A stretch of DNA of 64,000 nt from Leptolyngbya ohadii IS1 (lineage in GTDB: Bacteria > Cyanobacteriota > Cyanobacteriia > Elainellales > Elainellaceae), in contig NZ_NKFP01000003.1 in the NCBI RefSeq assembly GCF_002215035.1, forward strand, positions 136,437 to 200,436. The letters run 5' to 3'. A program made the translations under genes and the position numbers. Shown one piece after another: positions 1-64,000 of the stretch; the first letter of the stretch is position 1; each line of letters begins with the position of its first letter. The notes under the pieces were generated by a model that did not search any database, was not told the origin of the DNA, and was given only the letters and a program-made list of their open reading frames with translations.

Positions 1-434
1 GCCATTGCCGATCGCATTAGTGGCTTGGATGCAGGGGCAGACGATTATCTGGTCAAACCTGCCGATGTGTTTGAACTCCTGGCGCGGGTACGGGCACTGG
101 GACGACGATCGCCCCTCTGGACAGGGGATACCCTTCACTTGAAGACCTGACGCTTAACCTGCAAACTATGACGCTGGAACGAGGAGATTGCAGCAATCAG
201 CTTTCGACCCGCGAGTTTCAGTTTTTAGAATATCTGATGCGCCATCCGCGTCAGGTGCTGTCCCGCGATCAGATCGAGCAGGCTTTGTGGGAATGGGGCA
301 GCGAACCCGAAAGCAATGCCGTCACTTCTCTGGTGCGTCGGGTACGGCAGCGGTTGCAAACGGTGGGTGTTGCCTACTGGCTCGAAACGGTGTACGGCAT
401 GGGATACTGCCTTAATCCCGATGTTCAATCGTAG
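1..434 (+). pseudogene. OmpR-family response regulator, 5'-truncated by the window edge and frameshifted
   Basis: This is the C-terminal part of a two-component response regulator. The window opens inside the receiver domain: the sequence around [13 protein letters not shown] holds the conserved Lys-Pro. A winged-helix DNA-binding domain follows, with STREFQFLEYLMRHP and the VYGMGYCL wing. The receiver frame hits TGA at 148-150. The DNA-binding domain continues in another frame, open from about 123 and clearly matching the family from about 141. One missing base near 138-141 (CACTT|GAAGAC) would restore a reading of LHLEDLTLN. The domain order resembles cyanobacterial RppA/ManR-type regulators. 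The gene overlaps the downstream kinase by 14 bases, as expected for a cognate pair. It is either a recent pseudogene or a sequencing error. Confidence 0.8.
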
Positions 435-1677
435 CCGCCGAAACTTCGCCCACTGGTTTACGCTGTCGATGGGCAGCATTCTGATTCTGTTTGCCGGAAT
501 GGTCTACTATCAGTGGGCAGTGGTACGACTGGAGGAGAGCGATCGCCTCTTGTATCGAAAAGCCCGCATCATGGCAGCGAATGTATACTACGATCCGCGC
601 CAGGGTGAGGAGTCGATCGATTTAGACAATGTGCCGATTTTGGGTAACTACTCGCTGCCGCTGGGCAATGAGATTACCTATGCTCGCTGGTATTCTACTG
701 GGGGTCAGTTGCGTCAGTTTTACGGCACACCAGTTCCAGCAAAGCTACAGACTACCGCCGCCTTTGAGACGATTCAAACCGCTCCCCAATGGCTGCGGCA
801 AATTACCCTACCCGTTCAACAGGGGGGACAGACGATCGGCTATCTCCAGGTTGCTGTTCCTCTCACCGATGCTCAAGCTGCACTGAGGGAAGTCCTACTC
901 GTCTTTGTTCTTGCCGTACCCCTCACCCTGGGAGCGATCGCCCTGGTGGGATGGTATCTGGGTGGGCGAGCCATGCACCCGATTCGGGAATCCTACCTGC
1001 AACTCCAGCGGTTTACCTCCGATGCTTCCCATGAGCTACGTGCGCCTGTCGCAGCGATTCTCAGTAACGCCCAGGTGGGCTTGATGAGTCCCATCGATCA
1101 GGGACAGCCCAAACATAAGCGGCTAGAGAACATTGCGGAAACGGCAAAGCGAATGAATACACTGGTGAACAATTTGCTATTTCTAGCACGACAGGCAGGA
1201 CGAATTGATCCCGTTTCAATTCAGCCGATCGACTTGAATACATTGCTGAAAGAAATGATCGATTTTCCATCAATTCAGGCAATGGCTCAACACCTCACCC
1301 TGCATCTGGAACTACCTGAAGAAAAAGTGATCGTGAACGGCAATGCAGATTTGTTGCGACAAGCTGTTGTGAATTTAATTGCAAATGCGTGTAAATATAC
1401 GTCTGCGAATGGAAAAGTCTGGCTGCGATTGATCGATCGCGATTACGATGTCCTTATTCAAGTCGAAGATACTGGGGTTGGTATTCCCCAATCTGATCTA
1501 CCGCATATCTTCGATCGCTTCTATCGGGTGAATCAGGAGCGAACCAGGGAAACGGGGGGATCAGGGCTGGGATTAGCGATCGCTAAACAGATCGTAGAGG
1601 CACACGGTGGACGACTCGCAGTGACAAGTCAGGTCGGTCAGGGTTCTTTATTCCAGATGGAATTGCTGCCCTCTTAG
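421..1677 (+). CDS. Sensor histidine kinase (RppB-like)
   Basis: A membrane-bound sensor kinase of 418 aa, probable partner of the overlapping response regulator. I start it at ATG 421 (MFNRSRRNF); a longer reading from 316 would run through the regulator's C-terminus. A membrane segment at about 12-30 and a second at about 155-178 bracket an extracytoplasmic sensor region of about 120 aa. The H-box DASHELRAPVAAI places the phospho-accepting His near residue 204. The N-box NLIANACKY (about 317), G1 box DTGVGIP (about 350), F-box FDRFYRV and G2 box GGSGLGLAIAK (about 378) are intact. The kinase therefore looks functional although its regulator is frameshifted. The stimulus is not evident. Confidence 0.9.
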   Translation: MFNRSRRNFAHWFTLSMGSILILFAGMVYYQWAVVRLEESDRLLYRKARIMAANVYYDPRQGEESIDLDNVPILGNYSLPLGNEITYARWYSTGGQLRQFYGTPVPAKLQTTAAFETIQTAPQWLRQITLPVQQGGQTIGYLQVAVPLTDAQAALREVLLVFVLAVPLTLGAIALVGWYLGGRAMHPIRESYLQLQRFTSDASHELRAPVAAILSNAQVGLMSPIDQGQPKHKRLENIAETAKRMNTLVNNLLFLARQAGRIDPVSIQPIDLNTLLKEMIDFPSIQAMAQHLTLHLELPEEKVIVNGNADLLRQAVVNLIANACKYTSANGKVWLRLIDRDYDVLIQVEDTGVGIPQSDLPHIFDRFYRVNQERTRETGGSGLGLAIAKQIVEAHGGRLAVTSQVGQGSLFQMELLPS

Positions 1678-1681
1678 CAAT

Positions 1682-1852
1682 TATTCAGGCTTCACAGCTA
1701 TTCGTACAACCGGAAGTGGATTGGGAATGGCAGTCGTAAAAAAATGTTTAGATCTCCATCAAGGAGAACTCCTGCTAAACAGCAAGGTTGGAGTAGGCAC
1801 AGTATTTACAATCAAAATATCGCTGCCAAATGGAGTTGGTTTGCTGCCGTAA
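1682..1852 (+). pseudogene. Relic of a second histidine kinase (C-terminal ATPase end)
   Basis: An open stretch of 56 codons ending at TAA 1850-1852 has no start. It reads as the end of a histidine-kinase ATPase domain: TTGSGLGMAVVKKCLDLHQG is a G2 box, followed by a typical C-terminus with GVGTVFTI and SLP. It is not a duplicate of the kinase just upstream, whose corresponding stretch is GGSGLGLAIAKQIVEAHGG. It is most simply the tail of a different, degraded kinase. Confidence 0.65.
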
Positions 1853-1869
1853 TATCGAAGATAATGGAA

Positions 1870-2397
1870 TCAGGCAACATCATGAGGATGCAATATCCGG
1901 AAATTCCATCGACGCAGAACAGGTTCCGCTAATGCAATCTGACGTTCGGTTCCCTCCACAATTACAAGGCAATCCCGGTTAGTGAATCGATCGCGATACA
2001 GTTGGGTTTGCTCCCGAGGTGAAAACCAGCCTAAAAATGCGCCATGAAGTCCTCCAACCGCCGCTGCAATTCCGCCTGCACACAAGGTCATCAGCAAACT
2101 CTCGACTGCCAATGCTGGACCGATACCAGGAATTAATAAAGCACCGAATCCGATCGTTAATGTCGTAAGTCCGACCTGTGTACTGCCAACGATCGCGCCC
2201 GTTCTTGCACCTTCAGTCCGAGGAATCGCAGCAGGGTTTTCAAGTGGTAGGTCATACTGAGCCTGCTCTGAAGCGATCGTGACCACAGAAATTTGATAGC
2301 TGAGAAACTCACTGCCCATCAACACTGATATTGCTTGTTCTGCTTCTTTGCGGTTAGGAAAGACACCCACCGCTTGTTTTAACGCTTTGGAAGCCAT
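1870..2397 (-). CDS. Stress-type protein with glycine-rich membrane segment
   Basis: A 175-aa protein of a family often annotated in cyanobacteria as general-stress (YflT/17M-like). The N-terminal 60 residues (GVFPNRKEAEQAISVL, then a beta strand ISVVTIA) resemble the short alpha/beta stress domain. A Gly/Ala-rich hydrophobic hairpin follows (GARTGAIVGSTQVGLTTL, GFGALLIPGIGPALAVESLL, GGIAAAVGG), like glycine-zipper membrane inserts. The C-terminus (CLVIVEGTERQIALAEPVLRRW) is a second small alpha/beta unit. It is paralogous to the gene at 6046-6615, sharing LVIPGIGPALAVES-type core and the C-terminal VEGT motif. A GGAAGGAG sequence lies about 14 bases upstream of ATG. The exact role is unknown. 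Confidence 0.7.
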   Translation of the reverse strand: MASKALKQAVGVFPNRKEAEQAISVLMGSEFLSYQISVVTIASEQAQYDLPLENPAAIPRTEGARTGAIVGSTQVGLTTLTIGFGALLIPGIGPALAVESLLMTLCAGGIAAAVGGLHGAFLGWFSPREQTQLYRDRFTNRDCLVIVEGTERQIALAEPVLRRWNFRILHPHDVA

Positions 2398-2714
2398 AAT
2401 TCTGTCACATCTCCTTCCTACAAAACTTTCTAGGTACGAGGAATTCCTCCTATCCTATAAGTCGCTTAACCTGTGTTGAGCAAATTTTCTCCGCTTAAAT
2501 TTATAGCGATCCATCAGGTTAGCTGTTCTGCTTACATTCAATATGACTCGGAAATGTGACCTAAATGTGATAGCTCAGTCCCGATTGCTTCCTTTATAAA
2601 TCACGCCCTTCTTCTACACCTGGAGAATGAAACTGTTCCTCAAACGGTTTTAATAGAGTCTCTGGCGAGCGATCGTGGTAAGTATGGAATGTTTATTCAA
2701 AAGGTAAATTAGCG
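2398..2714. promoter_or_regulatory. Divergent intergenic region with a 12-bp palindrome
   Basis: This 317-base gap separates the leftward stress gene from the rightward TrkA gene. It contains a perfect palindrome GAGGAATTCCTC at 2438-2449, just upstream of the leftward gene's ribosome-binding site. A weak -10-like TATAGG lies near 2455 on the minus strand. No open frame or RNA gene was recognised. An operator role for the palindrome is inference. Confidence 0.35.
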
Positions 2715-3431
2715 ATGTACGTTGTAATCGGGGGTGCGGGAATGATGGGATTAGGTTTGGCTCAGCAGCTTCTCAAGCTGGGTCATACCGTTGCCATCAT
2801 TGATCTCGATACGCTTGCCTGTCGCTTTGCGCGGGAGAGGATTGGCGTGATGGCGTTTGAGGGCAGTGCGGTTAGCACAACGGTTCTGCTGGAAGCAGGC
2901 ATTCGGCAGGCAGATGCGGTGGTTACTGCCCTGAGAGACGATGCACTGAATTTGGCACTGATTACCCTCGCTCGCAGCTATGGCATTTCTCATATTGTGG
3001 TGCGGATGCGCGATCGCGAATTCCTGGAAGCTTATCGTCTAGCGCAGGCGAGCCATATCATCAGCACGATCGATTTAGCGGTCGCAACGATGGCAAACGC
3101 AATTGAGTATCCCGAAGTCGAGTCGATGATGCACTTTGAGCAGGGGCAGGTCGAAGTGCTGAAGCTACCCCTCCCCACAGATTGCTATGCCACAGGTCGC
3201 ACCGTCGCCCAGATTGCCCAAGATTCCCGCTTTCCCACAGGTTCTCTTATCATTGGCTACCAGCGTCATGCCCATGCCAATCTGGAAATCCCAAATGGCA
3301 ACACCGTCCTGGAAGCGGGATCAACGATTCTGGTCGTCACCCGCCCTGAACTCGTGCATCCGATGATCGATTTTCTGGGCATTGAGGCTAGTCGTCTTCC
3401 AACGTTAGAAGTTTCTCATCCAACTCTTTGA
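2715..3431 (+). CDS. TrkA/RCK-type NAD-binding potassium uptake regulator
   Basis: A 238-aa cytosolic protein with an N-terminal Rossmann RCK_N domain. It shows the nucleotide-binding motif GGAGMMGLGLAQQL at 6-19 and an acidic residue ending the second strand (AIIDLD). The C-terminal RCK_C domain has a beta-rich EVLKLPLP...GSLIIGYQR...AGSTILVVTRPE pattern. Such proteins gate Trk/Ktr-type K+ channels in response to NAD(H) or ATP. No channel subunit lies next to it. Its 3' end overlaps the convergent antiporter gene by 44 bases, so both may serve cation homeostasis. Start ATG 2715 has an AAAGGT-like sequence about 10 bases upstream. Confidence 0.85.
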   Translation: MYVVIGGAGMMGLGLAQQLLKLGHTVAIIDLDTLACRFARERIGVMAFEGSAVSTTVLLEAGIRQADAVVTALRDDALNLALITLARSYGISHIVVRMRDREFLEAYRLAQASHIISTIDLAVATMANAIEYPEVESMMHFEQGQVEVLKLPLPTDCYATGRTVAQIAQDSRFPTGSLIIGYQRHAHANLEIPNGNTVLEAGSTILVVTRPELVHPMIDFLGIEASRLPTLEVSHPTL

Positions 3432-5016
3432 CATAGGGCTGCACTAAATCCTCTGGGACAATGCGTTTGCGGAGGGCATCATTCACGGCTCCTTTTTCGG
3501 CAAGCAGCAGTCGGCGGCGAATTGCATCTAACCCAGGGCGACCGCTTCCTGTTTGATTTGCCCGATATTGATTGTAAAAGTCCCGCAGGGTGCGTTCAGA
3601 CTCCGCCACTTTTGCCTGATAAGATGCCCACAGTTCCTCGTAGACCGCCTTGGGCAATACGCCAGATTTCAGCAAACTATCCAGTTCATCCTGAGCCGCT
3701 TTCGCCGCAATGAGCTGAATCTGCAACTTGCCAGCTTCCTGCATTCTCTGGGAGCCGTGACCAATGTTGAGGCGTTTGATCAGCCAGGGTAACGCTAATC
3801 CCTGAATCACTAGCGAGAATAAAACTGAACCAAATACGAGTTCAATAATCAAATCCCGTCCGGTCAAAGTCAGCGGAATTGCGACTGCGAGTGCCATTGA
3901 AAGCGAGCCTTTAATATTCCCTAACACTAGAACGTGCTGCCAGCGAGTTGGAATCGGGCGATCGAACCATCGCAGTCCCGCCAGCAGCAAATAGACGGAG
4001 AGAATGCGTCCGATTTGATATGCCAGAATCACAAATAAAATAGAAGGCAGGATTCTCCACAGCGTCAGTGGATTAATCTCGATGCCAATCAGCAGAAAAA
4101 TAAACGTATTCACACCAAATCCTGCATATTCCCAGAAGCTCAGCAGCGTCATGCGATCGGAAGCAGAAGAACTGCGCGGCAGCCCCAAGTTGCCAAAAAT
4201 GAGTCCCGCAATCACGACCGATACCGCACCTGATACGCCTAGGAATTGCCCAATCTGAAAGGTTCCTAACGCTAAGGCAACGGTCAGCAGGAGACTGCTG
4301 AGGGAATCATCCAATCGCACAAAAAGAGGCAGACTTAAGTAGCCCAAGACGGCTCCCACTACTGCCCCACCCACGGAGACGAGTAGCAGTTCTCGAATCC
4401 CCTGTACGACTGTCAAAGAACCTGTCGCATAGATAACCAGAATTAGGTTAAAGGAAACCAGGGCAGCGGCATCATTGAACAGGGTTTCTCCTTCTACAAT
4501 GGTAGACAGCCGGGAAGGCACACGGATTTCTTTGAAGACGGCGATCATCGAAACCGTATCCGTGTTTGCCAGAATAATGCCAATTAGCACTGCCGGAATC
4601 CAGTCCAGTCCTAACCCGTATTTCACCAGAGCCGCAATGATACCGGAGGACAAAATCGAGCCGGGACCGGCAAGCAGGGCAATCGGCTTAAAGGTGCTGC
4701 GAAGACGACTAATATCGGTATTAATCGCGGCTTCAAAGATGAGAATCGGCAGAAACAGGTTGAGAACGAGAGCCGGATCTAACCCAATGCGACGCGATAA
4801 CACTTCAGTAATAGGCAAACCTGCAAGAACCAAGCCTGTGACGTAAGGAATTCGCAATCGCTGGGTCGCGAGAGCAACAATCGTTGCGATCATCAGCAGA
4901 ATAATCAGAATAATCGCGAGTTCTGGAATGCTCCCTGCTGCCTGACCCTCGATCGTCGCCTGATCGTTTAACGAAGGTGGTTGCGCTAAAATCCACTCCA
5001 TCACCCATTCTCCCAT
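3388..5016 (-). CDS. Na+/H+ antiporter, CPA1 (NhaP-like) family
   Basis: A 542-aa inner-membrane monovalent cation/proton antiporter. About twelve hydrophobic segments fill residues 25-410, beginning ELAIILIILLMIATIVAL. Family motifs include ILANTDTVSMIAV and the ion-site sequence EGETLFNDAAALVSFN around residues 180-190, corresponding to the conserved ND pair of NhaP proteins. A hydrophilic C-terminal tail of about 120 aa (from NIGHGSQRMQEAGK) is probably a cytosolic regulatory region. The start MGEWVMEW is used; a second Met lies five residues in. The gene is convergent with, and overlaps, the TrkA-like gene. Confidence 0.9.
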   Translation of the reverse strand: MGEWVMEWILAQPPSLNDQATIEGQAAGSIPELAIILIILLMIATIVALATQRLRIPYVTGLVLAGLPITEVLSRRIGLDPALVLNLFLPILIFEAAINTDISRLRSTFKPIALLAGPGSILSSGIIAALVKYGLGLDWIPAVLIGIILANTDTVSMIAVFKEIRVPSRLSTIVEGETLFNDAAALVSFNLILVIYATGSLTVVQGIRELLLVSVGGAVVGAVLGYLSLPLFVRLDDSLSSLLLTVALALGTFQIGQFLGVSGAVSVVIAGLIFGNLGLPRSSSASDRMTLLSFWEYAGFGVNTFIFLLIGIEINPLTLWRILPSILFVILAYQIGRILSVYLLLAGLRWFDRPIPTRWQHVLVLGNIKGSLSMALAVAIPLTLTGRDLIIELVFGSVLFSLVIQGLALPWLIKRLNIGHGSQRMQEAGKLQIQLIAAKAAQDELDSLLKSGVLPKAVYEELWASYQAKVAESERTLRDFYNQYRANQTGSGRPGLDAIRRRLLLAEKGAVNDALRKRIVPEDLVQPYVKELDEKLLTLEDD

Positions 5017-5501
5017 AGAACATTCTTCAATTCAGGATTACTGTAGCCTCTACTGGGCAATGTTGCATCTTACCTCGAACAACGTTCTTATGGATTTGAA
5101 ATAGCAGCATAGCGAATCGGATTATGGCTAGCGAATGCATTAGTTGAAGTAGAGTAGCAATCTCTTTTGGCGTCAGCAAAAAACTACGTTTTGCCTGGTT
5201 GCGATATCTCTATTGTGAGTTGCCCTCTGTTGTCTATTGCTTCTCTTACCTCTATTTCCCTAACCCCTGTCCTAACTATCCGTTGCGCCCTAGATAGAGG
5301 ACGAGCGGTTCTCCCTACGGTTTGGGTCGGTTAGCAGAACCAAAGCAGAAGACCTTCAGCGGTTTCCTATCGTTACAATAGAGACATGACGATAAATCGT
5401 TTATCCCCTCACGCCACAGTAGCGAGAGCGGGACGGAAGTAGGGCACGCGCTGCCTAGAGGAACGCGCTTTATCTGAACTATTCGTTGAAGGAGAGAAGA
5501 G
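5017..5501. other. Intergenic region, probable promoter of the DUF4278 gene
   Basis: This 485-base gap has no credible coding frame. A -10-like TACAAT occurs at about 5374-5379 without a convincing -35. A strong ribosome-binding site (GAAGGAGAG) immediately precedes ATG 5502. The stretch at 5300-5350 is rich in short complementary segments, but I could not match it to a known riboswitch. Confidence 0.3.
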
Positions 5502-5858
5502 ATGTTGAATCTGAAATATCGTGGGACGACTTATTCCTACAAATCCGCTCAACCGATCGCAGATGCAGTTCCGGTTACTCTGAGCTATCGGGGTGTTCAC
5601 TATCAGCCAACTAATCAACCTGCTCCTGCATCAGCCGTGCTATTGAAGTATCGGAGTACGTCCTACAAACTAGGACAGAGCGGACAGCCCACTGAAGCGA
5701 TCGTCCCTCAAACAGTGTCTCGTCGAGATAAAGTGGCGGGCATCCACCAGCAAAGCCTGCTAAAGAACGTGCAGCGTCGCATTGAAGTTGCTCAGAAACG
5801 AGGCGACGATCGTCTGCTTGCCCTGCTGCTTGCCGAACGCGAACAGCTTGCTTCCTAA
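5502..5858 (+). CDS. DUF4278 repeat protein
   Basis: A 118-aa cyanobacterial protein built from three short repeats: LNLKYRGTTYSYK at 2-14, VTLSYRGVHYQP near 25-36 and VLLKYRSTSYKLG near 46-58. The LxYRGxxY core is characteristic of DUF4278. The remaining half is helical and basic (VQRRIEVAQKRGDDRLLALLL). The function of the family is unknown to me. A strong Shine-Dalgarno sequence lies before the start and a terminator-like hairpin follows the stop, so it is probably monocistronic. Confidence 0.85.
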   Translation: MLNLKYRGTTYSYKSAQPIADAVPVTLSYRGVHYQPTNQPAPASAVLLKYRSTSYKLGQSGQPTEAIVPQTVSRRDKVAGIHQQSLLKNVQRRIEVAQKRGDDRLLALLLAEREQLAS

Positions 5859-5881
5859 TTACAAGCATCGTTTGTTGGATT

Positions 5882-5923
5882 GCCTGCACCGCAGCTCTTA
5901 ATTGGGAACTGTGCGGGCTTTTT
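5882..5923 (+). terminator. Intrinsic terminator after the DUF4278 gene
   Basis: A GC-rich stem pairs GCCTGCAC..CAG (5882-5894, with a two-base bulge) with CTGTGCGGGC (5909-5918). A run of five T residues follows at 5919-5923. It begins 24 bases after the DUF4278 stop codon. Confidence 0.6.
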
Positions 5924-6045
5924 GCTTAAAAGGACGATCAATTAAGCGATCGCGCACCAGCTTTGTCACTTTTAAATCACATTTATTAGCGATACTAGAA
6001 ATGGATAGGTCAGGTTGCTGGTCTAGAAGCAACAGGAGGCAGCAG

Positions 6046-6615
6046 ATGATGAAACTTGAGCAGAAGTCTCCTCATTTAGTAAATTCCGATCAACTGGGGT
6101 ACGCAACTGGCATCATCTCTACCCGTGAGGCACTAACACAGGTGCTTGTTGAACTAGAAAGTAGTGATTTTCTGATGAAGAGAGTCGCTGTGTTTCCTGT
6201 GGATGCTAAACATGAAAAACCGAATCAGAATGCTGGTTCAGGTCCGCGAACCATCACTCCGATCGAAGGGGCTAGAGCAGGCGCAATTACTGGAGGAGCC
6301 GCTGGAGGACTGCTTGCATTAACAGCCGGACTGGGTGCGTTGGTCATTCCCGGTATTGGTCCTGCACTAGCGGTTGAATCTGTACTGTTCACGCTGCTGA
6401 TGAGCGGAGCTAGCGCGGCATTCGGTAGCGTCATGGGTTACTTTCAGGGTTGGTTTGCTCCTGAAAAGCAAGCCAGATTTTACGACTCATCCCCAGACCC
6501 AGAAGAGTTTTGGGTGACGATCGAGGGCACAGCAGATCAAATCTGGCAAGCGGAAGCAATTCTACGCTACTGGCGGGTGCGAGAGTGGCGCGTTCATCAG
6601 TGTCTTAACTATTAA
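6046..6615 (+). CDS. Stress-type protein with glycine-rich membrane segment (paralogue)
   Basis: A 189-aa paralogue of the gene at 1870-2397. I use ATG 6046 because AGGAGG lies six bases upstream; a longer frame from 5902 would run over the upstream terminator. The N-terminal part (GIISTREALTQVLVELESSDFLMKRVAVF) matches the short alpha/beta stress domain. The middle is a glycine-zipper-like hydrophobic hairpin (GARAGAITGGAAGGLLALTAG, GALVIPGIGPALAVES). The C-terminal segment (FWVTIEGTADQIWQAEAILRYW) repeats the VEGT-type motif. It may act at the membrane; its substrate or partner is unknown. Confidence 0.7.
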   Translation: MMKLEQKSPHLVNSDQLGYATGIISTREALTQVLVELESSDFLMKRVAVFPVDAKHEKPNQNAGSGPRTITPIEGARAGAITGGAAGGLLALTAGLGALVIPGIGPALAVESVLFTLLMSGASAAFGSVMGYFQGWFAPEKQARFYDSSPDPEEFWVTIEGTADQIWQAEAILRYWRVREWRVHQCLNY

Positions 6616-6782
6616 TCCCATCACCCACAAATGTTGTAGGTGTCCAAGCATTTGAATAAGGCAAAGGATTAGAGCCGCTTGACTTGACGTTGATGTAAGA
6701 CGATTCTAGCCGTACCGATAACTAAAACGATCGCCCCTAATCTAATCAGTGCCTTCTAAAATATGCGGACTGAATTAATGCC

Positions 6783-7382
6783 TCAATGCGTCAAATCAAC
6801 AATTCGCTTGCACAGGCGTTTCATCAGCGGCAACTCGTGGCTTACAACCAGTACACCTACATTGTGAGTTTGAGCGTAGCGGAGAACGGCTTGCCAGATT
6901 AAAGCCTGCGTATTCGCATCCAGCATTGCTGTCATTTCGTCTGCAATCAAGTAGCGCGTTGCTCGGTTCAGAACTCGCGCCACTGCAATACGCTGAAGCT
7001 CGCCGCCACTCAACTCGTGCGGATAGCGATCGAGCCAGTTCTGGTGAATCCCCAAGGTTCGCTGCAAATCCGTCGCAGGAAACTGTCCTTCCTCTAGAAT
7101 CTTGCGAATCTTCCACCGGGGATTGACGGCAAGTTCCGGGTTTTGAAAAATGAGTTGAACTGGCGCATAGCCGCGCTGAGGCAAAGGGCGATCGTCTATC
7201 CTGACAGCTCCCTGGGTGGGCACTAAGTAGCCGGACAGCAATTTGGCAATCGTGGTTTTGCCGAAGCCTGAGGGTCCCATTAGTCCGACGACTTCTCCGG
7301 GAGCGATCGTCAGATCAAAGTTACGCACAATCCACGGGTGTTGCTTACTGTAACGAAACGAAAGCTGCTCACCGCTCAGCAT
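6783..7382 (-). CDS. ABC transporter ATP-binding protein (OppF/NikE-like)
   Basis: The second ATPase of a nickel/oligopeptide-type importer, 199 aa. Walker A is GPSGFGKTT (Phe where Ser is common), the signature is LSGGELQR, Walker B is LIADEMTAML and the switch His is in VVSHELPL. It is shorter than usual for OppF/DppF proteins and lacks their C-terminal Cys-containing extension, so it is a bare nucleotide-binding domain. Its start overlaps the end of the upstream ATPase by seven bases, giving translational coupling. It is the last gene of the leftward transport operon. Confidence 0.85.
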   Translation of the reverse strand: MLSGEQLSFRYSKQHPWIVRNFDLTIAPGEVVGLMGPSGFGKTTIAKLLSGYLVPTQGAVRIDDRPLPQRGYAPVQLIFQNPELAVNPRWKIRKILEEGQFPATDLQRTLGIHQNWLDRYPHELSGGELQRIAVARVLNRATRYLIADEMTAMLDANTQALIWQAVLRYAQTHNVGVLVVSHELPLMKRLCKRIVDLTH

Positions 7383-8392
7383 GATTCCTCTCCATGCTCA
7401 TTCATGTGCTCATTTCTGCACTCATTCAGGTTCAGCATCCGTTTCTCGTTCAGTTTCAGCGAATGCTCCTCTGCGTGAATACACCGCACGGGCGCACCGC
7501 GCACCAATCGAAACGGGGGACGCTCCCCCAGACAGGCTTCTGTCACCCACGGGCAGCGATCGGCAAAGAGACAGCCGGACGGCAAATCATCGGGACTGGG
7601 CTGACTGCCAGGAACCGGGATAAAGTCATTTTGGGGCAGCGATCGCCAGAGTGCCTGGGTATAGGGATGGCGGATGGTGCCTTGAGGAAAGTCCTTAGCA
7701 GCGGCGATTTCAACCGTGGTTCCGGCGTAAAAGACCGCAACGCGATCGGCAACTTGCAGGGCAGCTTCGATATCGTGGGTAATCAGAATAACTCCCTTGC
7801 CTTCGTTCGCCAGTTCACGCAGGTGATTCAGCGTTTCCTTCACCGCATCCGGGTGTAGTCCGGGCGTGGGTTCATCGGCAATGACCAAACTTGCCTGACT
7901 GACAACGGCAGTAGACACCAGCACCCGTCGCGCCATGCCGCCAGAAACCTGAAACGGATAGTGTTGCTTCACGATCGGAGCCAGCCCGTAGCGGCTGAAC
8001 GTGGCATCGACTTTTCGACCTGCCGCCTGTTTAGACAAACCACCCAGTTGAGCGACCCGCTGAACCTGAGTGCCTACCTGCATCAGCGGATCGAGATAGC
8101 CGATCGACTGCGGAATCAGGGCAATGGTTTTGCCCCGTAGCGTTGCACAGCGATCGGGGGTGAGTTGCTCTCCCTGGAAGAGCATTTCGCCGCTCGTGCT
8201 GGCATTCGAGGGCAGAATTCCCAGCACAGCATGAGCCAGCAAACTTTTCCCGGAGCCGCTTGCTCCCACGATCGCCATCACTTCCCCAGCCTGCACGTCG
8301 AGATCCAGTTCAGTAATGGGGGTAACTTGCTTTTGAGCTAACCCCTGGTCGTACATCGTAAAGGTGACGCTGAGATTTTTAACCGACAGCAT
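7376..8392 (-). CDS. ABC transporter ATP-binding protein (OppD/NikD-like)
   Basis: The first ATPase of the importer, 338 aa. Walker A GASGSGKSL lies near residue 43, the signature is VSGGMARRV, Walker B is LVIADEPTPGL and the H-loop is ILITHDIE. The C-terminal extension contains GCLFADRCPWVTEACL and a later PVRCIH, the Cys-rich tail of peptide/nickel transporter ATPases. The gene begins two bases after the permease stop and overlaps the next ATPase. It hydrolyses ATP on the cytoplasmic face to drive uptake. Confidence 0.88.
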   Translation of the reverse strand: MLSVKNLSVTFTMYDQGLAQKQVTPITELDLDVQAGEVMAIVGASGSGKSLLAHAVLGILPSNASTSGEMLFQGEQLTPDRCATLRGKTIALIPQSIGYLDPLMQVGTQVQRVAQLGGLSKQAAGRKVDATFSRYGLAPIVKQHYPFQVSGGMARRVLVSTAVVSQASLVIADEPTPGLHPDAVKETLNHLRELANEGKGVILITHDIEAALQVADRVAVFYAGTTVEIAAAKDFPQGTIRHPYTQALWRSLPQNDFIPVPGSQPSPDDLPSGCLFADRCPWVTEACLGERPPFRLVRGAPVRCIHAEEHSLKLNEKRMLNLNECRNEHMNEHGEESC

Positions 8393-8394
8393 GG

Positions 8395-9258
8395 TTATCC
8401 CTGACTTGTTTTTGGATCAATCAACGCCCGCATATTTTCCCCTAACGTATCAAATGCTTTGACTGTTATCAGCAGCAACAGCCCTGGCATCACGCCCAGC
8501 CACCAGTAACCCGTGGAAAGATGGCGCATCGACTCTGCCAGAATAATGCCAATTGCGGGTAAGTGGGGCGACAAACCAATCCCAATAAACGACAGGGCGG
8601 CTTCATGCAGAATCGCATGGGGAAACAGCAGGATCAACCCGACCAAAAGCTGCGGAATCACATGGGGCAAAATGTGGTGGCGGGCAATCCAGAAGGGCGA
8701 TCGTCCTAACTTCTGCGAAATTTGCACATAGTTAGAACTGTTCACCTGCAAAGTTTCGGCGCGAATCACCCTGGCAAGAGCAGTCCAGTGCGTTAATGCG
8801 ACGGCAACGATCACACCCAGCGTACCGCCTCCCATCGCAAAGGCAATCATGATCAGCAGCACCAGATGAGGCAGGCTGAAAAAGACATCAATAATCCAGG
8901 TGATTACCGCATCGACTTTGCCGCCCAGCGTTCCGGAAATGAGTCCCAGTGCTGTGCCAATGATTGCACTAAAGCTTGCTGCCAGCAGTCCCACTCGCAC
9001 ACTCAGCGACATTCCATGCAGCGATCGCATCAGCATATCCCGCCCCAGCGGATCAGTGCCAAACGGATGCGCCAGCGAAGGCGGCTGATTGCGCTGCGAC
9101 AAGGCAGGGTTTAACCCCGTGTCGCCTAATATCCAGCTACTCAGAACGATCGCCGCCAAGAACAAAGCACACAGAGCGATGATCAGCAGCGTTCTTTGAC
9201 GCCGATTTAAGCGAAAAGACGATCGGGATTTTGCGCGAGGTAGGGTCGGAGAAGCCAT
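8395..9258 (-). CDS. ABC transporter permease (OppC/NikC-like)
   Basis: A 287-aa inner-membrane permease. After a basic N-terminus comes one membrane helix (TLLIIALCALFLAAIVLSSW), then the typical periplasmic sequence HPFGTDPLGRDMLMR of the OppC/DppC/NikC class. At least four further helices follow. The coupling (EAA-like) loop is RAETLQVNSSNYVQISQKLG, continuing to HILPHVIPQLL. It pairs with the neighbouring permease. Gene order is SBP, permease B, permease C, ATPase D, ATPase F. Confidence 0.9.
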   Translation of the reverse strand: MASPTLPRAKSRSSFRLNRRQRTLLIIALCALFLAAIVLSSWILGDTGLNPALSQRNQPPSLAHPFGTDPLGRDMLMRSLHGMSLSVRVGLLAASFSAIIGTALGLISGTLGGKVDAVITWIIDVFFSLPHLVLLIMIAFAMGGGTLGVIVAVALTHWTALARVIRAETLQVNSSNYVQISQKLGRSPFWIARHHILPHVIPQLLVGLILLFPHAILHEAALSFIGIGLSPHLPAIGIILAESMRHLSTGYWWLGVMPGLLLLITVKAFDTLGENMRALIDPKTSQG

Positions 9259-9281
9259 AGTGAAGCACTAGCAATGAACCG

Positions 9282-10277
9282 TTAGCGAAGACGAATTCTC
9301 GGATCAACAATTTGATAGGTGAGATCAGCGATCGTATTTCCGGTATAGACAAACAGCGCGCTAAAAAAGACAATTCCCACTAACAGCGGCACATCGCTTC
9401 GCAGTGCAGCATCGACCGTTGCTTTGCCTAAGCCCGGATACGCGAAAACCTGTTCTGCCAGAACGGAGCCGCCAAACAGTTCGCTGAGTGAGGCAAACTG
9501 AAGGGTGATAGCGGGGAGAATTACGTTTCGCAGTCCGTGATGACGCACAATGCCTGCCAAGCTTTCGCCTTGAGCGCGAGCAAACAGAACATAGTCGCTG
9601 TTAAGGACTTCAATTAACTTTTGACGGGTGTGCAGCGTAATGTTAGCAACGCCGATGATGCTGAGGGTAACGGCAGGCAGCAGAATATGATGAAGCCTTT
9701 GCCACGGAGTCACATCCTGCGCGAGAACACCCGGCGGAGTCGCACAGCAAATCGGCGCAACCTTAAGCGTGACCGCAAACACGATCAGCAGCAGCAACGC
9801 TACCCAGAACGTCGGTGAGGATGCCAGCGTGTACGCATAAAAGCGAATCATGCGATCGATCCACGATCCCTCTTTTGCGCCTGCCAGAATTCCCATTGCT
9901 AAACCCAGTACACCGGACAGCAGCCACGCGATCGCCAGCATTTGCAGGGATGCCTGAAACCGATCGGCAATCACCGTCGAAACGGGCTGATTGAAGATCA
10001 TCGACATTCCCAAATTGCCGCTTGCCAACTGTCGCAGCCACAGGAAAAAGCGCGTGGTCATCGGTTCATCCAGTCCCCATCGCTGGGCGATTAGCTCCCG
10101 CTGCTCCGGGCTAATTTGCAGCATGTCGGCTCCCACATAAGCGTTGATCGGATCAACCGGGGACAGACTGACCAGCACAAAGCTGAATATCGAGACGGCA
10201 ACCAGGAGCAGCAAAAGCCGAATCAGTTTGCGGACGGTAAATGAAGCAATTCCTTTGATGGGCATATCTACTGGCAT
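9282..10277 (-). CDS. ABC transporter permease (OppB/NikB-like)
   Basis: The partner permease, about 331 aa. The N-terminal helix (LIRLLLLLVAVSIFSFVLVSL) and the extracytoplasmic segment with RWGLDEPMTTRFFLWL are typical of OppB/DppB/NikB proteins. The coupling loop is near SDYVLFARAQGESLAGIVRHHG. I place the start at ATG 10275-10277, overlapping the upstream stop codon region by ten bases (ACATGCCAGTAG), which suggests translational coupling; ATG 10265 is an alternative. An upstream in-frame Met at 10289 would lengthen the overlap. Confidence 0.88.
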   Translation of the reverse strand: MPVDMPIKGIASFTVRKLIRLLLLLVAVSIFSFVLVSLSPVDPINAYVGADMLQISPEQRELIAQRWGLDEPMTTRFFLWLRQLASGNLGMSMIFNQPVSTVIADRFQASLQMLAIAWLLSGVLGLAMGILAGAKEGSWIDRMIRFYAYTLASSPTFWVALLLLIVFAVTLKVAPICCATPPGVLAQDVTPWQRLHHILLPAVTLSIIGVANITLHTRQKLIEVLNSDYVLFARAQGESLAGIVRHHGLRNVILPAITLQFASLSELFGGSVLAEQVFAYPGLGKATVDAALRSDVPLLVGIVFFSALFVYTGNTIADLTYQIVDPRIRLR

Positions 10278-11920
10278 GTCCACTTCCACGAATCGATGTT
10301 GGCAGTAATGGGCCAGCCGTGTCCGTGGGGTTCAACCTGCGGCTTGCCAATGTCCAAACATTGATTCACAAAATAGGTGTGATCCAGGTTCACCAGCCAT
10401 GCCCAGGCAGCATCTCCCTTTGCCGTAAAGCCTTCTTTGCCATCCCACTGCGCCGCTTTCCAAAAGGCGATCGCTTCTTCCTCGCTAGGTGCGCCCATCG
10501 CTAAATCGAGGGTTTTGTCGATCGCATTATTGGCGTAGTAGCCTGCATTGTAAAAATCACCTTTGGCAGATTTGCTGTAGTAGAGGTTGTACATTTCCGT
10601 CTGGTCGTGGCTGCCCCAGCCAAACAGCATTGCATTACTGTGTACAAGCGGCGTAAGGTCGTCCCAGCTTTTACCTTCGACATTGATCCGAATGCCGATC
10701 GGTTTAATCATCTCAGCAACGGAAAGGGCAAGTGCCTGACGAATGCTGTCACTGGCAGGGTATAGCAGCGTAAATTCTGCGGGTAAACCATTTTTCTCAA
10801 CGACCCCATCACCATTGCTGTCACGCCAGCCGCCTTCAGCTAGAATTTGCTTTGCCTGCTCCGGGTTCGCATCCTGAATCTTGGCATCCGGCTGTTCCCA
10901 CGCCAATCCGCTCACGGGACCATAGGCAGGCGAACCATAGCCTTCGAGGACACCATCCACTAATGCCTGACGATCGATCGCGACATTAATCGCCTGTCGA
11001 ATTGCCTGATCTGCCGTGACATCATTCCCCACGGGCTTCCCGTCCGGCGTTTTTTTAACGTTGCTGCGCGGATAGGGAAACATCAAGCCGCGATTATCCA
11101 CGCTCTGCACGTCATACAGCTTCATGCTGTCGATCTGCTGCTTCGCAAGCGATTGGGGCACGGCTGCGACCTGTACCTGTCCTGCTTTGGCGGCTGCAAA
11201 TGCGGCATCTTCTTCCACAAATAGAAACACCAGTCGCTTGATCGCAGGAGGGGTGCCGTAGTAATCAGGATTTGCCTCAACAATCAACTGCTGACCTTCA
11301 TCCCACTGCACCAGCTTATAGGGACCAGAACCGATCGGATTGCGGGCGTAGTCATTGTTATGAGCGTGTTTCGGCACAATTCCCAGCGTCACTAATCGAT
11401 TCACAAAGGTACTTTGGGGCTGCTTCAGGTGCAGTTCGACCGTATCGTTATCGACGACCACTGCCTTATCCAGAACGGTGACATCGGTGAGTCCGCCGCT
11501 CTTTTGCGCTTCGGTAAAGGTGTAAGCAACATCCTCTGCGGTGACAGGTTTACCGTCTGAAAACTTCGCATCGCTGCGGATATTGACCGTCCAAACTTTG
11601 CGATCGGGACTGATGTTGTAGCCCGTCGCGAGATCGTTGATCAGCTTCAGATCCGCGTCGCGTCGAAGCAGCGTGCTTTGAAACAAAGGTGAGCCGTAGC
11701 GTCCCCAGCCCAGCGTCGGATCGTAGCCCTCTTCGCTTTCACCACCGATCGCCAGAACGATCTGTTGCGAGGAAGGCTGCTGAGTATTCTGGGATGCAGT
11801 GGATGTATTTTGCGGCGAGGATTGCTGAGCCTGCTGAGATGCGGGAGAGCAGGCAGAGAGAGCTTGCACAAGCAATAGTAGCCCTGCTGCATAAGTAGGA
11901 ATTTTAAGTTTGAGATGCAT
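10268..11920 (-). CDS. Extracytoplasmic solute-binding lipoprotein (SBP_bac_5; nickel/metallophore/peptide type)
   Basis: A 550-aa solute receptor. The N-terminus is a lipoprotein signal with the lipobox LSAC; Cys24 would be lipidated. A Ser/Gln-rich linker precedes the family-5 fold (GWGRYGSPLFQSTLL, FSDGKPVTAEDVAYTF, PIGSGPYKLVQWDEG). The opening GESEEGYDP motif is seen in NikA- and CntA/Opp1-like metal receptors as well as peptide receptors. Location next to coaR-coaT favours nickel, cobalt or a metal chelate as ligand, but this is inference. It is the first gene of the five-gene leftward operon. Confidence 0.85.
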   Translation of the reverse strand: MHLKLKIPTYAAGLLLLVQALSACSPASQQAQQSSPQNTSTASQNTQQPSSQQIVLAIGGESEEGYDPTLGWGRYGSPLFQSTLLRRDADLKLINDLATGYNISPDRKVWTVNIRSDAKFSDGKPVTAEDVAYTFTEAQKSGGLTDVTVLDKAVVVDNDTVELHLKQPQSTFVNRLVTLGIVPKHAHNNDYARNPIGSGPYKLVQWDEGQQLIVEANPDYYGTPPAIKRLVFLFVEEDAAFAAAKAGQVQVAAVPQSLAKQQIDSMKLYDVQSVDNRGLMFPYPRSNVKKTPDGKPVGNDVTADQAIRQAINVAIDRQALVDGVLEGYGSPAYGPVSGLAWEQPDAKIQDANPEQAKQILAEGGWRDSNGDGVVEKNGLPAEFTLLYPASDSIRQALALSVAEMIKPIGIRINVEGKSWDDLTPLVHSNAMLFGWGSHDQTEMYNLYYSKSAKGDFYNAGYYANNAIDKTLDLAMGAPSEEEAIAFWKAAQWDGKEGFTAKGDAAWAWLVNLDHTYFVNQCLDIGKPQVEPHGHGWPITANIDSWKWTCQ

Positions 11921-12241
11921 ACTGAAGTGCTGTGGGAGGGTATCTCTAAAAAAGGAAAGAGCAAGAATTTTGCTGATTAATTAGCAAAATTGAGGCTTTA
12001 TAGACGTTGAACAATATCACCTTAATCCAAGCGTGAACAATGCAGGGGGGAGGGATAAATGCAGCCCCAAAAGACAAACTTTTATTTTTCTTAAACTCTT
12101 GTGTTGTCATGCATAGCGGCATTTTTTCTACATCTACCGATCGGATGTAATCAGAATAGATGTAGTTATATGTTGTGCAGCACTTAAAGCGTTCCCCACC
12201 CCTTGTAATGCTCCCAGATGTGTATTGAAAATTGACGATCG
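11921..12241 (-). promoter_or_regulatory. Leader of the ABC importer operon with a 9-bp inverted repeat
   Basis: A 321-base gap lies between coaR (stop at 12242) and the solute-binding protein. It holds the inverted repeat AATTTTGCT (11966-11974) and AGCAAAATT (11983-11991) with an 8-base spacer, 46-72 bases upstream of the SBP start. That position suits an operator or an attenuating hairpin. No cobalamin or NiCo riboswitch consensus was recognised. A short poly-G run (GGGGGGAGGG) lies near 12046. Confidence 0.4.
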
Positions 12242-13423
12242 CTATTTTGCCTGAGTCAGATAGCAGTGGCAGTCCGGCTTCTCCAGCAGCGACTCAACGA
12301 GGGCATTCAGGGCAATCGCCGCCAGTATGCCGCCGCCAGAAGCTCCTTCGATCGTAATGTAAGGCGTGATGTAAGGAATGGTGAGTTGCTTTGCCGTTTC
12401 TCTGGTGGAGAGTCGCATTAATCGACGTTTTGCCGCAGGCGCATGGCTAAAGCCGATCGGCATTGCAATTACCAGGGCAGGCTGAATCAATCCCTGTTCA
12501 ATCAGCGTGCAAACTGACATCAGCACCGACGGCGCGTAGCCGATCGCCAAAATACTGCCTGCTTTAATCTGCTGAAGCTTTTCCCGCCACTGGTGCTGCT
12601 GCCAGAATATCTGCTCCGCTTCGGTAACGCTGCTGATATGGGGATCGGCAATCAGAGTTTCGATCGGGCAATTCAGATGCGCTAGCCTAGTCTGGTCAAA
12701 GGCTGCACTGACCATTGGAACATCACCCACCACGGTACAGCCTGCTTTGAGGGCATCACGAGCAGCGGCAATTGCGCCTCGGCTCAATCGCACAAACGGC
12801 ACCAGGCTTACATCTCCACAAGCAAGCACTAGTTGGGAAAGAAGGTGTGCCTCAATCTCGTTGCGACCGCTTCGCGCAGCCGTCAAAGACGGATCGCTCA
12901 AGTCCGGCAAAAGACATTGCAGAGACTCGGAAAACTCCTCCGGGTGGGCACCGATCTGGGTATCCAGCATTTCCCAGAGTCTGGTCAGCGATGCTTCCCC
13001 ATTTTGAGTTTCAACCTCTAGCTGCTTAAGCTGTGCCAGTGCCTCTGCCTGAATAATCTGGCAATGCTGGTCGCGTCCCAGCACGTTCTCCAGCGCGGAA
13101 GCGGTATGGCGCAGTTTGGCAAGCTGCTGGATCACGGTTTGATACTGCTGTTGTAGTTGGCTAACCAGTGTTTCTTCTAAAACGGTGGTAGAGCGATGCC
13201 CCAGCAACTGCTGAATGTGGGATAACTGAAACCCCTGCTGCTTCAGTGCCACAATCTGCCGCAATCGCTGCACATCCTGAGATGAATAAAGCCGATAGTT
13301 GCCCTCAGACCGCTCAGCCGGAGGCATCAACCCTAAGGTGTGATAGTGCCGCACCATGCGGGGTGTAATGCCACCACCAACGGCTTCGGTCAGTTCCTTG
13401 ATCGTAAGTGCTGGTTCAGCCAT
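12242..13423 (-). CDS. coaR: CoaR, cobalt-responsive MerR-family activator with precorrin-isomerase-like domain
   Basis: A 393-aa regulator with a MerR helix-turn-helix at about 5-75 (ITPRMVRHYHTLGLMPPAER...NYRLYSSQDVQRLRQI). A coiled-coil linker follows to about 130. A C-terminal domain at about 180-385 resembles precorrin-8X methylmutase (CobH/CbiC), for example GDVPMVSAAFD and GSILAIGYAPSVL. The protein ends in a Cys-His-Cys motif at 385-387 (DCHCYLTQAK), matching the cobalt-sensing motif of Synechocystis CoaR. The family activates coaT when cobalt is bound. The gene is divergent from coaT, with the operator between them. Confidence 0.92.
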   Translation of the reverse strand: MAEPALTIKELTEAVGGGITPRMVRHYHTLGLMPPAERSEGNYRLYSSQDVQRLRQIVALKQQGFQLSHIQQLLGHRSTTVLEETLVSQLQQQYQTVIQQLAKLRHTASALENVLGRDQHCQIIQAEALAQLKQLEVETQNGEASLTRLWEMLDTQIGAHPEEFSESLQCLLPDLSDPSLTAARSGRNEIEAHLLSQLVLACGDVSLVPFVRLSRGAIAAARDALKAGCTVVGDVPMVSAAFDQTRLAHLNCPIETLIADPHISSVTEAEQIFWQQHQWREKLQQIKAGSILAIGYAPSVLMSVCTLIEQGLIQPALVIAMPIGFSHAPAAKRRLMRLSTRETAKQLTIPYITPYITIEGASGGGILAAIALNALVESLLEKPDCHCYLTQAK

Positions 13424-13458
13424 TACTTTAATCCTGCTTTAATCCTTCCACCTTCGCC

Positions 13459-13492
13459 CCTTGACATTAACATTAATGTTAAGGTTTAGGCT
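13459..13492 (+). promoter_or_regulatory. Candidate coaT promoter and CoaR operator with 20-bp spacer
   Basis: A -35 element TTGACA (13461-13466) and a -10-like TAGGCT (13487-13492) are separated by exactly 20 bases. This over-long spacing is typical of MerR-family promoters. A 26-base imperfect palindrome (13459-13484, 22 of 26 positions symmetric, ends CCTT and AAGG) overlaps the -35 and the spacer. The -10 lies 30 bases upstream of the coaT start codon. CoaR binding here is inferred from the known coaR/coaT arrangement. Confidence 0.75.
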
Positions 13493-13522
13493 GAGAGCAG
13501 TCATTTTCATTTTGAACTTGCC

Positions 13523-15445
13523 ATGACTGCCGTTTCCTTTGCCCCTTCCCGTTTCTCGACCCTGTTCAAGGAGCATCCTGACACGATCGCCGCTATTCTC
13601 TGTGGACTCTTTGTGTTTCTGGGCTGGCTGGCACTGCACTGGAACTGGCTGGGACTGGGATTATTGCTGTTGCCGATCGCCTATGTTGTGGGGGGCTACA
13701 GCAGTGCCCGTGAAGGATTGACGACGCTGTTCGAGGAGAAAGAGCTGGATGTCGATCTGCTGATGATTGTGGCAGCTCTGGGAGCCGCTGGACTGGGACT
13801 TTGGCGACGGGAGTATTACCTGATCGTCGATGGGGCAATCCTGATTCTCATCTTCTCGATTAGCGGCGCGTTAGAAGGATACGCGATGAACCGCACCGAG
13901 CGCAGCATTCGCGGACTGATGAGCCTCACGTCCGACACCGCACGGGTGTTAATCAACGGCGAGGAGCAGATGCGGGAAGTCGATCGCCTGCGGATTGGCG
14001 ACCTGGTGCTAGTGAAACCTGGAGAACTGGTGCCGACCGATGGATTGGTGATCGAAGGATACTCCACTTTGAATCAAGCCCCGATTACGGGAGAATCAAT
14101 GCCGATCGAGAAGACTGTGGGAGATGAAGTCTACGCCGGGACGATCAACGGCAACGGGGCACTCAAGCTCAAGATTCACCAGTCGCCCGAAAGTAGCTTA
14201 ATTCAGCGCGTGATTCGCATGGTTGAGCAGGCACAAAGCGAAGCACCGCCCTCGCAGCAGTTTATCGAGCGGTTTGAGCGGGGCTATGCCAAAGTGATTG
14301 TTATCGTCGGTATTCTGTTGGCGATCGTGCCGCCGTTCCTCTGGCAGTGGGATTGGGAAACGACGATTTATCGGGCGCTCATTTTCCTGGTGGTTGCCTC
14401 TCCCTGTGCGCTTATGGCAGCCATCATGCCAACCCTGCTCTCTGGAATTGCCAATGGTGCAAGGCAAGGAATTTTATTTAAGAACGGCGCACAGCTCGAG
14501 ATGATGGGGCAAGTGAAGGCGATCGCCTTTGACAAAACCGGAACGCTAACCACAGGCAAACCTCAGGTAACGGACGTAGTGCCGATCACGGATCGAACGC
14601 ACCTTTTACGCATTGCTGCCTCCATTGAAAGCGCATCCGAACATCCGATTGGAACTGCAATCGTGCAGTTTGTCAAAGAACATCAGGTTAGCTGGACGGA
14701 AGCGGTTGAAGTGCAGGCACACACCGGACAGGGAATTACTGGAACGGTAGAAAACCAAAGGACGATCGCAGGGAATTTAGCATTTCTCAAACAGCAAATT
14801 AATAGCGATGTTGAATCATTAATTTACCAAGCGGAGCAATTGGAGCAAGCGGGCAAGACGGTAGTATGGATTGCTCACAATGAACAAGTTTTAGGCATCA
14901 TTGCAGTCGCAGACGTCATTCGACCAGAGGCGCAAAGGGCGATCGATCGACTGAAACAAATGGGAATTGAACAAATTGTCCTGCTGAGCGGAGATAATCA
15001 ACGTACCGCAGAACGGATTGCCAGTGAAGTTGGCATTAACCAAGTCTTTGCAGAACTGTTACCTCAGGATAAAGTTGATTTGATTAAATCGCTCCAGAAG
15101 CGATATGGAACGGTTGCAATGGTGGGAGATGGCATCAATGATGCTCCCGCTTTAGCCCAAGCATCGGTTGGAATTGCAATGGGCGTATCAGGCAGCGATG
15201 TAGCACTGGAGACAGCCGATGTGGTGCTGATGGCGGACCGCTTAGAGAAACTAGAAACAGCAATTCGGCTAGGGCGTCGCGCTCAACAGGTCGTGAAACA
15301 GAATATTGTGTTCGCGCTGGGCTTTATCGTGATACTGCTGATTGCTAACTTTGCCCAGGAAATCACGCTTCCGCTCGGAGTAATTGGGCATGAAGGCTCA
15401 ACGGTACTGGTAACGCTGAGTGGCTTGCGCTTGCTGAGAGCCTGA
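13523..15445 (+). CDS. coaT: CoaT, P1B-4-type cobalt-exporting ATPase
   Basis: A 640-aa membrane P-type ATPase exporting Co2+ and perhaps other divalent metals. There is no N-terminal CxxC metal-binding domain, as usual for the P1B-4 group. Functional motifs are TGES (about 189), the membrane metal-site motif SPC (293-295), phosphorylation motif DKTGT (Asp337), EHP (about 374), GDGINDAP (from 535) and the late-helix motif HEGST (from 623). SPC together with HEGxT is characteristic of P1B-4 pumps. Transcription probably depends on the divergent CoaR. The neighbouring ABC importer suggests uptake and efflux of related metals are encoded together. Confidence 0.92.
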   Translation: MTAVSFAPSRFSTLFKEHPDTIAAILCGLFVFLGWLALHWNWLGLGLLLLPIAYVVGGYSSAREGLTTLFEEKELDVDLLMIVAALGAAGLGLWRREYYLIVDGAILILIFSISGALEGYAMNRTERSIRGLMSLTSDTARVLINGEEQMREVDRLRIGDLVLVKPGELVPTDGLVIEGYSTLNQAPITGESMPIEKTVGDEVYAGTINGNGALKLKIHQSPESSLIQRVIRMVEQAQSEAPPSQQFIERFERGYAKVIVIVGILLAIVPPFLWQWDWETTIYRALIFLVVASPCALMAAIMPTLLSGIANGARQGILFKNGAQLEMMGQVKAIAFDKTGTLTTGKPQVTDVVPITDRTHLLRIAASIESASEHPIGTAIVQFVKEHQVSWTEAVEVQAHTGQGITGTVENQRTIAGNLAFLKQQINSDVESLIYQAEQLEQAGKTVVWIAHNEQVLGIIAVADVIRPEAQRAIDRLKQMGIEQIVLLSGDNQRTAERIASEVGINQVFAELLPQDKVDLIKSLQKRYGTVAMVGDGINDAPALAQASVGIAMGVSGSDVALETADVVLMADRLEKLETAIRLGRRAQQVVKQNIVFALGFIVILLIANFAQEITLPLGVIGHEGSTVLVTLSGLRLLRA

Positions 15446-15488
15446 TTATTAAACCTCTAACCCAACATTCTCAGAAAAGAATGGTGAG

Positions 15489-15635
15489 CTAATTTCCGAG
15501 CCAGGTAGATTGAATCAACTGAGAAATGGACTGAATCAGAGTTTGAGGATCTACCGGCTTCGCAATATGCTTTTGAAATCCTGCTTCGCTCGCCTGCTGC
15601 TGATTGATCTCACCCGCGTAAGCAGTCAGTACGAT
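15489..15635 (-). pseudogene. C-terminal remnant of a response-regulator receiver domain
   Basis: A minus-strand open stretch of 49 codons runs from an upstream in-frame stop (15636-15638) to TAG (15489-15491). It reads IVLTAYAGEINQQQASEAGF, then the HIAKPVDPQTLIQSI stretch. This is the last part of a receiver domain, with conserved Thr/Ala, Lys-Pro and final helix, of the type that ends hybrid sensor kinases. The start and the phospho-accepting Asp are missing. Confidence 0.7.
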
Positions 15636-16314
15636 CTAAGAACCTGCCCGCCTTGCTCTGGTGGCAGTGCTCGAATCTACTGCATCAGCATCTAGCCATC
15701 CGTATTGCACCATGCTGTACCAGATCAAATTTTCGCAAGGTACTTGAGGCTGACTTGACTTGAGCAAAGCCATTTTCGATGGGAGTGCGATCGTGCTCAT
15801 TGACCCCGCGCACTACATCGCGAATCGCTAAGTTTGACTGGGGTGAATAGGGATTGCGACAGGATACGTGTAAAAACCTGCAAGATAGCCCCTAAGCCTT
15901 GATGCCCTTAGCTTCTAGCGATTCAACCTTGAACAGTTTCAGCGTAGGCAGAAACGCAACGGTAGAATACGGCTTTCAGGCGACGAATGAAGCGCAAATC
16001 AGGCAGTGTACTGACCGTTTTTCATTAGTACAGCGTCCAAAAGTAGTCCAAACCTTTACTAATTGGAGCCTTCAGCGATTACGGCTAAAGAACAAAAGGC
16101 TAGAGTGCTTCTTCAGTCTATGTTTCAAGACGATATGATAAAAAATCACACGTATCTCGGCTCAGCCCCTTTATCTATTGCAGAAGTGAGGATTACACAA
16201 CTCATTCGCAAACTGAGCAATATATTTTGCTCAATCACAGCAGCGGACTTACAAGAGCGTACCTGTGAATATCAACCTGCTGTCCTTGTAAGTGACCGAT
16301 GAGAAAAAATAGAA
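15636..16314. other. Intergenic region, no gene recognised
   Basis: This stretch of about 680 bases contains only short overlapping open frames. A minus-strand reading between about 15700 and 15870 contains IENGFAQVKSA-like residues that faintly recall a transposase C-terminus, but frames are broken and I do not call it. No RNA gene, terminator or repeat is convincing. Confidence 0.3.
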
Positions 16315-17607
16315 TTAAATCGCGCGAAGCTGTTTGCGCTTACGGCTTCCAGTCGCATCAGATTTTTTTCCACGGGAAGGGGATGGAGCAACGTGCGTTT
16401 GGCGCTGTCCACCTCGGCGCTGCTTCGATCGGGGTTGAGCCGGTTTCGCCTCTGACTGTAACCGAGAAGAATCCGTCGGTTCATAGCCCGAAATGACATC
16501 TGTTGTTAGAGTTCGGTTTAATAGCTGCTCGATCCCCTTTAACAGGGCGTTCTCATCCTGCGAGACCAGAGAAATTGCCCGTCCTGCATGTCCCGCACGA
16601 CCCGTTCGACCAATCCGGTGCACATAGTCTTCAGGTACATTGGGCAGTTCAAAATTCACGACATGAGGAAGCTGATCAATGTCTAACCCTCGCGAGGCAA
16701 CATCGGTGGCAACCAGAACTCGCACCTTCCCTTGCTTAAAGTCAGCCAATGCCCGAGTCCGGGCAGCTTGGGTTTTATTCCCATGAATTGCAGCAGTTTT
16801 CAGCCCATCTTGAGCCAATTGTTCAGCCAGCCGATTCGCCCCGTGTTTGGTCCGGGTAAAAACCAGCACCTGTTTCCAGTTATTAAAGCCAATTAGGTAA
16901 GATAGCAATTCTCGTTTGCGAGCGCGGTCAACGGGATGCACGATTTGTTCGACTTGCTCAGCTGCTGTATTACGAGGTGCTACTTCAATTTGCACAGGCT
17001 GTTTGAGCAAGGTGCTAGCGAGTTGCCGAATCGCGGGCGAAAAGGTGGCAGAGAACATTAACGTTTGCCGAGAGGCAGGCAGTTTTACCAATAATTTGCG
17101 AATGTCGTGGATGAACCCCATGTCTAACATGCGATCACACTCATCTAGCACCAGAATCTCAATTTGGGACAGATCGACGGTCTTCTGTGTGACGTGGTCT
17201 AGTAACCGTCCGGGAGTCGCGACGACAATATCTACGCCCCGTTTCAACGCTTGTACTTGCGGCACAAAGCCAACACCGCCATAAATCACCGCTGACTTAG
17301 GAGCCAGATATTTGCCATAGGTTTTGACGCTATCACCGACCTGAGCAGCGAGTTCACGAGTTGGGGTCAGAATCAAGGCACGCGGATTGCGATCGCCTTT
17401 TCTGGAGGATGAGAGGTTCAGGCATTGCAGTAATGGCAGCGTAAACCCGGCGGTCTTACCAATTCCAGTTTGGGCACTCGCAAAAATATCGTGTCCCTGC
17501 AAAATCGCAGGAATAGCCTGCTGCTGAATTGGCGTTGCTGTAGTGTAGCCTTCGTCGTTAACAGCACGCAGCAGTTCGGTCGAAAGACCGAGAGTTTGAA
17601 ATGTCAT
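16315..17607 (-). CDS. DEAD-box (DECD variant) RNA helicase, RhlE-like
   Basis: A 430-aa ATP-dependent RNA helicase. The Q motif ([11 protein letters not shown]) and motif I AQTGIGKT at 45-52 (Ile where Thr/Ser is usual) precede TPTRELA, TPGRLL and motif II DECD at 155-158, a Cys replacing the Ala of DEAD. Motif III is SAT (186-188), and motif [10 protein letters not shown] is near 330. The tail is basic ([22 protein letters not shown]) and would bind RNA. The length fits compact RhlE/CrhR-type helicases, often cold-induced in cyanobacteria; no regulatory signal was identified here. Confidence 0.9.
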
Positions 17608-17930
17608 GAATTTAGATTGCTCCTAGTTTTGCCCCTATCCCCAATGCAGCACTGGGACCAGCCTAAGAGCAGTAAGTTGATTATTTCTAGAGATGGCTCG
17701 AACAAACAAGAGCCAATATGCAACAACAGACCGGGAGTAAGTTGCAGAATATCATCTTAACACATTGCCGAGAAGAGGTACTGATGCTCCTACCGATGCC
17801 AGCAATTCTCATTTTGGTACTTCTGTACGAGTTTAGTCGTTCTGAAGGCGTTTGACTCAAACGAGAGAATCAACGTTTCAGCCACTAACAAGGGTCTAAA
17901 AATGAGAACGGTTCTCATACTGAGAACTGC
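17608..17930. other. Helicase leader region with a short palindrome
   Basis: A 323-base gap upstream of the leftward helicase gene. An AGGAGCAAT ribosome-binding sequence precedes its start. At 17902-17918 there is a perfect inverted repeat of 8-base arms (ATGAGAAC, one base, GTTCTCAT). No coding frame is credible. Confidence 0.3.
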
Positions 17931-18239
17931 TGAGCTACCGCCGTATGTAAGATGAAGAGGCTGCGCTTTGCTTGTCTCTTCTGTCTAGCAAGGTTTTACC
18001 CACTGCAATGCTCAAGTCCATCAATCCTCAACAAATCCAAGAGGCATTCGTCTCAACCCGCCTCAAAAGGGCAACGAGAGGCATAAATCGCCCTTCTCTA
18101 GGGCTTCAGTAGTGCAGCCGCTACGCTGCTGCTTGTTCACTACCCTATTTTTATGGGGCTGCGCTGTGCTTTGCCCTTCCCTTCAAAATGATCGGCTTGC
18201 CGCTGCGCGTCGCACCTGACGCGATACGGTTGTCATGAG
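17931..18239. repeat. Dispersed noncoding repeat, copy 1
   Basis: This AT/GC-mixed segment is related in order and sequence to 50888-51171. Shared blocks include CTACCGCCGT, GAAGAGGCTGCGC (GAAGAGGGCTGCGC in copy 2), CTTCTGTCT, and GTGCAGCCGCTACGCTGCTG followed by CTTG and CACTAC-like text. The end with CGGCTTGCCGCTGCGC resembles blocks at 26526-26615 and 51117-51165. It is probably a dispersed palindromic repeat family and has no open frame. Confidence 0.55.
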
Positions 18240-18396
18240 CTGGTTATAGGAAGACACTTCACAATAGTTACCCTTGTCGTTATCCATCTTCAGACAGGCA
18301 ATCAGCTTGCTGTAGCGCGATGCGATCGCCCACATTCTAATTAAGCAGTATCGCCGACAGGCGATAGTCTAGCTAAAATCTCCAAGTGGGCCGCCC

Positions 18397-18585
18397 TCAT
18401 CTAACTTCCTCGGAAAGTGTGGACTCCTGCGCCAGCACCTGTGCCATCGCCTTGGGGTAAATTAGCAAAAAGTAACCCATCCAGATCAGGATTGGCAACG
18501 CGACCAGTCCAGTGATCCAGATTGCTTTGAAGAGAAGATTGGTGGCAGCGATTGCTCCTACCCCTGTCAATAAAATAGACCAAGG
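18397..18585 (-). pseudogene. Fragment of a small membrane protein
   Basis: A minus-strand open stretch of 62 codons ends at TGA 18397-18399. It reads GVGAIAATNLLFKAIWITGL and continues with a second hydrophobic run (ALPILIWMGYFLLIYP) and a short polar tail (AQESTLSEEVR). No ATG or GTG start precedes it before an in-frame stop at 18586-18588; only TTG 18568-18570 could serve. It is either a short TTG-started protein or the 3' remnant of a longer gene cut off near the left end of the recombinase module. Confidence 0.45.
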
Positions 18586-18609
18586 TTATGTACTACTAAA
18601 ATCTATTCC

Positions 18610-18650
18610 TCCATAACAAGAACAACAGCAACAAAACCGCTTGTTATGGA
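18610..18650. repeat. 11-bp inverted repeat upstream of the recombinase trio
   Basis: TCCATAACAAG (18610-18620) and its exact reverse complement CTTGTTATGGA (18640-18650) are separated by 19 bases. The repeat lies 64 bases before the first recombinase gene. The geometry suits a tyrosine-recombinase core site or an operator. A nearby partial copy of the motif (TTCCACAACAG) occurs at about 18679. Confidence 0.5.
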
Positions 18651-18713
18651 AAGACTATCTCAAATAAAGGAAAAACCTTCCACAACAGGCACAAGTGTTC
18701 TAATATAAAACAT

Positions 18714-19805
18714 ATGTTCTACCAGGAATTTATGTCCCTAACGCTGCAAAAAGGATTTGATCCCCAGACGAAAGAGACAATCTGGCTGATGCTGGACGAG
18801 GATTACCAGGTGGTAGAACCCATTCAGCACTACTTAACCTTCATTTGCTTCAAATCGCCAAACACAGTTGAGGCATATGCCTACGACCTCAAAGCCTGGT
18901 GGCACTTCTTGCAGCAGCGGCATCTTGACTGGCGAAATGTTCAGCTTGCAGACTTAGAAGATTTCGCCCATTGGCTTCGAGTTGGAGATACCTCTAAAGT
19001 GGTTTCTGCCAAAGCTGTTAAAGCTTTGAGGACAGAACGAACAGTCAACCGAGCGATAACCGCTGTGACAACCTTCTACGAGTACCAAATTGCCTCTAGA
19101 ACAGTAGACTTCAAGCAGTTTGAGCGGTTCTTCATGCCAATTGGCTTAGGCACGAAGCGGTTGCTCGATGGGATTTCAAAAAGCAAACCCAGACGTAAGA
19201 AATTAGTCAAGCTTAAAGAGCCGAAAAAATTTCCTGGTTGCCTGACGAACGAACAAGTCACAATCCTGGCAGATTCATGTTCCCGGCTCAGAGATAAGCT
19301 CATTGTTCTGATGCTTAATGGCACAGGCATGAGAAAAGGTGAACTGCTAGGACTACGACATGAGGACATCGGAGATTTTGGAGAAAACACTATAAAGGTC
19401 GTTAAAAGGCTTAACTCCAATGGAGCTAGAGCTAAAGGGCAGGAAAGAGAAATTCCTGTTCCAAAGGAGTTGCTTGAGATATACAACGATTATTTAATCT
19501 ACGAATACCCAGAAGTGGATTCAGAGTATGTTTTTATTAATATTTGGGAAGGAGAAATTGGTGCGCCAATGAAACCAAAAGTTATTAATACAATGTTTGA
19601 CCGATTAAGTGAGAAGACTCAAATTAAGGTTTATCCTCACCTTTTTCGTCATACTTTTGCTACTCGACTGTTAAGAGCTGGCTACTCAGTAGACAGAGTA
19701 AAACACCTTTTGGGTCATACTTCAATTCAAACTACTCTAGATATATACTCTCATTTGATTCAAGAAGATTTGAGTCGGATTGTACAGCAGGAAGAAAGAC
19801 TATGA
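18714..19805 (+). CDS. Tyrosine recombinase 1 of a three-recombinase module (TnpA-like)
   Basis: A 363-aa DNA strand-exchange enzyme with an N-terminal SAM-like core-binding domain (about 30-150) and a C-terminal catalytic domain. Active-site residues are Arg in GMRKGELL, His-x-x-Arg in HLFRHTFAT, a later His in LLGHTSIQTT and the Tyr nucleophile in LDIYSHL. The length matches Tn554 TnpA-type recombinases. Its stop overlaps the next start by four bases (ATGA), so the module is translationally coupled. An ATG at 18732 is an alternative start. Confidence 0.88.
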   Translation: MFYQEFMSLTLQKGFDPQTKETIWLMLDEDYQVVEPIQHYLTFICFKSPNTVEAYAYDLKAWWHFLQQRHLDWRNVQLADLEDFAHWLRVGDTSKVVSAKAVKALRTERTVNRAITAVTTFYEYQIASRTVDFKQFERFFMPIGLGTKRLLDGISKSKPRRKKLVKLKEPKKFPGCLTNEQVTILADSCSRLRDKLIVLMLNGTGMRKGELLGLRHEDIGDFGENTIKVVKRLNSNGARAKGQEREIPVPKELLEIYNDYLIYEYPEVDSEYVFINIWEGEIGAPMKPKVINTMFDRLSEKTQIKVYPHLFRHTFATRLLRAGYSVDRVKHLLGHTSIQTTLDIYSHLIQEDLSRIVQQEERL

Positions 19806-21265
19806 GTGAAAACTTGGCAGAAGAGTTTTTCAGCAATTTAACGTCATCAAATTTTCAAGCTCTACTTACAAATCCGCTATTGCAGAAGGAAAACTGGCAA
19901 ACTGTGGAGGATTTAGGATTGAGAATAAATGAGCACAACAAAGTTTTGTCATTACACTTTCAAGGTATTCAACAGGAATGGTTGAAGTCTTTAGTAAAGC
20001 TATATATCCTCATCAGAAGTAGAAGGGGATTATCTGCGATGTATTTGAGAAATGAGATTTTGTATTTATCTAAGTTCTCTGATTTTTTGTGTAGAAATCC
20101 TAGATACGACTCGAATCAAATCAATATTCAAACTTTTGAGGAATTTGAACATTATCTGAAGTCTTTGGATACATCGAAGAGATCAATTGCTCTTAATTAT
20201 GTTACCCTCAAGATTTTTTTTGATGTTTGTCGCCTTGAAGGATGGCTAGATGTCAGCACCTATTGGTTCGATGGTAAGCGTAGAGGTAGTCCGCGTTTTA
20301 GAGCTGAGAAAGTCGAATATATTCCAGAAGAGGTGTGGGAGCAGCTAGATCGTCAGTTGCATTATTTGCCTGAGATGTATCAGCGCATGGTATTGATTAT
20401 CAGAACTATGGGCTTAAGAATAGGCGAACTACTTAACTTGCCTCTGAATTGTCTAAGGTTGAGAAATGAGCAGTGGCGATTACGATTTACTACCGAAAAA
20501 TACGGTGTGGAAGATGAATTACCAATTCAACCTGAATTAGTAGCAATTATTCAAGAGCAGCAAAAATATATTAGACAACATTTCGGTGATTCCTTCAACA
20601 AGTTGTTTTGTAGTAATGGAACGGGAGGTGTAGCTAGGAGAGAATTTGTTCCGACTCCCAAAGTTATGAAGATTGACACTTTCAATCGTAGGCTTAATCT
20701 GCTTGCTAAACAGAGAAATATTTGCACTAAAGACGGTGAGCTTTGGCATTTCAGATCACATCAGTTTAGAAAAACTGTAGCAACGGTAATGACAAACGCG
20801 GGAGTACGAGACTTAATCATTCAGAAATATCTAAGGCATCGCTCACCTGAAATGCAGGATTATTATAAGCATTTACTTAAACAGGTATTGGCAAACGAGT
20901 ATGAGCAGCTTCTGAAAGAAAAGAAATATGTTGACATCTCTGGAAAGGTGGTAGCTAGCTATAAGCCAAATAATGCCATTACTGAGTTGATGCGTCGAAA
21001 GATGCATCAACTCACAACCCAGTATGGTGAATGCCACCGTCCTACACTAAAAGAGCCTTGCAAAACTGTGAATGCCTGCTGGGGCTGTGAGCACTGGCGA
21101 ACTTCTTTAGATGATTTGCATTACCTCAAGGATGACTTTTTGCGTGTAGATGAAGAATTAAAAATTGCAGAAAGTTTAGGCATGATTAGGCAAAAACAAG
21201 GTTTAGAAACGGATTTAGACAGACTGGCTACTCGTATTAAGTCTCTAGAGAAGTTGAATGATTAA
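19802..21265 (+). CDS. Tyrosine recombinase 2 of the module
   Basis: A 487-aa recombinase. Catalytic signatures are Arg in TMGLRIGELL, His-x-x-Arg in SHQFRKTVAT, His/Arg in LRHRSPEM and Tyr in QDYYKHLL. A C-terminal extension contains CHRPTLKEPCKTVNACWGCEHW, with Cys/His spacing that could bind zinc. It overlaps the upstream gene by four bases and the downstream one by eight. Two- and three-recombinase operons of this kind occur in Tn554-like and recombinase-in-trio elements. Confidence 0.85.
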   Translation: MSENLAEEFFSNLTSSNFQALLTNPLLQKENWQTVEDLGLRINEHNKVLSLHFQGIQQEWLKSLVKLYILIRSRRGLSAMYLRNEILYLSKFSDFLCRNPRYDSNQINIQTFEEFEHYLKSLDTSKRSIALNYVTLKIFFDVCRLEGWLDVSTYWFDGKRRGSPRFRAEKVEYIPEEVWEQLDRQLHYLPEMYQRMVLIIRTMGLRIGELLNLPLNCLRLRNEQWRLRFTTEKYGVEDELPIQPELVAIIQEQQKYIRQHFGDSFNKLFCSNGTGGVARREFVPTPKVMKIDTFNRRLNLLAKQRNICTKDGELWHFRSHQFRKTVATVMTNAGVRDLIIQKYLRHRSPEMQDYYKHLLKQVLANEYEQLLKEKKYVDISGKVVASYKPNNAITELMRRKMHQLTTQYGECHRPTLKEPCKTVNACWGCEHWRTSLDDLHYLKDDFLRVDEELKIAESLGMIRQKQGLETDLDRLATRIKSLEKLND

Positions 21266-23039
21266 TATTGATTGGAAGAAAAACTACAGAAATGAATTTG
21301 CTTGCCCTAGCTGTGGTACGCCTGGAATTCAACTTACTGGAACAACTAAAAAGCGTTATTTTCGCTGCTCAGAATGTCGAAAAACTTCTCAAACGGCATG
21401 TAAGCTTGATATCCGAGAAATTTATGATCCTCAAAATCCTTTAATTACTTGGTACAGAAATCATAGATTTGAAGGGCTTATATGCCCTAACTGCGAAAAA
21501 GAAAGTATCTATTTTTACAGTATTGAGAACGGTAAAAAACGTTTTATTTGTAGAGCCTGCCGAAAACGTTATCCTGATTCTGTCTCTTTAGATCTAAAAC
21601 TCATTAGCCGTCTCTCTGGTACAACACCTCCCGTCTTGAAACCATTTGTATTTGATGATGTTTGGGATTTAAGAACTGTGAACCCAAATTTCAGTGAGCG
21701 GGAAAAAGTTTTCACTGTCAACTTTGAGCTAATAAAACTGGATTGGTGGAAGGAGTCGGTCAAGAAGTATGTATACCACTCTTGTAAGATAGAAGCATCC
21801 TTCTCAAGAATTCGTCAGCATTTGTGGGGTTTACTCAATTTTTCTTACTTTTTAGCACAATCTCAAATTTCGAGTTTCTCTGAGATTGACAGAATGACAA
21901 TCCTGGACTTCATCTCTCATGAACCTAATAAGTATGGGAGGCTCAAGTGCGAGTTGACTGTCTTAAGAGACTTCTTCTATATCGGAACTATTTATCAATG
22001 GTTCAGGGTTAAACAAGATTTAGTTCGTGACGAGGATTATCCAAAAAGACCACTACATAATCCTAATCCAATTTCAGATTCAGTTCTTAGACAGATTGAA
22101 GCCAATCTTCATCACCTACCCTCATTTATTGCGCGAATGTGGATTGTTGCCTTCTTCACAGCAATGCGTCCTGCTGAACTTGCCTTGTTAAGAAAGGAGT
22201 GCTTAGTCCAGGAAGGAGAAAACTGGAAAGTTATTTGGCAACGCCCTAAGACAAAGGATTTCCATGAAGTTCCGGTTACTCGCACTATTGCAAAAGTTAT
22301 TCAGGAACAGCAGGAGTATATTCAGAACCTCTGGAGTAGCGAGTGGGACTACCTTTTCTGCCATTACTATGGATTCTCTGATACAGATATTGCTCACCCA
22401 AAACTTCAACCTGTAAAGAGAGTAGTTCCTACATTGAATAACCCGCTCACACTTGCAATTCGTTGTCTCATTAGGGCTTTAGATATCCGAGATGAAAATG
22501 ATCAGGTTGCACAATTTAGCCCCAAGCTTTTGCGCCCTACTCGTCTTACTAAGCTTTTCGAGATGGGGCATGATCTTGCGGTTGTCAGTGCTTGGGCAGG
22601 GCATCAATCACTTGCAACGACCAGTACCTACTACACTCACGTTAGTTGCGAACTAATTGAAAAGGAGACACAACACATTCAGAAGGCTCTATTGAACATC
22701 AATGGACAGCCTATTAGCTACGAATCATTTCCCAAATCTTTTTGGGAGAATCCTCGCGCTCATGAACTCGATCTTGCAGGAAACCATATTAATACTCCTA
22801 TTTATGGTCACTGTGCTTTACCGCTGGACGAGCAGTGCGACAAGTTTCGAGCTTGCTACACTTGCCCATGTTTCTTTCCTACACCGGAGAAACTGCCTCT
22901 ATATATCAAAATCCGCGATGAGTTGCGAGCAAAGGAATCCCAAGCCAAAGCCAATGGACAGGATGTACTTACAGAACAATTTGGCAGACAAGCAGAGCAA
23001 CTCGACAAAGTAATTGCTAGATTTCAAGAGAACTCATGA
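21258..23039 (+). CDS. Tyrosine recombinase 3 with N-terminal zinc ribbons (TnpB-like)
   Basis: A 593-aa protein. Two zinc-ribbon-like units open it: CPSCGT...CSECRK (about 13-38) and CPNCEK...CRACRK (about 72-98). A core-binding region and catalytic domain follow, with Arg in TAMRPAELALL, His in AGHQSLATT and Tyr in STYYTHV. The usual HxLRH motif reads KLLRPTRLT, so the first catalytic His is replaced by Lys. The C-terminus has a Cys-rich patch (CDKFRACYTCPCFFP). Size and position fit Tn554 TnpB-like partners. The altered motif may mean a specialised or accessory catalytic role. Confidence 0.82.
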   Translation: MINIDWKKNYRNEFACPSCGTPGIQLTGTTKKRYFRCSECRKTSQTACKLDIREIYDPQNPLITWYRNHRFEGLICPNCEKESIYFYSIENGKKRFICRACRKRYPDSVSLDLKLISRLSGTTPPVLKPFVFDDVWDLRTVNPNFSEREKVFTVNFELIKLDWWKESVKKYVYHSCKIEASFSRIRQHLWGLLNFSYFLAQSQISSFSEIDRMTILDFISHEPNKYGRLKCELTVLRDFFYIGTIYQWFRVKQDLVRDEDYPKRPLHNPNPISDSVLRQIEANLHHLPSFIARMWIVAFFTAMRPAELALLRKECLVQEGENWKVIWQRPKTKDFHEVPVTRTIAKVIQEQQEYIQNLWSSEWDYLFCHYYGFSDTDIAHPKLQPVKRVVPTLNNPLTLAIRCLIRALDIRDENDQVAQFSPKLLRPTRLTKLFEMGHDLAVVSAWAGHQSLATTSTYYTHVSCELIEKETQHIQKALLNINGQPISYESFPKSFWENPRAHELDLAGNHINTPIYGHCALPLDEQCDKFRACYTCPCFFPTPEKLPLYIKIRDELRAKESQAKANGQDVLTEQFGRQAEQLDKVIARFQENS

Positions 23040-23977
23040 CACAAGCAGATCTGACTGCAATCCGGACTGAGAATTTGAAGCGGGCACAGGCGGCTCGCAA
23101 AGATGAAACGCTCGAACGGGCTTACAAAGCGATTGAACACTTGCAGAAAACAGGCAGCAAAATTAACTTTCCAGCTATTGCAAAGGTGGCAAACGTCAGC
23201 GTCTCTTATCTATACAAATACCCAGAACTCAAACAGCACATTGCCGAACTGCGAAACCAGCAGTCCGCAATGCCACGTAAACCGTTGAAGAAACCCACTG
23301 TTTCAGATTCTCAGACGAAAGTGATCACTCGTCTTAAGGAACGGGTTCGACAGGTGGAAGAACAAAACCGTGACCTTCAGCACCGCAATGAAGCACTTGC
23401 AGGACAAGTTTACCGGCTCCATCAACTTCAAGCGCAGGTGGAGCGCCAGCAGCAGACGATTCAAGATCTCGAAGTGCAACTTCAGCGGATACGCTCCCAA
23501 CCCGCTCCAGTCGCGGCACAGGAGATCAACGTCACGCCGATTACGCAAGCGAAATTGGTGCAGCGGGGCGACCTGATTGAGGAAGCCTTCAAAACCTCTG
23601 GAGTAGCATTGACTCCCACCTGGAATCGCATCCTCCGCCAACACGACGAGCAAGCCACCCTACAAGCAATTCAAGCCTACAACCAGTATCGAGAGACGCA
23701 TACGGTTGCACAGCCAGCAGCCTGTTTGAGGCGAGCAATTGAGCAGGGCTGGGTTCCTAATCAGAAAAGTGAGCCAACCACGCTGGAACAGGATGAATTT
23801 GACCACTTCTATGCGGACGCGACCGCACAAGGCTTTGTCCTGGACATTCCCAAGAATCATCTGCCAACTCAGAACGGCGAAATTTTAGTCAAAGTGAATC
23901 AGCCTTCATCCCTCGCACCTTGGACTACGATGTGCTGGAAGCAGGCAAAAGCGGAGTATGAAAGATCAAGACATTAA
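23036..23977 (+). CDS. DUF6262/TnpC-like transposition accessory protein
   Basis: A 313-aa protein overlapping the third recombinase by four bases (ATGA). The N-terminal 70 residues hold a helix-turn-helix-like segment (INFPAIAKVANVSVSYLYKY) typical of DUF6262 proteins. A long coiled coil follows (about 90-150, VRQVEEQNRDLQHRNEALAG). The C-terminal half resembles a small globular domain and is Gln-rich. In Tn554-type elements a small third protein sets target orientation or efficiency; I infer a similar accessory role here. Confidence 0.7.
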   Translation: MTQADLTAIRTENLKRAQAARKDETLERAYKAIEHLQKTGSKINFPAIAKVANVSVSYLYKYPELKQHIAELRNQQSAMPRKPLKKPTVSDSQTKVITRLKERVRQVEEQNRDLQHRNEALAGQVYRLHQLQAQVERQQQTIQDLEVQLQRIRSQPAPVAAQEINVTPITQAKLVQRGDLIEEAFKTSGVALTPTWNRILRQHDEQATLQAIQAYNQYRETHTVAQPAACLRRAIEQGWVPNQKSEPTTLEQDEFDHFYADATAQGFVLDIPKNHLPTQNGEILVKVNQPSSLAPWTTMCWKQAKAEYERSRH

Positions 23978-24156
23978 TCCTTACATTGAATGTATTAATT
24001 TATGTACGCGTGTAAAATCCCTTTAAGAAGTCCTGACTGCAATTCTTGCTCTTGTTAAAGTGAACTGACAGTACAAATTTTTTGGCAGGAGATATAGTTT
24101 TTGTCTGTAGTTGGAGCGAAGTAATTATTCCAGAAGGTAAGTTCTGAGGAGATTTC

Positions 24157-24513
24157 ATGAAATCAAAACTCTTCCGCCTTGTGACTATTTGCCTAGTTGC
24201 AGTTTTGACTCTGACACTTTTTGTGCAAAGTCCTGCTTTTGCGAAGGAAGCTGATGAAGGGCGCGGCTCAGGCTTCAAGTCTTGGGTTACTAAACCAACA
24301 ACAAGACCTGGAACGGGTTCACCTAGTTTGGAGAATGTTGTAGACGCATTACAAGGAGATTTCACTGGATTGTTTGAATCTGATAGAACTGGTGATGGTG
24401 CTGACATTAAACCCAGTAAAACGGACAGCGAAAGGGACAGAGAAAGGCGCGACACCGTTAAAGAAGTTACGGGTGAACGCCATACGCCCGGTGGGGGTCC
24501 ACAAGACCAATAG
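24157..24513 (+). CDS. Small secreted protein A1 (module cargo)
   Basis: A 118-aa protein with a clear Sec signal peptide (MKSKLFRLVTICLVAVLTLT, cleavage near SPAFA-KEAD). The mature part is about 85 residues, polar, rich in Gly, Asp, Arg and Pro, and probably disordered (RDRERRDTVKEVTGERHTPG). It has no cysteines after the signal. It is a paralogue of A2 at 24951, with near-identical signal peptides and upstream DNA. A GAGGAGATTTC ribosome site precedes ATG. I do not recognise the function. Confidence 0.7.
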   Translation: MKSKLFRLVTICLVAVLTLTLFVQSPAFAKEADEGRGSGFKSWVTKPTTRPGTGSPSLENVVDALQGDFTGLFESDRTGDGADIKPSKTDSERDRERRDTVKEVTGERHTPGGGPQDQ

Positions 24514-24547
24514 AGTCCTTCTAATTCTAACTACAAGGAGTTGAGGT

Positions 24548-24907
24548 ATGAACCTTAAAGGGCTTTGTATTCTCTTCATAGGGTTATTTACCCTCCTCAT
24601 GCTGGTAATCTCGCCTCAAGGAGTTGCCTGGGCTGATGCAACACAGGATGGGCATGAAGCCTTACGACCTATATGCGTTATGCCAGGCTTTCCTTGTGAA
24701 AGTCCTGTATCTATCAAAAAACCGATTTGTGCCGGTTTAGATTGTCCGCCTTCTAATAGCGAACAAATTACTAAGGAATCGACGGGGATAACAAGTAAAG
24801 CAAATCCTCCTAAACAGTTGGATGGCAAAAAACCGTGTATTTGTGAAGGAACTGAGGAGATTTGTAATCGAATGTGTGGTACTCCCGGTTCTCGGTTTGG
24901 AGACTAG
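24548..24907 (+). CDS. Small secreted Cys-rich protein B1 (module cargo)
   Basis: A 119-aa protein with a signal peptide (LCILFIGLFTLLMLVISPQG, cleavage near AWADA). The mature region contains at least eight Cys: ICVMPGFPC, KPICAGLDCPP, and the CICEGTEEICNRMCGTPG cluster. That suggests disulphide bonding or metal binding outside the cytoplasm. AAGGAG lies upstream of ATG. It forms a unit with A1 and is distantly similar to B2. Function unknown. Confidence 0.68.
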   Translation: MNLKGLCILFIGLFTLLMLVISPQGVAWADATQDGHEALRPICVMPGFPCESPVSIKKPICAGLDCPPSNSEQITKESTGITSKANPPKQLDGKKPCICEGTEEICNRMCGTPGSRFGD

Positions 24908-24950
24908 CTAAATATAGGTATTTCAAGCAGCAAATCTTGAGGAAATCTCT

Positions 24951-25322
24951 ATGAAATCAAAACTCTTCCATCTTGTGACTGTTTGCCTGGTTGCTATTTT
25001 GACCGTGATACTTTTTGTCCAAACTCCTGCTTCTGCAATTGGAGGTGATGAAGAACGTGGTGGACACGGTGTAGATCCAAGGATAATAGATTTTACTCCC
25101 GGTCGTCCGGGGCTGGTAGAAGTCGGCATAGAAACGGTCAAACCCAGTGTTGCCAACCCAAAAGGGACTCAACCCCGACCTGGACAGTCGCTTGAAAGCT
25201 TCCTGAACGAACAGCGTAGCAAAGAATTTGATAAAGCTACTGGAGGTCGCGATGTAAGCCGAGACAATGCGGCTGGGGAAAGTATGGAAAGAAGTAGAAA
25301 GGAAGGTAAGAGCGCAGCGTAA
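24951..25322 (+). CDS. Small secreted protein A2 (module cargo)
   Basis: A 123-aa paralogue of A1. The signal peptide is nearly identical (MKSKLFHLVTVCLVAILTVI, cleavage near TPASA-IGGD). DNA identity with A1 extends into the ribosome-binding region (GAGGAAATCTC versus GAGGAGATTTC). The mature region is polar and Gly/Pro/Arg-rich, ending RDNAAGESMERSRKEGKSAA, and differs strongly from A1. Conservation is thus concentrated in the export signal. Function unknown. Confidence 0.68.
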   Translation: MKSKLFHLVTVCLVAILTVILFVQTPASAIGGDEERGGHGVDPRIIDFTPGRPGLVEVGIETVKPSVANPKGTQPRPGQSLESFLNEQRSKEFDKATGGRDVSRDNAAGESMERSRKEGKSAA

Positions 25323-25335
25323 ATCAAAATTAGAT

Positions 25336-25379
25336 TAGGCGCAACACAGTAATGAATTTTATATACTATGTTGCGCCTA
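25336..25379. repeat. 11-bp inverted repeat after secreted gene A2
   Basis: TAGGCGCAACA (25336-25346) and TGTTGCGCCTA (25369-25379) are exact reverse complements separated by 22 bases. The position 14 bases after the A2 stop would suit a terminator, but no T-run follows. The 11-base arms and wide spacer resemble the repeat at 18610-18650, so a recombination role is also possible. Confidence 0.5.
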
Positions 25380-25404
25380 TACGGACTTAATCAGAGAGTT
25401 CAAT

Positions 25405-25773
25405 ATGGTGGGATTAAAAGATATGAGTATCAAGTGGCTTCGCTTTATTTTTGTAAATCTTCTCATTATTTGTGCTTTAGTTATTTCTTTTCAAGAAGTT
25501 GCCCAAGCTAGTGCATTGCTAACGTCAGGAACCGAAGATATAAGGTGTCGTGCCCTCCTACCACAGTGTTTTCCTCCTGGTCACCCAATGCGTGAAAAAT
25601 TGATTCGAGACGGATTTAAAGTTCCAGATGAGAAGATTCCTAAGACTCCAGAGATCTCTAATCAAGAAGAGGCAGATGAGGAAAGTTCTCCTGTGGGTAA
25701 GCCTCGTTTCGATTGTGGTGGTTTACCGGAGAATTGCCCTCCTTTTACGGGACTGAAAAGAGGCGAGAAATAG
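25405..25773 (+). CDS. Small secreted Cys-containing protein B2 (module cargo)
   Basis: A 122-aa protein, or 116 aa if ATG 25423 is used. The signal peptide (LRFIFVNLLIICALVISFQE, cleavage near AQASA) precedes a mature part with two short Cys pairs (CRALLPQCFPPG and CGGLPENCPPF). The CxGLxxxCPP pattern links it to B1 (CAGLDCPP). It completes an A-B-A-B arrangement with the three preceding genes, indicating tandem duplication. Function unknown. Confidence 0.65.
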   Translation: MVGLKDMSIKWLRFIFVNLLIICALVISFQEVAQASALLTSGTEDIRCRALLPQCFPPGHPMREKLIRDGFKVPDEKIPKTPEISNQEEADEESSPVGKPRFDCGGLPENCPPFTGLKRGEK

Positions 25774-25865
25774 CTTTTTCGAGTAAAAAGTCACTTTTTG
25801 GAACACTTTGTGTTACTTTAATTTTTCTTCGGTGGGGTCTGTCAAAGAACAGAAGTAAAATATCG

Positions 25866-26180
25866 ATGAGTGTATATGAGTGGCTTTCTTATATAGCTAT
25901 AGGTGTGTTGCTGGGAATCCTGGGTCAGGGAGTGAGGGTTATTGTTGGCTTGAAGAAAGCAAATGAACAAGCTGCTTTATCTCAACGAGACTTTCAAGAA
26001 ATATTGGATTTGAAAAGGCTCACAGTAAGTCTTTTGATTGGGGGAATTTCTGGCGGCATAGGGGCAATTGTTCTATTAGAAAATGAAATAAATAAAGAAC
26101 TCTTACTTACCCTAGTATCGACAGGGTATTCTGGTACAGATTTCATAGAAGGATTCATGCGAACAAAAACACCCCAGTAG
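25866..26180 (+). CDS. Small two-helix membrane protein
   Basis: A 104-aa protein. I use ATG 25866 (MSVYEWLSY) rather than an earlier in-frame start inside B2. Membrane segments lie at about 7-28 (YIAIGVLLGILGQGVRVIVG) and about 53-72 (VSLLIGGISGGIGAIVLL), with a charged linker between them. The C-terminus reads GYSGTDFIEGFMR. The architecture resembles small holin-like or phage-associated membrane proteins, but I cannot assign a family. It is the last cargo gene of the module. Confidence 0.55.
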   Translation: MSVYEWLSYIAIGVLLGILGQGVRVIVGLKKANEQAALSQRDFQEILDLKRLTVSLLIGGISGGIGAIVLLENEINKELLLTLVSTGYSGTDFIEGFMRTKTPQ

Positions 26181-26854
26181 AGGAAACTGGAGGAGTGGCT
26201 TAATTGCTTCAGACGGAGACAGCACTATGGAGCCTCAGCTTAAGCTAGGGTTTCGTCATATTCAGGAATTATCGTTGATTCTAAGTAGAGTTCTATCGCT
26301 CTTGTTCTGGAAAAATTCACATACAGAGTCAGTGCTGAATTCCCTTGACATAAGCTGATATCATTTGTTGTGTAAGCATTACACAACATTAAAACGCCCA
26401 CATTCTCTTTGCTGTAGAAGTTGTGTAAGGCATAACCAGGGCTGACACCACCAGGGCTTCAGTTGCCAGATGTTGATTGATTTGGCTTCAGCGGGAGTTT
26501 CCATTCGTTTTCAAAGGGAGAGTTGGACGATCGCTTGTCGCTGCGCTCCTGCGCATAGCGCGGTGCAGTCGGCTTGCCCGCTACGCGATCGCCAAGAGCG
26601 CTTCGGCGATCGCATGAGTAACCCCAACTGCTTGTGCTGTCTTGATTGTATCCTAATCCTCAAGCCCCAACCTGCTACTTGTCTTAGAACTGCTCTATCC
26701 CCAATAATTGTCTATTATCTGGGATAAGATTTTGTAGCATGAGTAAAAATACTTAGTCCTGCTTGGTTGGAAGGAAGTGTTTTCGTTCCCCCGGTCTCAC
26801 GCTTTAATTCAAAGGCATAGGGTCTATTAATTGTTGTTATTTGATGCGATCGCT
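26181..26854. repeat. Intergenic region with TTGTGTAA inverted repeats and HIP1-rich palindromes
   Basis: A perfect inverted repeat TGTTGTGTAA (26366-26375), GCA, TTACACAACA (26379-26388) is followed by another TTGTGTAAG at 26421. From 26526 to 26615 there is a dense run of short palindromes including HIP1 octamers and GCGCTCCTGCGCATAGCGCG, shared with 51117-51165. No open frame is credible; an 85-codon frame here is biased repeat sequence. The region may hold the right boundary of the recombinase module or the control region of the next recombinase. Confidence 0.5.
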
Positions 26855-27865
26855 ATGAAACGTCCTGCCATTCCTGATCCAATTGTTGTCTCTCTTGTTG
26901 GGGGGCAGCCTGAGAAAGAGGCTGTTCGTGTGGCTCCGAGCGCAGTTCTCGCCGATCTCAGGCAACCGAAGGTCGATGAGTTCATTCAAGCACGATCGCT
27001 AAAGCCGAAAAGTGAGCAGGCGTATCGGCGGGATTTGCAGTATTTCATGGAGTGGACTGAGCAGTCATGGGGCAATGTGACCCGCAGGCAGGTTGCACAG
27101 TTTAAGCAGTTTCTGTTGCAGGAAAAGCAGCTTGCGCCCAGTTCCGTCAATCGCATTTTGCGGACGCTTAAGTCCTTCTATAAATGGATGTTGCTGTCAC
27201 AGTACGTTTCGACCGACCCGACGACGGGGGTGCAGCAGGAGAAAGTACCAGAACCCCAATCGCAGGAATTGGAGGATGAGGAGGTCGATCGCATTTATGC
27301 TGCTATTGCTGAAGTAAGCAAAGATCCAGTGCGCGATCGGGCGCTGTTTTCCGTTCTGCTGCATGGACTACGGGCAGAAGAGGCTATCAACCTCAACCTT
27401 GAAGACTACGATGGGGAGCAGGTCATGATCCGCGAGGCGAAGCATGACAGTGTGGGCGAGGTGCCGCTGACACGACAGGCGCGATTGGACATAAATGCCT
27501 ATGTGGAGCAGCGGCAGGCACAAGCAGCAGTGATCGGGCAGGAACTAGTACCAGACAGTCCCTTGTTCGTCTCAAACTCAAATCGCAGCAAGGGGAAGCG
27601 GCTAACGTACTGGGGGGTGCAGGAGGTGATGAATCTACTGAGCGAGCATACAGGAATTGCCCTACACGCCCATCGAGGGCGGCATACGTTCTGTACGAAT
27701 CTAATTGTGAAGCTGGAGATGGACACGGCATTGGCAATGGAGCTATCGCGGCATCGGGATATTCGCAGCTTCAAACGTTATACGAATCGCAAGAATAAAC
27801 TGGCGGCGAAGCGGGCTTTTCTGAAGGCAAACGATCTGGTTGCGCTATCGCCACAGGCGGATTGA
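26855..27865 (+). CDS. Tyrosine recombinase, Xer/plasmid type
   Basis: A 336-aa site-specific recombinase starting at ATG 26855. The core-binding domain (about 40-130) contains SEQAYRRDLQYFMEWTE. Catalytic residues are Arg in GLRAEEAINL, His-x-x-Arg in HRGRHTFCTNL, His in LSRHRDI and Tyr in FKRYTNRKNK. It is not closely related to the three upstream recombinases. Proteins of this shape resolve plasmid multimers or integrate plasmids, in keeping with parAB nearby. HIP1 sites around it contrast with the HIP1-poor recombinase trio. Confidence 0.85.
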   Translation: MKRPAIPDPIVVSLVGGQPEKEAVRVAPSAVLADLRQPKVDEFIQARSLKPKSEQAYRRDLQYFMEWTEQSWGNVTRRQVAQFKQFLLQEKQLAPSSVNRILRTLKSFYKWMLLSQYVSTDPTTGVQQEKVPEPQSQELEDEEVDRIYAAIAEVSKDPVRDRALFSVLLHGLRAEEAINLNLEDYDGEQVMIREAKHDSVGEVPLTRQARLDINAYVEQRQAQAAVIGQELVPDSPLFVSNSNRSKGKRLTYWGVQEVMNLLSEHTGIALHAHRGRHTFCTNLIVKLEMDTALAMELSRHRDIRSFKRYTNRKNKLAAKRAFLKANDLVALSPQAD

Positions 27866-27984
27866 CCGGCTTTACCACCTGTAATGGATTTGCTAGAGCA
27901 GTAACAGATATCGCTATGGAGGTGAAAAATTTTTGAACTGAATGCCATGTCAGCAGACGGTTGTTTACTTGCCATAGACAAGCT

Positions 27985-28995
27985 TTACGCTTCATCGTCC
28001 GGTTTATCTTCTCTTTCTGGGTCATGAATCGCTCTTTGAATGACGAGCAATGCATCTCGCTTTTGCAGAATGTGGCGTACCTTGGGCAGGACAAACTGCT
28101 GAAGGTAGTAATAATCATCAGCCCGATATTCCACAACTCGTGACAGAATTTCCAGAGCAAGATGCTGCACCTGCTGGTAGCGGAATTTAAACGTTACAGT
28201 GATCCCGTTGATATTCCGGGTCACGAAGTTTTGGGCACCGATAACCTCAAGCATGGTTTCGGTTTCCTGACTGAGCGGCAGCGGAGACACGAATATAAAC
28301 TCGAACTGGCGATCGGGCCACCGAAGGGCAGCCGCTTCTAAATAATGTCGATTTGCAATGACACCCATTGCCACACCAGGAGTAATAACACCCTTTTTAA
28401 GTTCGTAGATGTAGACTGTCGCCTGGTCAATTTCACGCACCAAGTCATAGCGAGCAATTTCTTCCCCAGTCGGGCGGTAAACACTCAACTCAGCAATAAA
28501 CTTCCAGTCGCAATAATTGCTGAGCGTGAGTAGCTCTTGCGGAAGGACAACTTCCGGGGGAATGGGTTCTAAATCAATGAGGGCTTCCCGCTCTTCCTGG
28601 GAAAGTTCTGCGGCAAGCTGCAAGTTTTCGCGTTTAATCGACTCAGCACCCATGTTACTGGCGTCGATCGCTGCTTCAGACCGTCCAATGCAGAGATACC
28701 AGTAAGCGCGTCGCCAATCGCCAATCCAATGGTTGTATCCTTTGAGCGGTCGTCCTGTTTGCTCCTGATAAATGCGCTTAAATTCCTTCAGCGTATCCCC
28801 CTTGAACTGGTAGGCAATGCCAGGGGTTTGGGTGCGGCAAACCTTGATGTCCTTAGCAGTAGAGTGGGGATCAGAAAAATCGTAATCTTTGAGATTAACA
28901 TTTTCAGTTTTCTCCTCCTCGCCTTCCATGAAGCGGTTTAGCGCGTTCATGTAATCTCTAGAGTTATTGCCTTTAGCGGCAGCAAGGTCAGACAT
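27985..28995 (-). CDS. Conserved protein of unknown function (336 aa)
   Basis: A soluble 336-aa protein starting at ATG 28993-28995 (MSDLAAAKGN). No family is recognised. The middle reads YDLVREIDQATVYIYELKKG, resembling an acidic/E-x-K strand of a restriction-endonuclease-like fold; a nearby Asp is plausible but unproven. The C-terminal half is helical. The first bases overlap the end of a 49-codon frame upstream by eight bases. It lies downstream of parA/parB in the same direction and may belong to that transcript, about 160 bases after parB. Confidence 0.55.
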   Translation of the reverse strand: MSDLAAAKGNNSRDYMNALNRFMEGEEEKTENVNLKDYDFSDPHSTAKDIKVCRTQTPGIAYQFKGDTLKEFKRIYQEQTGRPLKGYNHWIGDWRRAYWYLCIGRSEAAIDASNMGAESIKRENLQLAAELSQEEREALIDLEPIPPEVVLPQELLTLSNYCDWKFIAELSVYRPTGEEIARYDLVREIDQATVYIYELKKGVITPGVAMGVIANRHYLEAAALRWPDRQFEFIFVSPLPLSQETETMLEVIGAQNFVTRNINGITVTFKFRYQQVQHLALEILSRVVEYRADDYYYLQQFVLPKVRHILQKRDALLVIQRAIHDPEREDKPDDEA

Positions 28996-29137
28996 GGACA
29001 AACAGCGGAGTACCGCGCTCGGTTAGAACCCAGACGATCTGGTATTTCTCAATAAACTCATCAAGCGTCAACCCGTCCCGCTGATCTTCGAGCGTCTCAA
29101 ATTTAAGATAGGCAGAAACTTTTTTGATTGAGGTCAT
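28988..29137 (-). CDS. Small protein (49 aa) coupled to the downstream gene
   Basis: A short frame from ATG 29135-29137 to TGA 28988-28990. It begins MTSIKKVSAYLKFETLEDQ and contains GLTLDEFIEKYQIVWVLTERG. The end overlaps the start of the 336-aa gene by eight bases, a typical coupling arrangement. The composition looks protein-like and globular. I do not recognise a family. It may be an antitoxin-like or accessory partner, but that is speculative. Confidence 0.45.
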   Translation of the reverse strand: MTSIKKVSAYLKFETLEDQRDGLTLDEFIEKYQIVWVLTERGTPLFVHV

Positions 29138-29159
29138 GGTGGTCGGACGAATTCACACA

Positions 29160-30095
29160 CTAACGTTTTCGAGCTGCCGTCTTACGCGGTTCTGCCGAAA
29201 CCCGTTCTGATAGGACTGCCAGCGCATTTTGTACCCGTTCCCAGTCCTCTGAGGTTAGGCTCATGGCACTAATTTCCTGAACCAAACGTTCTAATTGTCC
29301 AAGCTTTTTATCAACTTGAGCATTTGGCGGTTGAGGACTGGCTGTTTTGCCATGCTGACTAATCGCTTTACGAAGCTGACTAAAGGAAAGCTCATGGACA
29401 GGGAGAAATGCCTCGGCAACTGTGAGCTGACCAGTTAACAGTCCAGATAGTGCGACTGGCTTTGGTAGTCGGCAGACCTGCTCCAGCTTGCTCACGCCAA
29501 GCTCTAAAACAGAAGTGATGCCATCCACATAGGAAGTCAAAAATTGCTGAATCACATCCTGACGGAGATGCTGCCCGATCGCCTGAACCTGCTGCTGAAC
29601 ATCCTCTGGAATATTTTCACCGCCGCGAATCCGCTCTACCAGTTCGAGAAAGTCGTTCAAACCCCTGGTAACTCGACGATATGCCCAAACCTGTCGCGGC
29701 GTAATTGACGTGCCGTTCGGACGATGAATTTCTCCACCATTAATAAAGTCAGTCAGGTTTCGGTAGCCTCTGTCCTTAAAAAGCTCCTCCTGTTCAATAA
29801 AATCCAGGCGGGTTCCAATGGCGTAAGCGTAGATCGTACTTTGTGCCTCAGCCGTTTGAATGGCTTTATCGATCTGCCCCTGATATGTCGCGATCTGGTT
29901 GAGCAGTTCTGGCAGCGAGTAGTTCTGCTGAGGCTTACACATTTCCAGTGCCCGCAGCCAGTTGCCCCGATCTTCTAGATTAATCCGATCGAGGTTAAGA
30001 ATTTCTTCTTGAGGTTTCACGAGTGCAACCGGACTCGGAACGGTCATTTGCTCCAGCGGATTGCGCCGCAGCGTAAAGCGGTTTGCTTTAGACAC
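29160..30095 (-). CDS. ParB-like plasmid partition protein
   Basis: A 311-aa protein directly downstream of parA. I choose GTG 30093-30095 because it overlaps the parA stop (GTGTCTAA). A helix-turn-helix-like segment is TSITPRQVWAYRRVTRGLND at mid-protein. A C-terminal helical region precedes a basic tail (EPRKTAARKR). The classic ParB CTPase motif (GxxRR) is not evident, so it is a divergent centromere-binding protein. It would bind a centromere and stimulate ParA. Position, overlap and size support the call more than sequence identity. Confidence 0.65.
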   Translation of the reverse strand: MSKANRFTLRRNPLEQMTVPSPVALVKPQEEILNLDRINLEDRGNWLRALEMCKPQQNYSLPELLNQIATYQGQIDKAIQTAEAQSTIYAYAIGTRLDFIEQEELFKDRGYRNLTDFINGGEIHRPNGTSITPRQVWAYRRVTRGLNDFLELVERIRGGENIPEDVQQQVQAIGQHLRQDVIQQFLTSYVDGITSVLELGVSKLEQVCRLPKPVALSGLLTGQLTVAEAFLPVHELSFSQLRKAISQHGKTASPQPPNAQVDKKLGQLERLVQEISAMSLTSEDWERVQNALAVLSERVSAEPRKTAARKR

Positions 30096-30909
30096 GAGCT
30101 GCCTCCCGACGCTTCTTATTCTGCTTAGCAAGCTGTTTTGCGATCGTCTCAAAGGGTTCCAGGTGCTTCTTTTGCACGCCTGGATGCTCGTAGATTGGCA
30201 CCGCTTTTTCGGAGAGTTCCGCGTACAGGGTCAACTGATGAACTGGCGGTGAAACCCAGACCTTCTGTTCCTGATGCGGTAGAAAGTCGTTTGCATTCCA
30301 GTTTGAAATCGATTGGTAGATCTGATTTGACAGCGAAGTGCGCTTGAGTTGGGAAGGAACCAACGTAGAAAGAACCAGATTCGGGTTCAGGCGATCGGCA
30401 ATCTCAGAAACTTGCTGGAGCAGCATCGGTAGGTTGTTTAGAGCCAGCCACTCCATCTGAACCGGAACTAGCACTTCCTCACAGCTAACCATTGCATTCG
30501 TTGTCAGCAGTCCGTTTCCTTTGGGCGTATCAATCAGAATAAAATCGTACTCCTGTTGAATTGTGGAAAGTGCATCTCGCAGACGTAAATCCGGACCAAT
30601 GCCCTTTGCCAGTTCCTTCTCAAAATAATCCAGCCGATCGCCTGGAGTAATCAGATTAGTCCAGCCCTCAATTTCCAAAATTGAAGTACGAATTAGCTTT
30701 TCCTGCTCCCGTCGCGGAGCATTCAGGACTTCGCCGATCGAAGGATTTGACGAACCGCGATCGCATCCAAGAGAAACAGATAGGTCTCCCTGCGGATCTA
30801 AATCAATGCACAAAACTTTTTTACCCAGGCGAGTCAACGTTGCTGCAAGACAAAAGGTTGTTGTTGTCTTTCCGACTCCGCCCTTAATTGCAACTACAGC
30901 AATAATCAC
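30088..30909 (-). CDS. parA: ParA, plasmid partition Walker-type ATPase
   Basis: A 273-aa deviant-Walker ATPase that positions plasmid copies on the nucleoid. The motif KGGVGKTTT lies at 9-17 with the signature Lys. Switch I (DLDPQGDLSVSLG) and Walker B (FILIDTPKG) are intact. It has no N-terminal DNA-binding domain, so it is a small type-Ib/plasmid ParA. The downstream ParB-like gene overlaps its stop. Two palindromes beyond an inserted IS may be the cognate centromere. Confidence 0.92.
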   Translation of the reverse strand: MIIAVVAIKGGVGKTTTTFCLAATLTRLGKKVLCIDLDPQGDLSVSLGCDRGSSNPSIGEVLNAPRREQEKLIRTSILEIEGWTNLITPGDRLDYFEKELAKGIGPDLRLRDALSTIQQEYDFILIDTPKGNGLLTTNAMVSCEEVLVPVQMEWLALNNLPMLLQQVSEIADRLNPNLVLSTLVPSQLKRTSLSNQIYQSISNWNANDFLPHQEQKVWVSPPVHQLTLYAELSEKAVPIYEHPGVQKKHLEPFETIAKQLAKQNKKRREAARV

Positions 30910-30990
30910 TTAAAGGGTCCTCACTAATGCAATAGCAACTAAGTGTACAGTGTTTCAGCAAAAAATGTACAACCTCCCAGTTGAAATTCT

Positions 30991-31014
30991 TTCAATTGGA
31001 TCAATCCAACTGAA
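30991..31014. promoter_or_regulatory. Imperfect palindrome upstream of parA
   Basis: A 24-base sequence, 20 of 24 positions symmetric, opens TTCAATTGGAT and closes ATCCAACTGAA. It lies 82-105 bases upstream of the parA start. An autoregulatory operator or a centromere site is possible. Confidence 0.45.
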
Positions 31015-31061
31015 AATGCTTGAGTAGTGAGGAGGAAGATGCATATTTTAAGCAGCGGTGT

Positions 31062-32123
31062 GGCTTTGTTGCATGATGAGAGAAGGTGAGACCCGCCTTA
31101 CGGTCTTCCTGGTATTAAGCTTCAACTTTGTAGCTATTGGGCTTGGCGATCTGGATCATACGGTTCAGTGCAGCACATTTGATGAACAGTTCCACCGCCT
31201 GGTTGTCAAATTTACGCGCACTCAGATTACCACCCAAAATGGTCTTCAGCCGAAACATTGTGGTTTCTGCAATTGAGCGACGATGATAGCCCGAATCCTG
31301 TTTCCAACGCTTGCGTCCATGCTTGCGGATATGGCGCAGGTTCTCGTCACGCGGATGCGGATTGCCCTTGCAATTGCCATGCTGCCAAATCACCGCATCC
31401 TGGCGCGGCGGAATCACCGCTTTGGCTCCTTGGGCGGCAATCTCGTCATAGCAATGACGATGGTCATATGCCCCATCAGTTGAGACTTGTTCTATCGGCT
31501 CATCAATGGCTTCCAGTACATCGTTGAGCACTTCTCCATCATGGAAATCATTGGTGGTCGCCACTGCTGCCAAGATTTCACCGGTTGCTTCATCCACGCC
31601 TAGATGCAGCTTGCGCCAAGTGCGTCGCTTGCTCACTCCGTGTTGACGGGTTTTCCATTCCCCTTCCCCATACACTTTCACCCCCGTTGAATCCACCACG
31701 ACATGGCGAGCGCCTTCTTTCGGCAAAACGGGTAATTCAATGGATAAGTGACCCAGTCGCCGAGACAGGGTGCTGTGGTCTGGCACCGGTAGGTCGATTC
31801 CCATCAACTGGAAAATCGATTCGAGAAAGCCTTGGCACTGCCGTCCAGCAAGACGATAGACGGCTTTAACGGTCGCCATTGTTTGAATGGCAAGGTCACT
31901 GTAGAAGACAGACGCGCCTGGTTTGCCACTCAACTCTTCGATGACCCACTGCTCTAGGACAGATTCTTCAAGCCAGAAGGTGAGGCTTCCCCTCTGCTTG
32001 AGTCCAGCGTTATACTCAGACCAGTTGCGGATGCGGTATTGAGGTTCCATGGCTTGTTTTGGTGTGGTAATTGAAACTTACCATGTGCCTACCCTCCGCA
32101 ACCCCTCTTCATGCAACAACGCC
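31062..32123 (-). mobile_element. Complete IS5-family insertion sequence (IS903-like group)
   Basis: A 1062-bp element. Its ends form an imperfect inverted repeat, GGCTTTGTTGCATGATGAG at the left and GGCGTTGTTGCATGAAGAG read inward from the right. It is flanked by a 9-bp direct repeat CAGCGGTGT (31053-31061 and 32124-32132), the duplication size typical of the IS903 group. One intact transposase gene fills it. The intact ends and target duplication indicate a recent insertion upstream of parA. Confidence 0.9.
31115..32050 (-). CDS. IS5-family transposase
   Basis: A 311-aa DDE transposase with no internal stop. The catalytic domain shows Asp in VVDSTGVKVYG, Asp in VSTDGAYDHR and the Y-R-E signature in SGYHRRSIAETTMFRLK. 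The N-terminal part (RNWSEYNAGLKQRGSLTFWL) is the standard IS5/IS903 opening. It occupies nearly the entire element and should be active. Confidence 0.9.
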   Translation of the reverse strand: MEPQYRIRNWSEYNAGLKQRGSLTFWLEESVLEQWVIEELSGKPGASVFYSDLAIQTMATVKAVYRLAGRQCQGFLESIFQLMGIDLPVPDHSTLSRRLGHLSIELPVLPKEGARHVVVDSTGVKVYGEGEWKTRQHGVSKRRTWRKLHLGVDEATGEILAAVATTNDFHDGEVLNDVLEAIDEPIEQVSTDGAYDHRHCYDEIAAQGAKAVIPPRQDAVIWQHGNCKGNPHPRDENLRHIRKHGRKRWKQDSGYHRRSIAETTMFRLKTILGGNLSARKFDNQAVELFIKCAALNRMIQIAKPNSYKVEA

Positions 32124-32145
32124 CAGCGGTGTCTAATTTTTCTGA

Positions 32146-32238
32146 CTGCAGACGTCTGCAGTTGAGCCGCCACCGATTCAACATAAGGGATTTTGGATGG
32201 GGGAGTCGATCGCCTATTCCTGACTGCAGACGTCTGCA
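32146..32238. repeat. Two copies of a 14-16 bp palindrome, candidate parS-like sites
   Basis: Copy 1 is CTGCAGACGTCTGCAG at 32146-32161; copy 2 has the 14-base core TGCAGACGTCTGCA at 32225-32238. The longer context CTGACTGCAGACGTCTGCA and TTGAG is shared. Without the IS they would lie about 165-260 bases upstream of parA. Repeated palindromes next to parAB are typical of centromeres or partition operators. Confidence 0.55.
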
Positions 32239-32358
32239 CTTGAGCGAGGAAAAGAGCTGGTAGGACAAGTTGCGCGACTGAAAGACAGGGATAGATCACG
32301 CAAGACCTCCGAGTGCTAGGAGAATGCAATACCTACGCCTGAACTATTGAGGGAATGC

Positions 32359-35300
32359 TCAGGCAACTGGGGGACGACAACTCATTACAGTTCGGAGGAG
32401 TTCCTCAAAGAGGGGTTCTCCAAAGCTCATGAGTTGTAGTGAGGGCTGATCACCGTATAGATCGGGTGAGAAGGTAACTCTGTAGGTTTTTGAATTGTAG
32501 GTGAGTTGCCAGGTGTTATTGCTTTCCTGTACGAGATGTATGCCACATTTTTGTAACAGCTTGGATGTTGTAAATAGATGCTCTATTTGGTCTGGGTTAA
32601 CAGGTGCAGGGACGATCGGTTTTTGAAGCTCTGCCAGATCTGCTTCTACATCCATTGTGACCATTTCATCTAAAGCAGGTCGGAGGGGCGGCGTTTCCAG
32701 GTCGTGATCAAATTCGGACAGCAAGACATCTTCTTCCTGTGGATCTGCGCTCATTACGGCGCGTTCGATAAAAGTGGGAACCTTTGCCAGGATGGGCTGG
32801 AGGTTGCCTACAACGATTGCAAAGGCATTGATGCGATCGCGCAGTTTTCTGTAAACCTTTGCCTCGATTGTGCCGTCGTAGTAGAAGTTGTGGATTCTGA
32901 CTGTCGCGTAACGCTGTCCGATGCGATCGATCCTGCCAATCCGCTGCTCAACGCGCATGGGGTTCCAGGGCATATCGTAGTTAAACAGAACGCCGCAGGT
33001 TTGCAGGTTTAAGCCCTCGCTGGCGGACTCGGTGCAGAGGAGCAGTTTTAGTTCCCCCTCTCGAAAGCGATGCTTGATTTCTTCTTTGGGAACTGCAATC
33101 CATACGCCGCCCTGATAGAGTTCGCCCCCGCGTCCAGAGTAGCAGGCAACCAAATTGCCAAAGCTGGAACTGAGGAAATCCCGCAGGTAGTCCATTGTGT
33201 CTGTGTATTGAGTAAAGGCGATCGCGCTTTCCCGTTCGTTGAGTTCCTGGCGCAGCATGGTAATAAAACGGGCGCACTTGGTATCTTCCCCGGTATTGTC
33301 GAACTGCCGCAGCAGGTCTTCAAGATACTGAATTTCTTTTGGATCGATCGGCTCCAGGTAGGATTCCAGTCCTTCAATTACTGCATCATCTGCATCGTCC
33401 AGTTCCGCTAGGTCGTCGCTAGTCAAACCGTTTCCTTGCTGGGTGAGCAGTGAATCTAGTCGGCGTTGAAGAGACTGCTGAACGGCGTAGAAAGAACTGG
33501 TTAGGCGTTTACGGTAGAGGGTCATTAGAAAGCCCAGTGCTTTGCGGTTCTCTTTTTGCGCTAGGCGGTAGAAGTGGCGAACGTAGTCACTGACGGCGCA
33601 GTAGAGTTCAGCTTCGCGGGTAGGTTCCAGGACGATCGCGTTATCCTGTACCTGCCGCACTGGAATATCCCGTTCTAGTAATCCACGGCGGTAGTACTGG
33701 CGCAGCGTATCACGGGTGTGGCGAAACATCAGGTCTTTGAGCGGTGTGTTTGTCGTGAGATACTGGCGGGATGCGGTGATGAAAGCTTCGTCTTCTAGAA
33801 GCTGACGGGCGTTGACTATTTTCTGTCCCTGTTTCCAGATGTCCTGGAGCCGGTAGGCAAGAAGGCGGTCTTGTTTGCTGAGGTGCTGCTGGAGTCGAGG
33901 GCAGGGTTGCCCGCCACGATCGAAGTAATCGGTTGCCATCTGCTGCCAAAACTCTAGGGTGTAGCGATCGGGTTGTTCAGTCAGCGCAGCAAAATAGTTG
34001 CAGAAGTTATCCCCGTACTGCCAGTGCCCTTTCAAGCCAAGAAGACTGAGCAGGTCAAAGACTTCGATCGGATCAATCTGCATGGGGGTAGCGGAGAGCA
34101 GAATCAGAGCTTTGGTTTTCGATCGCAGTTGTCGCATCAGTTCCAGCAGTCGGTTAGGGGTATCCTTCCGGTTCTGCGGACTTTTACGACGGGCGTGGTG
34201 TGCCTCATCCAGTACAACCAGATCCCAGGGTTCGGATTCTAAAAGCTCCTGCATCCGATCTTTGCGGCGGATAAGATGGCTGGAAGCCAGGATGAGATTT
34301 TGGGTATTCCAGGGATTATCAGCCAGTGGAATTGTTTGTTTGTAGGGGTCAAGCAGTTCTCCCTGACTGTAGCTCCAGAAATGTAGGTTGAATTTTTCGC
34401 GCAGTTCGTCGTGCCACTGGGGTTGGACGCTGGCAGGAGCCAAAACCAGAACTCGTTTTACTCTCTGCGACAGAATCAGGTAGCGCAAAATTAATCCGGT
34501 TTCGATCGTCTTTCCCAGTCCTACTTCGTCGGCGATCAGAGTGTTGCAGGGAAAGGATTGGGCGACGCGGCGCAGAATTTTAAGCTGGTGTGCCCACGGC
34601 TGAATCGGGATGGATTTCAGTACAAAGTCGAGGCATCCTGAATGTCCATGTAGATTGGCGAGGCGATCGAAGGCTTCATGTTCCCTATCCCAGTCTTCTT
34701 GTGAAATAAAGGGGGTTGCCTGAGGGTCTAGCTGTGGTTTTTCGGGCGGCAGATCTGTATCAGGTAGTGGGCGAGTATCTAGTTCTGCCTGACGATCCCA
34801 TTGGGGTTTGGTTGAAGGTGCGTATCGGAGGAGCTTTTTTCGGACAGCTTCTGGGACTTCAAATACTCGAACGTTGGGCATTTCGTCGTTCCACAGTTTC
34901 TCGAAGCGATCGCATTCTAGCTGGACTCGCTCTAGATCCCGTCCTCCGTCCCAGGCGCAATAAACATGGAAGGATTCGATGTTTGCTTCCCAGCCGCCGA
35001 TCGACTCATTGTTTGAGCCGCTAAAGGCAATCCGCTCGCCGTTTGTATCGGTGATGATGCCAACTTTTTCATGGAAAATACGGTTGGGGTCAAGCTGTCG
35101 ATCGCTCTCTTCGGGAAGTCCGTTGCTTCTGAGGGGAACAGCGATGCGGATGTCTAGGTATTGGTTTTGAATGAGCCAGCTCAGGATCTCAAAATGCTTC
35201 AATGCGGCGAAGTTGGTAGGTGGCTGAAGATCGGCATCGAGTCGTTGAGCCAGTCTTTCTCGTAGTTCGTATCCCTGCTGGATTGCCTGCAAGTCTTCTG

Positions 35301-35523
35301 GACTGAACTGACAGCCCATGACCAACCGCATTCGTCCTCCGTTGTGCAGCATTGCGCCCAGCCCACGGGCAACTTTGCTCAGGATAGTGCTGTTGAAAAA
35401 GCCGGATTTGCGATCGTACTGAATCGCGCATTCGAGAGCCGGAATGTAGAAGTCAGCGACTGGGTTGTTTTCATCGCTAGAGTAGGAAATGCGCCAGGGA
35501 TGATTCCGTAGGAGATGAGTCAA
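32359..35523 (-). CDS. PLD-nuclease/SNF2-family helicase of a defence system
   Basis: A 1054-aa protein. The N-terminal 190 residues form a phospholipase-D-like domain with one HxK motif (His151-Glu-Lys153, Asp159, SGSNNE). A SNF2 helicase follows: GLGKT at 335-339, VLDEAHH (439-443), LLSATPMQ, and the helicase-C motif RIGRIDRIGQ near 860. SNF2 helicases with PLD domains are characteristic of DISARM, BREX-like and DUF499/DUF1156 systems. The start overlaps the stop of the upstream NYN gene by four bases. It probably translocates on or remodels invading DNA. Confidence 0.88.
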   Translation of the reverse strand: MTHLLRNHPWRISYSSDENNPVADFYIPALECAIQYDRKSGFFNSTILSKVARGLGAMLHNGGRMRLVMGCQFSPEDLQAIQQGYELRERLAQRLDADLQPPTNFAALKHFEILSWLIQNQYLDIRIAVPLRSNGLPEESDRQLDPNRIFHEKVGIITDTNGERIAFSGSNNESIGGWEANIESFHVYCAWDGGRDLERVQLECDRFEKLWNDEMPNVRVFEVPEAVRKKLLRYAPSTKPQWDRQAELDTRPLPDTDLPPEKPQLDPQATPFISQEDWDREHEAFDRLANLHGHSGCLDFVLKSIPIQPWAHQLKILRRVAQSFPCNTLIADEVGLGKTIETGLILRYLILSQRVKRVLVLAPASVQPQWHDELREKFNLHFWSYSQGELLDPYKQTIPLADNPWNTQNLILASSHLIRRKDRMQELLESEPWDLVVLDEAHHARRKSPQNRKDTPNRLLELMRQLRSKTKALILLSATPMQIDPIEVFDLLSLLGLKGHWQYGDNFCNYFAALTEQPDRYTLEFWQQMATDYFDRGGQPCPRLQQHLSKQDRLLAYRLQDIWKQGQKIVNARQLLEDEAFITASRQYLTTNTPLKDLMFRHTRDTLRQYYRRGLLERDIPVRQVQDNAIVLEPTREAELYCAVSDYVRHFYRLAQKENRKALGFLMTLYRKRLTSSFYAVQQSLQRRLDSLLTQQGNGLTSDDLAELDDADDAVIEGLESYLEPIDPKEIQYLEDLLRQFDNTGEDTKCARFITMLRQELNERESAIAFTQYTDTMDYLRDFLSSSFGNLVACYSGRGGELYQGGVWIAVPKEEIKHRFREGELKLLLCTESASEGLNLQTCGVLFNYDMPWNPMRVEQRIGRIDRIGQRYATVRIHNFYYDGTIEAKVYRKLRDRINAFAIVVGNLQPILAKVPTFIERAVMSADPQEEDVLLSEFDHDLETPPLRPALDEMVTMDVEADLAELQKPIVPAPVNPDQIEHLFTTSKLLQKCGIHLVQESNNTWQLTYNSKTYRVTFSPDLYGDQPSLQLMSFGEPLFEELLRTVMSCRPPVA

Positions 35524-36308
35524 GCGACACCTCCAGGCTGAGCTTTTAGCTTGATATGCAGTTCTTTGACAGTCGGGCTTTTATCATGGGGCGTTTCGCG
35601 GATCTCAAATCTTCCGGTTGCTCGAACGAGTTCTCCCAGCTTCTTGTAACCGTAGTTTCGGGAGTCGAATGAGGGGGATAGTTTGTTGAGCTGTGTGCCC
35701 AATGCTCCTAGCCTTCCCCAGCCATCCTCCTCGGCGATCGCTTCATAAGCATTTTTCAGAAGCGTGAGTAATTTCTTATCAATCTTGCTCTGCTTGTTGG
35801 ACGCTTTTGCTGCATCCACTGGAGACTCTTTACTTGCTGGAACCTGGGTTGTGTTGTTTTGCTCCAGAATTTCAACATAGATGAATTTGTCACAAGCACT
35901 GACAAAGGCTTCTGGTGTCTTTTTTTCGCCAAATCCATAGACGACTAACCCTGCTTCTCGGATACGGCTGGCGAGGCGAGTAAAGTCACTGTCGCTTGAA
36001 ACAATACAGAATCCGTCGAAGTTGCCTGTGTAGAGCAAGTCCATCGCATCGATAATTAGGGCACTATCGGTTGCGTTTTTGCCAACGGTGTATTTGAACT
36101 GCTGGATGGGCTGGATTGCAAATTTGTGGAGCTTTGGCTTCCAGGCATTGGCATGTTGATCAGTCCAATCGCTATAAATTCGTTTGACGTGCGCTATGCC
36201 ATAGATAGCAATTTCCTGAAGCAGAGGTTCGATCAGGTTCGGGTTTGCGTTATCTGCATCGATTAGGACTGCGAGCCGCGCTGAACTAGATTGAACCTCT
36301 CCTTGCAT
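35520..36308 (-). CDS. NYN-domain (LabA/DUF88-like) ribonuclease with OST-HTH-like domain
   Basis: A 262-aa protein. The NYN nuclease domain (about 10-160) shows conserved acidic residues in AVLIDADNANPN, DSALIIDAMDLLY and IVSSDSDFTRLASRIREAG. A C-terminal segment (about 180-250, DGWGRLGALGTQLNK...YGYKKLGELVRATGRFEI) resembles an OST-HTH/LOTUS RNA-binding domain. Such proteins cut or sense RNA. Its four-base overlap with the PLD-SNF2 helicase implies a joint role. A nuclease specialised for phage RNA is possible but inferred. Confidence 0.8.
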   Translation of the reverse strand: MQGEVQSSSARLAVLIDADNANPNLIEPLLQEIAIYGIAHVKRIYSDWTDQHANAWKPKLHKFAIQPIQQFKYTVGKNATDSALIIDAMDLLYTGNFDGFCIVSSDSDFTRLASRIREAGLVVYGFGEKKTPEAFVSACDKFIYVEILEQNNTTQVPASKESPVDAAKASNKQSKIDKKLLTLLKNAYEAIAEEDGWGRLGALGTQLNKLSPSFDSRNYGYKKLGELVRATGRFEIRETPHDKSPTVKELHIKLKAQPGGVA

Positions 36309-36348
36309 AGCCTGATCCTGAGTAGAGTGAACGCGAAAGATAGACGTA

Positions 36349-36972
36349 TCAGCGGTTTAGCGGCTTTAGATATTTTTTATAGACGCAGAGGAAGTTTTCA
36401 GTATGGGTAACGCCAAGCGATCGCAGTTCTGGCGGCAGATCGTCCAGGGCAACTTTTCCATCTTGAACTTTTAGCCCCAGCTTTAAGGCTCCCTCTAAAG
36501 CACCTGCCTGAACTCTCAATACCGTTTGCTCGTAGCGGAAGTAGCTGGCGATCCGATGGGCAATGTCGTAATGCGCCAAAGCACCTACTCCAGGGACTTG
36601 GGCAACCATATCTCCAACGATCGTGTAAATCTCTTCCCAGTCTCGTGCAGATCTAAACCGCTCGATGTGGTCTTGAGCAACGATCGCAAGTTCATTGAGT
36701 CGCTTACGTCCGACACGGCACTGATGTCCATGTACTTTTCCACATTGTTCTGATCGAATCGCCCGATCGATCGCGGCTTCCAGTGTCAAAGACCGATTGC
36801 CATACCACTGGTGAAAACCATATTCGTCACTCTGGTAAGCTTCACTCTTTTTGTATTGGCGAATTAATGCTGCCAAGCTGTCTTCCTCAGTAGGTTCACC
36901 CCCACGACAAGTTGGATTCGGTGGTTTGGGAGGATGCTTGCAGGATGAGGATCGACTTTGAGAAGTGTGCAT
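36349..36972 (-). CDS. Conserved protein of unknown function (207 aa)
   Basis: I start this at ATG 36970-36972; an upstream extension would read across the neighbouring hydrophobic gene in another frame. The N-terminus is low-complexity (SRSSSCKHPPKPPNPTC). The rest is conserved-looking: QYKKSEAYQSDEYGFHQWY, CRVGRKRLNELAIVAQDH, VAQVPGVGALAHYDIAHRIASY and LCVYKKYLKPL. PGVGALAHYD recalls a helix-hairpin-helix. Function unknown. Its location inside the island suggests a defence or regulatory accessory. Confidence 0.55.
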   Translation of the reverse strand: MHTSQSRSSSCKHPPKPPNPTCRGGEPTEEDSLAALIRQYKKSEAYQSDEYGFHQWYGNRSLTLEAAIDRAIRSEQCGKVHGHQCRVGRKRLNELAIVAQDHIERFRSARDWEEIYTIVGDMVAQVPGVGALAHYDIAHRIASYFRYEQTVLRVQAGALEGALKLGLKVQDGKVALDDLPPELRSLGVTHTENFLCVYKKYLKPLNR

Positions 36973-37051
36973 TGCTGGGGAGTCGCGACAACAGCTTAAA
37001 GATCCGGGTTCAGGTTTTGTTGTTCCTCTCTGTCCTTCAGGGGCTTGTTTC

Positions 37052-37375
37052 CTAGAAAAGCATGAGCGCACCACCAACCATGTACAGCAAATCGAGCAAT
37101 GCCTGGGTTGATAAACCGAGTGAAGCTGAAAGCTCGGCGATCGTGGCAGAAATTTCGGGAATGGTCGCACCTGAGTTGAGGAGGACAATCAGCTTGTCGA
37201 TTACCTGAGTTAGGGCAGGATAATTTGAAATCAAAGTTGCAAGTGCCCCGATAGACGTAGCACCTGTTTTAATGGCGGTCAGGAGTGCAACGAAACCCTG
37301 CATAACAGCAGGACCGTGACTTTGAATCAGATTCAAGAACTGTTCAATTGCGATCTGAAGTTGAGAGACATCCAT
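37052..37375 (-). CDS. Small hydrophobic protein of unknown function (107 aa)
   Basis: The frame starts at ATG 37373-37375 (MDVSQLQIAIEQFLNLIQ). The protein is Ala/Leu/Ile-rich with alternating amphipathic and hydrophobic helices (GFVALLTAIKTGATSIGAL, LLDLLYMVGGALMLF). It lacks a signal peptide. The composition recalls small pore-forming or membrane-interacting peptides. Its position in a defence island makes a membrane effector conceivable, without direct support. Confidence 0.45.
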   Translation of the reverse strand: MDVSQLQIAIEQFLNLIQSHGPAVMQGFVALLTAIKTGATSIGALATLISNYPALTQVIDKLIVLLNSGATIPEISATIAELSASLGLSTQALLDLLYMVGGALMLF

Positions 37376-37581
37376 CAACGTGACTCCTGCCGCATGGCGA
37401 AATGACAGCCTTCTCTAAAATTCCCCGGTGACGAGGGAAGATCGGCAAGGGGCGTGAGAAGATCTCATGAAGCAGGGTGAGCTTCTTCACAAGTAATTTT
37501 TTCTTCCCCAGTTATGCAGCGGATTTGAGGAAGCGGCGTATAAACTCGATCGCTCGTCGTCGTTGAATTCTTTTGATCTCA

Positions 37582-38217
37582 TCAAGCTTGTTGCGGCAAG
37601 TTTTGTTCGCAAAGCTGAAAGACGTGACGCAGCCTTCCCAGCAACAAATCCATATCTCCGACCGAATAGAGCGGGGTTTCGTAAACTTCTCCGATCGTCG
37701 TCAGGCGATAGAACTGCCAGCCTTCACCGTTTGTGACGATCCCGAAGATATCAATGTCGTGGTTGGCTTGGTGGTTCTGCCACTGACACGCCTGCATTTC
37801 TACAAGGCATTGGGCTAAACCCTGCTCAAAGTCATCTTTTTTGGCTTCAATAATGCAAAGGAGCGGGGTATCTAGATATCGTTTGCGTTCTGCGATCAGA
37901 TAATCGACATAACCTGTTGCAGCATCGCCCTCTAGTTGCGGACCTTTCCAGATTCTGAGGCGATCAATCGGAAGGATCGCTTCCTCACAAATGGCATCAA
38001 TCAGCAGCTTCTTGGATTCCTCGTATCCCTGGAGGTTGAATGTTTGTTCTAATCGCTTCAGCCGCTCTTGAAAGAAAGCGGAGGGTTCTACTGGCTCTAC
38101 ATTGATCTCCCAGCGAGTGAGATCGGTGATGCCAAGCTGCTTGAAAGCTTCGGGATAGCTGAAGCTGGAGAAGTTTTTCTTTTTGGATTTAGGAATTTTA
38201 GATTGGGGGCTACTCAT
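37582..38217 (-). CDS. PD-(D/E)XK-like nuclease family protein
   Basis: A 211-aa protein. A restriction-endonuclease-like core is visible: GYVDYLIAERKRY supplies the Asp, and LLCIIEAKKDDFEQGLAQ the E-x-K motif with a following Gln. The preceding helix and spacing fit the fold. The start overlaps the end of the DUF1156 methylase by eight bases. It may be the DNA-cleaving partner of the methylase or an uncharacterised nuclease. Confidence 0.7.
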   Translation of the reverse strand: MSSPQSKIPKSKKKNFSSFSYPEAFKQLGITDLTRWEINVEPVEPSAFFQERLKRLEQTFNLQGYEESKKLLIDAICEEAILPIDRLRIWKGPQLEGDAATGYVDYLIAERKRYLDTPLLCIIEAKKDDFEQGLAQCLVEMQACQWQNHQANHDIDIFGIVTNGEGWQFYRLTTIGEVYETPLYSVGDMDLLLGRLRHVFQLCEQNLPQQA

Positions 38218-41074
38218 CGTTCATCACCGCTCCAAAATCTAAGCTCTGCTGCCCATCTCCTAAGTCTAGTTCGGGCTGCACGTAGACGACTTTAGCTTTG
38301 ATTTCGTCCATTGCCAGCCACAGGTCTGCGAGGGCTTTTTCTTCGGGGATGCGTTTGCGTTCGTCGCCGATGCGGGGGATGACTTTGAGAGCAACTTCCC
38401 ACGATCGCATAAATAAATCGTTGCTTAGTAGCCCGGTGGATTTGAGGAAGCGGCGGACGGGTTCGATCGCCTGTTCTTCCTGGTAGAGGGTGATGATGGC
38501 GTGGAGGGCATCGATCAGGTGGCGGGCGGAGAATTCGGTGTCGATCAGGGAGAAGGCGCGTTTTTTGTGGCGTTGTTGGGGGGTGAGGAATTTGCAGGTG
38601 CCGCTGGTGGAGTCGAGCAGTTTGTAGGTTTTTGCCAGGTCTGCGACGTTGAAGCCTCCGACGGCAAGGGCAAGCTGACGGGCATCATCGAAGGGAAATT
38701 CGCGGGCGCGGAAGGCATCCCAGGCGAGCATATACCAGGTGGTGAGGGGGTCGAATCCGGCGGTGTCGGTTTGGGCAAGTTTGCGGAAACGGTAATTGGC
38801 GATCGCCCTCCTTGCTTCGGCAAAGGCTTCTTCGGGGCGGACTTCGTTGCCGGAGGAGTCAAGGATAGGGTAGTTGCGGGAAAAGACGTTGAGGGCGGGA
38901 CCGAAGGCACTCAGGTAGAGGTCGATTCCAGTGATGTCGTTTGCTTCAAATTCGGGGGCGCGTTGTTCGACGAGGTTAGCAACATCGGGGCGGAGGTCGT
39001 CCCACCAGGCTTGTCCAGCGTTGGGATCGCGTTTGCGGCAGACGAGGAGGACGGTGCTGGAGACAGAGTTTTTCTGTGCCTGGTGCAGGTTTTGCGGGTT
39101 TTCGGTGCTGACTGCCCAGGATGCAGTGATTTCAAATCCGGCATCAATCAGGGATTTCGCAAGCACATCCCATGCGCCGGAGTCTTTGTGGTTAAATTGA
39201 ACGGTCATCACGCCATCGTCGCGTAGAACTCGATAGTATTCGGCAAAGGCAAGTGCCATTTTTGCTTCGTAGTCCTGGTTGGCAAGTTCTTCGGGGGAAG
39301 CTCCCATATTGCGAAAACGTCCAGGATTAGCAATTGCTTCGTTGTCTTTATCAGTTAATTCATTGAAAAATAAGCTAGGAAATATGTCGAATAAATTGGC
39401 TCTCAGCCAGACATAGAAGAAATCTGAAATCTCCCCATATCGAATAGAAGCATAATATGGAGGATCAGTAACGATAGTTCCTATAGAGTTGTCAGAAATG
39501 TGAATGAGACTATCGGCTGATGCAGCATCTATTTGAATTGAGTCGTGATTATCTAACTCTAAGTTATAGGACAAACTAGAACTGAGTTTTACGCCAATTA
39601 GAGAACATAAGCTTATATAGTCTGATGCAAAGACATCGGCACACAATCGCCACAAGCTGCCAGCACCATTCCTTTCTGAGAAGTTCCACATGAAATTCAG
39701 TGCGTGCTGTGACGAAGCACCTTCAGAACTGACTCTAGGTGGATTCCAGCGTCCTAATCTACAATTTTCATCAACACAACGATCGAAAACTAAAGCGAGA
39801 TAGGTTGAAACTGCTTCTAGTTTTTTAGCACAGTACTCAACCTGCATTTTACTCTTAGCATCACTGATGATTTCTGCATATACCGTAAGTGTGAGTAGTT
39901 GACGTGTATGAAAAAGTTGATTCCAAAACTGTATCCCATAGAGATACATATCAGGACCTCGATGAGTATTGGAGGGAATTTCTTGAACAGGGATCAGTCC
40001 CTTAGATTCCCATTGAACTCTCCGCTCCTCTAAAAATTCACTAGCTTGTTCTATTGCGTAGAAATCGAATTCATTTGGTACTCTAAATTCAAGAGAATTA
40101 TCGCCCTTTCGAGCAACAATGGCATATAACTGTTGCCCTAAACCAACTGATTGAGCAAAGGATTTGATAGCTTGTTCTTCTATTATGTTCTTGCAGATGG
40201 GGCATTTTCCTACACCGCGACTTATAGTGGCTTCAAGATTTGGGTCGTACTCGCCATCAGGGGTAACAATCGCGTCTCCTTTCCCTTTTCTGCCTTTTAT
40301 CAACTTGAAATCTACTTGCTTTTCTATATTGCTGGGAACTGGTTTGACTGCACACCAATCACTCGTAATTTTCCTTGCTTGCCCTTTTCCTGCATAGTTA
40401 CTTGTTTTACTGAGCCACCAATTAGGACTCAAGGGCACGATCGACTCACAATTTGGACATTTAACCGTATGTGCCCACAGGTAATTCTGAACCTTCTCTC
40501 CCGGCAACGACGGAAAAAACGGGGCAAGCCGCTTCTCTGCCTCATCCCCCACCCACTTCACCCATCTATCAATCTCCACCTGAAGATCCGCCCCAAACTT
40601 CAGCGGATACTCGATCGCTGCCTTCATCGTCACCACTGCCACCGAGTTTAGATCCGAAGCCAGCACATTCAACCCATACCGAGCCGCTTCAAAAGGGATT
40701 GATCCCCCTCCGGCAAAGGCATCCAGCACAGTCGGCGTGCGCGTGCCCCACATCTGCTCACAGAGTTCCTGCACCTTCTTAATGCGATCGGGCGAAGGCG
40801 GCGTTTTATACAGCTTCGTCGTCTTGTCCTGCATTCCCGATACCCGACGATTCAGCCCCAGCAGATACTCAAATTCCTCGATCGTCACATCCGCAGGCAG
40901 CAGCGACCCCAACACACTCGCCCGACTAAACGACAGCGGCTTCCGCGAATACCACCGATGCAGCCCCTTAAACGGATTTCCTCCATGCTCGTAATACACC
41001 TGCTCATTCAGCAGCGTCACGGGCATGATTTTCTCAATGAAGACAGGTTTGCGTTTAGGAGTGGTGTTAGTCAT
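38210..41074 (-). CDS. DUF1156-containing adenine-specific DNA methylase
   Basis: A 954-aa methyltransferase. The N-terminal DUF1156 region includes GNPFKGLHRWYSRKPLSFSR. The SAM motif is LDAFAGGGSIPFEAARYG (about 117-134), and catalytic motif IV is TDPPYYASIRYGEISDF (about 535). Zinc-ribbon-like Cys pairs occur at CPNC and CPICKN. Proteins of this type are N6-adenine methylases associated with DUF499 ATPases and PLD helicases. It would mark self DNA. It leads a leftward gene group and is divergent from the AAA/protease pair. Confidence 0.9.
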   Translation of the reverse strand: MTNTTPKRKPVFIEKIMPVTLLNEQVYYEHGGNPFKGLHRWYSRKPLSFSRASVLGSLLPADVTIEEFEYLLGLNRRVSGMQDKTTKLYKTPPSPDRIKKVQELCEQMWGTRTPTVLDAFAGGGSIPFEAARYGLNVLASDLNSVAVVTMKAAIEYPLKFGADLQVEIDRWVKWVGDEAEKRLAPFFPSLPGEKVQNYLWAHTVKCPNCESIVPLSPNWWLSKTSNYAGKGQARKITSDWCAVKPVPSNIEKQVDFKLIKGRKGKGDAIVTPDGEYDPNLEATISRGVGKCPICKNIIEEQAIKSFAQSVGLGQQLYAIVARKGDNSLEFRVPNEFDFYAIEQASEFLEERRVQWESKGLIPVQEIPSNTHRGPDMYLYGIQFWNQLFHTRQLLTLTVYAEIISDAKSKMQVEYCAKKLEAVSTYLALVFDRCVDENCRLGRWNPPRVSSEGASSQHALNFMWNFSERNGAGSLWRLCADVFASDYISLCSLIGVKLSSSLSYNLELDNHDSIQIDAASADSLIHISDNSIGTIVTDPPYYASIRYGEISDFFYVWLRANLFDIFPSLFFNELTDKDNEAIANPGRFRNMGASPEELANQDYEAKMALAFAEYYRVLRDDGVMTVQFNHKDSGAWDVLAKSLIDAGFEITASWAVSTENPQNLHQAQKNSVSSTVLLVCRKRDPNAGQAWWDDLRPDVANLVEQRAPEFEANDITGIDLYLSAFGPALNVFSRNYPILDSSGNEVRPEEAFAEARRAIANYRFRKLAQTDTAGFDPLTTWYMLAWDAFRAREFPFDDARQLALAVGGFNVADLAKTYKLLDSTSGTCKFLTPQQRHKKRAFSLIDTEFSARHLIDALHAIITLYQEEQAIEPVRRFLKSTGLLSNDLFMRSWEVALKVIPRIGDERKRIPEEKALADLWLAMDEIKAKVVYVQPELDLGDGQQSLDFGAVMNDE

Positions 41075-41197
41075 GTAAATTAAAAAGCAGACAAAAAGGG
41101 CAATGCTATTTTAGTGTTACCTTAGAGGGTTCGCGGCTAACTAGCTACGGACAGAGCGTTTGTACTAAGATGGGGAAGTAAGCAGCAACTTCAGCAG
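41075..41197. promoter_or_regulatory. Shared divergent promoter region of methylase and AAA gene
   Basis: This 123-base gap must contain the start signals for both directions. Minus-strand TAAAAT (about 41112) and plus-strand TAAGAT (about 41166) are -10-like. Neither has a clear -35, so these are weak suggestions. Confidence 0.35.
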
Positions 41198-42247
41198 ATG
41201 GCAAGAGGGGAGGTCTTAAAGAAACTCTTTCGGAGCTTCTCTCGCAATGAGAGGGAAGCCTTCTATTCTGCTGCGAAAGAATTGATTGAAGAAGAGCGAA
41301 GCAAAAATCATCTGCTCCTTGCTAAGGAGCTAGAAAAAGTTCTCCACGATAGCAACGGGCACTCTTCTAAACATCTCGTCTCCAACCCCGTCCCTTGGCA
41401 TCAGTTTCCTGAACCGCCCAAGGATAAAGAAACAGGTCTGCCATTGCTCGATGTGAAGCGGTTCGACCTAACCTGGGAGCACATCATTCTCAGCGAAACC
41501 ATTTTTGACATCCTGAATGAAGTTGTCTTAGAGAATCGCAAGCAGGACATTCTGGCTGCTTATGGACTAAAACCCAAAAACAAGCTGCTATTTTGTGGGC
41601 TGCCTGGATGCGGTAAGACTCAGACTGCCAAAGTTCTATCTAGCGTACTGGGGTTGCCACTTGTCTACGTTAACCTAACGGCTGTCTTTTCATCCTTTTT
41701 GGGTGAAACTGCAACCAATCTTCAAAAGATCTTTACCTACGTTGAGCGTGACGAATGGGTCGTCCTGTTTGATGAATTTGACGCGATTGCCCGCGATCGT
41801 AATACGCCCAACGAGCATGGCGAAGTCAAACGACTGGTCAATAGCCTCCTGCAACTGATCGACACCACGACCAGCCAAAGTCTTTTCATCGCTGCCACCA
41901 ACCATGAATCCTTGCTAGACAGCGCCGTGTGGCGACGCTTTGACGAGGTGATTCTGTTTGAGCCGCCTACGCTAGAGTTACGAATCGCCCTGCTAAAGCG
42001 ATACTTAGCAGCAATTCGCTATCCTGGCATCGATTTAGCCCCGTTTGCTGCCCAAATTGAAAATGCCACAGGTGCAGATGTAGAGCGCATCTGTGCGGAT
42101 GCGATTAAAATGGTGATTCTGCGGGGCGACAACATATTAACTGTCACTGATTTAGAAGCGGCAATTGGGCGCTACTTGCAGAGAGAGCGTATAATATCGA
42201 ACTCAACAGACTTCTCTACAGATAGCGGACATGGCGAGCGAGTTTGA
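41198..42247 (+). CDS. AAA-family ATPase paired with a subtilisin-like protease
   Basis: A 349-aa single-domain AAA+ ATPase. Walker A is GLPGCGKT at 134-141, Walker B is VVLFDEFDAIARD (188-200), sensor 1 is FIAATNHE near 230, and an Arg-Arg-Phe follows for arginine-finger function. The helical N-terminus (about 1-60) contains LLAKELEKVL. Its end overlaps the protease gene by 17 bases. Members resemble classical AAA remodellers; it probably regulates or feeds the partner protease in an NTP-dependent defence or quality-control pair. Confidence 0.85.
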   Translation: MARGEVLKKLFRSFSRNEREAFYSAAKELIEEERSKNHLLLAKELEKVLHDSNGHSSKHLVSNPVPWHQFPEPPKDKETGLPLLDVKRFDLTWEHIILSETIFDILNEVVLENRKQDILAAYGLKPKNKLLFCGLPGCGKTQTAKVLSSVLGLPLVYVNLTAVFSSFLGETATNLQKIFTYVERDEWVVLFDEFDAIARDRNTPNEHGEVKRLVNSLLQLIDTTTSQSLFIAATNHESLLDSAVWRRFDEVILFEPPTLELRIALLKRYLAAIRYPGIDLAPFAAQIENATGADVERICADAIKMVILRGDNILTVTDLEAAIGRYLQRERIISNSTDFSTDSGHGERV

Positions 42248-44702
42248 GCATTTAAAACTGCCTCGAATCAATATTCAGCTACCACGTCGTGCGGGGGGTG
42301 GCGGCGGTGACAAAAAATATCGTGATAACCGCGACACTCATGGCACTCAGATCCTCGCTCAAATTTCGTCCCTGACGAAGACTGTCAAAGAGCGCAAAAG
42401 CTCCTTTCGCCTTGATCCGAAGCTAATCTTCAAGATTAAGCTGGCGAGCGAATTTGAGGACCTTAAAGAAGAAGCTCTGACGAAATCGGGGCTGACTTTA
42501 CTGGGACGCGAACCGACGGCTAACAAGGCGATCGTTGTATTTTCCTCAGATGAAGAACTCAAGGAATTCCGCAATCGTTGGGAAACCTATGCTGGCACTA
42601 AAGCAGGTTTCAAGAATGGTTATCTGGATGCAGTGGAGTGGGTTGCTCCGCTGGAACCCACTGATCGCTTGGGACGATTATTAGAGCTGGAGCCACTGCA
42701 AGCCGGGGAAATTGCAGCACTCGATCTAGAGTTCTGGCATACGGGCGATCGCCAGGAGATGCAAAAATACATCGATCAGGTACGGCAAGGCTTGCGCGAT
42801 CGTGCCACTTCATCAGCTCCCTTTGACTTGACAGACTTTTACATTGGGGATTATCTCTGTATTGCCCGAATCAAAGTCAATCAAGAACTCCTCAACGACT
42901 TGCTAACCGAGGTGATTGTTAAAGAGATCGATCGCCGTCCCAAAGTAGCGTTTGAGTTGCGAACTGACTACAACCCGCCGCTTTCTGACATTCCTGAAGT
43001 TGTGTCTCCCAGCACTACGACCTGCGGAATTCTCGTGATTGACTCCGGTGTGCAGAGAGGTCATCCCTTACTGTCCCCTGTAATTGGAGAGGCGGAAGTT
43101 TTTCCAGATACCAAACGTGAATTCCTCAACACAGGACCGGACGATGAAGCAGATCACGGCACAGGCGTAGCAGGCATCGCAGCTTATGGTGACATTGAAA
43201 CCTGCATTCAGAAGAAGTCCTTTGATCCCACTGCCTGGGTTTTTTCTGCCCGTGTTCTGAATGAGAAAAACCAGTTTGATGAAGACCTGCTGCTAGAAAA
43301 CCAGCTAGAGCAGGCAATTTCCTACTTCATTAAGGAATATCCTAACTGCAAAGTCATTAACTTGTCGCTGGGCAATGCCGAGCAGGTTTACCAGAAGGGC
43401 AATAAGCAAACCCGCATTGCTGCCAAAATTGATGAGCTGGCATACCGCTATCAGCAGCATAATATCCTGTTTGTAGTTGCAGCAGGCAATTCCTTTCCCT
43501 ATGCCTACTGCGGTGAACGAGACCTGCTTCGCACGGACTACCCCAATTATTTGCTAGACTCTGCTGCACGAATCATCGACCCTGCCACCTCAGCGATCGC
43601 TTTGACGGTCGGTGCTTTATCGCTCGGTCGCAGTAGCATGACTTATGCCGCTGATGCCCGCCGTAATGCTGTCGCTAAAGTATCAGGCTATCCTTCCCCC
43701 TTTACTCGCACGGGTTTCGGAGTGGATGACATGATTAAGCCCGACCTGGTGGATTTTGGTGGAGATTTTGTGCTAGACGGCGATCGCGTTGCAGGTGATA
43801 GTGATGCCGCCGTTTCGATCGTCACCTTCTCTCAAAACTACACATCTTCTCTGTTCAAAGTCGCCAGCGGCACCAGTTTTGCTGCCCCTCGTGTTGCCAA
43901 TCTTGCTGCTCAACTTTACAACAAATATCCAGCCGCATCACCAAATCTGATTCGAGCCTTGCTTGCCACCTCAGCAGCACTGCCCAAGGAGATTCCACCA
44001 GCGTTCCAAACAGGCTCTAAACAATCCGACAAGCAAAAATCAGAACAACTGAAAAATCGGCTGGCAATTTACGGCTATGGGCAAGCTAATGCTCAACGAG
44101 CAATGTACTCTGCTGATAATTACGTTGTTTTGCTAGAAGACCATCTAGATATTCGAGTAGGCAGCTTTGACCTGTTTGAGATTCCTGCCTTACCTCCAGA
44201 GTTCTTACAGAAGAAAGGAAAGCGATTTCTCTCAATCGCCTTAGCCTTCGATCCGCCCACCCGTCCCACTCGTGGAGACTCTTATCTGGGTATCACAATG
44301 GAATTCGATTTGTTTAAGGGAGTTGACCGAGATAGCGTCGTCAGCACCTTTGTTGATGCTAAGAAAGCCCAGATGTCCGGAGACGATGGAAATTATTCTG
44401 AGCTTTCTAAAGAAAAACTAAAGCAGCAGTTTACCTCTGGCTGTATTGTCGATCTTCTACCCGGTACGACGTGTCGTAAAAAAGGGACTCTGCAACGTGG
44501 AGCTGTTGAGATTTCTAATGTAGCGACAAAATACGATGCAGGATCGCTGTACCTAGTTGTGAGTTGTAACCGAAAGTGGGTAAAGGTAGAGGAGATTCCT
44601 TCTCAAAGATATGCTCTGGTAGTAGCAATTAGTCACTCTGACCCAGAAGTGCAGCTTTACAATCGCCTACGAACTCAAATCTTACCGCGTCTCAGAGTTT
44701 AA
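42231..44702 (+). CDS. Cytosolic S8 (subtilisin-like) serine peptidase
   Basis: An 823-aa protease with a complete catalytic triad: Asp271 in VIDSGVQRGHP, His309 in DHGTGVAGIA and Ser549 in SGTSFAAPRVANLA, plus the oxyanion Asn in VVAAGNS. There is no signal peptide, so it is probably intracellular. An N-terminal extension of about 260 aa lies before the catalytic domain and a C-terminal domain of about 200 aa follows, either of which could sense a target or inhibit activity. It is translationally coupled to the AAA gene. I infer a proteolytic effector module. Confidence 0.87.
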   Translation: MASEFEHLKLPRINIQLPRRAGGGGGDKKYRDNRDTHGTQILAQISSLTKTVKERKSSFRLDPKLIFKIKLASEFEDLKEEALTKSGLTLLGREPTANKAIVVFSSDEELKEFRNRWETYAGTKAGFKNGYLDAVEWVAPLEPTDRLGRLLELEPLQAGEIAALDLEFWHTGDRQEMQKYIDQVRQGLRDRATSSAPFDLTDFYIGDYLCIARIKVNQELLNDLLTEVIVKEIDRRPKVAFELRTDYNPPLSDIPEVVSPSTTTCGILVIDSGVQRGHPLLSPVIGEAEVFPDTKREFLNTGPDDEADHGTGVAGIAAYGDIETCIQKKSFDPTAWVFSARVLNEKNQFDEDLLLENQLEQAISYFIKEYPNCKVINLSLGNAEQVYQKGNKQTRIAAKIDELAYRYQQHNILFVVAAGNSFPYAYCGERDLLRTDYPNYLLDSAARIIDPATSAIALTVGALSLGRSSMTYAADARRNAVAKVSGYPSPFTRTGFGVDDMIKPDLVDFGGDFVLDGDRVAGDSDAAVSIVTFSQNYTSSLFKVASGTSFAAPRVANLAAQLYNKYPAASPNLIRALLATSAALPKEIPPAFQTGSKQSDKQKSEQLKNRLAIYGYGQANAQRAMYSADNYVVLLEDHLDIRVGSFDLFEIPALPPEFLQKKGKRFLSIALAFDPPTRPTRGDSYLGITMEFDLFKGVDRDSVVSTFVDAKKAQMSGDDGNYSELSKEKLKQQFTSGCIVDLLPGTTCRKKGTLQRGAVEISNVATKYDAGSLYLVVSCNRKWVKVEEIPSQRYALVVAISHSDPEVQLYNRLRTQILPRLRV

Positions 44703-44768
44703 TGCGGTTTGCTCTTCAAGCAAAGCTTAGTTTTCTTGATCGGCATTCTACGTTTTCTACTCAGAAAC

Positions 44769-45064
44769 TTAATTCTTAGGCTTGTGTTCCGCCAACAAAA
44801 TAGCAGCCCAGTCTGTATCCTCAGGAGCAAGCGGGGGTTGAGCTGGTTTTGTGTAGTCGATCGCCAAGTGATACCTTCCCCGTTCATATACTCGTTCAAG
44901 AATGCTTTGTAAATTCAACATAGGCTCCTCCTCCCCAGTCTGCAAAGGCACAGGAAAACTAGGAATTGCATGTCGAACGCCAAAGGCATAGAGTTGAGCT
45001 GAGGGACGACGATCGCTATGGCTCACCACAATCCGATAGTCTGACTTCGTTACCCCCAAGACCG
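44769..45064 (-). pseudogene. DUF4058 C-terminal fragment
   Basis: A minus-strand open stretch matches the C-terminal part of DUF4058 proteins: KSDYRIVVSHSDRRPSAQLY, SFPVPLQTGEEEP, and YHLAIDYTKPAQPPLAPEDT preceding WAAILL. There is no normal start; the open frame enters from the adjacent IS end at 45065. It is best read as the 3' piece of the gene whose 5' part lies at 52858-53349. Confidence 0.75.
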
Positions 45065-45099
45065 CCTTTTCGTAGCAATGGATGCTGTTGGCGAACGTA

Positions 45100-46915
45100 C
45101 TACACCGGGTTTAGAGCTACAGCTAACTCGTCATTAGGTGCTAACGCAGCAAAGCGAGAAATACGAGTATGGGCATGAGGAATTCCCATTAACCAAGATA
45201 CGATTCTTGTGATATTCATGGCAATGCCAGTAAGAACGTGTTGAAGATGAGTTTTGGCTAATCCCATATATCGAGTTCGACGTAACCCGAAACAGTGAAT
45301 GCCTTGTGATAAGGTTCCTTCAATCTCTTCGGGTCTGATTCCCCGCAGCTTGCTGCGTTTTGAGAACACAGCGTCCGAAGGGTGCTGTTGAGCGGAGTCG
45401 AGCCGCGAAGCGTGCGAGTGGAGCGAAGTGATACACCGTCCGCTTGCGGCGGTGACGTTCATTTCCTGCTCGCTGGTTATATCGCAGTTGCCATTGGGAA
45501 GTCTCTTGCTCTTGACGCATAGTTTGTAGCAATTGATGTTCCGCTTTTGGTCGTACTGTTAGGCTACGGGGTTCTGTTTTGCAACGAGTACACTGCGTCC
45601 GATGCTCGCACAAGCGACAATGCGTACGGGAGAACTTGACGTAGATAATAGCATTGCTCCAAGCATCCTTTGTGGGTGTCCAGCTCTTGCTCCGTTTTCC
45701 TTGAGGGCAAATCGCTCTCTTCGTATTCCAATTAATCCTAAACTGGCTCAGGTCATAGGCTTCCGTTTCTTTTGCTTGCCAACTCCCGTTCGGACGCATT
45801 GGTCCGATCAATTCAATGTTATGTTGCTTCCGGCTTATAATCAACAATCCACTGTCTATATAACCAGCATCAACTAAATGAACTTCAGGCAACAGTTGTT
45901 TTGCTTGCAAGCTATGATGTATCGGTTCTGTTTGTTCAATATCTGTAATGTTCGCAGGTGTTGTAACGACATTTGTGATTAAATGTACTGCATCTGCATC
46001 ACAAGTTTCAGTGAGATGTACTTTATATCCGGTCCATGTGCTCGACCGCTTGTTCCCGTAGCGAGCTTCAGGGTCGTAAGGAGAATCAGATCGCTTTCCC
46101 ACAGGCGGAAGGTCTTTTGCGCTTCGCAAGCGTAAGCTGCCATTGTCTACCCAAAACTGATGAACCCAAGCTTGCCGCAGATACTTCAGAACTGGGATTT
46201 CTCTCAGGTAGCTAGGGGCATCGGCTGACCAGATTTGCTCTAACAACATCATCCCATCCTTTCCTATGGTCTCTGCATAACTTTGGCGCGCCTCCTGACC
46301 TTTGGGCAGACGATACTCCTCCACGGGTCGTCCATAGCGCTCAAACCATTCCTGGGGCACCCAGTTTTTCAGCCACTCTGGTTCTACCGTAGCGATCGCA
46401 TTGAGGGCTGCTCTGAGGGCTTCCCCGATGCTCTCCAACCGATTCAACGTCCGAATGGCAGCAAGAACATGGGTCGAATCGGTGCGTTGCTTCCCGCGTT
46501 CCTTCAGCCAGCCCTTTTGCTTGCACACCTCTAGCAGCCGATCGAGCAGGCGTTGCTCCATCTACCCTGTAATAATACGATTGCGAAACTCGCATAGTAC
46601 CGAAAAGTCAAAACCCGGATCGCCCAACTCCAAGCTCAGCAAATACTTCCAATCAATGCGACTACGAACGGCATCAGCCGCTTGGCGGTCAGTCAAATCC
46701 TCCAGAAATTGCATCACACAAATCAGAGCTAGTCGCCAGGGACTGATCGCGGATTGTCCGTGAACAGAAAACAGGGAAGCAAACTCTGCATCAGCATAAA
46801 TCGTACCTAACTCATCGCGCAGCAGGATGTAACGATTACCTTTGGGAAACGCTTGGCGAGCAATACGAGCAGTGGCTTCAGGAATCGGGTCAATCGGTCG
46901 AGGATGCAACGACAT
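45100..46915 (-). pseudogene. IS1182-family transposase, interrupted by amber stop and 139-bp insert
   Basis: The transposase starts MSLHPRPIDPIPE and has the DUF772-like N-terminal domain (WKYLLSLELGDPGFDFSVLC). TAG at 46562-46564 interrupts RIITG*MEQRLLD in the same frame, probably from CAG. The catalytic part contains DSTHVLAA, HLVDAGYIDSGLL and a Cys-rich CRLCEHRTQC segment. After QRAG a 139-bp insertion breaks the frame; the original seems to continue IEGTLSQGIHCFGLRRTRY and AKTHLQHVLTGIA. Both lesions make it a pseudogene unless suppressed. Confidence 0.85.
45325..45463 (-). repeat. 139-bp structured insertion, copy 1 (in IS1182 transposase)
   Basis: This segment is 100% identical, on the opposite strand, to 51930-52068. 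It starts AATGAACGTCACCG and ends GACCCGAAGAG before ATTGAA. Two internal hairpins are visible: CACCGCCGCAAGCGGACGGTG (with a bulge) shown here as CACCG-CCGC/GCGG-CGGTG, and CGCAGC-AA-GCTGCG. Removing it restores the transposase frame at the expected target AATTGAA. No long terminal inverted repeats are present. Confidence 0.85.
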
Positions 46916-47122
46916 GGTTGTTTCCTCCTAAAACTCATCAGGATAATTTGATCGTAGGGGAAATTTTTATGGCTTGATGCTGCGTTTACCCTTTGTCACA
47001 CCCATACTACATGATCAACGGTAGAATCAGCCTTTCAGCCTCCTCAAAGCGATTCGCCAACAGCATCCATTGCTACGAAAAGGTGTATTACTGCGAATGG
47101 GCACTCTAACGAATAGCCTTAA

Positions 47123-47488
47123 TTATCCCTGCCGCATCAGGTAATCCACCAGATTATCGAGCCGTCCGATCATTGCGTCCGTTCGCTCAGTGTAGGAGCG
47201 GAATGCCGCGCGATCGGCTTCAGAATTCCTAGTGAGCCGTCCAATTGCATCAGCGTTGGATTCGATCGCCGCTTCAATCCGGCTCAGGCGATCGCTTTGG
47301 TTTGTCAAAACTCGCTGAACTTCATAGACGAAGCTATCAATCCGTCCAGTCATCTGGTCAATGTTTTGCTGCGTCCTGATTTGCGCTTGCGCCAATTGGG
47401 TCAGGGCTGATTGCAAAGTTTCCATTTGTGCCTCCAGGCATTCGAATCGCTGTTCTAATTCGGTAGTCATATCTTGATCGTGCCTCAC
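47123..47488 (-). CDS. Coiled-coil protein of unknown function
   Basis: A 121-aa (GTG 47488) or 115-aa (ATG 47470) protein. It is nearly all heptad-like helix: LEQRFECLEAQMETLQSAL, VQRVLTNQSDRLSRIEAAI. Ends of this gene and the upstream 65-aa gene overlap (GTGA). It recalls cyanobacterial small coiled-coil partners of DNA-binding or membrane proteins. Function unknown. Confidence 0.5.
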   Translation of the reverse strand: MRHDQDMTTELEQRFECLEAQMETLQSALTQLAQAQIRTQQNIDQMTGRIDSFVYEVQRVLTNQSDRLSRIEAAIESNADAIGRLTRNSEADRAAFRSYTERTDAMIGRLDNLVDYLMRQG

Positions 47489-47682
47489 TTCTCCTTTTCT
47501 GCCCTGATTTGCTCAAGACGTTCTTTCACCAGCACTCGAATCTTTGTGGATAGCGGCATTTCCTGCCACGCGATGTCATCGCGACAGTTCTCTACAACTT
47601 CTTTGATGTCGCTTACGTCGATGGATAGCCGTTCCCTTTGAGCCATGTCCTCTTCTGGACTCCTTAAGTGTGTAGTCCTCAT
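47485..47682 (-). CDS. Small RHH-like protein
   Basis: A 65-aa frame; ATG 47644-47646, preceded by GAAGAGGAC, may be the true start and would give 53 aa. The core (RERLSIDVSDIKEVVENCRDD, then LSTKIRVLVKERLEQI) has a strand followed by two helices, as in ribbon-helix-helix proteins. It overlaps the coiled-coil gene, implying a two-gene unit. An antitoxin or DNA-binding role is plausible but unproven. Confidence 0.5.
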   Translation of the reverse strand: MRTTHLRSPEEDMAQRERLSIDVSDIKEVVENCRDDIAWQEMPLSTKIRVLVKERLEQIRAEKEK

Positions 47683-48111
47683 TTTGATTCCATAATGCTA
47701 ACATAACGGTCATCCGATGTCATCACTTGGCATCTAGTAGCAGCCAAAGGCACAGTAAAATGACCTCGCTTTGAGTAACGCTGACGATGAACCTAGATTT
47801 CTATTGTCCAGTCGTCGCCATAGTGTGATTCAGCCGAGGCTTCACAGGCAGCATCGCCTCAATAATCGTTTTAATTGCTCTGAACCTTAGCTGTGGCAAA
47901 ACTCCAACCCCAGGACGGGGAGTGCCCCTACATCAGCCTTTGCAGCGGTAGCTGCCCCAGGGAAGTGTTTTACTTGGCAGGGTTGTGTAAAACTTGAACT
48001 TTATTGCCCAGATTTTACACAACCGATCGCCTTCTCCTGGTTGCTGTCTACTCCGGCTCATCCAGCAAGAGACGATCGACGAGGAGCAACGAGGAGCAAG
48101 ACATCACACCC
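47683..48111. repeat. Intergenic region with a 12-bp inverted repeat
   Basis: GGTTGTGTAAAA (47981-47992) and TTTTACACAACC (48013-48024) are exact reverse complements 20 bases apart. They share the TTGTGTAA core seen at 26366-26388 and 26421. A broken minus-strand reading near 47845-47870 (AMLPVKPRLNHTM) may be coding debris. No intact gene is seen. Confidence 0.5.
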
Positions 48112-50805
48112 TCATTCCTTTTCCTTTAACTCATCCCCATTAGTCAACTTGTCCAGCAGTTCCTCACAATCGGCTTTGAGGGGGATACCGAGTTCAGAGG
48201 CCATCGCCAGAGCTTGCTGGCAGAGCGGGAGTGCAGTGGGGGTGTCGTTGAGGTCGTGGTGGAGTTTGGCGAGGTTGAGGAGGGCTTCGGCTTCGTTGGC
48301 GCGATCGCCAATTTCTTGAGTGAGTTGTAGTGCTGCTTGGTTATTGGCGAGAGACTCTGAGTATTGCTGGAGCTTGCGTTGGGCTTCACCCAGATTGACA
48401 AGTGCGTTAACCTCTCCATATTGATAGTTAATCTCTTGTGCGATAGAGAGATATTGTTGGTGGAAGCCGATAGCTTGCGAGTACTGACCGAGCCTGTCAT
48501 AAGCCAGTCCCAAATTGCCTAGCGCCCTACCTTCCCCGAATCGATCGCCAATTTCTTGTGCGATGGAGAGGGATTGTTGATAGAAGTTGATGGCTTGATA
48601 CTGACCAAGGCTGGCGTAAACACCTCCCAAATTGCCTAACGAAACGCCTCCCCCCTTTCGATCGTCAATTTCTCGTGCGATGGAGAGCGATTGCTGGTGG
48701 AAGTTGATAGCTTGAGGGTACTGACCGAGGCTGAAGTAAGCATTGCCCAAATTACACAGTGCCCAAGCTGTTTCTTGTTTATCGTCATGAATTCGTGCCA
48801 TTTTGAGCTGCTTCTTATGGAGCAGCACGTTTTCTTGGAAATAGCCCCAGGTGTAAAGTTGCCCGCCGAGGTCGTCTTGAGTGGGTGTGTTTAATCGAGT
48901 TGAAGACACTTCTTTAACCTTGTCCCAATCTCCGATTTCACAGAAATGGTCAAATGCCTCTAAATAGCCCCTAACCGTTTCAATATTGGGCGCGTCATCG
49001 GGTGGCATGTAAGCCGTGAGCCAAAGGTCAGCGGCTTTTCGTTCTGCCCTCTCCCACGCCTCTGAATCCTCTTTAAGCAAGCCATAGCTGACAGAACGGA
49101 TGAGATTATGTTGACGCACGAGGGACGGTTGACCGGGAACATCGACATACTCCACTAGCTTCCGTCCCTGAAGGCAATCGAAAGCGGCATAGGGGTCATC
49201 ACCTTCACTCATCTCAATCCAGAAGGTTTCCGGCACAGGGCGACGGAATACTGAACAGACACAGAGCATTTGCTTAGCGGCATCCGGCAGGCTTTGGATA
49301 GTTTGCTCCACCCGTTGCCTGACGCGAGTTCTGAAGGTACGGGAACGATCGACCTTACCTTGAGGAGTTGCCGCCTCAAACTCCTCTCCATACCTATCCC
49401 AGTAGCTCTGAATACTGCCATTGAAAGGACGTTGTTTGATTTCATCTGCAATGACTTGCAGTACCAGGGGATGCCCATCATAGAACTGCCCGATGCGCTT
49501 CAGCCGTTCCTGGTCATCCTGAAGCCCTAGTTTCTGAAACAATTCCAATTGCTCCTCCTGACTTAAACCTTGAAGGGTCTGGCAGAACCAGAATTGGTGA
49601 AAGCGATCGCCCACACTCTCCAGATCCCCAGGAATATCCTGAGTGGTGAGGATCAGTTGACTTGCCATCTGGTTCGCAGACAGCACCCTTTGAAACAGTG
49701 AGAGCCAGAGATGATCAGAGAACTCACTCCACCCCTCCTGTTCATTGCCCTTCAGCAATCTCTCCATCGAGTCAATCTGAAGCCTACAAGGATGGCTTTG
49801 TAGCCTGCTAACGATATGATTGACCAGATTAGTAGGGTCTTGCTGGTCTTCCAGCGTCAGTTCATCCCCCAGTTCCCGGAGCAGAGCCGCGCCACTGGAA
49901 GAGAAGTCAGTGCCGATGGAACGATCGTCGAGACTAAAGCGGACATAGGGTAAAGATTCTTCCTCTTGAGCCAGAGCCGCAATCACCCGTTCCGCGAGCG
50001 TAGTTTTGCCTACTCCGGTTATCCCAACAATGGCAACAATCCGACAACCCCGCCGTAGCTGCTCACAAATCACTCTGGTCTCTTCTTCTCTCCCTGTAAA
50101 CGTTTGAGGGTTATAGGTAGAGAATGCGATCGTCGCAGGAGTCGGGGCTGGAGGTCTGTCTAATCTCTTGGTGATCAGAACGGGAATGTGATCCTGATTA
50201 ATGCCTGCCATTTTGATGGCGACCGTGGCAAGGTCAAAGGCAAATTTAATATCTCTACCCGCCCCGATCGCATCGTAGAAGGCGACCGAGAATTCGATCG
50301 CGGCTTTATCAGCAATTGCCTGATTCATGCCGATGACGTAGGGGATGTGTTGGGTGAGCGCCTGAGCCTGCCGCTCTGAATAACAGGCATTCAGCACCAC
50401 ACACTCGACAGACTCTCGAAAGAGTTCAAATAGTGCTGCTAATGCCTCAGTCGTGACGAGTTTTGCCTGCCCCGTCTGGTCTTCCAGGATCAATCCTTCT
50501 TCAAAGGCTCCTACTCGATCGAGTGGCACCAGTTTTCTTGTTCCTTCGGGGGATTGCCTTTCCTGCGCTGTTGCTTGCCCTACGCCATGTCCTGAGAAGT
50601 GAACAATCTGGGGTTGATGATCGAGCATTGCCCGCTGTAAATCTCTGGAGCGGACAGCCCACTGCTGTTTGAGCTGGAATCGATCGCGGTACTTCGACCT
50701 TTGCAGTCCTGCCTCAATTTCACGGATTTCTTCATCGAGGCGAAGTCTTGCCGTGGAGGTCGGTTGAGCTGCTAGAAATAGAATTGCTTTTTTGCGATCG
50801 TTCAT
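48112..50805 (-). CDS. CHAT-protease/NTPase/TPR protein (NLR-like)
   Basis: An 897-aa multidomain protein starting at MNDRKKAILFLAAQPTS (ATG 50803-50805). The CHAT caspase-like domain holds His73 in HFSGHG and Cys about 141 in VVLNACYSE. An STAND-type NTPase follows, with Walker A GITGVGKTT near 265. From about 640 onward there are several tetratricopeptide repeats (ALCNLGNAYFSLGQYPQAIN and similar). This is the architecture of bacterial NLR-like signalling proteases. One repeat has lost residues (LGQYQAIN). It sits between two IS elements within the DUF4058 insertion. Confidence 0.88.
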   Translation of the reverse strand: MNDRKKAILFLAAQPTSTARLRLDEEIREIEAGLQRSKYRDRFQLKQQWAVRSRDLQRAMLDHQPQIVHFSGHGVGQATAQERQSPEGTRKLVPLDRVGAFEEGLILEDQTGQAKLVTTEALAALFELFRESVECVVLNACYSERQAQALTQHIPYVIGMNQAIADKAAIEFSVAFYDAIGAGRDIKFAFDLATVAIKMAGINQDHIPVLITKRLDRPPAPTPATIAFSTYNPQTFTGREEETRVICEQLRRGCRIVAIVGITGVGKTTLAERVIAALAQEEESLPYVRFSLDDRSIGTDFSSSGAALLRELGDELTLEDQQDPTNLVNHIVSRLQSHPCRLQIDSMERLLKGNEQEGWSEFSDHLWLSLFQRVLSANQMASQLILTTQDIPGDLESVGDRFHQFWFCQTLQGLSQEEQLELFQKLGLQDDQERLKRIGQFYDGHPLVLQVIADEIKQRPFNGSIQSYWDRYGEEFEAATPQGKVDRSRTFRTRVRQRVEQTIQSLPDAAKQMLCVCSVFRRPVPETFWIEMSEGDDPYAAFDCLQGRKLVEYVDVPGQPSLVRQHNLIRSVSYGLLKEDSEAWERAERKAADLWLTAYMPPDDAPNIETVRGYLEAFDHFCEIGDWDKVKEVSSTRLNTPTQDDLGGQLYTWGYFQENVLLHKKQLKMARIHDDKQETAWALCNLGNAYFSLGQYPQAINFHQQSLSIAREIDDRKGGGVSLGNLGGVYASLGQYQAINFYQQSLSIAQEIGDRFGEGRALGNLGLAYDRLGQYSQAIGFHQQYLSIAQEINYQYGEVNALVNLGEAQRKLQQYSESLANNQAALQLTQEIGDRANEAEALLNLAKLHHDLNDTPTALPLCQQALAMASELGIPLKADCEELLDKLTNGDELKEKE

Positions 50806-50887
50806 TTCGAGCAAAGCGTGATTTGATGCAGACGCTTTAATTGTATGGAATGGAGCCAGAAGCAACTCAATGGGGGTTTACAGAAGA

Positions 50888-51171
50888 TGAGTCCATAACG
50901 GCTACCGCCGTTTGTGGGTTGAAGAGGGCTGCGCGATGTTTGTCCCTTCTGTCTGGGCAGGATTCAACTCCTTCAATACCTCAAGTCTTCAAGCCTTCAG
51001 ATCTTCAATCCTTCAATCTTCAATAGTGATTCTGGGCTTCAATGGGTGCAGCCGCTACGCTGCTGCTTGCTCGCTACGCTCCTGCTATGGGCTGCGTGAT
51101 GCTACGTCCTTATGAGACGATCGACTTGTCACTGCGCTCCTGCGCGTAGCGCGGGGCGGTCGTCTTATTCA
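50888..51171. repeat. Dispersed noncoding repeat, copy 2
   Basis: This matches 17931-18239 in block order: CTACCGCCGT, GAAGAGGGCTGCGC, CTTCTGTCTGGGCAGG, then GGTGCAGCCGCTACGCTGCT and CGCTCCTGC-like tail. The end (CACTGCGCTCCTGCGCGTAG) also matches 26526-26570. It lies just upstream of the CHAT gene, in the gap before the IS110-like unit. It has no coding frame. Confidence 0.55.
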
Positions 51172-51389
51172 TCCCCATCTTCGGGTTTAGGTAGCATTGG
51201 AACAAAAAACAACGCTTGTATTTTAGGAAGGGTGTGGTAGACCGGAACAACGCAGGTTCTCGAAACCGCGCTTAGCATTGGTCGCCACACGCTTCAATTT
51301 CATCTCGAACAGTTGCCTGGGCATTCTAGCCCGCATCATGCAAGCGCGAGGGTTGTTGGAGCATTGTTCTGGAATAGAGGTTGTCAGCT

Positions 51390-52467
<1,078 letters not shown>

Positions 52468-52857
52468 TTTGTGCCTGTTATCCCTTGACATCCAAGACAG
52501 TTGCTAAGCCTAGAACCCTGAGTACACAAGGCTTGCAAGAAGTGCCTAAAAATTGATTATTTGCCGGGACTAGCAACTATTCAACCGATTTTACGTGGTT
52601 CTTGACTGTTGGCACAACGAGAAGTCAAGGGTTTCAGACCATAACTCAACGGTAATTTAATCCAAATCCAGTCCAGAGCGATTGACAGCAAGAGAAGAAC
52701 GCCAAGCTCTGTAAAATCCTGAAGAAGCCTGGAAGCTATATCTAGTAGGAATTCCAGCGATTTGAACACCTTGAATTCCACAAAAAAGAGAGGCTGAAAG
52801 CCTTGCTATGTAAAGGTTTTAGGCTTAGCGTTGTTTATTGTTCCAATGCTACCTAAA

Positions 52858-53349
52858 CCCGAAGACGGGCAAAGGTTGCCCGCCGCACAGCAGATCAATT
52901 TCTACGAGATGCGTCAGACTAGCTAAGACCTGATTTCGCCTGCGCTCGTATGCCTGCCGTCCCTCTCCTGTCTGCTTATTCTTTAGGGATAAAACCTCGA
53001 TCGCAGTAATCACCGATCCAGTCCCCACCTCACGAATCTCTAGATATCGCTCCTGAACCTCCTCTGCGATCGGCACTGTCACCGTAATCGGCTTAACAAG
53101 GAAAGGTAGCGTTGCAGGGGGCTGGTTTTGCTCAGGTTGCCGACCTACCACAGAAACATCAGGAATCCCAACCAGAAGTCTTTCATCCCCACTGCTGAAA
53201 TACGTTCGTTTCTCAATTGCCACCCGATATTCCTCGCTGAGGTGATCGCTTAAATTGTCTGCGATCGCCACAATCAAGCGGCTATGTACCTCTGACCATA
53301 GCTCAGGATTTTCCAGGTAGGGATTCATTCCGGGAAAGGGCGATTGCAT
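52858..53349 (-). pseudogene. DUF4058 N-terminal fragment
   Basis: The first 163 or so codons of a DUF4058 protein. It starts MQSPFPGMNPYLENPELWSE, the family's hallmark opening, and continues to VEIDLLCGGQPLPVFG, after which the sequence passes into the inverted repeat of the IS110-like unit and stops at 52849. Full-length relatives continue with the SDYRI segment found at 44769-45064. The gene is therefore interrupted. DUF4058 function is unknown to me. Confidence 0.78.
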
Positions 53350-53400
53350 AGTCCCCGCAAAGCAACTCTACCTTGATCATGGCGGGAAAAGGGCGATCGT

Positions 53401-53808
53401 TCAAGCAGTTCGCATGAGGCAGTCAGTTAGTTCAGCATACTGGGAGAACAAGCCATCAACGCTCGCTAGCTTTGCCTGGTAAATCAAAGCTGTTGCAATG
53501 ATAATTCGATCAAAAGGGTCCTTGTGGACAGGAGACAGATTTACAGAGCAGGCAGCAATTTGCCCTGTGAGCGGAAACAGTTCGATTCCTGCGGGTTCTA
53601 AAGCACCCTGAAACCACTCTTCTAGAGAACACAGCAGTTCTAACCTGCCTCGCTTTTGAGCTAAAGCAATCTCGTAGCACGACACTGGAGAAACTCCAAC
53701 TCGATCGGCTAACTCTACTCGATCGCACCACTCGATCGGAAACTGATCAAGATTACCGTTAATCAACCACAGCCAGATGTGGGTGTCGAGAACAATTATT
53801 TCAGACAT
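53401..53808 (-). CDS. VapC-like PIN-domain toxin
   Basis: A 135-aa protein starting at ATG 53806-53808 (MSEIIVLDTHIW), with 53814 as an alternative. PIN-domain acidic residues are visible: Asp in VLDTHIW, Glu in SCYEIAL, Asp in HKDPFDRIII and Asp in ASVDGLF. VapC toxins cleave RNA. The start overlaps the end of the antitoxin gene. Order antitoxin-toxin and overlap are typical of vapBC. Confidence 0.88.
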   Translation of the reverse strand: MSEIIVLDTHIWLWLINGNLDQFPIEWCDRVELADRVGVSPVSCYEIALAQKRGRLELLCSLEEWFQGALEPAGIELFPLTGQIAACSVNLSPVHKDPFDRIIIATALIYQAKLASVDGLFSQYAELTDCLMRTA

Positions 53809-54017
53809 TCCCACTCATCTTCACCCACAATAGGTTCGACGATATCGCCCAGGATTTTTGCTTTACCTACCAGCGATGCAGGCATTCGGCGTTTAGTCAG
53901 GGGTGAAGTTTCTTCTTCCAGTACCGTCACAATTACACGAGCAGAGGTAAACTGCGGCTGTTCTGCTAGCCATTGAATCTGACCGTTCTCAATCCTCGCT
54001 TCGTAGCTTTTCAACAT
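53796..54017 (-). CDS. VapB-like antitoxin
   Basis: A 73-aa protein directly upstream of the PIN toxin and overlapping it by 13 bases. It opens MLKSYEARIENGQIQWLAEQ and contains a beta-rich ARVIVTVLEEE, as in small AbrB/DUF2281-like antitoxins, with an acidic C-terminal tail (GEDEWECLK) that could contact the toxin. It probably binds its own promoter. Confidence 0.75.
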   Translation of the reverse strand: MLKSYEARIENGQIQWLAEQPQFTSARVIVTVLEEETSPLTKRRMPASLVGKAKILGDIVEPIVGEDEWECLK

Positions 54018-54069
54018 CGCGATGCTCCTTAGATTTATGAATGCCTGATGCAGAGTTGGTTGACGACTT

Positions 54070-54498
54070 CTAATCTCCCAGCAATACGCGAATTGCTCTC
54101 AAAGCTTGACTTCGCCTTCCGTTCGACACTTTTGCAAACCAGTAGTGCGATTCCTCATTACTCATCGCCCTCACTCCAGCCGTAATATTCGCAATTCGCT
54201 CCGGCTTCGAGAGCGGCTGCAACGTCTGAAATAGCAGTGCCAAGTTCACCCCCGACTCTTCATTCAGCACATAAGGGGTCTGTCGAGACTGGCTTAGCGT
54301 CTTCGGGTCATACCCATTTGCCTTTAGACAGTCATAAATTGCCTGCCGTGCCTGCACCAACGCCTGCCCCTTCAGCCGCCCAACCCGCTTTGCCGAAGGA
54401 CGCTTCTTCTCGCCTGCCTTCTTATAGGCACACTGATATAGCTCCAGGGCAAAATTGTTATTGTCAGTGGGGACAACGCGAAGCTGGAATTCCTGCAT
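54070..54498 (-). CDS. Small protein downstream of the DUF499 ATPase
   Basis: A 142-aa protein, starting MQEFQLRVVPTDNNNFALEL. It is basic (KKAGEKKRPSAKRVGRLKG) and ends helical (HYWFAKVSNGRRSQALRAIRVL). It lies 50 bases after the DUF499 gene in the same direction, so it is probably part of that unit. DUF499 genes are often followed by small dedicated partners; I do not recognise this one by name. Confidence 0.6.
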   Translation of the reverse strand: MQEFQLRVVPTDNNNFALELYQCAYKKAGEKKRPSAKRVGRLKGQALVQARQAIYDCLKANGYDPKTLSQSRQTPYVLNEESGVNLALLFQTLQPLSKPERIANITAGVRAMSNEESHYWFAKVSNGRRSQALRAIRVLLGD

Positions 54499-54548
54499 AG
54501 GACGGGAGGCAACATAGCGAACAGCGATCGGGCAAACGCCCCATCAGA

Positions 54549-57500
54549 CTAATATGTTACTCGCGCTGTCAAGTTTATGCGATCGACCGGATTACGTCCC
54601 AAAGCTTGAGCGATCGAGCGAATTTCCTGCCCCTCTGGATCAACAGGAGACGGGAATTCTATGACCAGCTTCAGCAGCACATTTGCCTGCACATCCGGAT
54701 TGCCGAGCAGCGTATTGGTTGGCGTCAGGAAGCTCTGGAAGCCGCGCATCGGTCCCTGATATTCCAGTCGGACAAACTGATCGCCCGTCTGAATCGTCAC
54801 CGTTTGGTCAATCTGGATCGGGAACTTTGCCAGGAGCGGCAGTGCGGTTGTGAGTCTGCGGTAGTCCATCACCTGCCCCACTGAAAGCTCTAACGCTTTA
54901 ATGCCCTTAATCTTGTGATCAAAGACCCGATCGCCTAGCTCGTTAAATACACTATTAGGTGTGCCCTCCAGGTCAAACTGCTCCGGCTTCACAGCAAATA
55001 ACGTTGCACCATTGCTGACCGTGGGACTGCCATTGCTCGTGCCGCTATTGCCATAGACCAGCACTTTCGCTGTCGTCTCAGCCTGGGCAGTCTCGCCGCT
55101 GCCGTAATCTGCCACAATCCGGAAAACCGTTGTCTGGGCAATCGTCCCCTCATACTCATCGGATGGACGAAAATCCTGCCCGATCAGATTGCCATCCTGG
55201 TACAGACTCACCGTAAGTGACCCCTGCGCTCGCCAGCGAACCCGCACAGGTTTGGTTGTCTCGGTGCTGGGCATGACCTGGGCACTCAACTCAACCTCCC
55301 TCGGCTTCGGCAGCTCCAAGACGCCCCGACGGTACAGCACCATGCGATCGGAAAACTCGATCGTGTCAGGTAGGGCAGGCAACCCCTCGTTGGTTTTAAT
55401 GAATATTCGATCGCCTGCTTTCAAATCCCACTGTCCGGTCTGAAGACCCTGCTTAATCGTGTCACGGAGCTTTGATACCTCTGCATCCAGCAGGATGTTG
55501 AGTCCCAGATCCTTCGCAAACGCCTCACGCAGCATCTTTGTTGTCCAGAAATCCAGTCCGGCTGCCCAAACCTTCTGCAACACATAGGCAGGCGCAAAAG
55601 GCGGGGCATCCTCTGAACGTACCTTTTGGCAGTCCTTCAGTGCTTTTAGAATCACATCCTGCTGGTTGTTCTTGCCCTTCACATCCCCAGAATCCTGAGC
55701 CGGGAGCGGATAGTGCATTAGCCCCTTCGCTGCCTTCACCGAATCATTGGACGGATAGAACAGATGGCGATAGGCATTTGTGAGGGCAACCCGCACACTC
55801 AAATCCATACTGCCTGCTTTGTCCTTAAGCTGCTTTTGCTGGCTCTCCGATAAATCCTCCAGGCGGTGGGGCGACTTCAAAATATTGTTGATTGCCCGAT
55901 ACTCCCTGGCAAGATCGATCGCCCGCTCTAGCTCCTGCCGATTTGCCACCAGAAACAGCAGCCGATTCCGAAAGGTGCGAAACTTCCCGGACTCGCCCGT
56001 GTTATTGAAAATGCGATCGACGACTGGGGGCGGGTCATCTGTCGAACTCTTGACCGTATCTTCGTCAAAATCAATCAGACAAAGCGCAACCGAGTCTGCG
56101 ACATCATCCACATCGGCTGGACTCTCCGGCGCAGAAATGAGCTTGAAGAACTTGTCTGCAAAAATCGTATCCCGCCGCGATCGCAGGTCATCTTTTGCTT
56201 CTCCGCGTCCTACCTGCTCTTTCTCTTCGGCAATGATCTTGTTGATCGAAGGCTCTTCTTTAAAGCGGGCGATCGAGGTAATCGGATCGTTGTCGAGATA
56301 CCAGGCAACTGTAGAAAGTCGCTCCAGGGCAGTCTCTACAAAACCAGCTTCCACACCGGGAGTCAGCAGAGACAGATTTAATTCAGGGCGACGAATGCCA
56401 GCCGTAATCCCCTGGTTAATCGAGTGCAGGAAAATCGTGCGGCTGATCCAGCTAGAGAAAGGGGGCTTTCCGGCTGCCAGCCATTCCTGATCCTGAAACT
56501 GGGCATGAGCTTCTCGACCATCCGGGTTATAAATGTCAGCCTGGATCGGGATTCGCATCAGCGGACGTTCTAGCCGGGACGTAAGATCGCTCGTAATCTC
56601 CTCGTCAACGCCGATCGGTAAATGATGAGCATGAATTAGCGGCGTCCAAACTGAAGGGTCACGCCAGAGGAACCGAGCAACTCTGGCAAACAATCTCAAC
56701 GCGCCCCTGGTGCGCTGGAAGTTGGGAATCGAAGCAATTTTCTTTGTGAGTAGTCCAAATAGCTCCGGGTGGAACGGATAGCTGTCCTGGATAATTTGGG
56801 CGTAGTGGCTATCCTTACAGCCATCTGGCAGAGTGAGCCGACTGGCGCGGTACGTGCTGAGGTATTCCCGTGCTGCGGCTTCAGCCGCTTTTTCGCTGAC
56901 ACTTGTGAACACCCGCTGCTTCACAATGTTGTAAACCTCGACATCGGTACTGGGACTCAGCACCCGTTCCTGGCGAGCAGAAGCCTGAATAGCTTCTCGA
57001 ATATCGATCGTCTCTTCCCCGAAGCTATCCGAAGACGAAGCCAGCGCATATACAAAAACCAGATTGTTGCAGGCTGCCGCCAGATCCATCAGCGAAAACA
57101 GGAAGGCAACCACCTGGGCTGCCAGATCGCTGTTTCCCACCATCGTCGCTTTTGCGGCTCTCAGATGCCGTGCAATCTCATCCAGCACAATTAGAGTGGG
57201 CTGCCCATTTGTTAACCGCTCCAATACCACAGTTCCTGGACTGACCCGTTGCTCATCTGATCCCCGGAGCAGGCTGTATCCGTTCACGCCACCAATCTGA
57301 TACGCAATTTCGCCCCAGAGCGTGTAAGTGCGAATTCCTGTTTCGGGATGGTACACCCCATTAATCGGGTCAAGATCCTGACAGGCGATCGCGGCAACCT
57401 GGATCGGGCGATCGGGAATTAGCTTCAAATCCACAAACCGATCTAGCCCCTCGATCGATCGTCCCTGCTTCGCAATATGCCATAGCGCAATCTCATCATG

Positions 57501-57767
57501 CGTTTTGCCGCCGCCAAAGCTGGTTTCCAAACGAATAATGGGAGAGCCAGCCGATACGCCAACCAGCCGCCCAAAGACCTCTGAAATGAGCGTCTTCAAT
57601 CCATCTGTGGGAAAGGTGTTGGCGAAGAAGATGCGAGGATCTTGATAAACCTGTGGTGCATTCCCTTCCACAACCAGCCGTAGCTTGGCAGCAAACAGGT
57701 CAAGGGATAACTCGCCTGCCAGAATCTCATCTCTGGGAATACAGGTATCAAAAATAGAAGACAGCAC
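54549..57767 (-). CDS. DUF499 ATPase (BREX/DISARM-like defence component)
   Basis: A 1072-aa P-loop ATPase. The N-terminus (IPRDEILAGELSLDLFAAKL, PRIFFANTFPTDGL) and Walker A ETSFGGGKTH (81-90) are hallmarks of DUF499. Walker B is LIVLDEIARHLR (Asp196-Glu197). The remainder includes a helical region and a C-terminal Ig-like/beta domain (RVRWRAQGSLTVSLYQDGN). DUF499 ATPases co-occur with DUF1156 methylases and PLD helicases in defence islands. Here the partner genes lie about 13 kb away, beyond intervening DNA. Confidence 0.88.
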   Translation of the reverse strand: MLSSIFDTCIPRDEILAGELSLDLFAAKLRLVVEGNAPQVYQDPRIFFANTFPTDGLKTLISEVFGRLVGVSAGSPIIRLETSFGGGKTHDEIALWHIAKQGRSIEGLDRFVDLKLIPDRPIQVAAIACQDLDPINGVYHPETGIRTYTLWGEIAYQIGGVNGYSLLRGSDEQRVSPGTVVLERLTNGQPTLIVLDEIARHLRAAKATMVGNSDLAAQVVAFLFSLMDLAAACNNLVFVYALASSSDSFGEETIDIREAIQASARQERVLSPSTDVEVYNIVKQRVFTSVSEKAAEAAAREYLSTYRASRLTLPDGCKDSHYAQIIQDSYPFHPELFGLLTKKIASIPNFQRTRGALRLFARVARFLWRDPSVWTPLIHAHHLPIGVDEEITSDLTSRLERPLMRIPIQADIYNPDGREAHAQFQDQEWLAAGKPPFSSWISRTIFLHSINQGITAGIRRPELNLSLLTPGVEAGFVETALERLSTVAWYLDNDPITSIARFKEEPSINKIIAEEKEQVGRGEAKDDLRSRRDTIFADKFFKLISAPESPADVDDVADSVALCLIDFDEDTVKSSTDDPPPVVDRIFNNTGESGKFRTFRNRLLFLVANRQELERAIDLAREYRAINNILKSPHRLEDLSESQQKQLKDKAGSMDLSVRVALTNAYRHLFYPSNDSVKAAKGLMHYPLPAQDSGDVKGKNNQQDVILKALKDCQKVRSEDAPPFAPAYVLQKVWAAGLDFWTTKMLREAFAKDLGLNILLDAEVSKLRDTIKQGLQTGQWDLKAGDRIFIKTNEGLPALPDTIEFSDRMVLYRRGVLELPKPREVELSAQVMPSTETTKPVRVRWRAQGSLTVSLYQDGNLIGQDFRPSDEYEGTIAQTTVFRIVADYGSGETAQAETTAKVLVYGNSGTSNGSPTVSNGATLFAVKPEQFDLEGTPNSVFNELGDRVFDHKIKGIKALELSVGQVMDYRRLTTALPLLAKFPIQIDQTVTIQTGDQFVRLEYQGPMRGFQSFLTPTNTLLGNPDVQANVLLKLVIEFPSPVDPEGQEIRSIAQALGRNPVDRINLTARVTY

Positions 57768-57951
57768 AGTGATGCGACTCCGCTAGGCTAGGACGGTGGG
57801 TAGAGCAAAAGCCCTTATTCCATTATTCCCGCACCTTTATGAAACTCCGAACAGGTTGTCGATGAAGTTTAGGGATGAATTATCTATCAGATTCTAAAGA
57901 AGACGATGCCGCTGTTCGATAGAATCAATTGGACTGGAATTGGAAGGGGCA

Positions 57952-59055
57952 ATGGGCAGCGAACCGTCAAAGTCGAGCTACGAGACTTTCTTGCGAGATC
58001 TCAAAGAGCGGATTCAAAATGCTCAGGTGCGAGCCGCCTTAGCTGTTAACCGGGAATTAACGCTCCTCTACTGGCAAATCGGTCGAGAAATTCTGCATCG
58101 ACAGCAGCAGCAGGGCTGGGGAGCAAAAGTGGTGAACCGATTAGCAGCCGACCTGCGTAAAGCATTCCCCGATATCAAAGGATTCTCAGCTCGTAACCTG
58201 CTCTATATGAGGGCATTTGCTGAAGCTCACCCGGATGAGCAAATCGTGCAACAGGTTGTTGCACTAATTCCCTGGGGGCACAATGTCCGCATTTTAGACG
58301 CTGTAAAAACGCCAGAAGAACGGATGTGGTACATTCGGCAGACGATCCAGTATGGCTGGAGTCGCAATGTCCTGACGCATCAGATCGACAGCCAGCTTTA
58401 TCGCCGCCAGGGTAACGCGATTACCAACTTCGATCGGGTTCTGCCTAATCCTCAGTCTGAGCTAGCGCAGCAGGTCGTAAAAAGCCCGTACTCCTTTGAT
58501 TTCCTCAGTCTGGGCAAGGAGGCACTGGAGCGCGATTTAGAAACTGCCTTGATTAGACATATTCGGGAGTTTTTGCTGGAGTTAGGGGTTGGGTTCTCGT
58601 TTGTCGGCAGCCAGTATCCTCTGATTGTAGACGGCAAGGAATACAGAATCGATTTGCTGTTTTACCACTTTCGGCTGCACTGCTTTGTGGTCATCGATTT
58701 GAAAGTGGTCGAATTCGAGCCGGAGTTTTCGGGCAAGATGAATTTCTACGTTTCAGCAGTGGATGATTTGCTGCGGGGTGAGGGCGACAATCCAACGATC
58801 GGTATTATCCTCTGCCGCACCAAGAGTAAAACGGTTGCAGAATATGCCCTGCGCGATGTTCATAAACCGATCGGCGTTTCGACTTACCACATGGGGACTC
58901 CGCTTCCCGAAGAGTTCCAGCGCAGTTTGCCCACCCTGGAAGACCTCGAAGAAGAAATCGAGGCAATTGCCACTGAAGTTGAGCAAACGCTAGCGTCAAA
59001 AGAAGCAGAACAGCTTACTTTATTTGCTGACACGACATTGAACGATGAAGAGTAA
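57952..59055 (+). CDS. YhcG-type (DUF1016) PD-(D/E)XK nuclease
   Basis: A 367-aa protein starting at ATG 57952, with GGAAGGGG just upstream. The N-terminal DUF1016 part has NRELTLLYWQIGREIL and WGAKVVNRLAADLRKAFP. The C-terminal nuclease fold has GKEYRIDLLFYHFRLHCFVV followed by IDLKVVEFEP, giving the Asp and the D-x-K motif. YhcG proteins are predicted DNases often found with restriction and BREX/DISARM islands. It is divergent from the DUF499 gene. Confidence 0.88.
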   Translation: MGSEPSKSSYETFLRDLKERIQNAQVRAALAVNRELTLLYWQIGREILHRQQQQGWGAKVVNRLAADLRKAFPDIKGFSARNLLYMRAFAEAHPDEQIVQQVVALIPWGHNVRILDAVKTPEERMWYIRQTIQYGWSRNVLTHQIDSQLYRRQGNAITNFDRVLPNPQSELAQQVVKSPYSFDFLSLGKEALERDLETALIRHIREFLLELGVGFSFVGSQYPLIVDGKEYRIDLLFYHFRLHCFVVIDLKVVEFEPEFSGKMNFYVSAVDDLLRGEGDNPTIGIILCRTKSKTVAEYALRDVHKPIGVSTYHMGTPLPEEFQRSLPTLEDLEEEIEAIATEVEQTLASKEAEQLTLFADTTLNDEE

Positions 59056-59124
59056 AGACCTAACCCCTGCCGGACATAATGCTGGCTGAAGCATTTCTCT
59101 ATTCTGACTGACTGTCGTACCCGT

Positions 59125-59532
59125 TTAGACGGCGGCTGTTTGCTGCGCCTGCTTTTGCTGCTGTAGCAATTCCACTCGATCGCGTTGTAAGCTCATCTGG
59201 CAATCGTCAAAGGTGACTGAATCAGGGTCAAGGAAATGAGCGATCGCCAACTCAACAACAAACTCCGGTGGTACTTCCTGTTCCGCTGCGTAGCTTTTAA
59301 TCTCGTGCTGGAGTGAAAGGGGCAGGTCATCCAGAATGGTGCCAGTCTCAGAATTATTCTGTTGGGTATCAGCAGGAGCCTGTTCTAATTCAAGGAAATG
59401 AGCGATCGCAAACTGAATGACCCAGTTCGGCGATAATTTTGTCACATCTGCATAGGCAGCGATTGCAACCTGCACTGGTTCAGGCAGGAAGTCAAAGATT
59501 CGAGGCTGTATGTTGGAGCTGGAGGTTGGCAT
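59125..59532 (-). CDS. Internally duplicated small protein of unknown function
   Basis: I start at ATG 59530-59532 (MPTSSSNIQP), giving 135 aa. Two related units are seen: LPEPVQVAIAAYADVTKLSP then VIQFAIAHFLELE, and LPLSLQHEIKSYAAEQEVPP then VVELAIAHFLDPD. Each is two helices with a common AIAHFL. They recall ribbon-helix-helix or plasmid small-protein repeats. The C-terminus is Gln-rich (LLQQQKQAQQTAAV). Function unknown. Confidence 0.55.
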   Translation of the reverse strand: MPTSSSNIQPRIFDFLPEPVQVAIAAYADVTKLSPNWVIQFAIAHFLELEQAPADTQQNNSETGTILDDLPLSLQHEIKSYAAEQEVPPEFVVELAIAHFLDPDSVTFDDCQMSLQRDRVELLQQQKQAQQTAAV

Positions 59533-59536
59533 CAAT

Positions 59537-59908
59537 TTACTCCTCCTGGGCAATGCGATCGTTGTAAGGGGGACGAACTTGTCGCAAGACAATCTGCTCT
59601 AACTGTAATGATAGCCTAGCCCAAGGAAAAGACAGTCGGGCAACTGCAATCCGAACATCGTCTGGGTCCAGCCGGTCAATAAAAGCCCATCCCAGAGCCT
59701 TATGTCCTCCTCTCAACCTAGAGCGAACATTGCCCGATTTACCAATATACAAAATGCCCATAGTGCGGTGCTTGATGGCATATAGTCCGGCACCGTTGGG
59801 CAGTTGGTGGAACTCTCGACTCAGCACATAGCATTCCTTAAAGGGTGTTTCCACAAGAATGACAAGGAGACGGTCTGCCTCCTGTCCTAAAGATTTCTGC
59901 TCAACCAC
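59537..59908 (-). CDS. GIY-YIG nuclease-domain protein
   Basis: A 123-aa protein starting at GTG 59906-59908. The domain is compact: GAGLYAIKHRTMGILYIGKS provides the GIY- and YIG-equivalents, followed by NVRSRLRGG. The later metal-binding Glu is likely in QLEQIVLRQVRPPYND. GIY-YIG enzymes cut DNA. It ends four bases before the start of the duplicated small protein, so the two genes are probably co-transcribed in the replication region. A role in plasmid processing is inferred. Confidence 0.78.
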   Translation of the reverse strand: MVEQKSLGQEADRLLVILVETPFKECYVLSREFHQLPNGAGLYAIKHRTMGILYIGKSGNVRSRLRGGHKALGWAFIDRLDPDDVRIAVARLSFPWARLSLQLEQIVLRQVRPPYNDRIAQEE

Positions 59909-59952
59909 AGTTTGACATTCATTTTCAACTCATCTAATCCTGCCACGCTTGC

Positions 59953-61746
59953 TCATTCTGGAAACTGCATGGATGATTCTAAGAGAGAAAGCTGACTTAC
60001 ATTCAAGATGTCAGGGTTAACCTGTGCCCATGCCAGTGCCTCTGCCACCAGAATTGGATCACCAGACGCTAAAAACTGCTGCATTTGAGCAACCATCCTT
60101 GTTTGAGAAGCTTCTTGCTGAATACGTTTTCGCTGATAATATGCCATTCGGACAGCTTCCTGACGGGCTTCTTGCTGTGCCTTGATATCAAATAAGACTT
60201 GCTGGATATATTGGGCATTCTGCGGGAATTGAGACAGATCATTAGTAGACGCAGAACTAGAAGAATTACTTCCTGTAGATTGCTCTGGACGACTGGCTTG
60301 ATCAGTGAAACCCTTGCCAGGAGTATTATCACCGTCTGCTATAGGTAATAAGCTTGGAGGACTGTGGTAGTTAGATGCGGTTTTAGCGCAATCTAACTGG
60401 CTGTCCAAATTGAAGCTTGGGGGGTGCGGGGGGTTTTCCACAGGTGATTGTGAGAAGGTTGTGAAAGTGTTGCAGCAATCAGTCTCAAAATAATTGGGAT
60501 GCCAGAGGTCACGGTGGCGATAAAGCGATCCACCGCCAATGCCGTATTTTAGTAATGATTGGAAACGGGCAGTTGGCTTAATTGGGAGACTTTCGTTTTC
60601 TAATAAATCAGCGATTGCGCGTCGAATTCGATCTCTGGTTGCCGCAGCTTGCCGCTGATTCCAAGACGGTGACCGAATGATCGCTTCTTTGAGTTCTGGG
60701 TCTTGAGGTTCTGGTTTATCTTTCTTCGGCTGATCTCCAAAGTGGAAATAACGGCTGTTTTCGATGCAACGCGCCCATTCTTCGGCTCGATGTTCAATCT
60801 CATGCTGATGACGGCACCACTCCTGGTATCCAGGAAGTGATTGGGCAGTTTCAACGATCTCACTAATCAGCGCATCTCCTTTCAGGGGTTCTCCGCCGGA
60901 GAGGATGTGGTGAAAAATGTATGCCCGCATTGTGATCCGACCGAGCAGACGATTCGTTTGCCCGTGACTTGTCCAGCCCAGCTCAATCTCGGCGTTTAAG
61001 TCATTAATGAATTTCTCAGCTTTTCCTGAGATACCAAAATGCTTTCGCTTCGATTGTTTCAGAACCTGCTTGAGCGTTTTGCTATCGATATTGTTTTGTT
61101 GCTGGGTGAGTCGCCACTGCTTCACAAAGGTCTGAGAATGACTCCAGATTGGCTGGAACGTTTTATCGAGTAAGTACGAGCCGAGCTGAAGGGGAAGTCG
61201 GTGGGCGTTAAACAGACTTATATTTCCATCGGCTGCATACGGCTTGGGATTGGGAAAAATCTCAAGCTGCCCAGGTTGAAGTTTAAATCCGGCATTTTCT
61301 AGCAAGCAGGCGAGGACGATCGCAAGCTGCCATGAGCTTTGAGTTTCCTGAAAGGGAAAGTAGAGGTGCAATCCGCCACTGTAGCTGGAGGTGCAGGCAA
61401 TGTAGCTCACAAGTCCCAGCGGTTCTAAAGCCGCCACAATTCGAGAAATGGCAAATGGATCGTGATTCGGGTGATAGTGGCTGGCAGCGTCAATATCGAC
61501 CAAGCCGTAATTTGTTTCTGCACCAAACCGGACGCCGAAAAGATACGCCCCCTGTCTGATCAGGCGATCGCTCAGAGGATGGCGACTTTCTGTTTTCCAT
61601 TCAGGGTCTTTACCCAGATTGGAATGTTCTGCCCAAATGTAATCGAACCGATGCGGAAATAGAGCAAGGAACTCGTCTTCCCATTCGGGCACGTATCTAA
61701 ATAAAGGGTGGGCGGCATCAGAAGGCGTTGAGGCTGGGGGACTCAT
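59953..61746 (-). CDS. Primase-polymerase-like replication protein
   Basis: A 597-aa protein from ATG 61746; the open frame extends to a TTG at 61836, but this lies inside a palindrome. An archaeo-eukaryotic primase (PrimPol) core is visible: YGLVDIDAASHYHPN gives the Asp-x-Asp motif and SYSGGLHLYFPFQ the His motif. A helical middle part contains NRLLGRITMRAYIFHHILSG. The tail is Gln/Ala-rich coiled-coil. Such proteins prime DNA synthesis of plasmids. It is adjacent to the iteron array. Confidence 0.7.
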   Translation of the reverse strand: MSPPASTPSDAAHPLFRYVPEWEDEFLALFPHRFDYIWAEHSNLGKDPEWKTESRHPLSDRLIRQGAYLFGVRFGAETNYGLVDIDAASHYHPNHDPFAISRIVAALEPLGLVSYIACTSSYSGGLHLYFPFQETQSSWQLAIVLACLLENAGFKLQPGQLEIFPNPKPYAADGNISLFNAHRLPLQLGSYLLDKTFQPIWSHSQTFVKQWRLTQQQNNIDSKTLKQVLKQSKRKHFGISGKAEKFINDLNAEIELGWTSHGQTNRLLGRITMRAYIFHHILSGGEPLKGDALISEIVETAQSLPGYQEWCRHQHEIEHRAEEWARCIENSRYFHFGDQPKKDKPEPQDPELKEAIIRSPSWNQRQAAATRDRIRRAIADLLENESLPIKPTARFQSLLKYGIGGGSLYRHRDLWHPNYFETDCCNTFTTFSQSPVENPPHPPSFNLDSQLDCAKTASNYHSPPSLLPIADGDNTPGKGFTDQASRPEQSTGSNSSSSASTNDLSQFPQNAQYIQQVLFDIKAQQEARQEAVRMAYYQRKRIQQEASQTRMVAQMQQFLASGDPILVAEALAWAQVNPDILNVSQLSLLESSMQFPE

Positions 61747-61821
61747 CTGGCTATCAGTCTTCTTTGAGAAGAAAATGGATGCCAAATTGTGCCAAATTTT
61801 GAAAAACCCCGTTTGGCGCAG

Positions 61822-61843
61822 GATCAGTTTGATCAAACTGATC
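61822..61843. promoter_or_regulatory. Perfect 22-bp palindrome upstream of the primase gene
   Basis: The sequence GATCAGTTTGA (61822-61832) is followed directly by its exact reverse complement TCAAACTGATC (61833-61843). It ends 76 bases from the ATG used for the primase-like gene. A perfect palindrome here is a candidate operator for copy-number control. Confidence 0.65.
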
Positions 61844-61898
61844 AGGGTGTAGTAAAAGCGGTAGAGCCTTTATCTGGTAAAGCTTCTCATGACCTTAC

Positions 61899-62532
61899 TG
61901 TGAGACGATCCGGGCATTTTGTGAGGCGATCCGGGCATTTGTGTGAGTTCATTCGGGATCAACTGTAGTACGCTGAAATCTGCTTCCATCAGGGATTAGA
62001 AGCCAATTTTGAAGACAAAATTTTTTACTACAAGGCAGTTTTGTAGTGATCAGTAGAACGAAGTGAGCAGGAATAAGGTAATTTTGTGAGCCGATCCGGG
62101 AAATTTTACCAGTTGAAGCAGGTCGTTCTAAATGGCTGAAAGCTTGATAAATACTGAATTGTCGGTCGGTTGGCAGGATTTGTTTCTACTACAACGTAGC
62201 TTTGTAGTGATCCGCGATTCATAATATTCCAGAAAATCAAGACTCTTTGTGAGCCGATCCGGGTGTACTTTTAAGCCTAGACTAATTCTCAAGATGAGCT
62301 AAGACTATTGCAGGACAATCTTTACAGCAATTTTTCTGGAATCTGTTTTTACTACAAAATTGTCTTGTAGTGATTTCTCAACTCTAGAAATCTACGAATT
62401 AAATGTTTTGTGAGCCGATCCGGGGCAAATTTGAACGTGGGGTAAACTTCATCAAAGACCTGAAAGCCTTGTGTGTTATGGCTTTTAGAGAGATCAAAAA
62501 AGCAGAGCTTTTACTACAGACTCTTTTGTAGT
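61899..62532. repeat. Origin-like array of iterons and hairpins with about 162-bp period
   Basis: Iterons with the core TGTGAGCCGATCCGGG start at 62085, 62248 and 62409; variants TGTGAGACGATCCGGG and TGTGAGGCGATCCGGG lie in tandem at 61899 and 61920, with a decayed one at 61942. Hairpins of ACTACAA/TTGTAGT arms start at 62027, 62188, 62351 and 62513 (last with one mismatch). Spacings are 161-163 bases for both elements, and each iteron lies about 58-60 bases after a hairpin. Located between the primase and Rep genes, this is most likely the replication origin with Rep-binding sites. Confidence 0.8.
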
Positions 62533-62668
62533 AGACCAGATGAGGGAAAAATCAGGTTTTACCTGTTTTTACAGGGCGATCACCTGAAAGAGCGATGTGC
62601 CCTCGACTGCGCGGCTCTATGGGTTGTTTAGGAGTGTTTTTGGCAGCAGAAGGAGTCGGCACGTAAAT

Positions 62669-64000
62669 CTACAGTTTCAGAATCGATCGCAAATCGGCTT
62701 CCATTTCAGGAGTAGGTTCCCGCCGACCGGATTCAATGTGAGAAATAAGCTGCTGGGAGACTCCCAACATACCTGCTAATTTTGCCTGACTCCATCCTTT
62801 ACCCTTGCGGGCTGTCTTAACCTGTTCCCCTGTTAGCGGAGTAGCTTTAGCCGGTGATAACTGTGGTTTGGAATTACGGCGATCGCTGAACTTCTTGCCC
62901 TTCTTCCGTTCCAATAGCGTTGGGATAGGTTCGGGTGGACGGATAATCAGTTTGCTTTCAAGCAGGATATTGATATATCCTTTGGGTTTTCGAGTTTTAC
63001 TATCAGGTCTGAGCGACTCTGGATAATTCTGGTCAAATTCGACCGTCCAACCCAGTTTAATCAGAGTTTTAAGAGCCTCATTCCACTGATCGACTAAATC
63101 CCGTGCTTTGTAGCGATCTTTGAGAGCCTGTTCTAGCTTGGTTTGGTAGCCAATTAACAGGGATTCCAGAAGCGTTTTAACTTTGTACTCGCCGGAGGTG
63201 TGAATTCGGCTTTCGACTGTTAAATGAAGGGCGAGGCGTAGCGCAAGTTCATTGTGATAAGGATCAATCTTGAGGACGCTCTGAGCGAGATAGCCAAATT
63301 GGTATAGAGCTTCCTTCGCTTTTGCCCCACCGCGATTGAGAAATCCTTTAGTCCAGAGACCCGGTTGAACCTGAAGTTCTACCCTTTCCAGGTTTTCGAT
63401 TTTTCCGGTTAACAAACTTTTCTGCCCTGTTGCGCTGATGCCAATATTCCACATCCGGGAGGTTTGAATCGTAACCTGGGTTTTTCGCCGGTTGATTTGT
63501 CCTTCTTTCCATTCCACCTTAACCAGCAAACAGTCCAGGGCAAAGGCGCAGCTCGCGAGTTCTGAAAGTTTCTGATGCACCGAAATATCCTTCCGGTTAT
63601 TCCAACCGAGATTGCGGATGACATCCTCGCCTGAAAGCGTAAAGCTGCCGCTCCAGGGTTCCTCCTGATTCATAGCGTGGGCTGCCAGGATCATCTGGAG
63701 CTTGACCGTATTAAATCCAAAGTTATTGATGATCTTCTCGGCGGCATCCCAGGGAAGGGTTGTAACATCACCGGGACTGGAGATGTAATGCTCGATATAG
63801 TTCTGGTGATTGCTTTTGGCAATTTTCGAGAAAACGGCAATTCCATCGCGATCGTACCAGAGGTCTTTCCTCAACTGGGATTCCAGTGAGCTGATAAAAG
63901 GTGCGCCTGTCGGGATTGGCTCAATATGGCTATTTAGGAAAAGTTCAGCTTCTTTAGGCGAGTTGATAATGCTGGAATTAATCAGGTTGTTTAGCTCACT
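62669..64000 (-). CDS. Plasmid replication initiator-like protein (Rep), N-terminus beyond window
   Basis: The frame is open from the stop at 62669 to the right edge, so the true start lies outside; at least 443 codons are seen. The C-terminus carries an XRE-type helix-turn-helix (LTGEQVKTARKGKGWSQAKL and VSQQLISHIESGRREP). The central region (WDAAEKIINNFGFNTVKLQM, LSGEDVIRNLGWNNRKDISV) resembles winged-helix replication initiators of cyanobacterial plasmids. A linker is basic and Pro-rich. It would bind the neighbouring iterons. The identity as initiator rests on both fold impression and position. Confidence 0.72.
   Translation of the reverse strand, partial: SELNNLINSSIINSPKEAELFLNSHIEPIPTGAPFISSLESQLRKDLWYDRDGIAVFSKIAKSNHQNYIEHYISSPGDVTTLPWDAAEKIINNFGFNTVKLQMILAAHAMNQEEPWSGSFTLSGEDVIRNLGWNNRKDISVHQKLSELASCAFALDCLLVKVEWKEGQINRRKTQVTIQTSRMWNIGISATGQKSLLTGKIENLERVELQVQPGLWTKGFLNRGGAKAKEALYQFGYLAQSVLKIDPYHNELALRLALHLTVESRIHTSGEYKVKTLLESLLIGYQTKLEQALKDRYKARDLVDQWNEALKTLIKLGWTVEFDQNYPESLRPDSKTRKPKGYINILLESKLIIRPPEPIPTLLERKKGKKFSDRRNSKPQLSPAKATPLTGEQVKTARKGKGWSQAKLAGMLGVSQQLISHIESGRREPTPEMEADLRSILKL

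Follow-up and report, generated by a model that had tools for sequence, protein, structure and literature searches.

A probable iteron-type replication origin in Leptolyngbya ohadii IS1 with a second class of sites that tracks the XRE recognition helix of its predicted initiator

Iteron plasmids with initiators of the RepE/pi type, such as F and R6K, combine a winged-helix initiator with tandem direct repeats of 21–22 bp beside rep, and the extra repeats of both plasmids are candidate copy-control sites. The locus described here, from the cyanobacterium Leptolyngbya ohadii IS1, is alike in the predicted initiator fold and in the tandem repeats, and its extra units are likened to the extra repeats of F and R6K. 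By contrast, it has an XRE domain fused to the C-terminus of the initiator, a primase gene on the far side of the repeats, and a second class of sites that tracks the recognition helix of the XRE domain and has a geometry of its own. The iterons are called A and the second class B hereafter. The repressors of phages 434 and P22 (c2) have the same XRE fold, and the 434 operator, of the ACAA type, resembles the ACA(A) end of B; here, however, the XRE domain forms the tail of an initiator, and most B sites are single half-sites.

The best fold match of the initiator core is RctB, from the chromosome 2 origin of Vibrio cholerae, at about 10% identity over the aligned core. RctB is one initiator acting on two site classes with opposite effect, according to the accessible part of PMC5395669, which mentions neither an XRE tail nor B words for RctB. 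It offers a precedent for a single initiator reading two classes of sites; the role of B here could be either positive or negative. Among the CyRepA1 replicons, pSYSA of Synechocystis requires slr7037 plus the ssr7036/asRNA1 locus for its replication (PMC9978351, accessible part). CyRepA1-family proteins are encoded by the far-side gene at three of the loci compared below (L165, L170, and L177), whereas a PrimPol-like gene takes that place in L. ohadii. The accessible part of PMC10899382 reports CyRepX1/2 on pSYSX and describes the information on plasmid Rep proteins in cyanobacteria as limited. No description of the present Rep family or its origin was found in the titles and abstracts of the literature searched, which lay mostly outside subscription journals, and the novelty of both is provisional.

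The predicted initiator, its primase neighbor and their distribution

The stretch of DNA analyzed (64 kb, hereafter the window) comes from contig C3 (243,519 bp), which carries both a ParA-like gene and a ParB gene and is probably a plasmid. No tRNA genes were detected in the window, and the GC skew of C3 gave no clear signal. The array of repeats had been placed upstream of rep in a preliminary description of this DNA; it is in fact located downstream of the initiator (Rep) gene and upstream of a gene for a PrimPol-like primase-polymerase. The 3′ part of the Rep gene occupies positions 62669–64000 (minus strand) and encodes a predicted winged-helix core and a C-terminal XRE domain. The full ORF has 568 aa and begins about 375 bp outside the window (L009:3105-4811).

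The XRE domain, whose recognition helix reads SQQLISH, matched PF01381 (E 1.2e-11; 44.8 bits against a cut-off of 23) and was the only part matched, since the core had no Pfam or NCBIfam match. The structure was modeled for a 443-aa part of the protein (mean pLDDT 88.2), and in this predicted model the core aligned with domains 2–3 of RctB (5tbf; Z 11.8, rmsd 5.2, 248 aligned) and with RepE54 (Z 9.0–9.1), displaying the paired winged helices of an iteron-type initiator. The modeled XRE domain aligned with P22 c2 (Z 9.4, 36% identity), and the 434 repressor was matched at E 1.4e-4. Foldseek alone gave 5tbf as the best match of the model at E 1.5e-3 and no match at 0.001 or below. Residues 375–384, between the two parts, were modeled with low confidence, and this linker is probably flexible.

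The neighboring gene (59953–61836, minus strand, 627 aa) is delimited by its longest ORF with a TTG start, and an ATG at 61746 is the likelier start. Region 51–267 of the predicted protein aligned with the CAPP Prim-Pol 7nqd (Z 15.7, rmsd 4.0, 190 aligned), so that the AEP catalytic fold is present in a model weaker than that of Rep (pLDDT 69 overall). PrimPol homologues adjoin the array in relatives, and the far-side partner varies among them, being a PrimPol, a PriCT-2 or a CyRepA1-family/DUF3854 protein. Family scans of partner proteins covered eight proteins, the window Rep and PrimPol included, plus seven more; no meaningful family was found in them for the partner of L169 (539 aa).

The Rep family was found in 46 cyanobacterial plasmid records, in 40 of 60 related genomes and in 105 of 194 genomes of the class (E 1e-20). 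A GTDB-wide scan with a cyanobacterial query gave 91 loci, the best 80 of which all had cyanobacterial titles, while the 10 pattern matches of the window Rep in a viral_contigs scan included no relative. As judged from sequence, this is a widespread initiator-like family of cyanobacteria. The order of Rep, repeat-rich gap and primase-type gene was observed in plasmids 1–3 of Leptolyngbya sp. NIES-3755, plasmid1 of L. boryana NIES-2135 and pMB01 of Acaryochloris, and the expectation that related plasmids keep the layout held for many cyanobacterial plasmids. Among the 22 Rep-bearing loci of named plasmids (L048–L053 and L165–L180), 15 had an assigned B word, one had a B word by geometry alone (L171) and one had its own B word upstream of rep (L175). 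No B was found by any test in L052, L168, L172, L173 and L176, and the rep reading frame of L052 is interrupted. On some of these plasmids par genes lie near the Rep locus.

The A and B elements of the array

The array consists of an A element, TGTGAGNCGATCCGGG, with copies at 61899, 61920, 62085, 62248 and 62409 (spacings of 21, 165, 163 and 161 bp), and a B dyad, ACTACAA-N7-TTGTAGT, with copies at 62027, 62188 and 62351 and an imperfect fourth one at 62513–62532 (spacings of 161, 163 and 161 bp). The recurrence of A and dyad every 161–163 bp, already noted in the preliminary description, is real, and its coordinates were right. The tandem iterons at 61899 and 61920, reported there as strict, are present with one mismatch each against the consensus, and a degenerate third member, two single B sites and a palindrome had been overlooked. 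Clusters of A and dyads occur at this site alone in the 7.9-Mb genome. Elsewhere in it, A (up to two mismatches) had three scattered matches, the number obtained with a reversed-pattern control, and the dyad (up to one mismatch) had none (control 0). The window-type iteron was found in its own genome only, out of 36 genomes of the order.

The core origin spans positions 62047–61822. It starts with B-alpha, which is the first dyad (62027–62047) and was assigned from the core geometry in relatives, followed by B-beta, a single half-site TACTACA (61964–61970, minus strand). About 5 nt further on lies A1, the degenerate first iteron of the triplet (61942–61957), and then A2 (61920–61935) and A3 (61899–61914), all three on the minus strand. 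The single half-site B-gamma (61848–61854, minus strand) lies 116 bp from B-beta and is adjoined by the perfect 22-bp palindrome GATCAGTTTGATCAAACTGATC (61822–61843). On the rep side of the core, three accessory units of about 162 bp contribute minus-strand A iterons at 62085–62100 (unit 1), 62248–62263 (unit 2) and 62409–62424 (unit 3), dyad 2 (62188–62208), dyad 3 (62351–62371) and the imperfect dyad 4. No Rfam family matched positions 61500–62900 at the gathering threshold. One promoter-like site (shuffle mean 1.6) and three terminator-like sites (mean 0.8) were found between 61700 and 62700.

Core geometry and the correspondence of B words with the recognition helix

Across plasmids the core reads B-alpha, about 63 bp, B-beta, about 5 nt, and iterons 21–22 bp apart, with B-gamma 113–116 bp past B-beta. 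For the counts, loci more than 97% identical or with less than 250 nt downstream were removed, which left 107 of 165. A search with the word W left free (the reverse complement of W, 58–66 bp, W, 110–120 bp, W) found 30 of these 107 loci, and W was the B word in 26 of them. Dinucleotide shuffles yielded 1.3 loci on average and never more than 3, and the same search gave 5/107 upstream and 4/107 inside rep. The triplet words TCTAGA, TTCTAG and AGCCTC (L053, L114, L115, and L140) were set aside as not B. When 5-mers of the assigned B were used, distances of 63–66 bp (alpha to beta) and 113–116 bp (beta to gamma) were obtained in 26 of the 54 B-assigned loci; the geometry was absent in the other 28, the TGATTACA type included. 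The best lag past B-beta was 21 or 22 in all 26 core loci, with at most 3 of 200 shuffles as good in 21 of them and 8 to 62 in the other five, and the three A repeats spaced by 21–22 bp agree with the tandem repeats of about 17–22 bp beside the initiator gene that mark an iteron-type theta replicon. The first iteron begins, as judged by eye, about 5 nt after the ACA of B-beta. The palindrome after B-gamma was equaled by at most 4 of 100 shuffles in 14 of the 26 core loci and not distinguished in this way in 12. The recurrent spacings are the core ones (about 63 bp, about 115 bp, about 5 nt and 21–22 bp; 26/54 loci).

Additionally, three loci without a downstream array (L090, L109, and L114) have the B word of their helix type upstream of rep, in 9, 26 and 8 copies. 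The array is thus not confined to one side of rep, and some groups have all of it upstream.

The B words vary among plasmids and share the ending ACA, and in relatives B is usually a one-sided word with polarity and no partner arm. This element, described at first as a hairpin, is better read as a site for the XRE tail of the initiator, which also accounts for it better than the second protein proposed at the time. The pairs of helix and word include SQQLIS with TACTACA, SxDYIGK with RAGACAA, HQSLIAK with TATGACA, SQGLIS with TGATTACA, SQKMIS with TGAGTACA, TKMW with AGTAAACA, TKAWLC with GTTAACA and DRSLxTR with RTTGACA, among others. When 14 helix types were cross-tabulated, 71 of 94 loci had at least three copies of their own group's word, and in the remaining 23 it occurred fewer than three times within 1.5 kb (or the shorter flank) on either side. 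Only 10 of 1,222 off-diagonal cells reached this number of copies, three of them trivially, as nested words. The words in this table were picked from the same data; the geometry search with free W and a label permutation served as the controls that assume none. In the permutation, with any 7-mer allowed, 61 loci were observed against a null mean of 27.9 and a maximum of 35 (0/1,000).

Across these loci the B word follows the recognition helix of the XRE domain. In partial Mantel tests on the 54 B-assigned loci, the correlation of B with the helix given the core was 0.53, and that with the core given the helix was 0.47 (0/2,000 in both); since B tracks the core given the helix, shared ancestry explains part of the covariation. 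At 60–70% core identity, all 85 pairs with like helices agreed in B and none of the 20 pairs with unlike helices did. Below 35%, only 4 of 74 pairs with like helices (at least 6/8) agreed, and the B words of SQKMIS proteins differ from those of SQKLIS proteins; the helix by itself thus falls short of a full code. B behaves as would an operator of an XRE (HTH_3) domain, in that its sequence follows the helix, with exceptions at low core identity, and a helix-to-site correspondence that may be readable from sequence is suggested.

A natural pair was found in Pleurocapsa MO_192.B19 (L059) and Waterburya KI4 (L060). Their cores are identical at 308 of 361 positions (85%), and the A iteron sequence ACTCTAGTATCCC and the palindrome are alike. 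The recognition helices, TQTLVGYW in L059 and SQSLVKMW in L060, share 4 of 8 residues, and the core B sites are GAAAACA and GAGTACA, respectively. The whole XRE domains are identical at 45 of 59 positions, so there are differences outside the helix too. The core of L059 is also shorter: B-gamma lies 72 bp from B-beta and a single iteron is in register, against 114 bp and three iterons in L060. Replicons that coexist in a genome had like B words in 1 of 13 pairs (null mean 2.08, not significant); within-genome diversity of B was thus no greater than chance and was rejected as a signal of incompatibility.

Proposed mechanism, alternative explanations and related loci

The array region is best read as an iteron-type replication origin of a cyanobacterial plasmid served by one bipartite initiator of 568 aa, with its winged helices on A and its XRE domain on B, a reading to which we assign a probability of about 0.8. 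The preliminary proposal of a composite origin with two classes of elements and a Rep is supported in this respect. From the computed anatomy, its recurrence and the tracking of the helix by B, together with the modeled folds, we infer binding, initiation, priming and copy control as follows. The RepE/RctB-like winged-helix core would bind the A iterons, and the C-terminal XRE domain, past the low-confidence linker, would bind the B words. The functional core would comprise B-alpha, B-beta with the three A iterons, B-gamma and the palindrome, followed by the primase gene. The short distance from B-beta to A1, about 5 nt, could allow a single Rep monomer to occupy these two keys at once through its flexible linker. 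Rep would then assemble from B-alpha to B-gamma and open the origin DNA, the neighboring PrimPol (elsewhere the PriCT-2 or CyRepA1-family protein) would prime synthesis, and the extra 162-bp units would titrate or handcuff Rep.

We tentatively extend this to a widespread two-key class of cyanobacterial replicons, at slightly less than even odds, in which a slowly changing iteron key, read by the core, and a fast-changing, evolvable XRE key would both have to be read at a fixed spacing (ACA-N5-iteron) for replication to start; a few helix substitutions with matching changes in B might then create a new replicon identity without cross-talk with the parent. The analysis gives a probable origin anatomy for a widespread cyanobacterial initiator-like family. 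It also makes testable how coexisting plasmids acquire separate replication identities, because the two loci of the natural pair have nearly the same core and iteron but unlike helices and B sites, and it points to a possible source of compatible vector sets.

The correlation of B with the Rep core given the helix, and the adjacency of the primase and Rep genes, would also fit a B word bound by another protein, either the primase or a separate XRE regulator, with the covariation due to joint inheritance of the replicon. This is improbable, since L059 and L060 differ in helix and B at 85% core identity, and since the primase type changes while B is constant (PriCT-2 in L048 and PrimPol in the window, both with TACTACA). 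Nor was B recovered as an autoregulatory operator, the own word not being enriched upstream of rep (3 hits against a mean of 4.6 for the other words, over 50 loci with an assigned B). A classical iteron origin in which B acts as DNA structure, through hairpins for cruciform or single-strand initiation, has in its favor that the single-stranded dyads of the window fold, if weakly (−2.8 to −3.5 kcal/mol, z −2.5 to −3.4), and that the palindrome folds better (−7.2, z −6.0). It is very improbable all the same: the words of relatives mostly have only one arm, and B-beta and B-gamma of the window are half-sites too. Least probable of all is that the array is a partition site and not an origin. Although the repeats lie between plasmid backbone genes on a contig with par genes, the distance to the ParB gene is about 19 kb and that to the ParA-like gene about 31 kb. 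In many plasmids the neighbor of the array is a primase gene, and the protein whose XRE helix B follows has the fold of an initiator.

With the bipartite-initiator origin as the preferred reading, the three extra copies of dyad plus A between rep and the core are most likely copy-control sites that titrate or handcuff Rep. None of 300 random placements reached the same-strand B periodicity at 162 bp. Each of the three units has exactly 87 nt between A and the next dyad, and the distances from dyad to A are 37, 39 and 37 nt. The sequence between the elements has diverged, as first described, with spacers aligning 1.0 to 2.3 SD better than shuffled sequences in six comparisons. It was also suggested that the phase had been selected for looping, and an exact 87-nt spacer kept despite this divergence does leave room for selection, by which the phase itself might place Rep complexes for looping or handcuffing. 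However, looping finds no support in relatives or in helical phase: the three closest relatives, of the same B type (L048, L055, and L056), have the core only, and 161 and 163 bp amount to 15.3 and 15.5 turns at 10.5 bp. A significant B period was detected in 5 of the 54 B-assigned loci (162 bp in the window, and 106, 78, 79 and 41 bp) and in none of the other 49, and the weak residual similarity of the spacers fits an old tandem duplication. With the units missing from the closest relatives, and the period different or absent in other plasmids, selection for looping cannot be regarded as established; a selected phase is unlikely, and the 162-bp trait looks lineage-specific by sequence comparison.

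A rep relative broken by stop codons was found at another locus (L019/L181, G055 contig 33). Its decaying origin retains a recognizable B dyad, B-beta and A1, with an altered B-gamma and no 162-bp units. The L. ohadii genome itself contains a second, divergent module on its largest contig, C6 of 4.26 Mb (L204:9167-13591), with a DRS-type Rep, a PrimPol of 612 aa and six [AG]TTGACA sites within 1,500 nt upstream of Rep. Among 14 other genomes with the DRS-type Rep, 10 have a PrimPol on its other side and 12 have at least four [AG]TTGACA sites. A conserved chromosomal origin was considered for these homologues on large contigs and rejected, the four flanking genes tested from the L. ohadii module being all absent from the other 14 loci (stretches of 12–18 kb). 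Since the layout of Rep, PrimPol and sites recurs with none of these four genes shared, the modules are suggested to be integrated replicons. GC skew was also uninformative in the 5.8-Mb chromosome of a relative, for which 20 windows were sampled. Two further Rep homologues on C6 (L016 and L018) had no B array in the flanks examined, and array-less homologues recur in other genomes.

Moreover, the window contains a cluster at 54070–59055 with DUF7680, DUF499 (1072 aa) and a YhcG-type PDDEXK nuclease, possibly a defense or restriction-related island. An apparently disrupted transposase-like gene extends over two overlapping frames at 51381–52467, and a GIY-YIG domain protein is encoded at 59537–59908, immediately downstream of the PrimPol gene.
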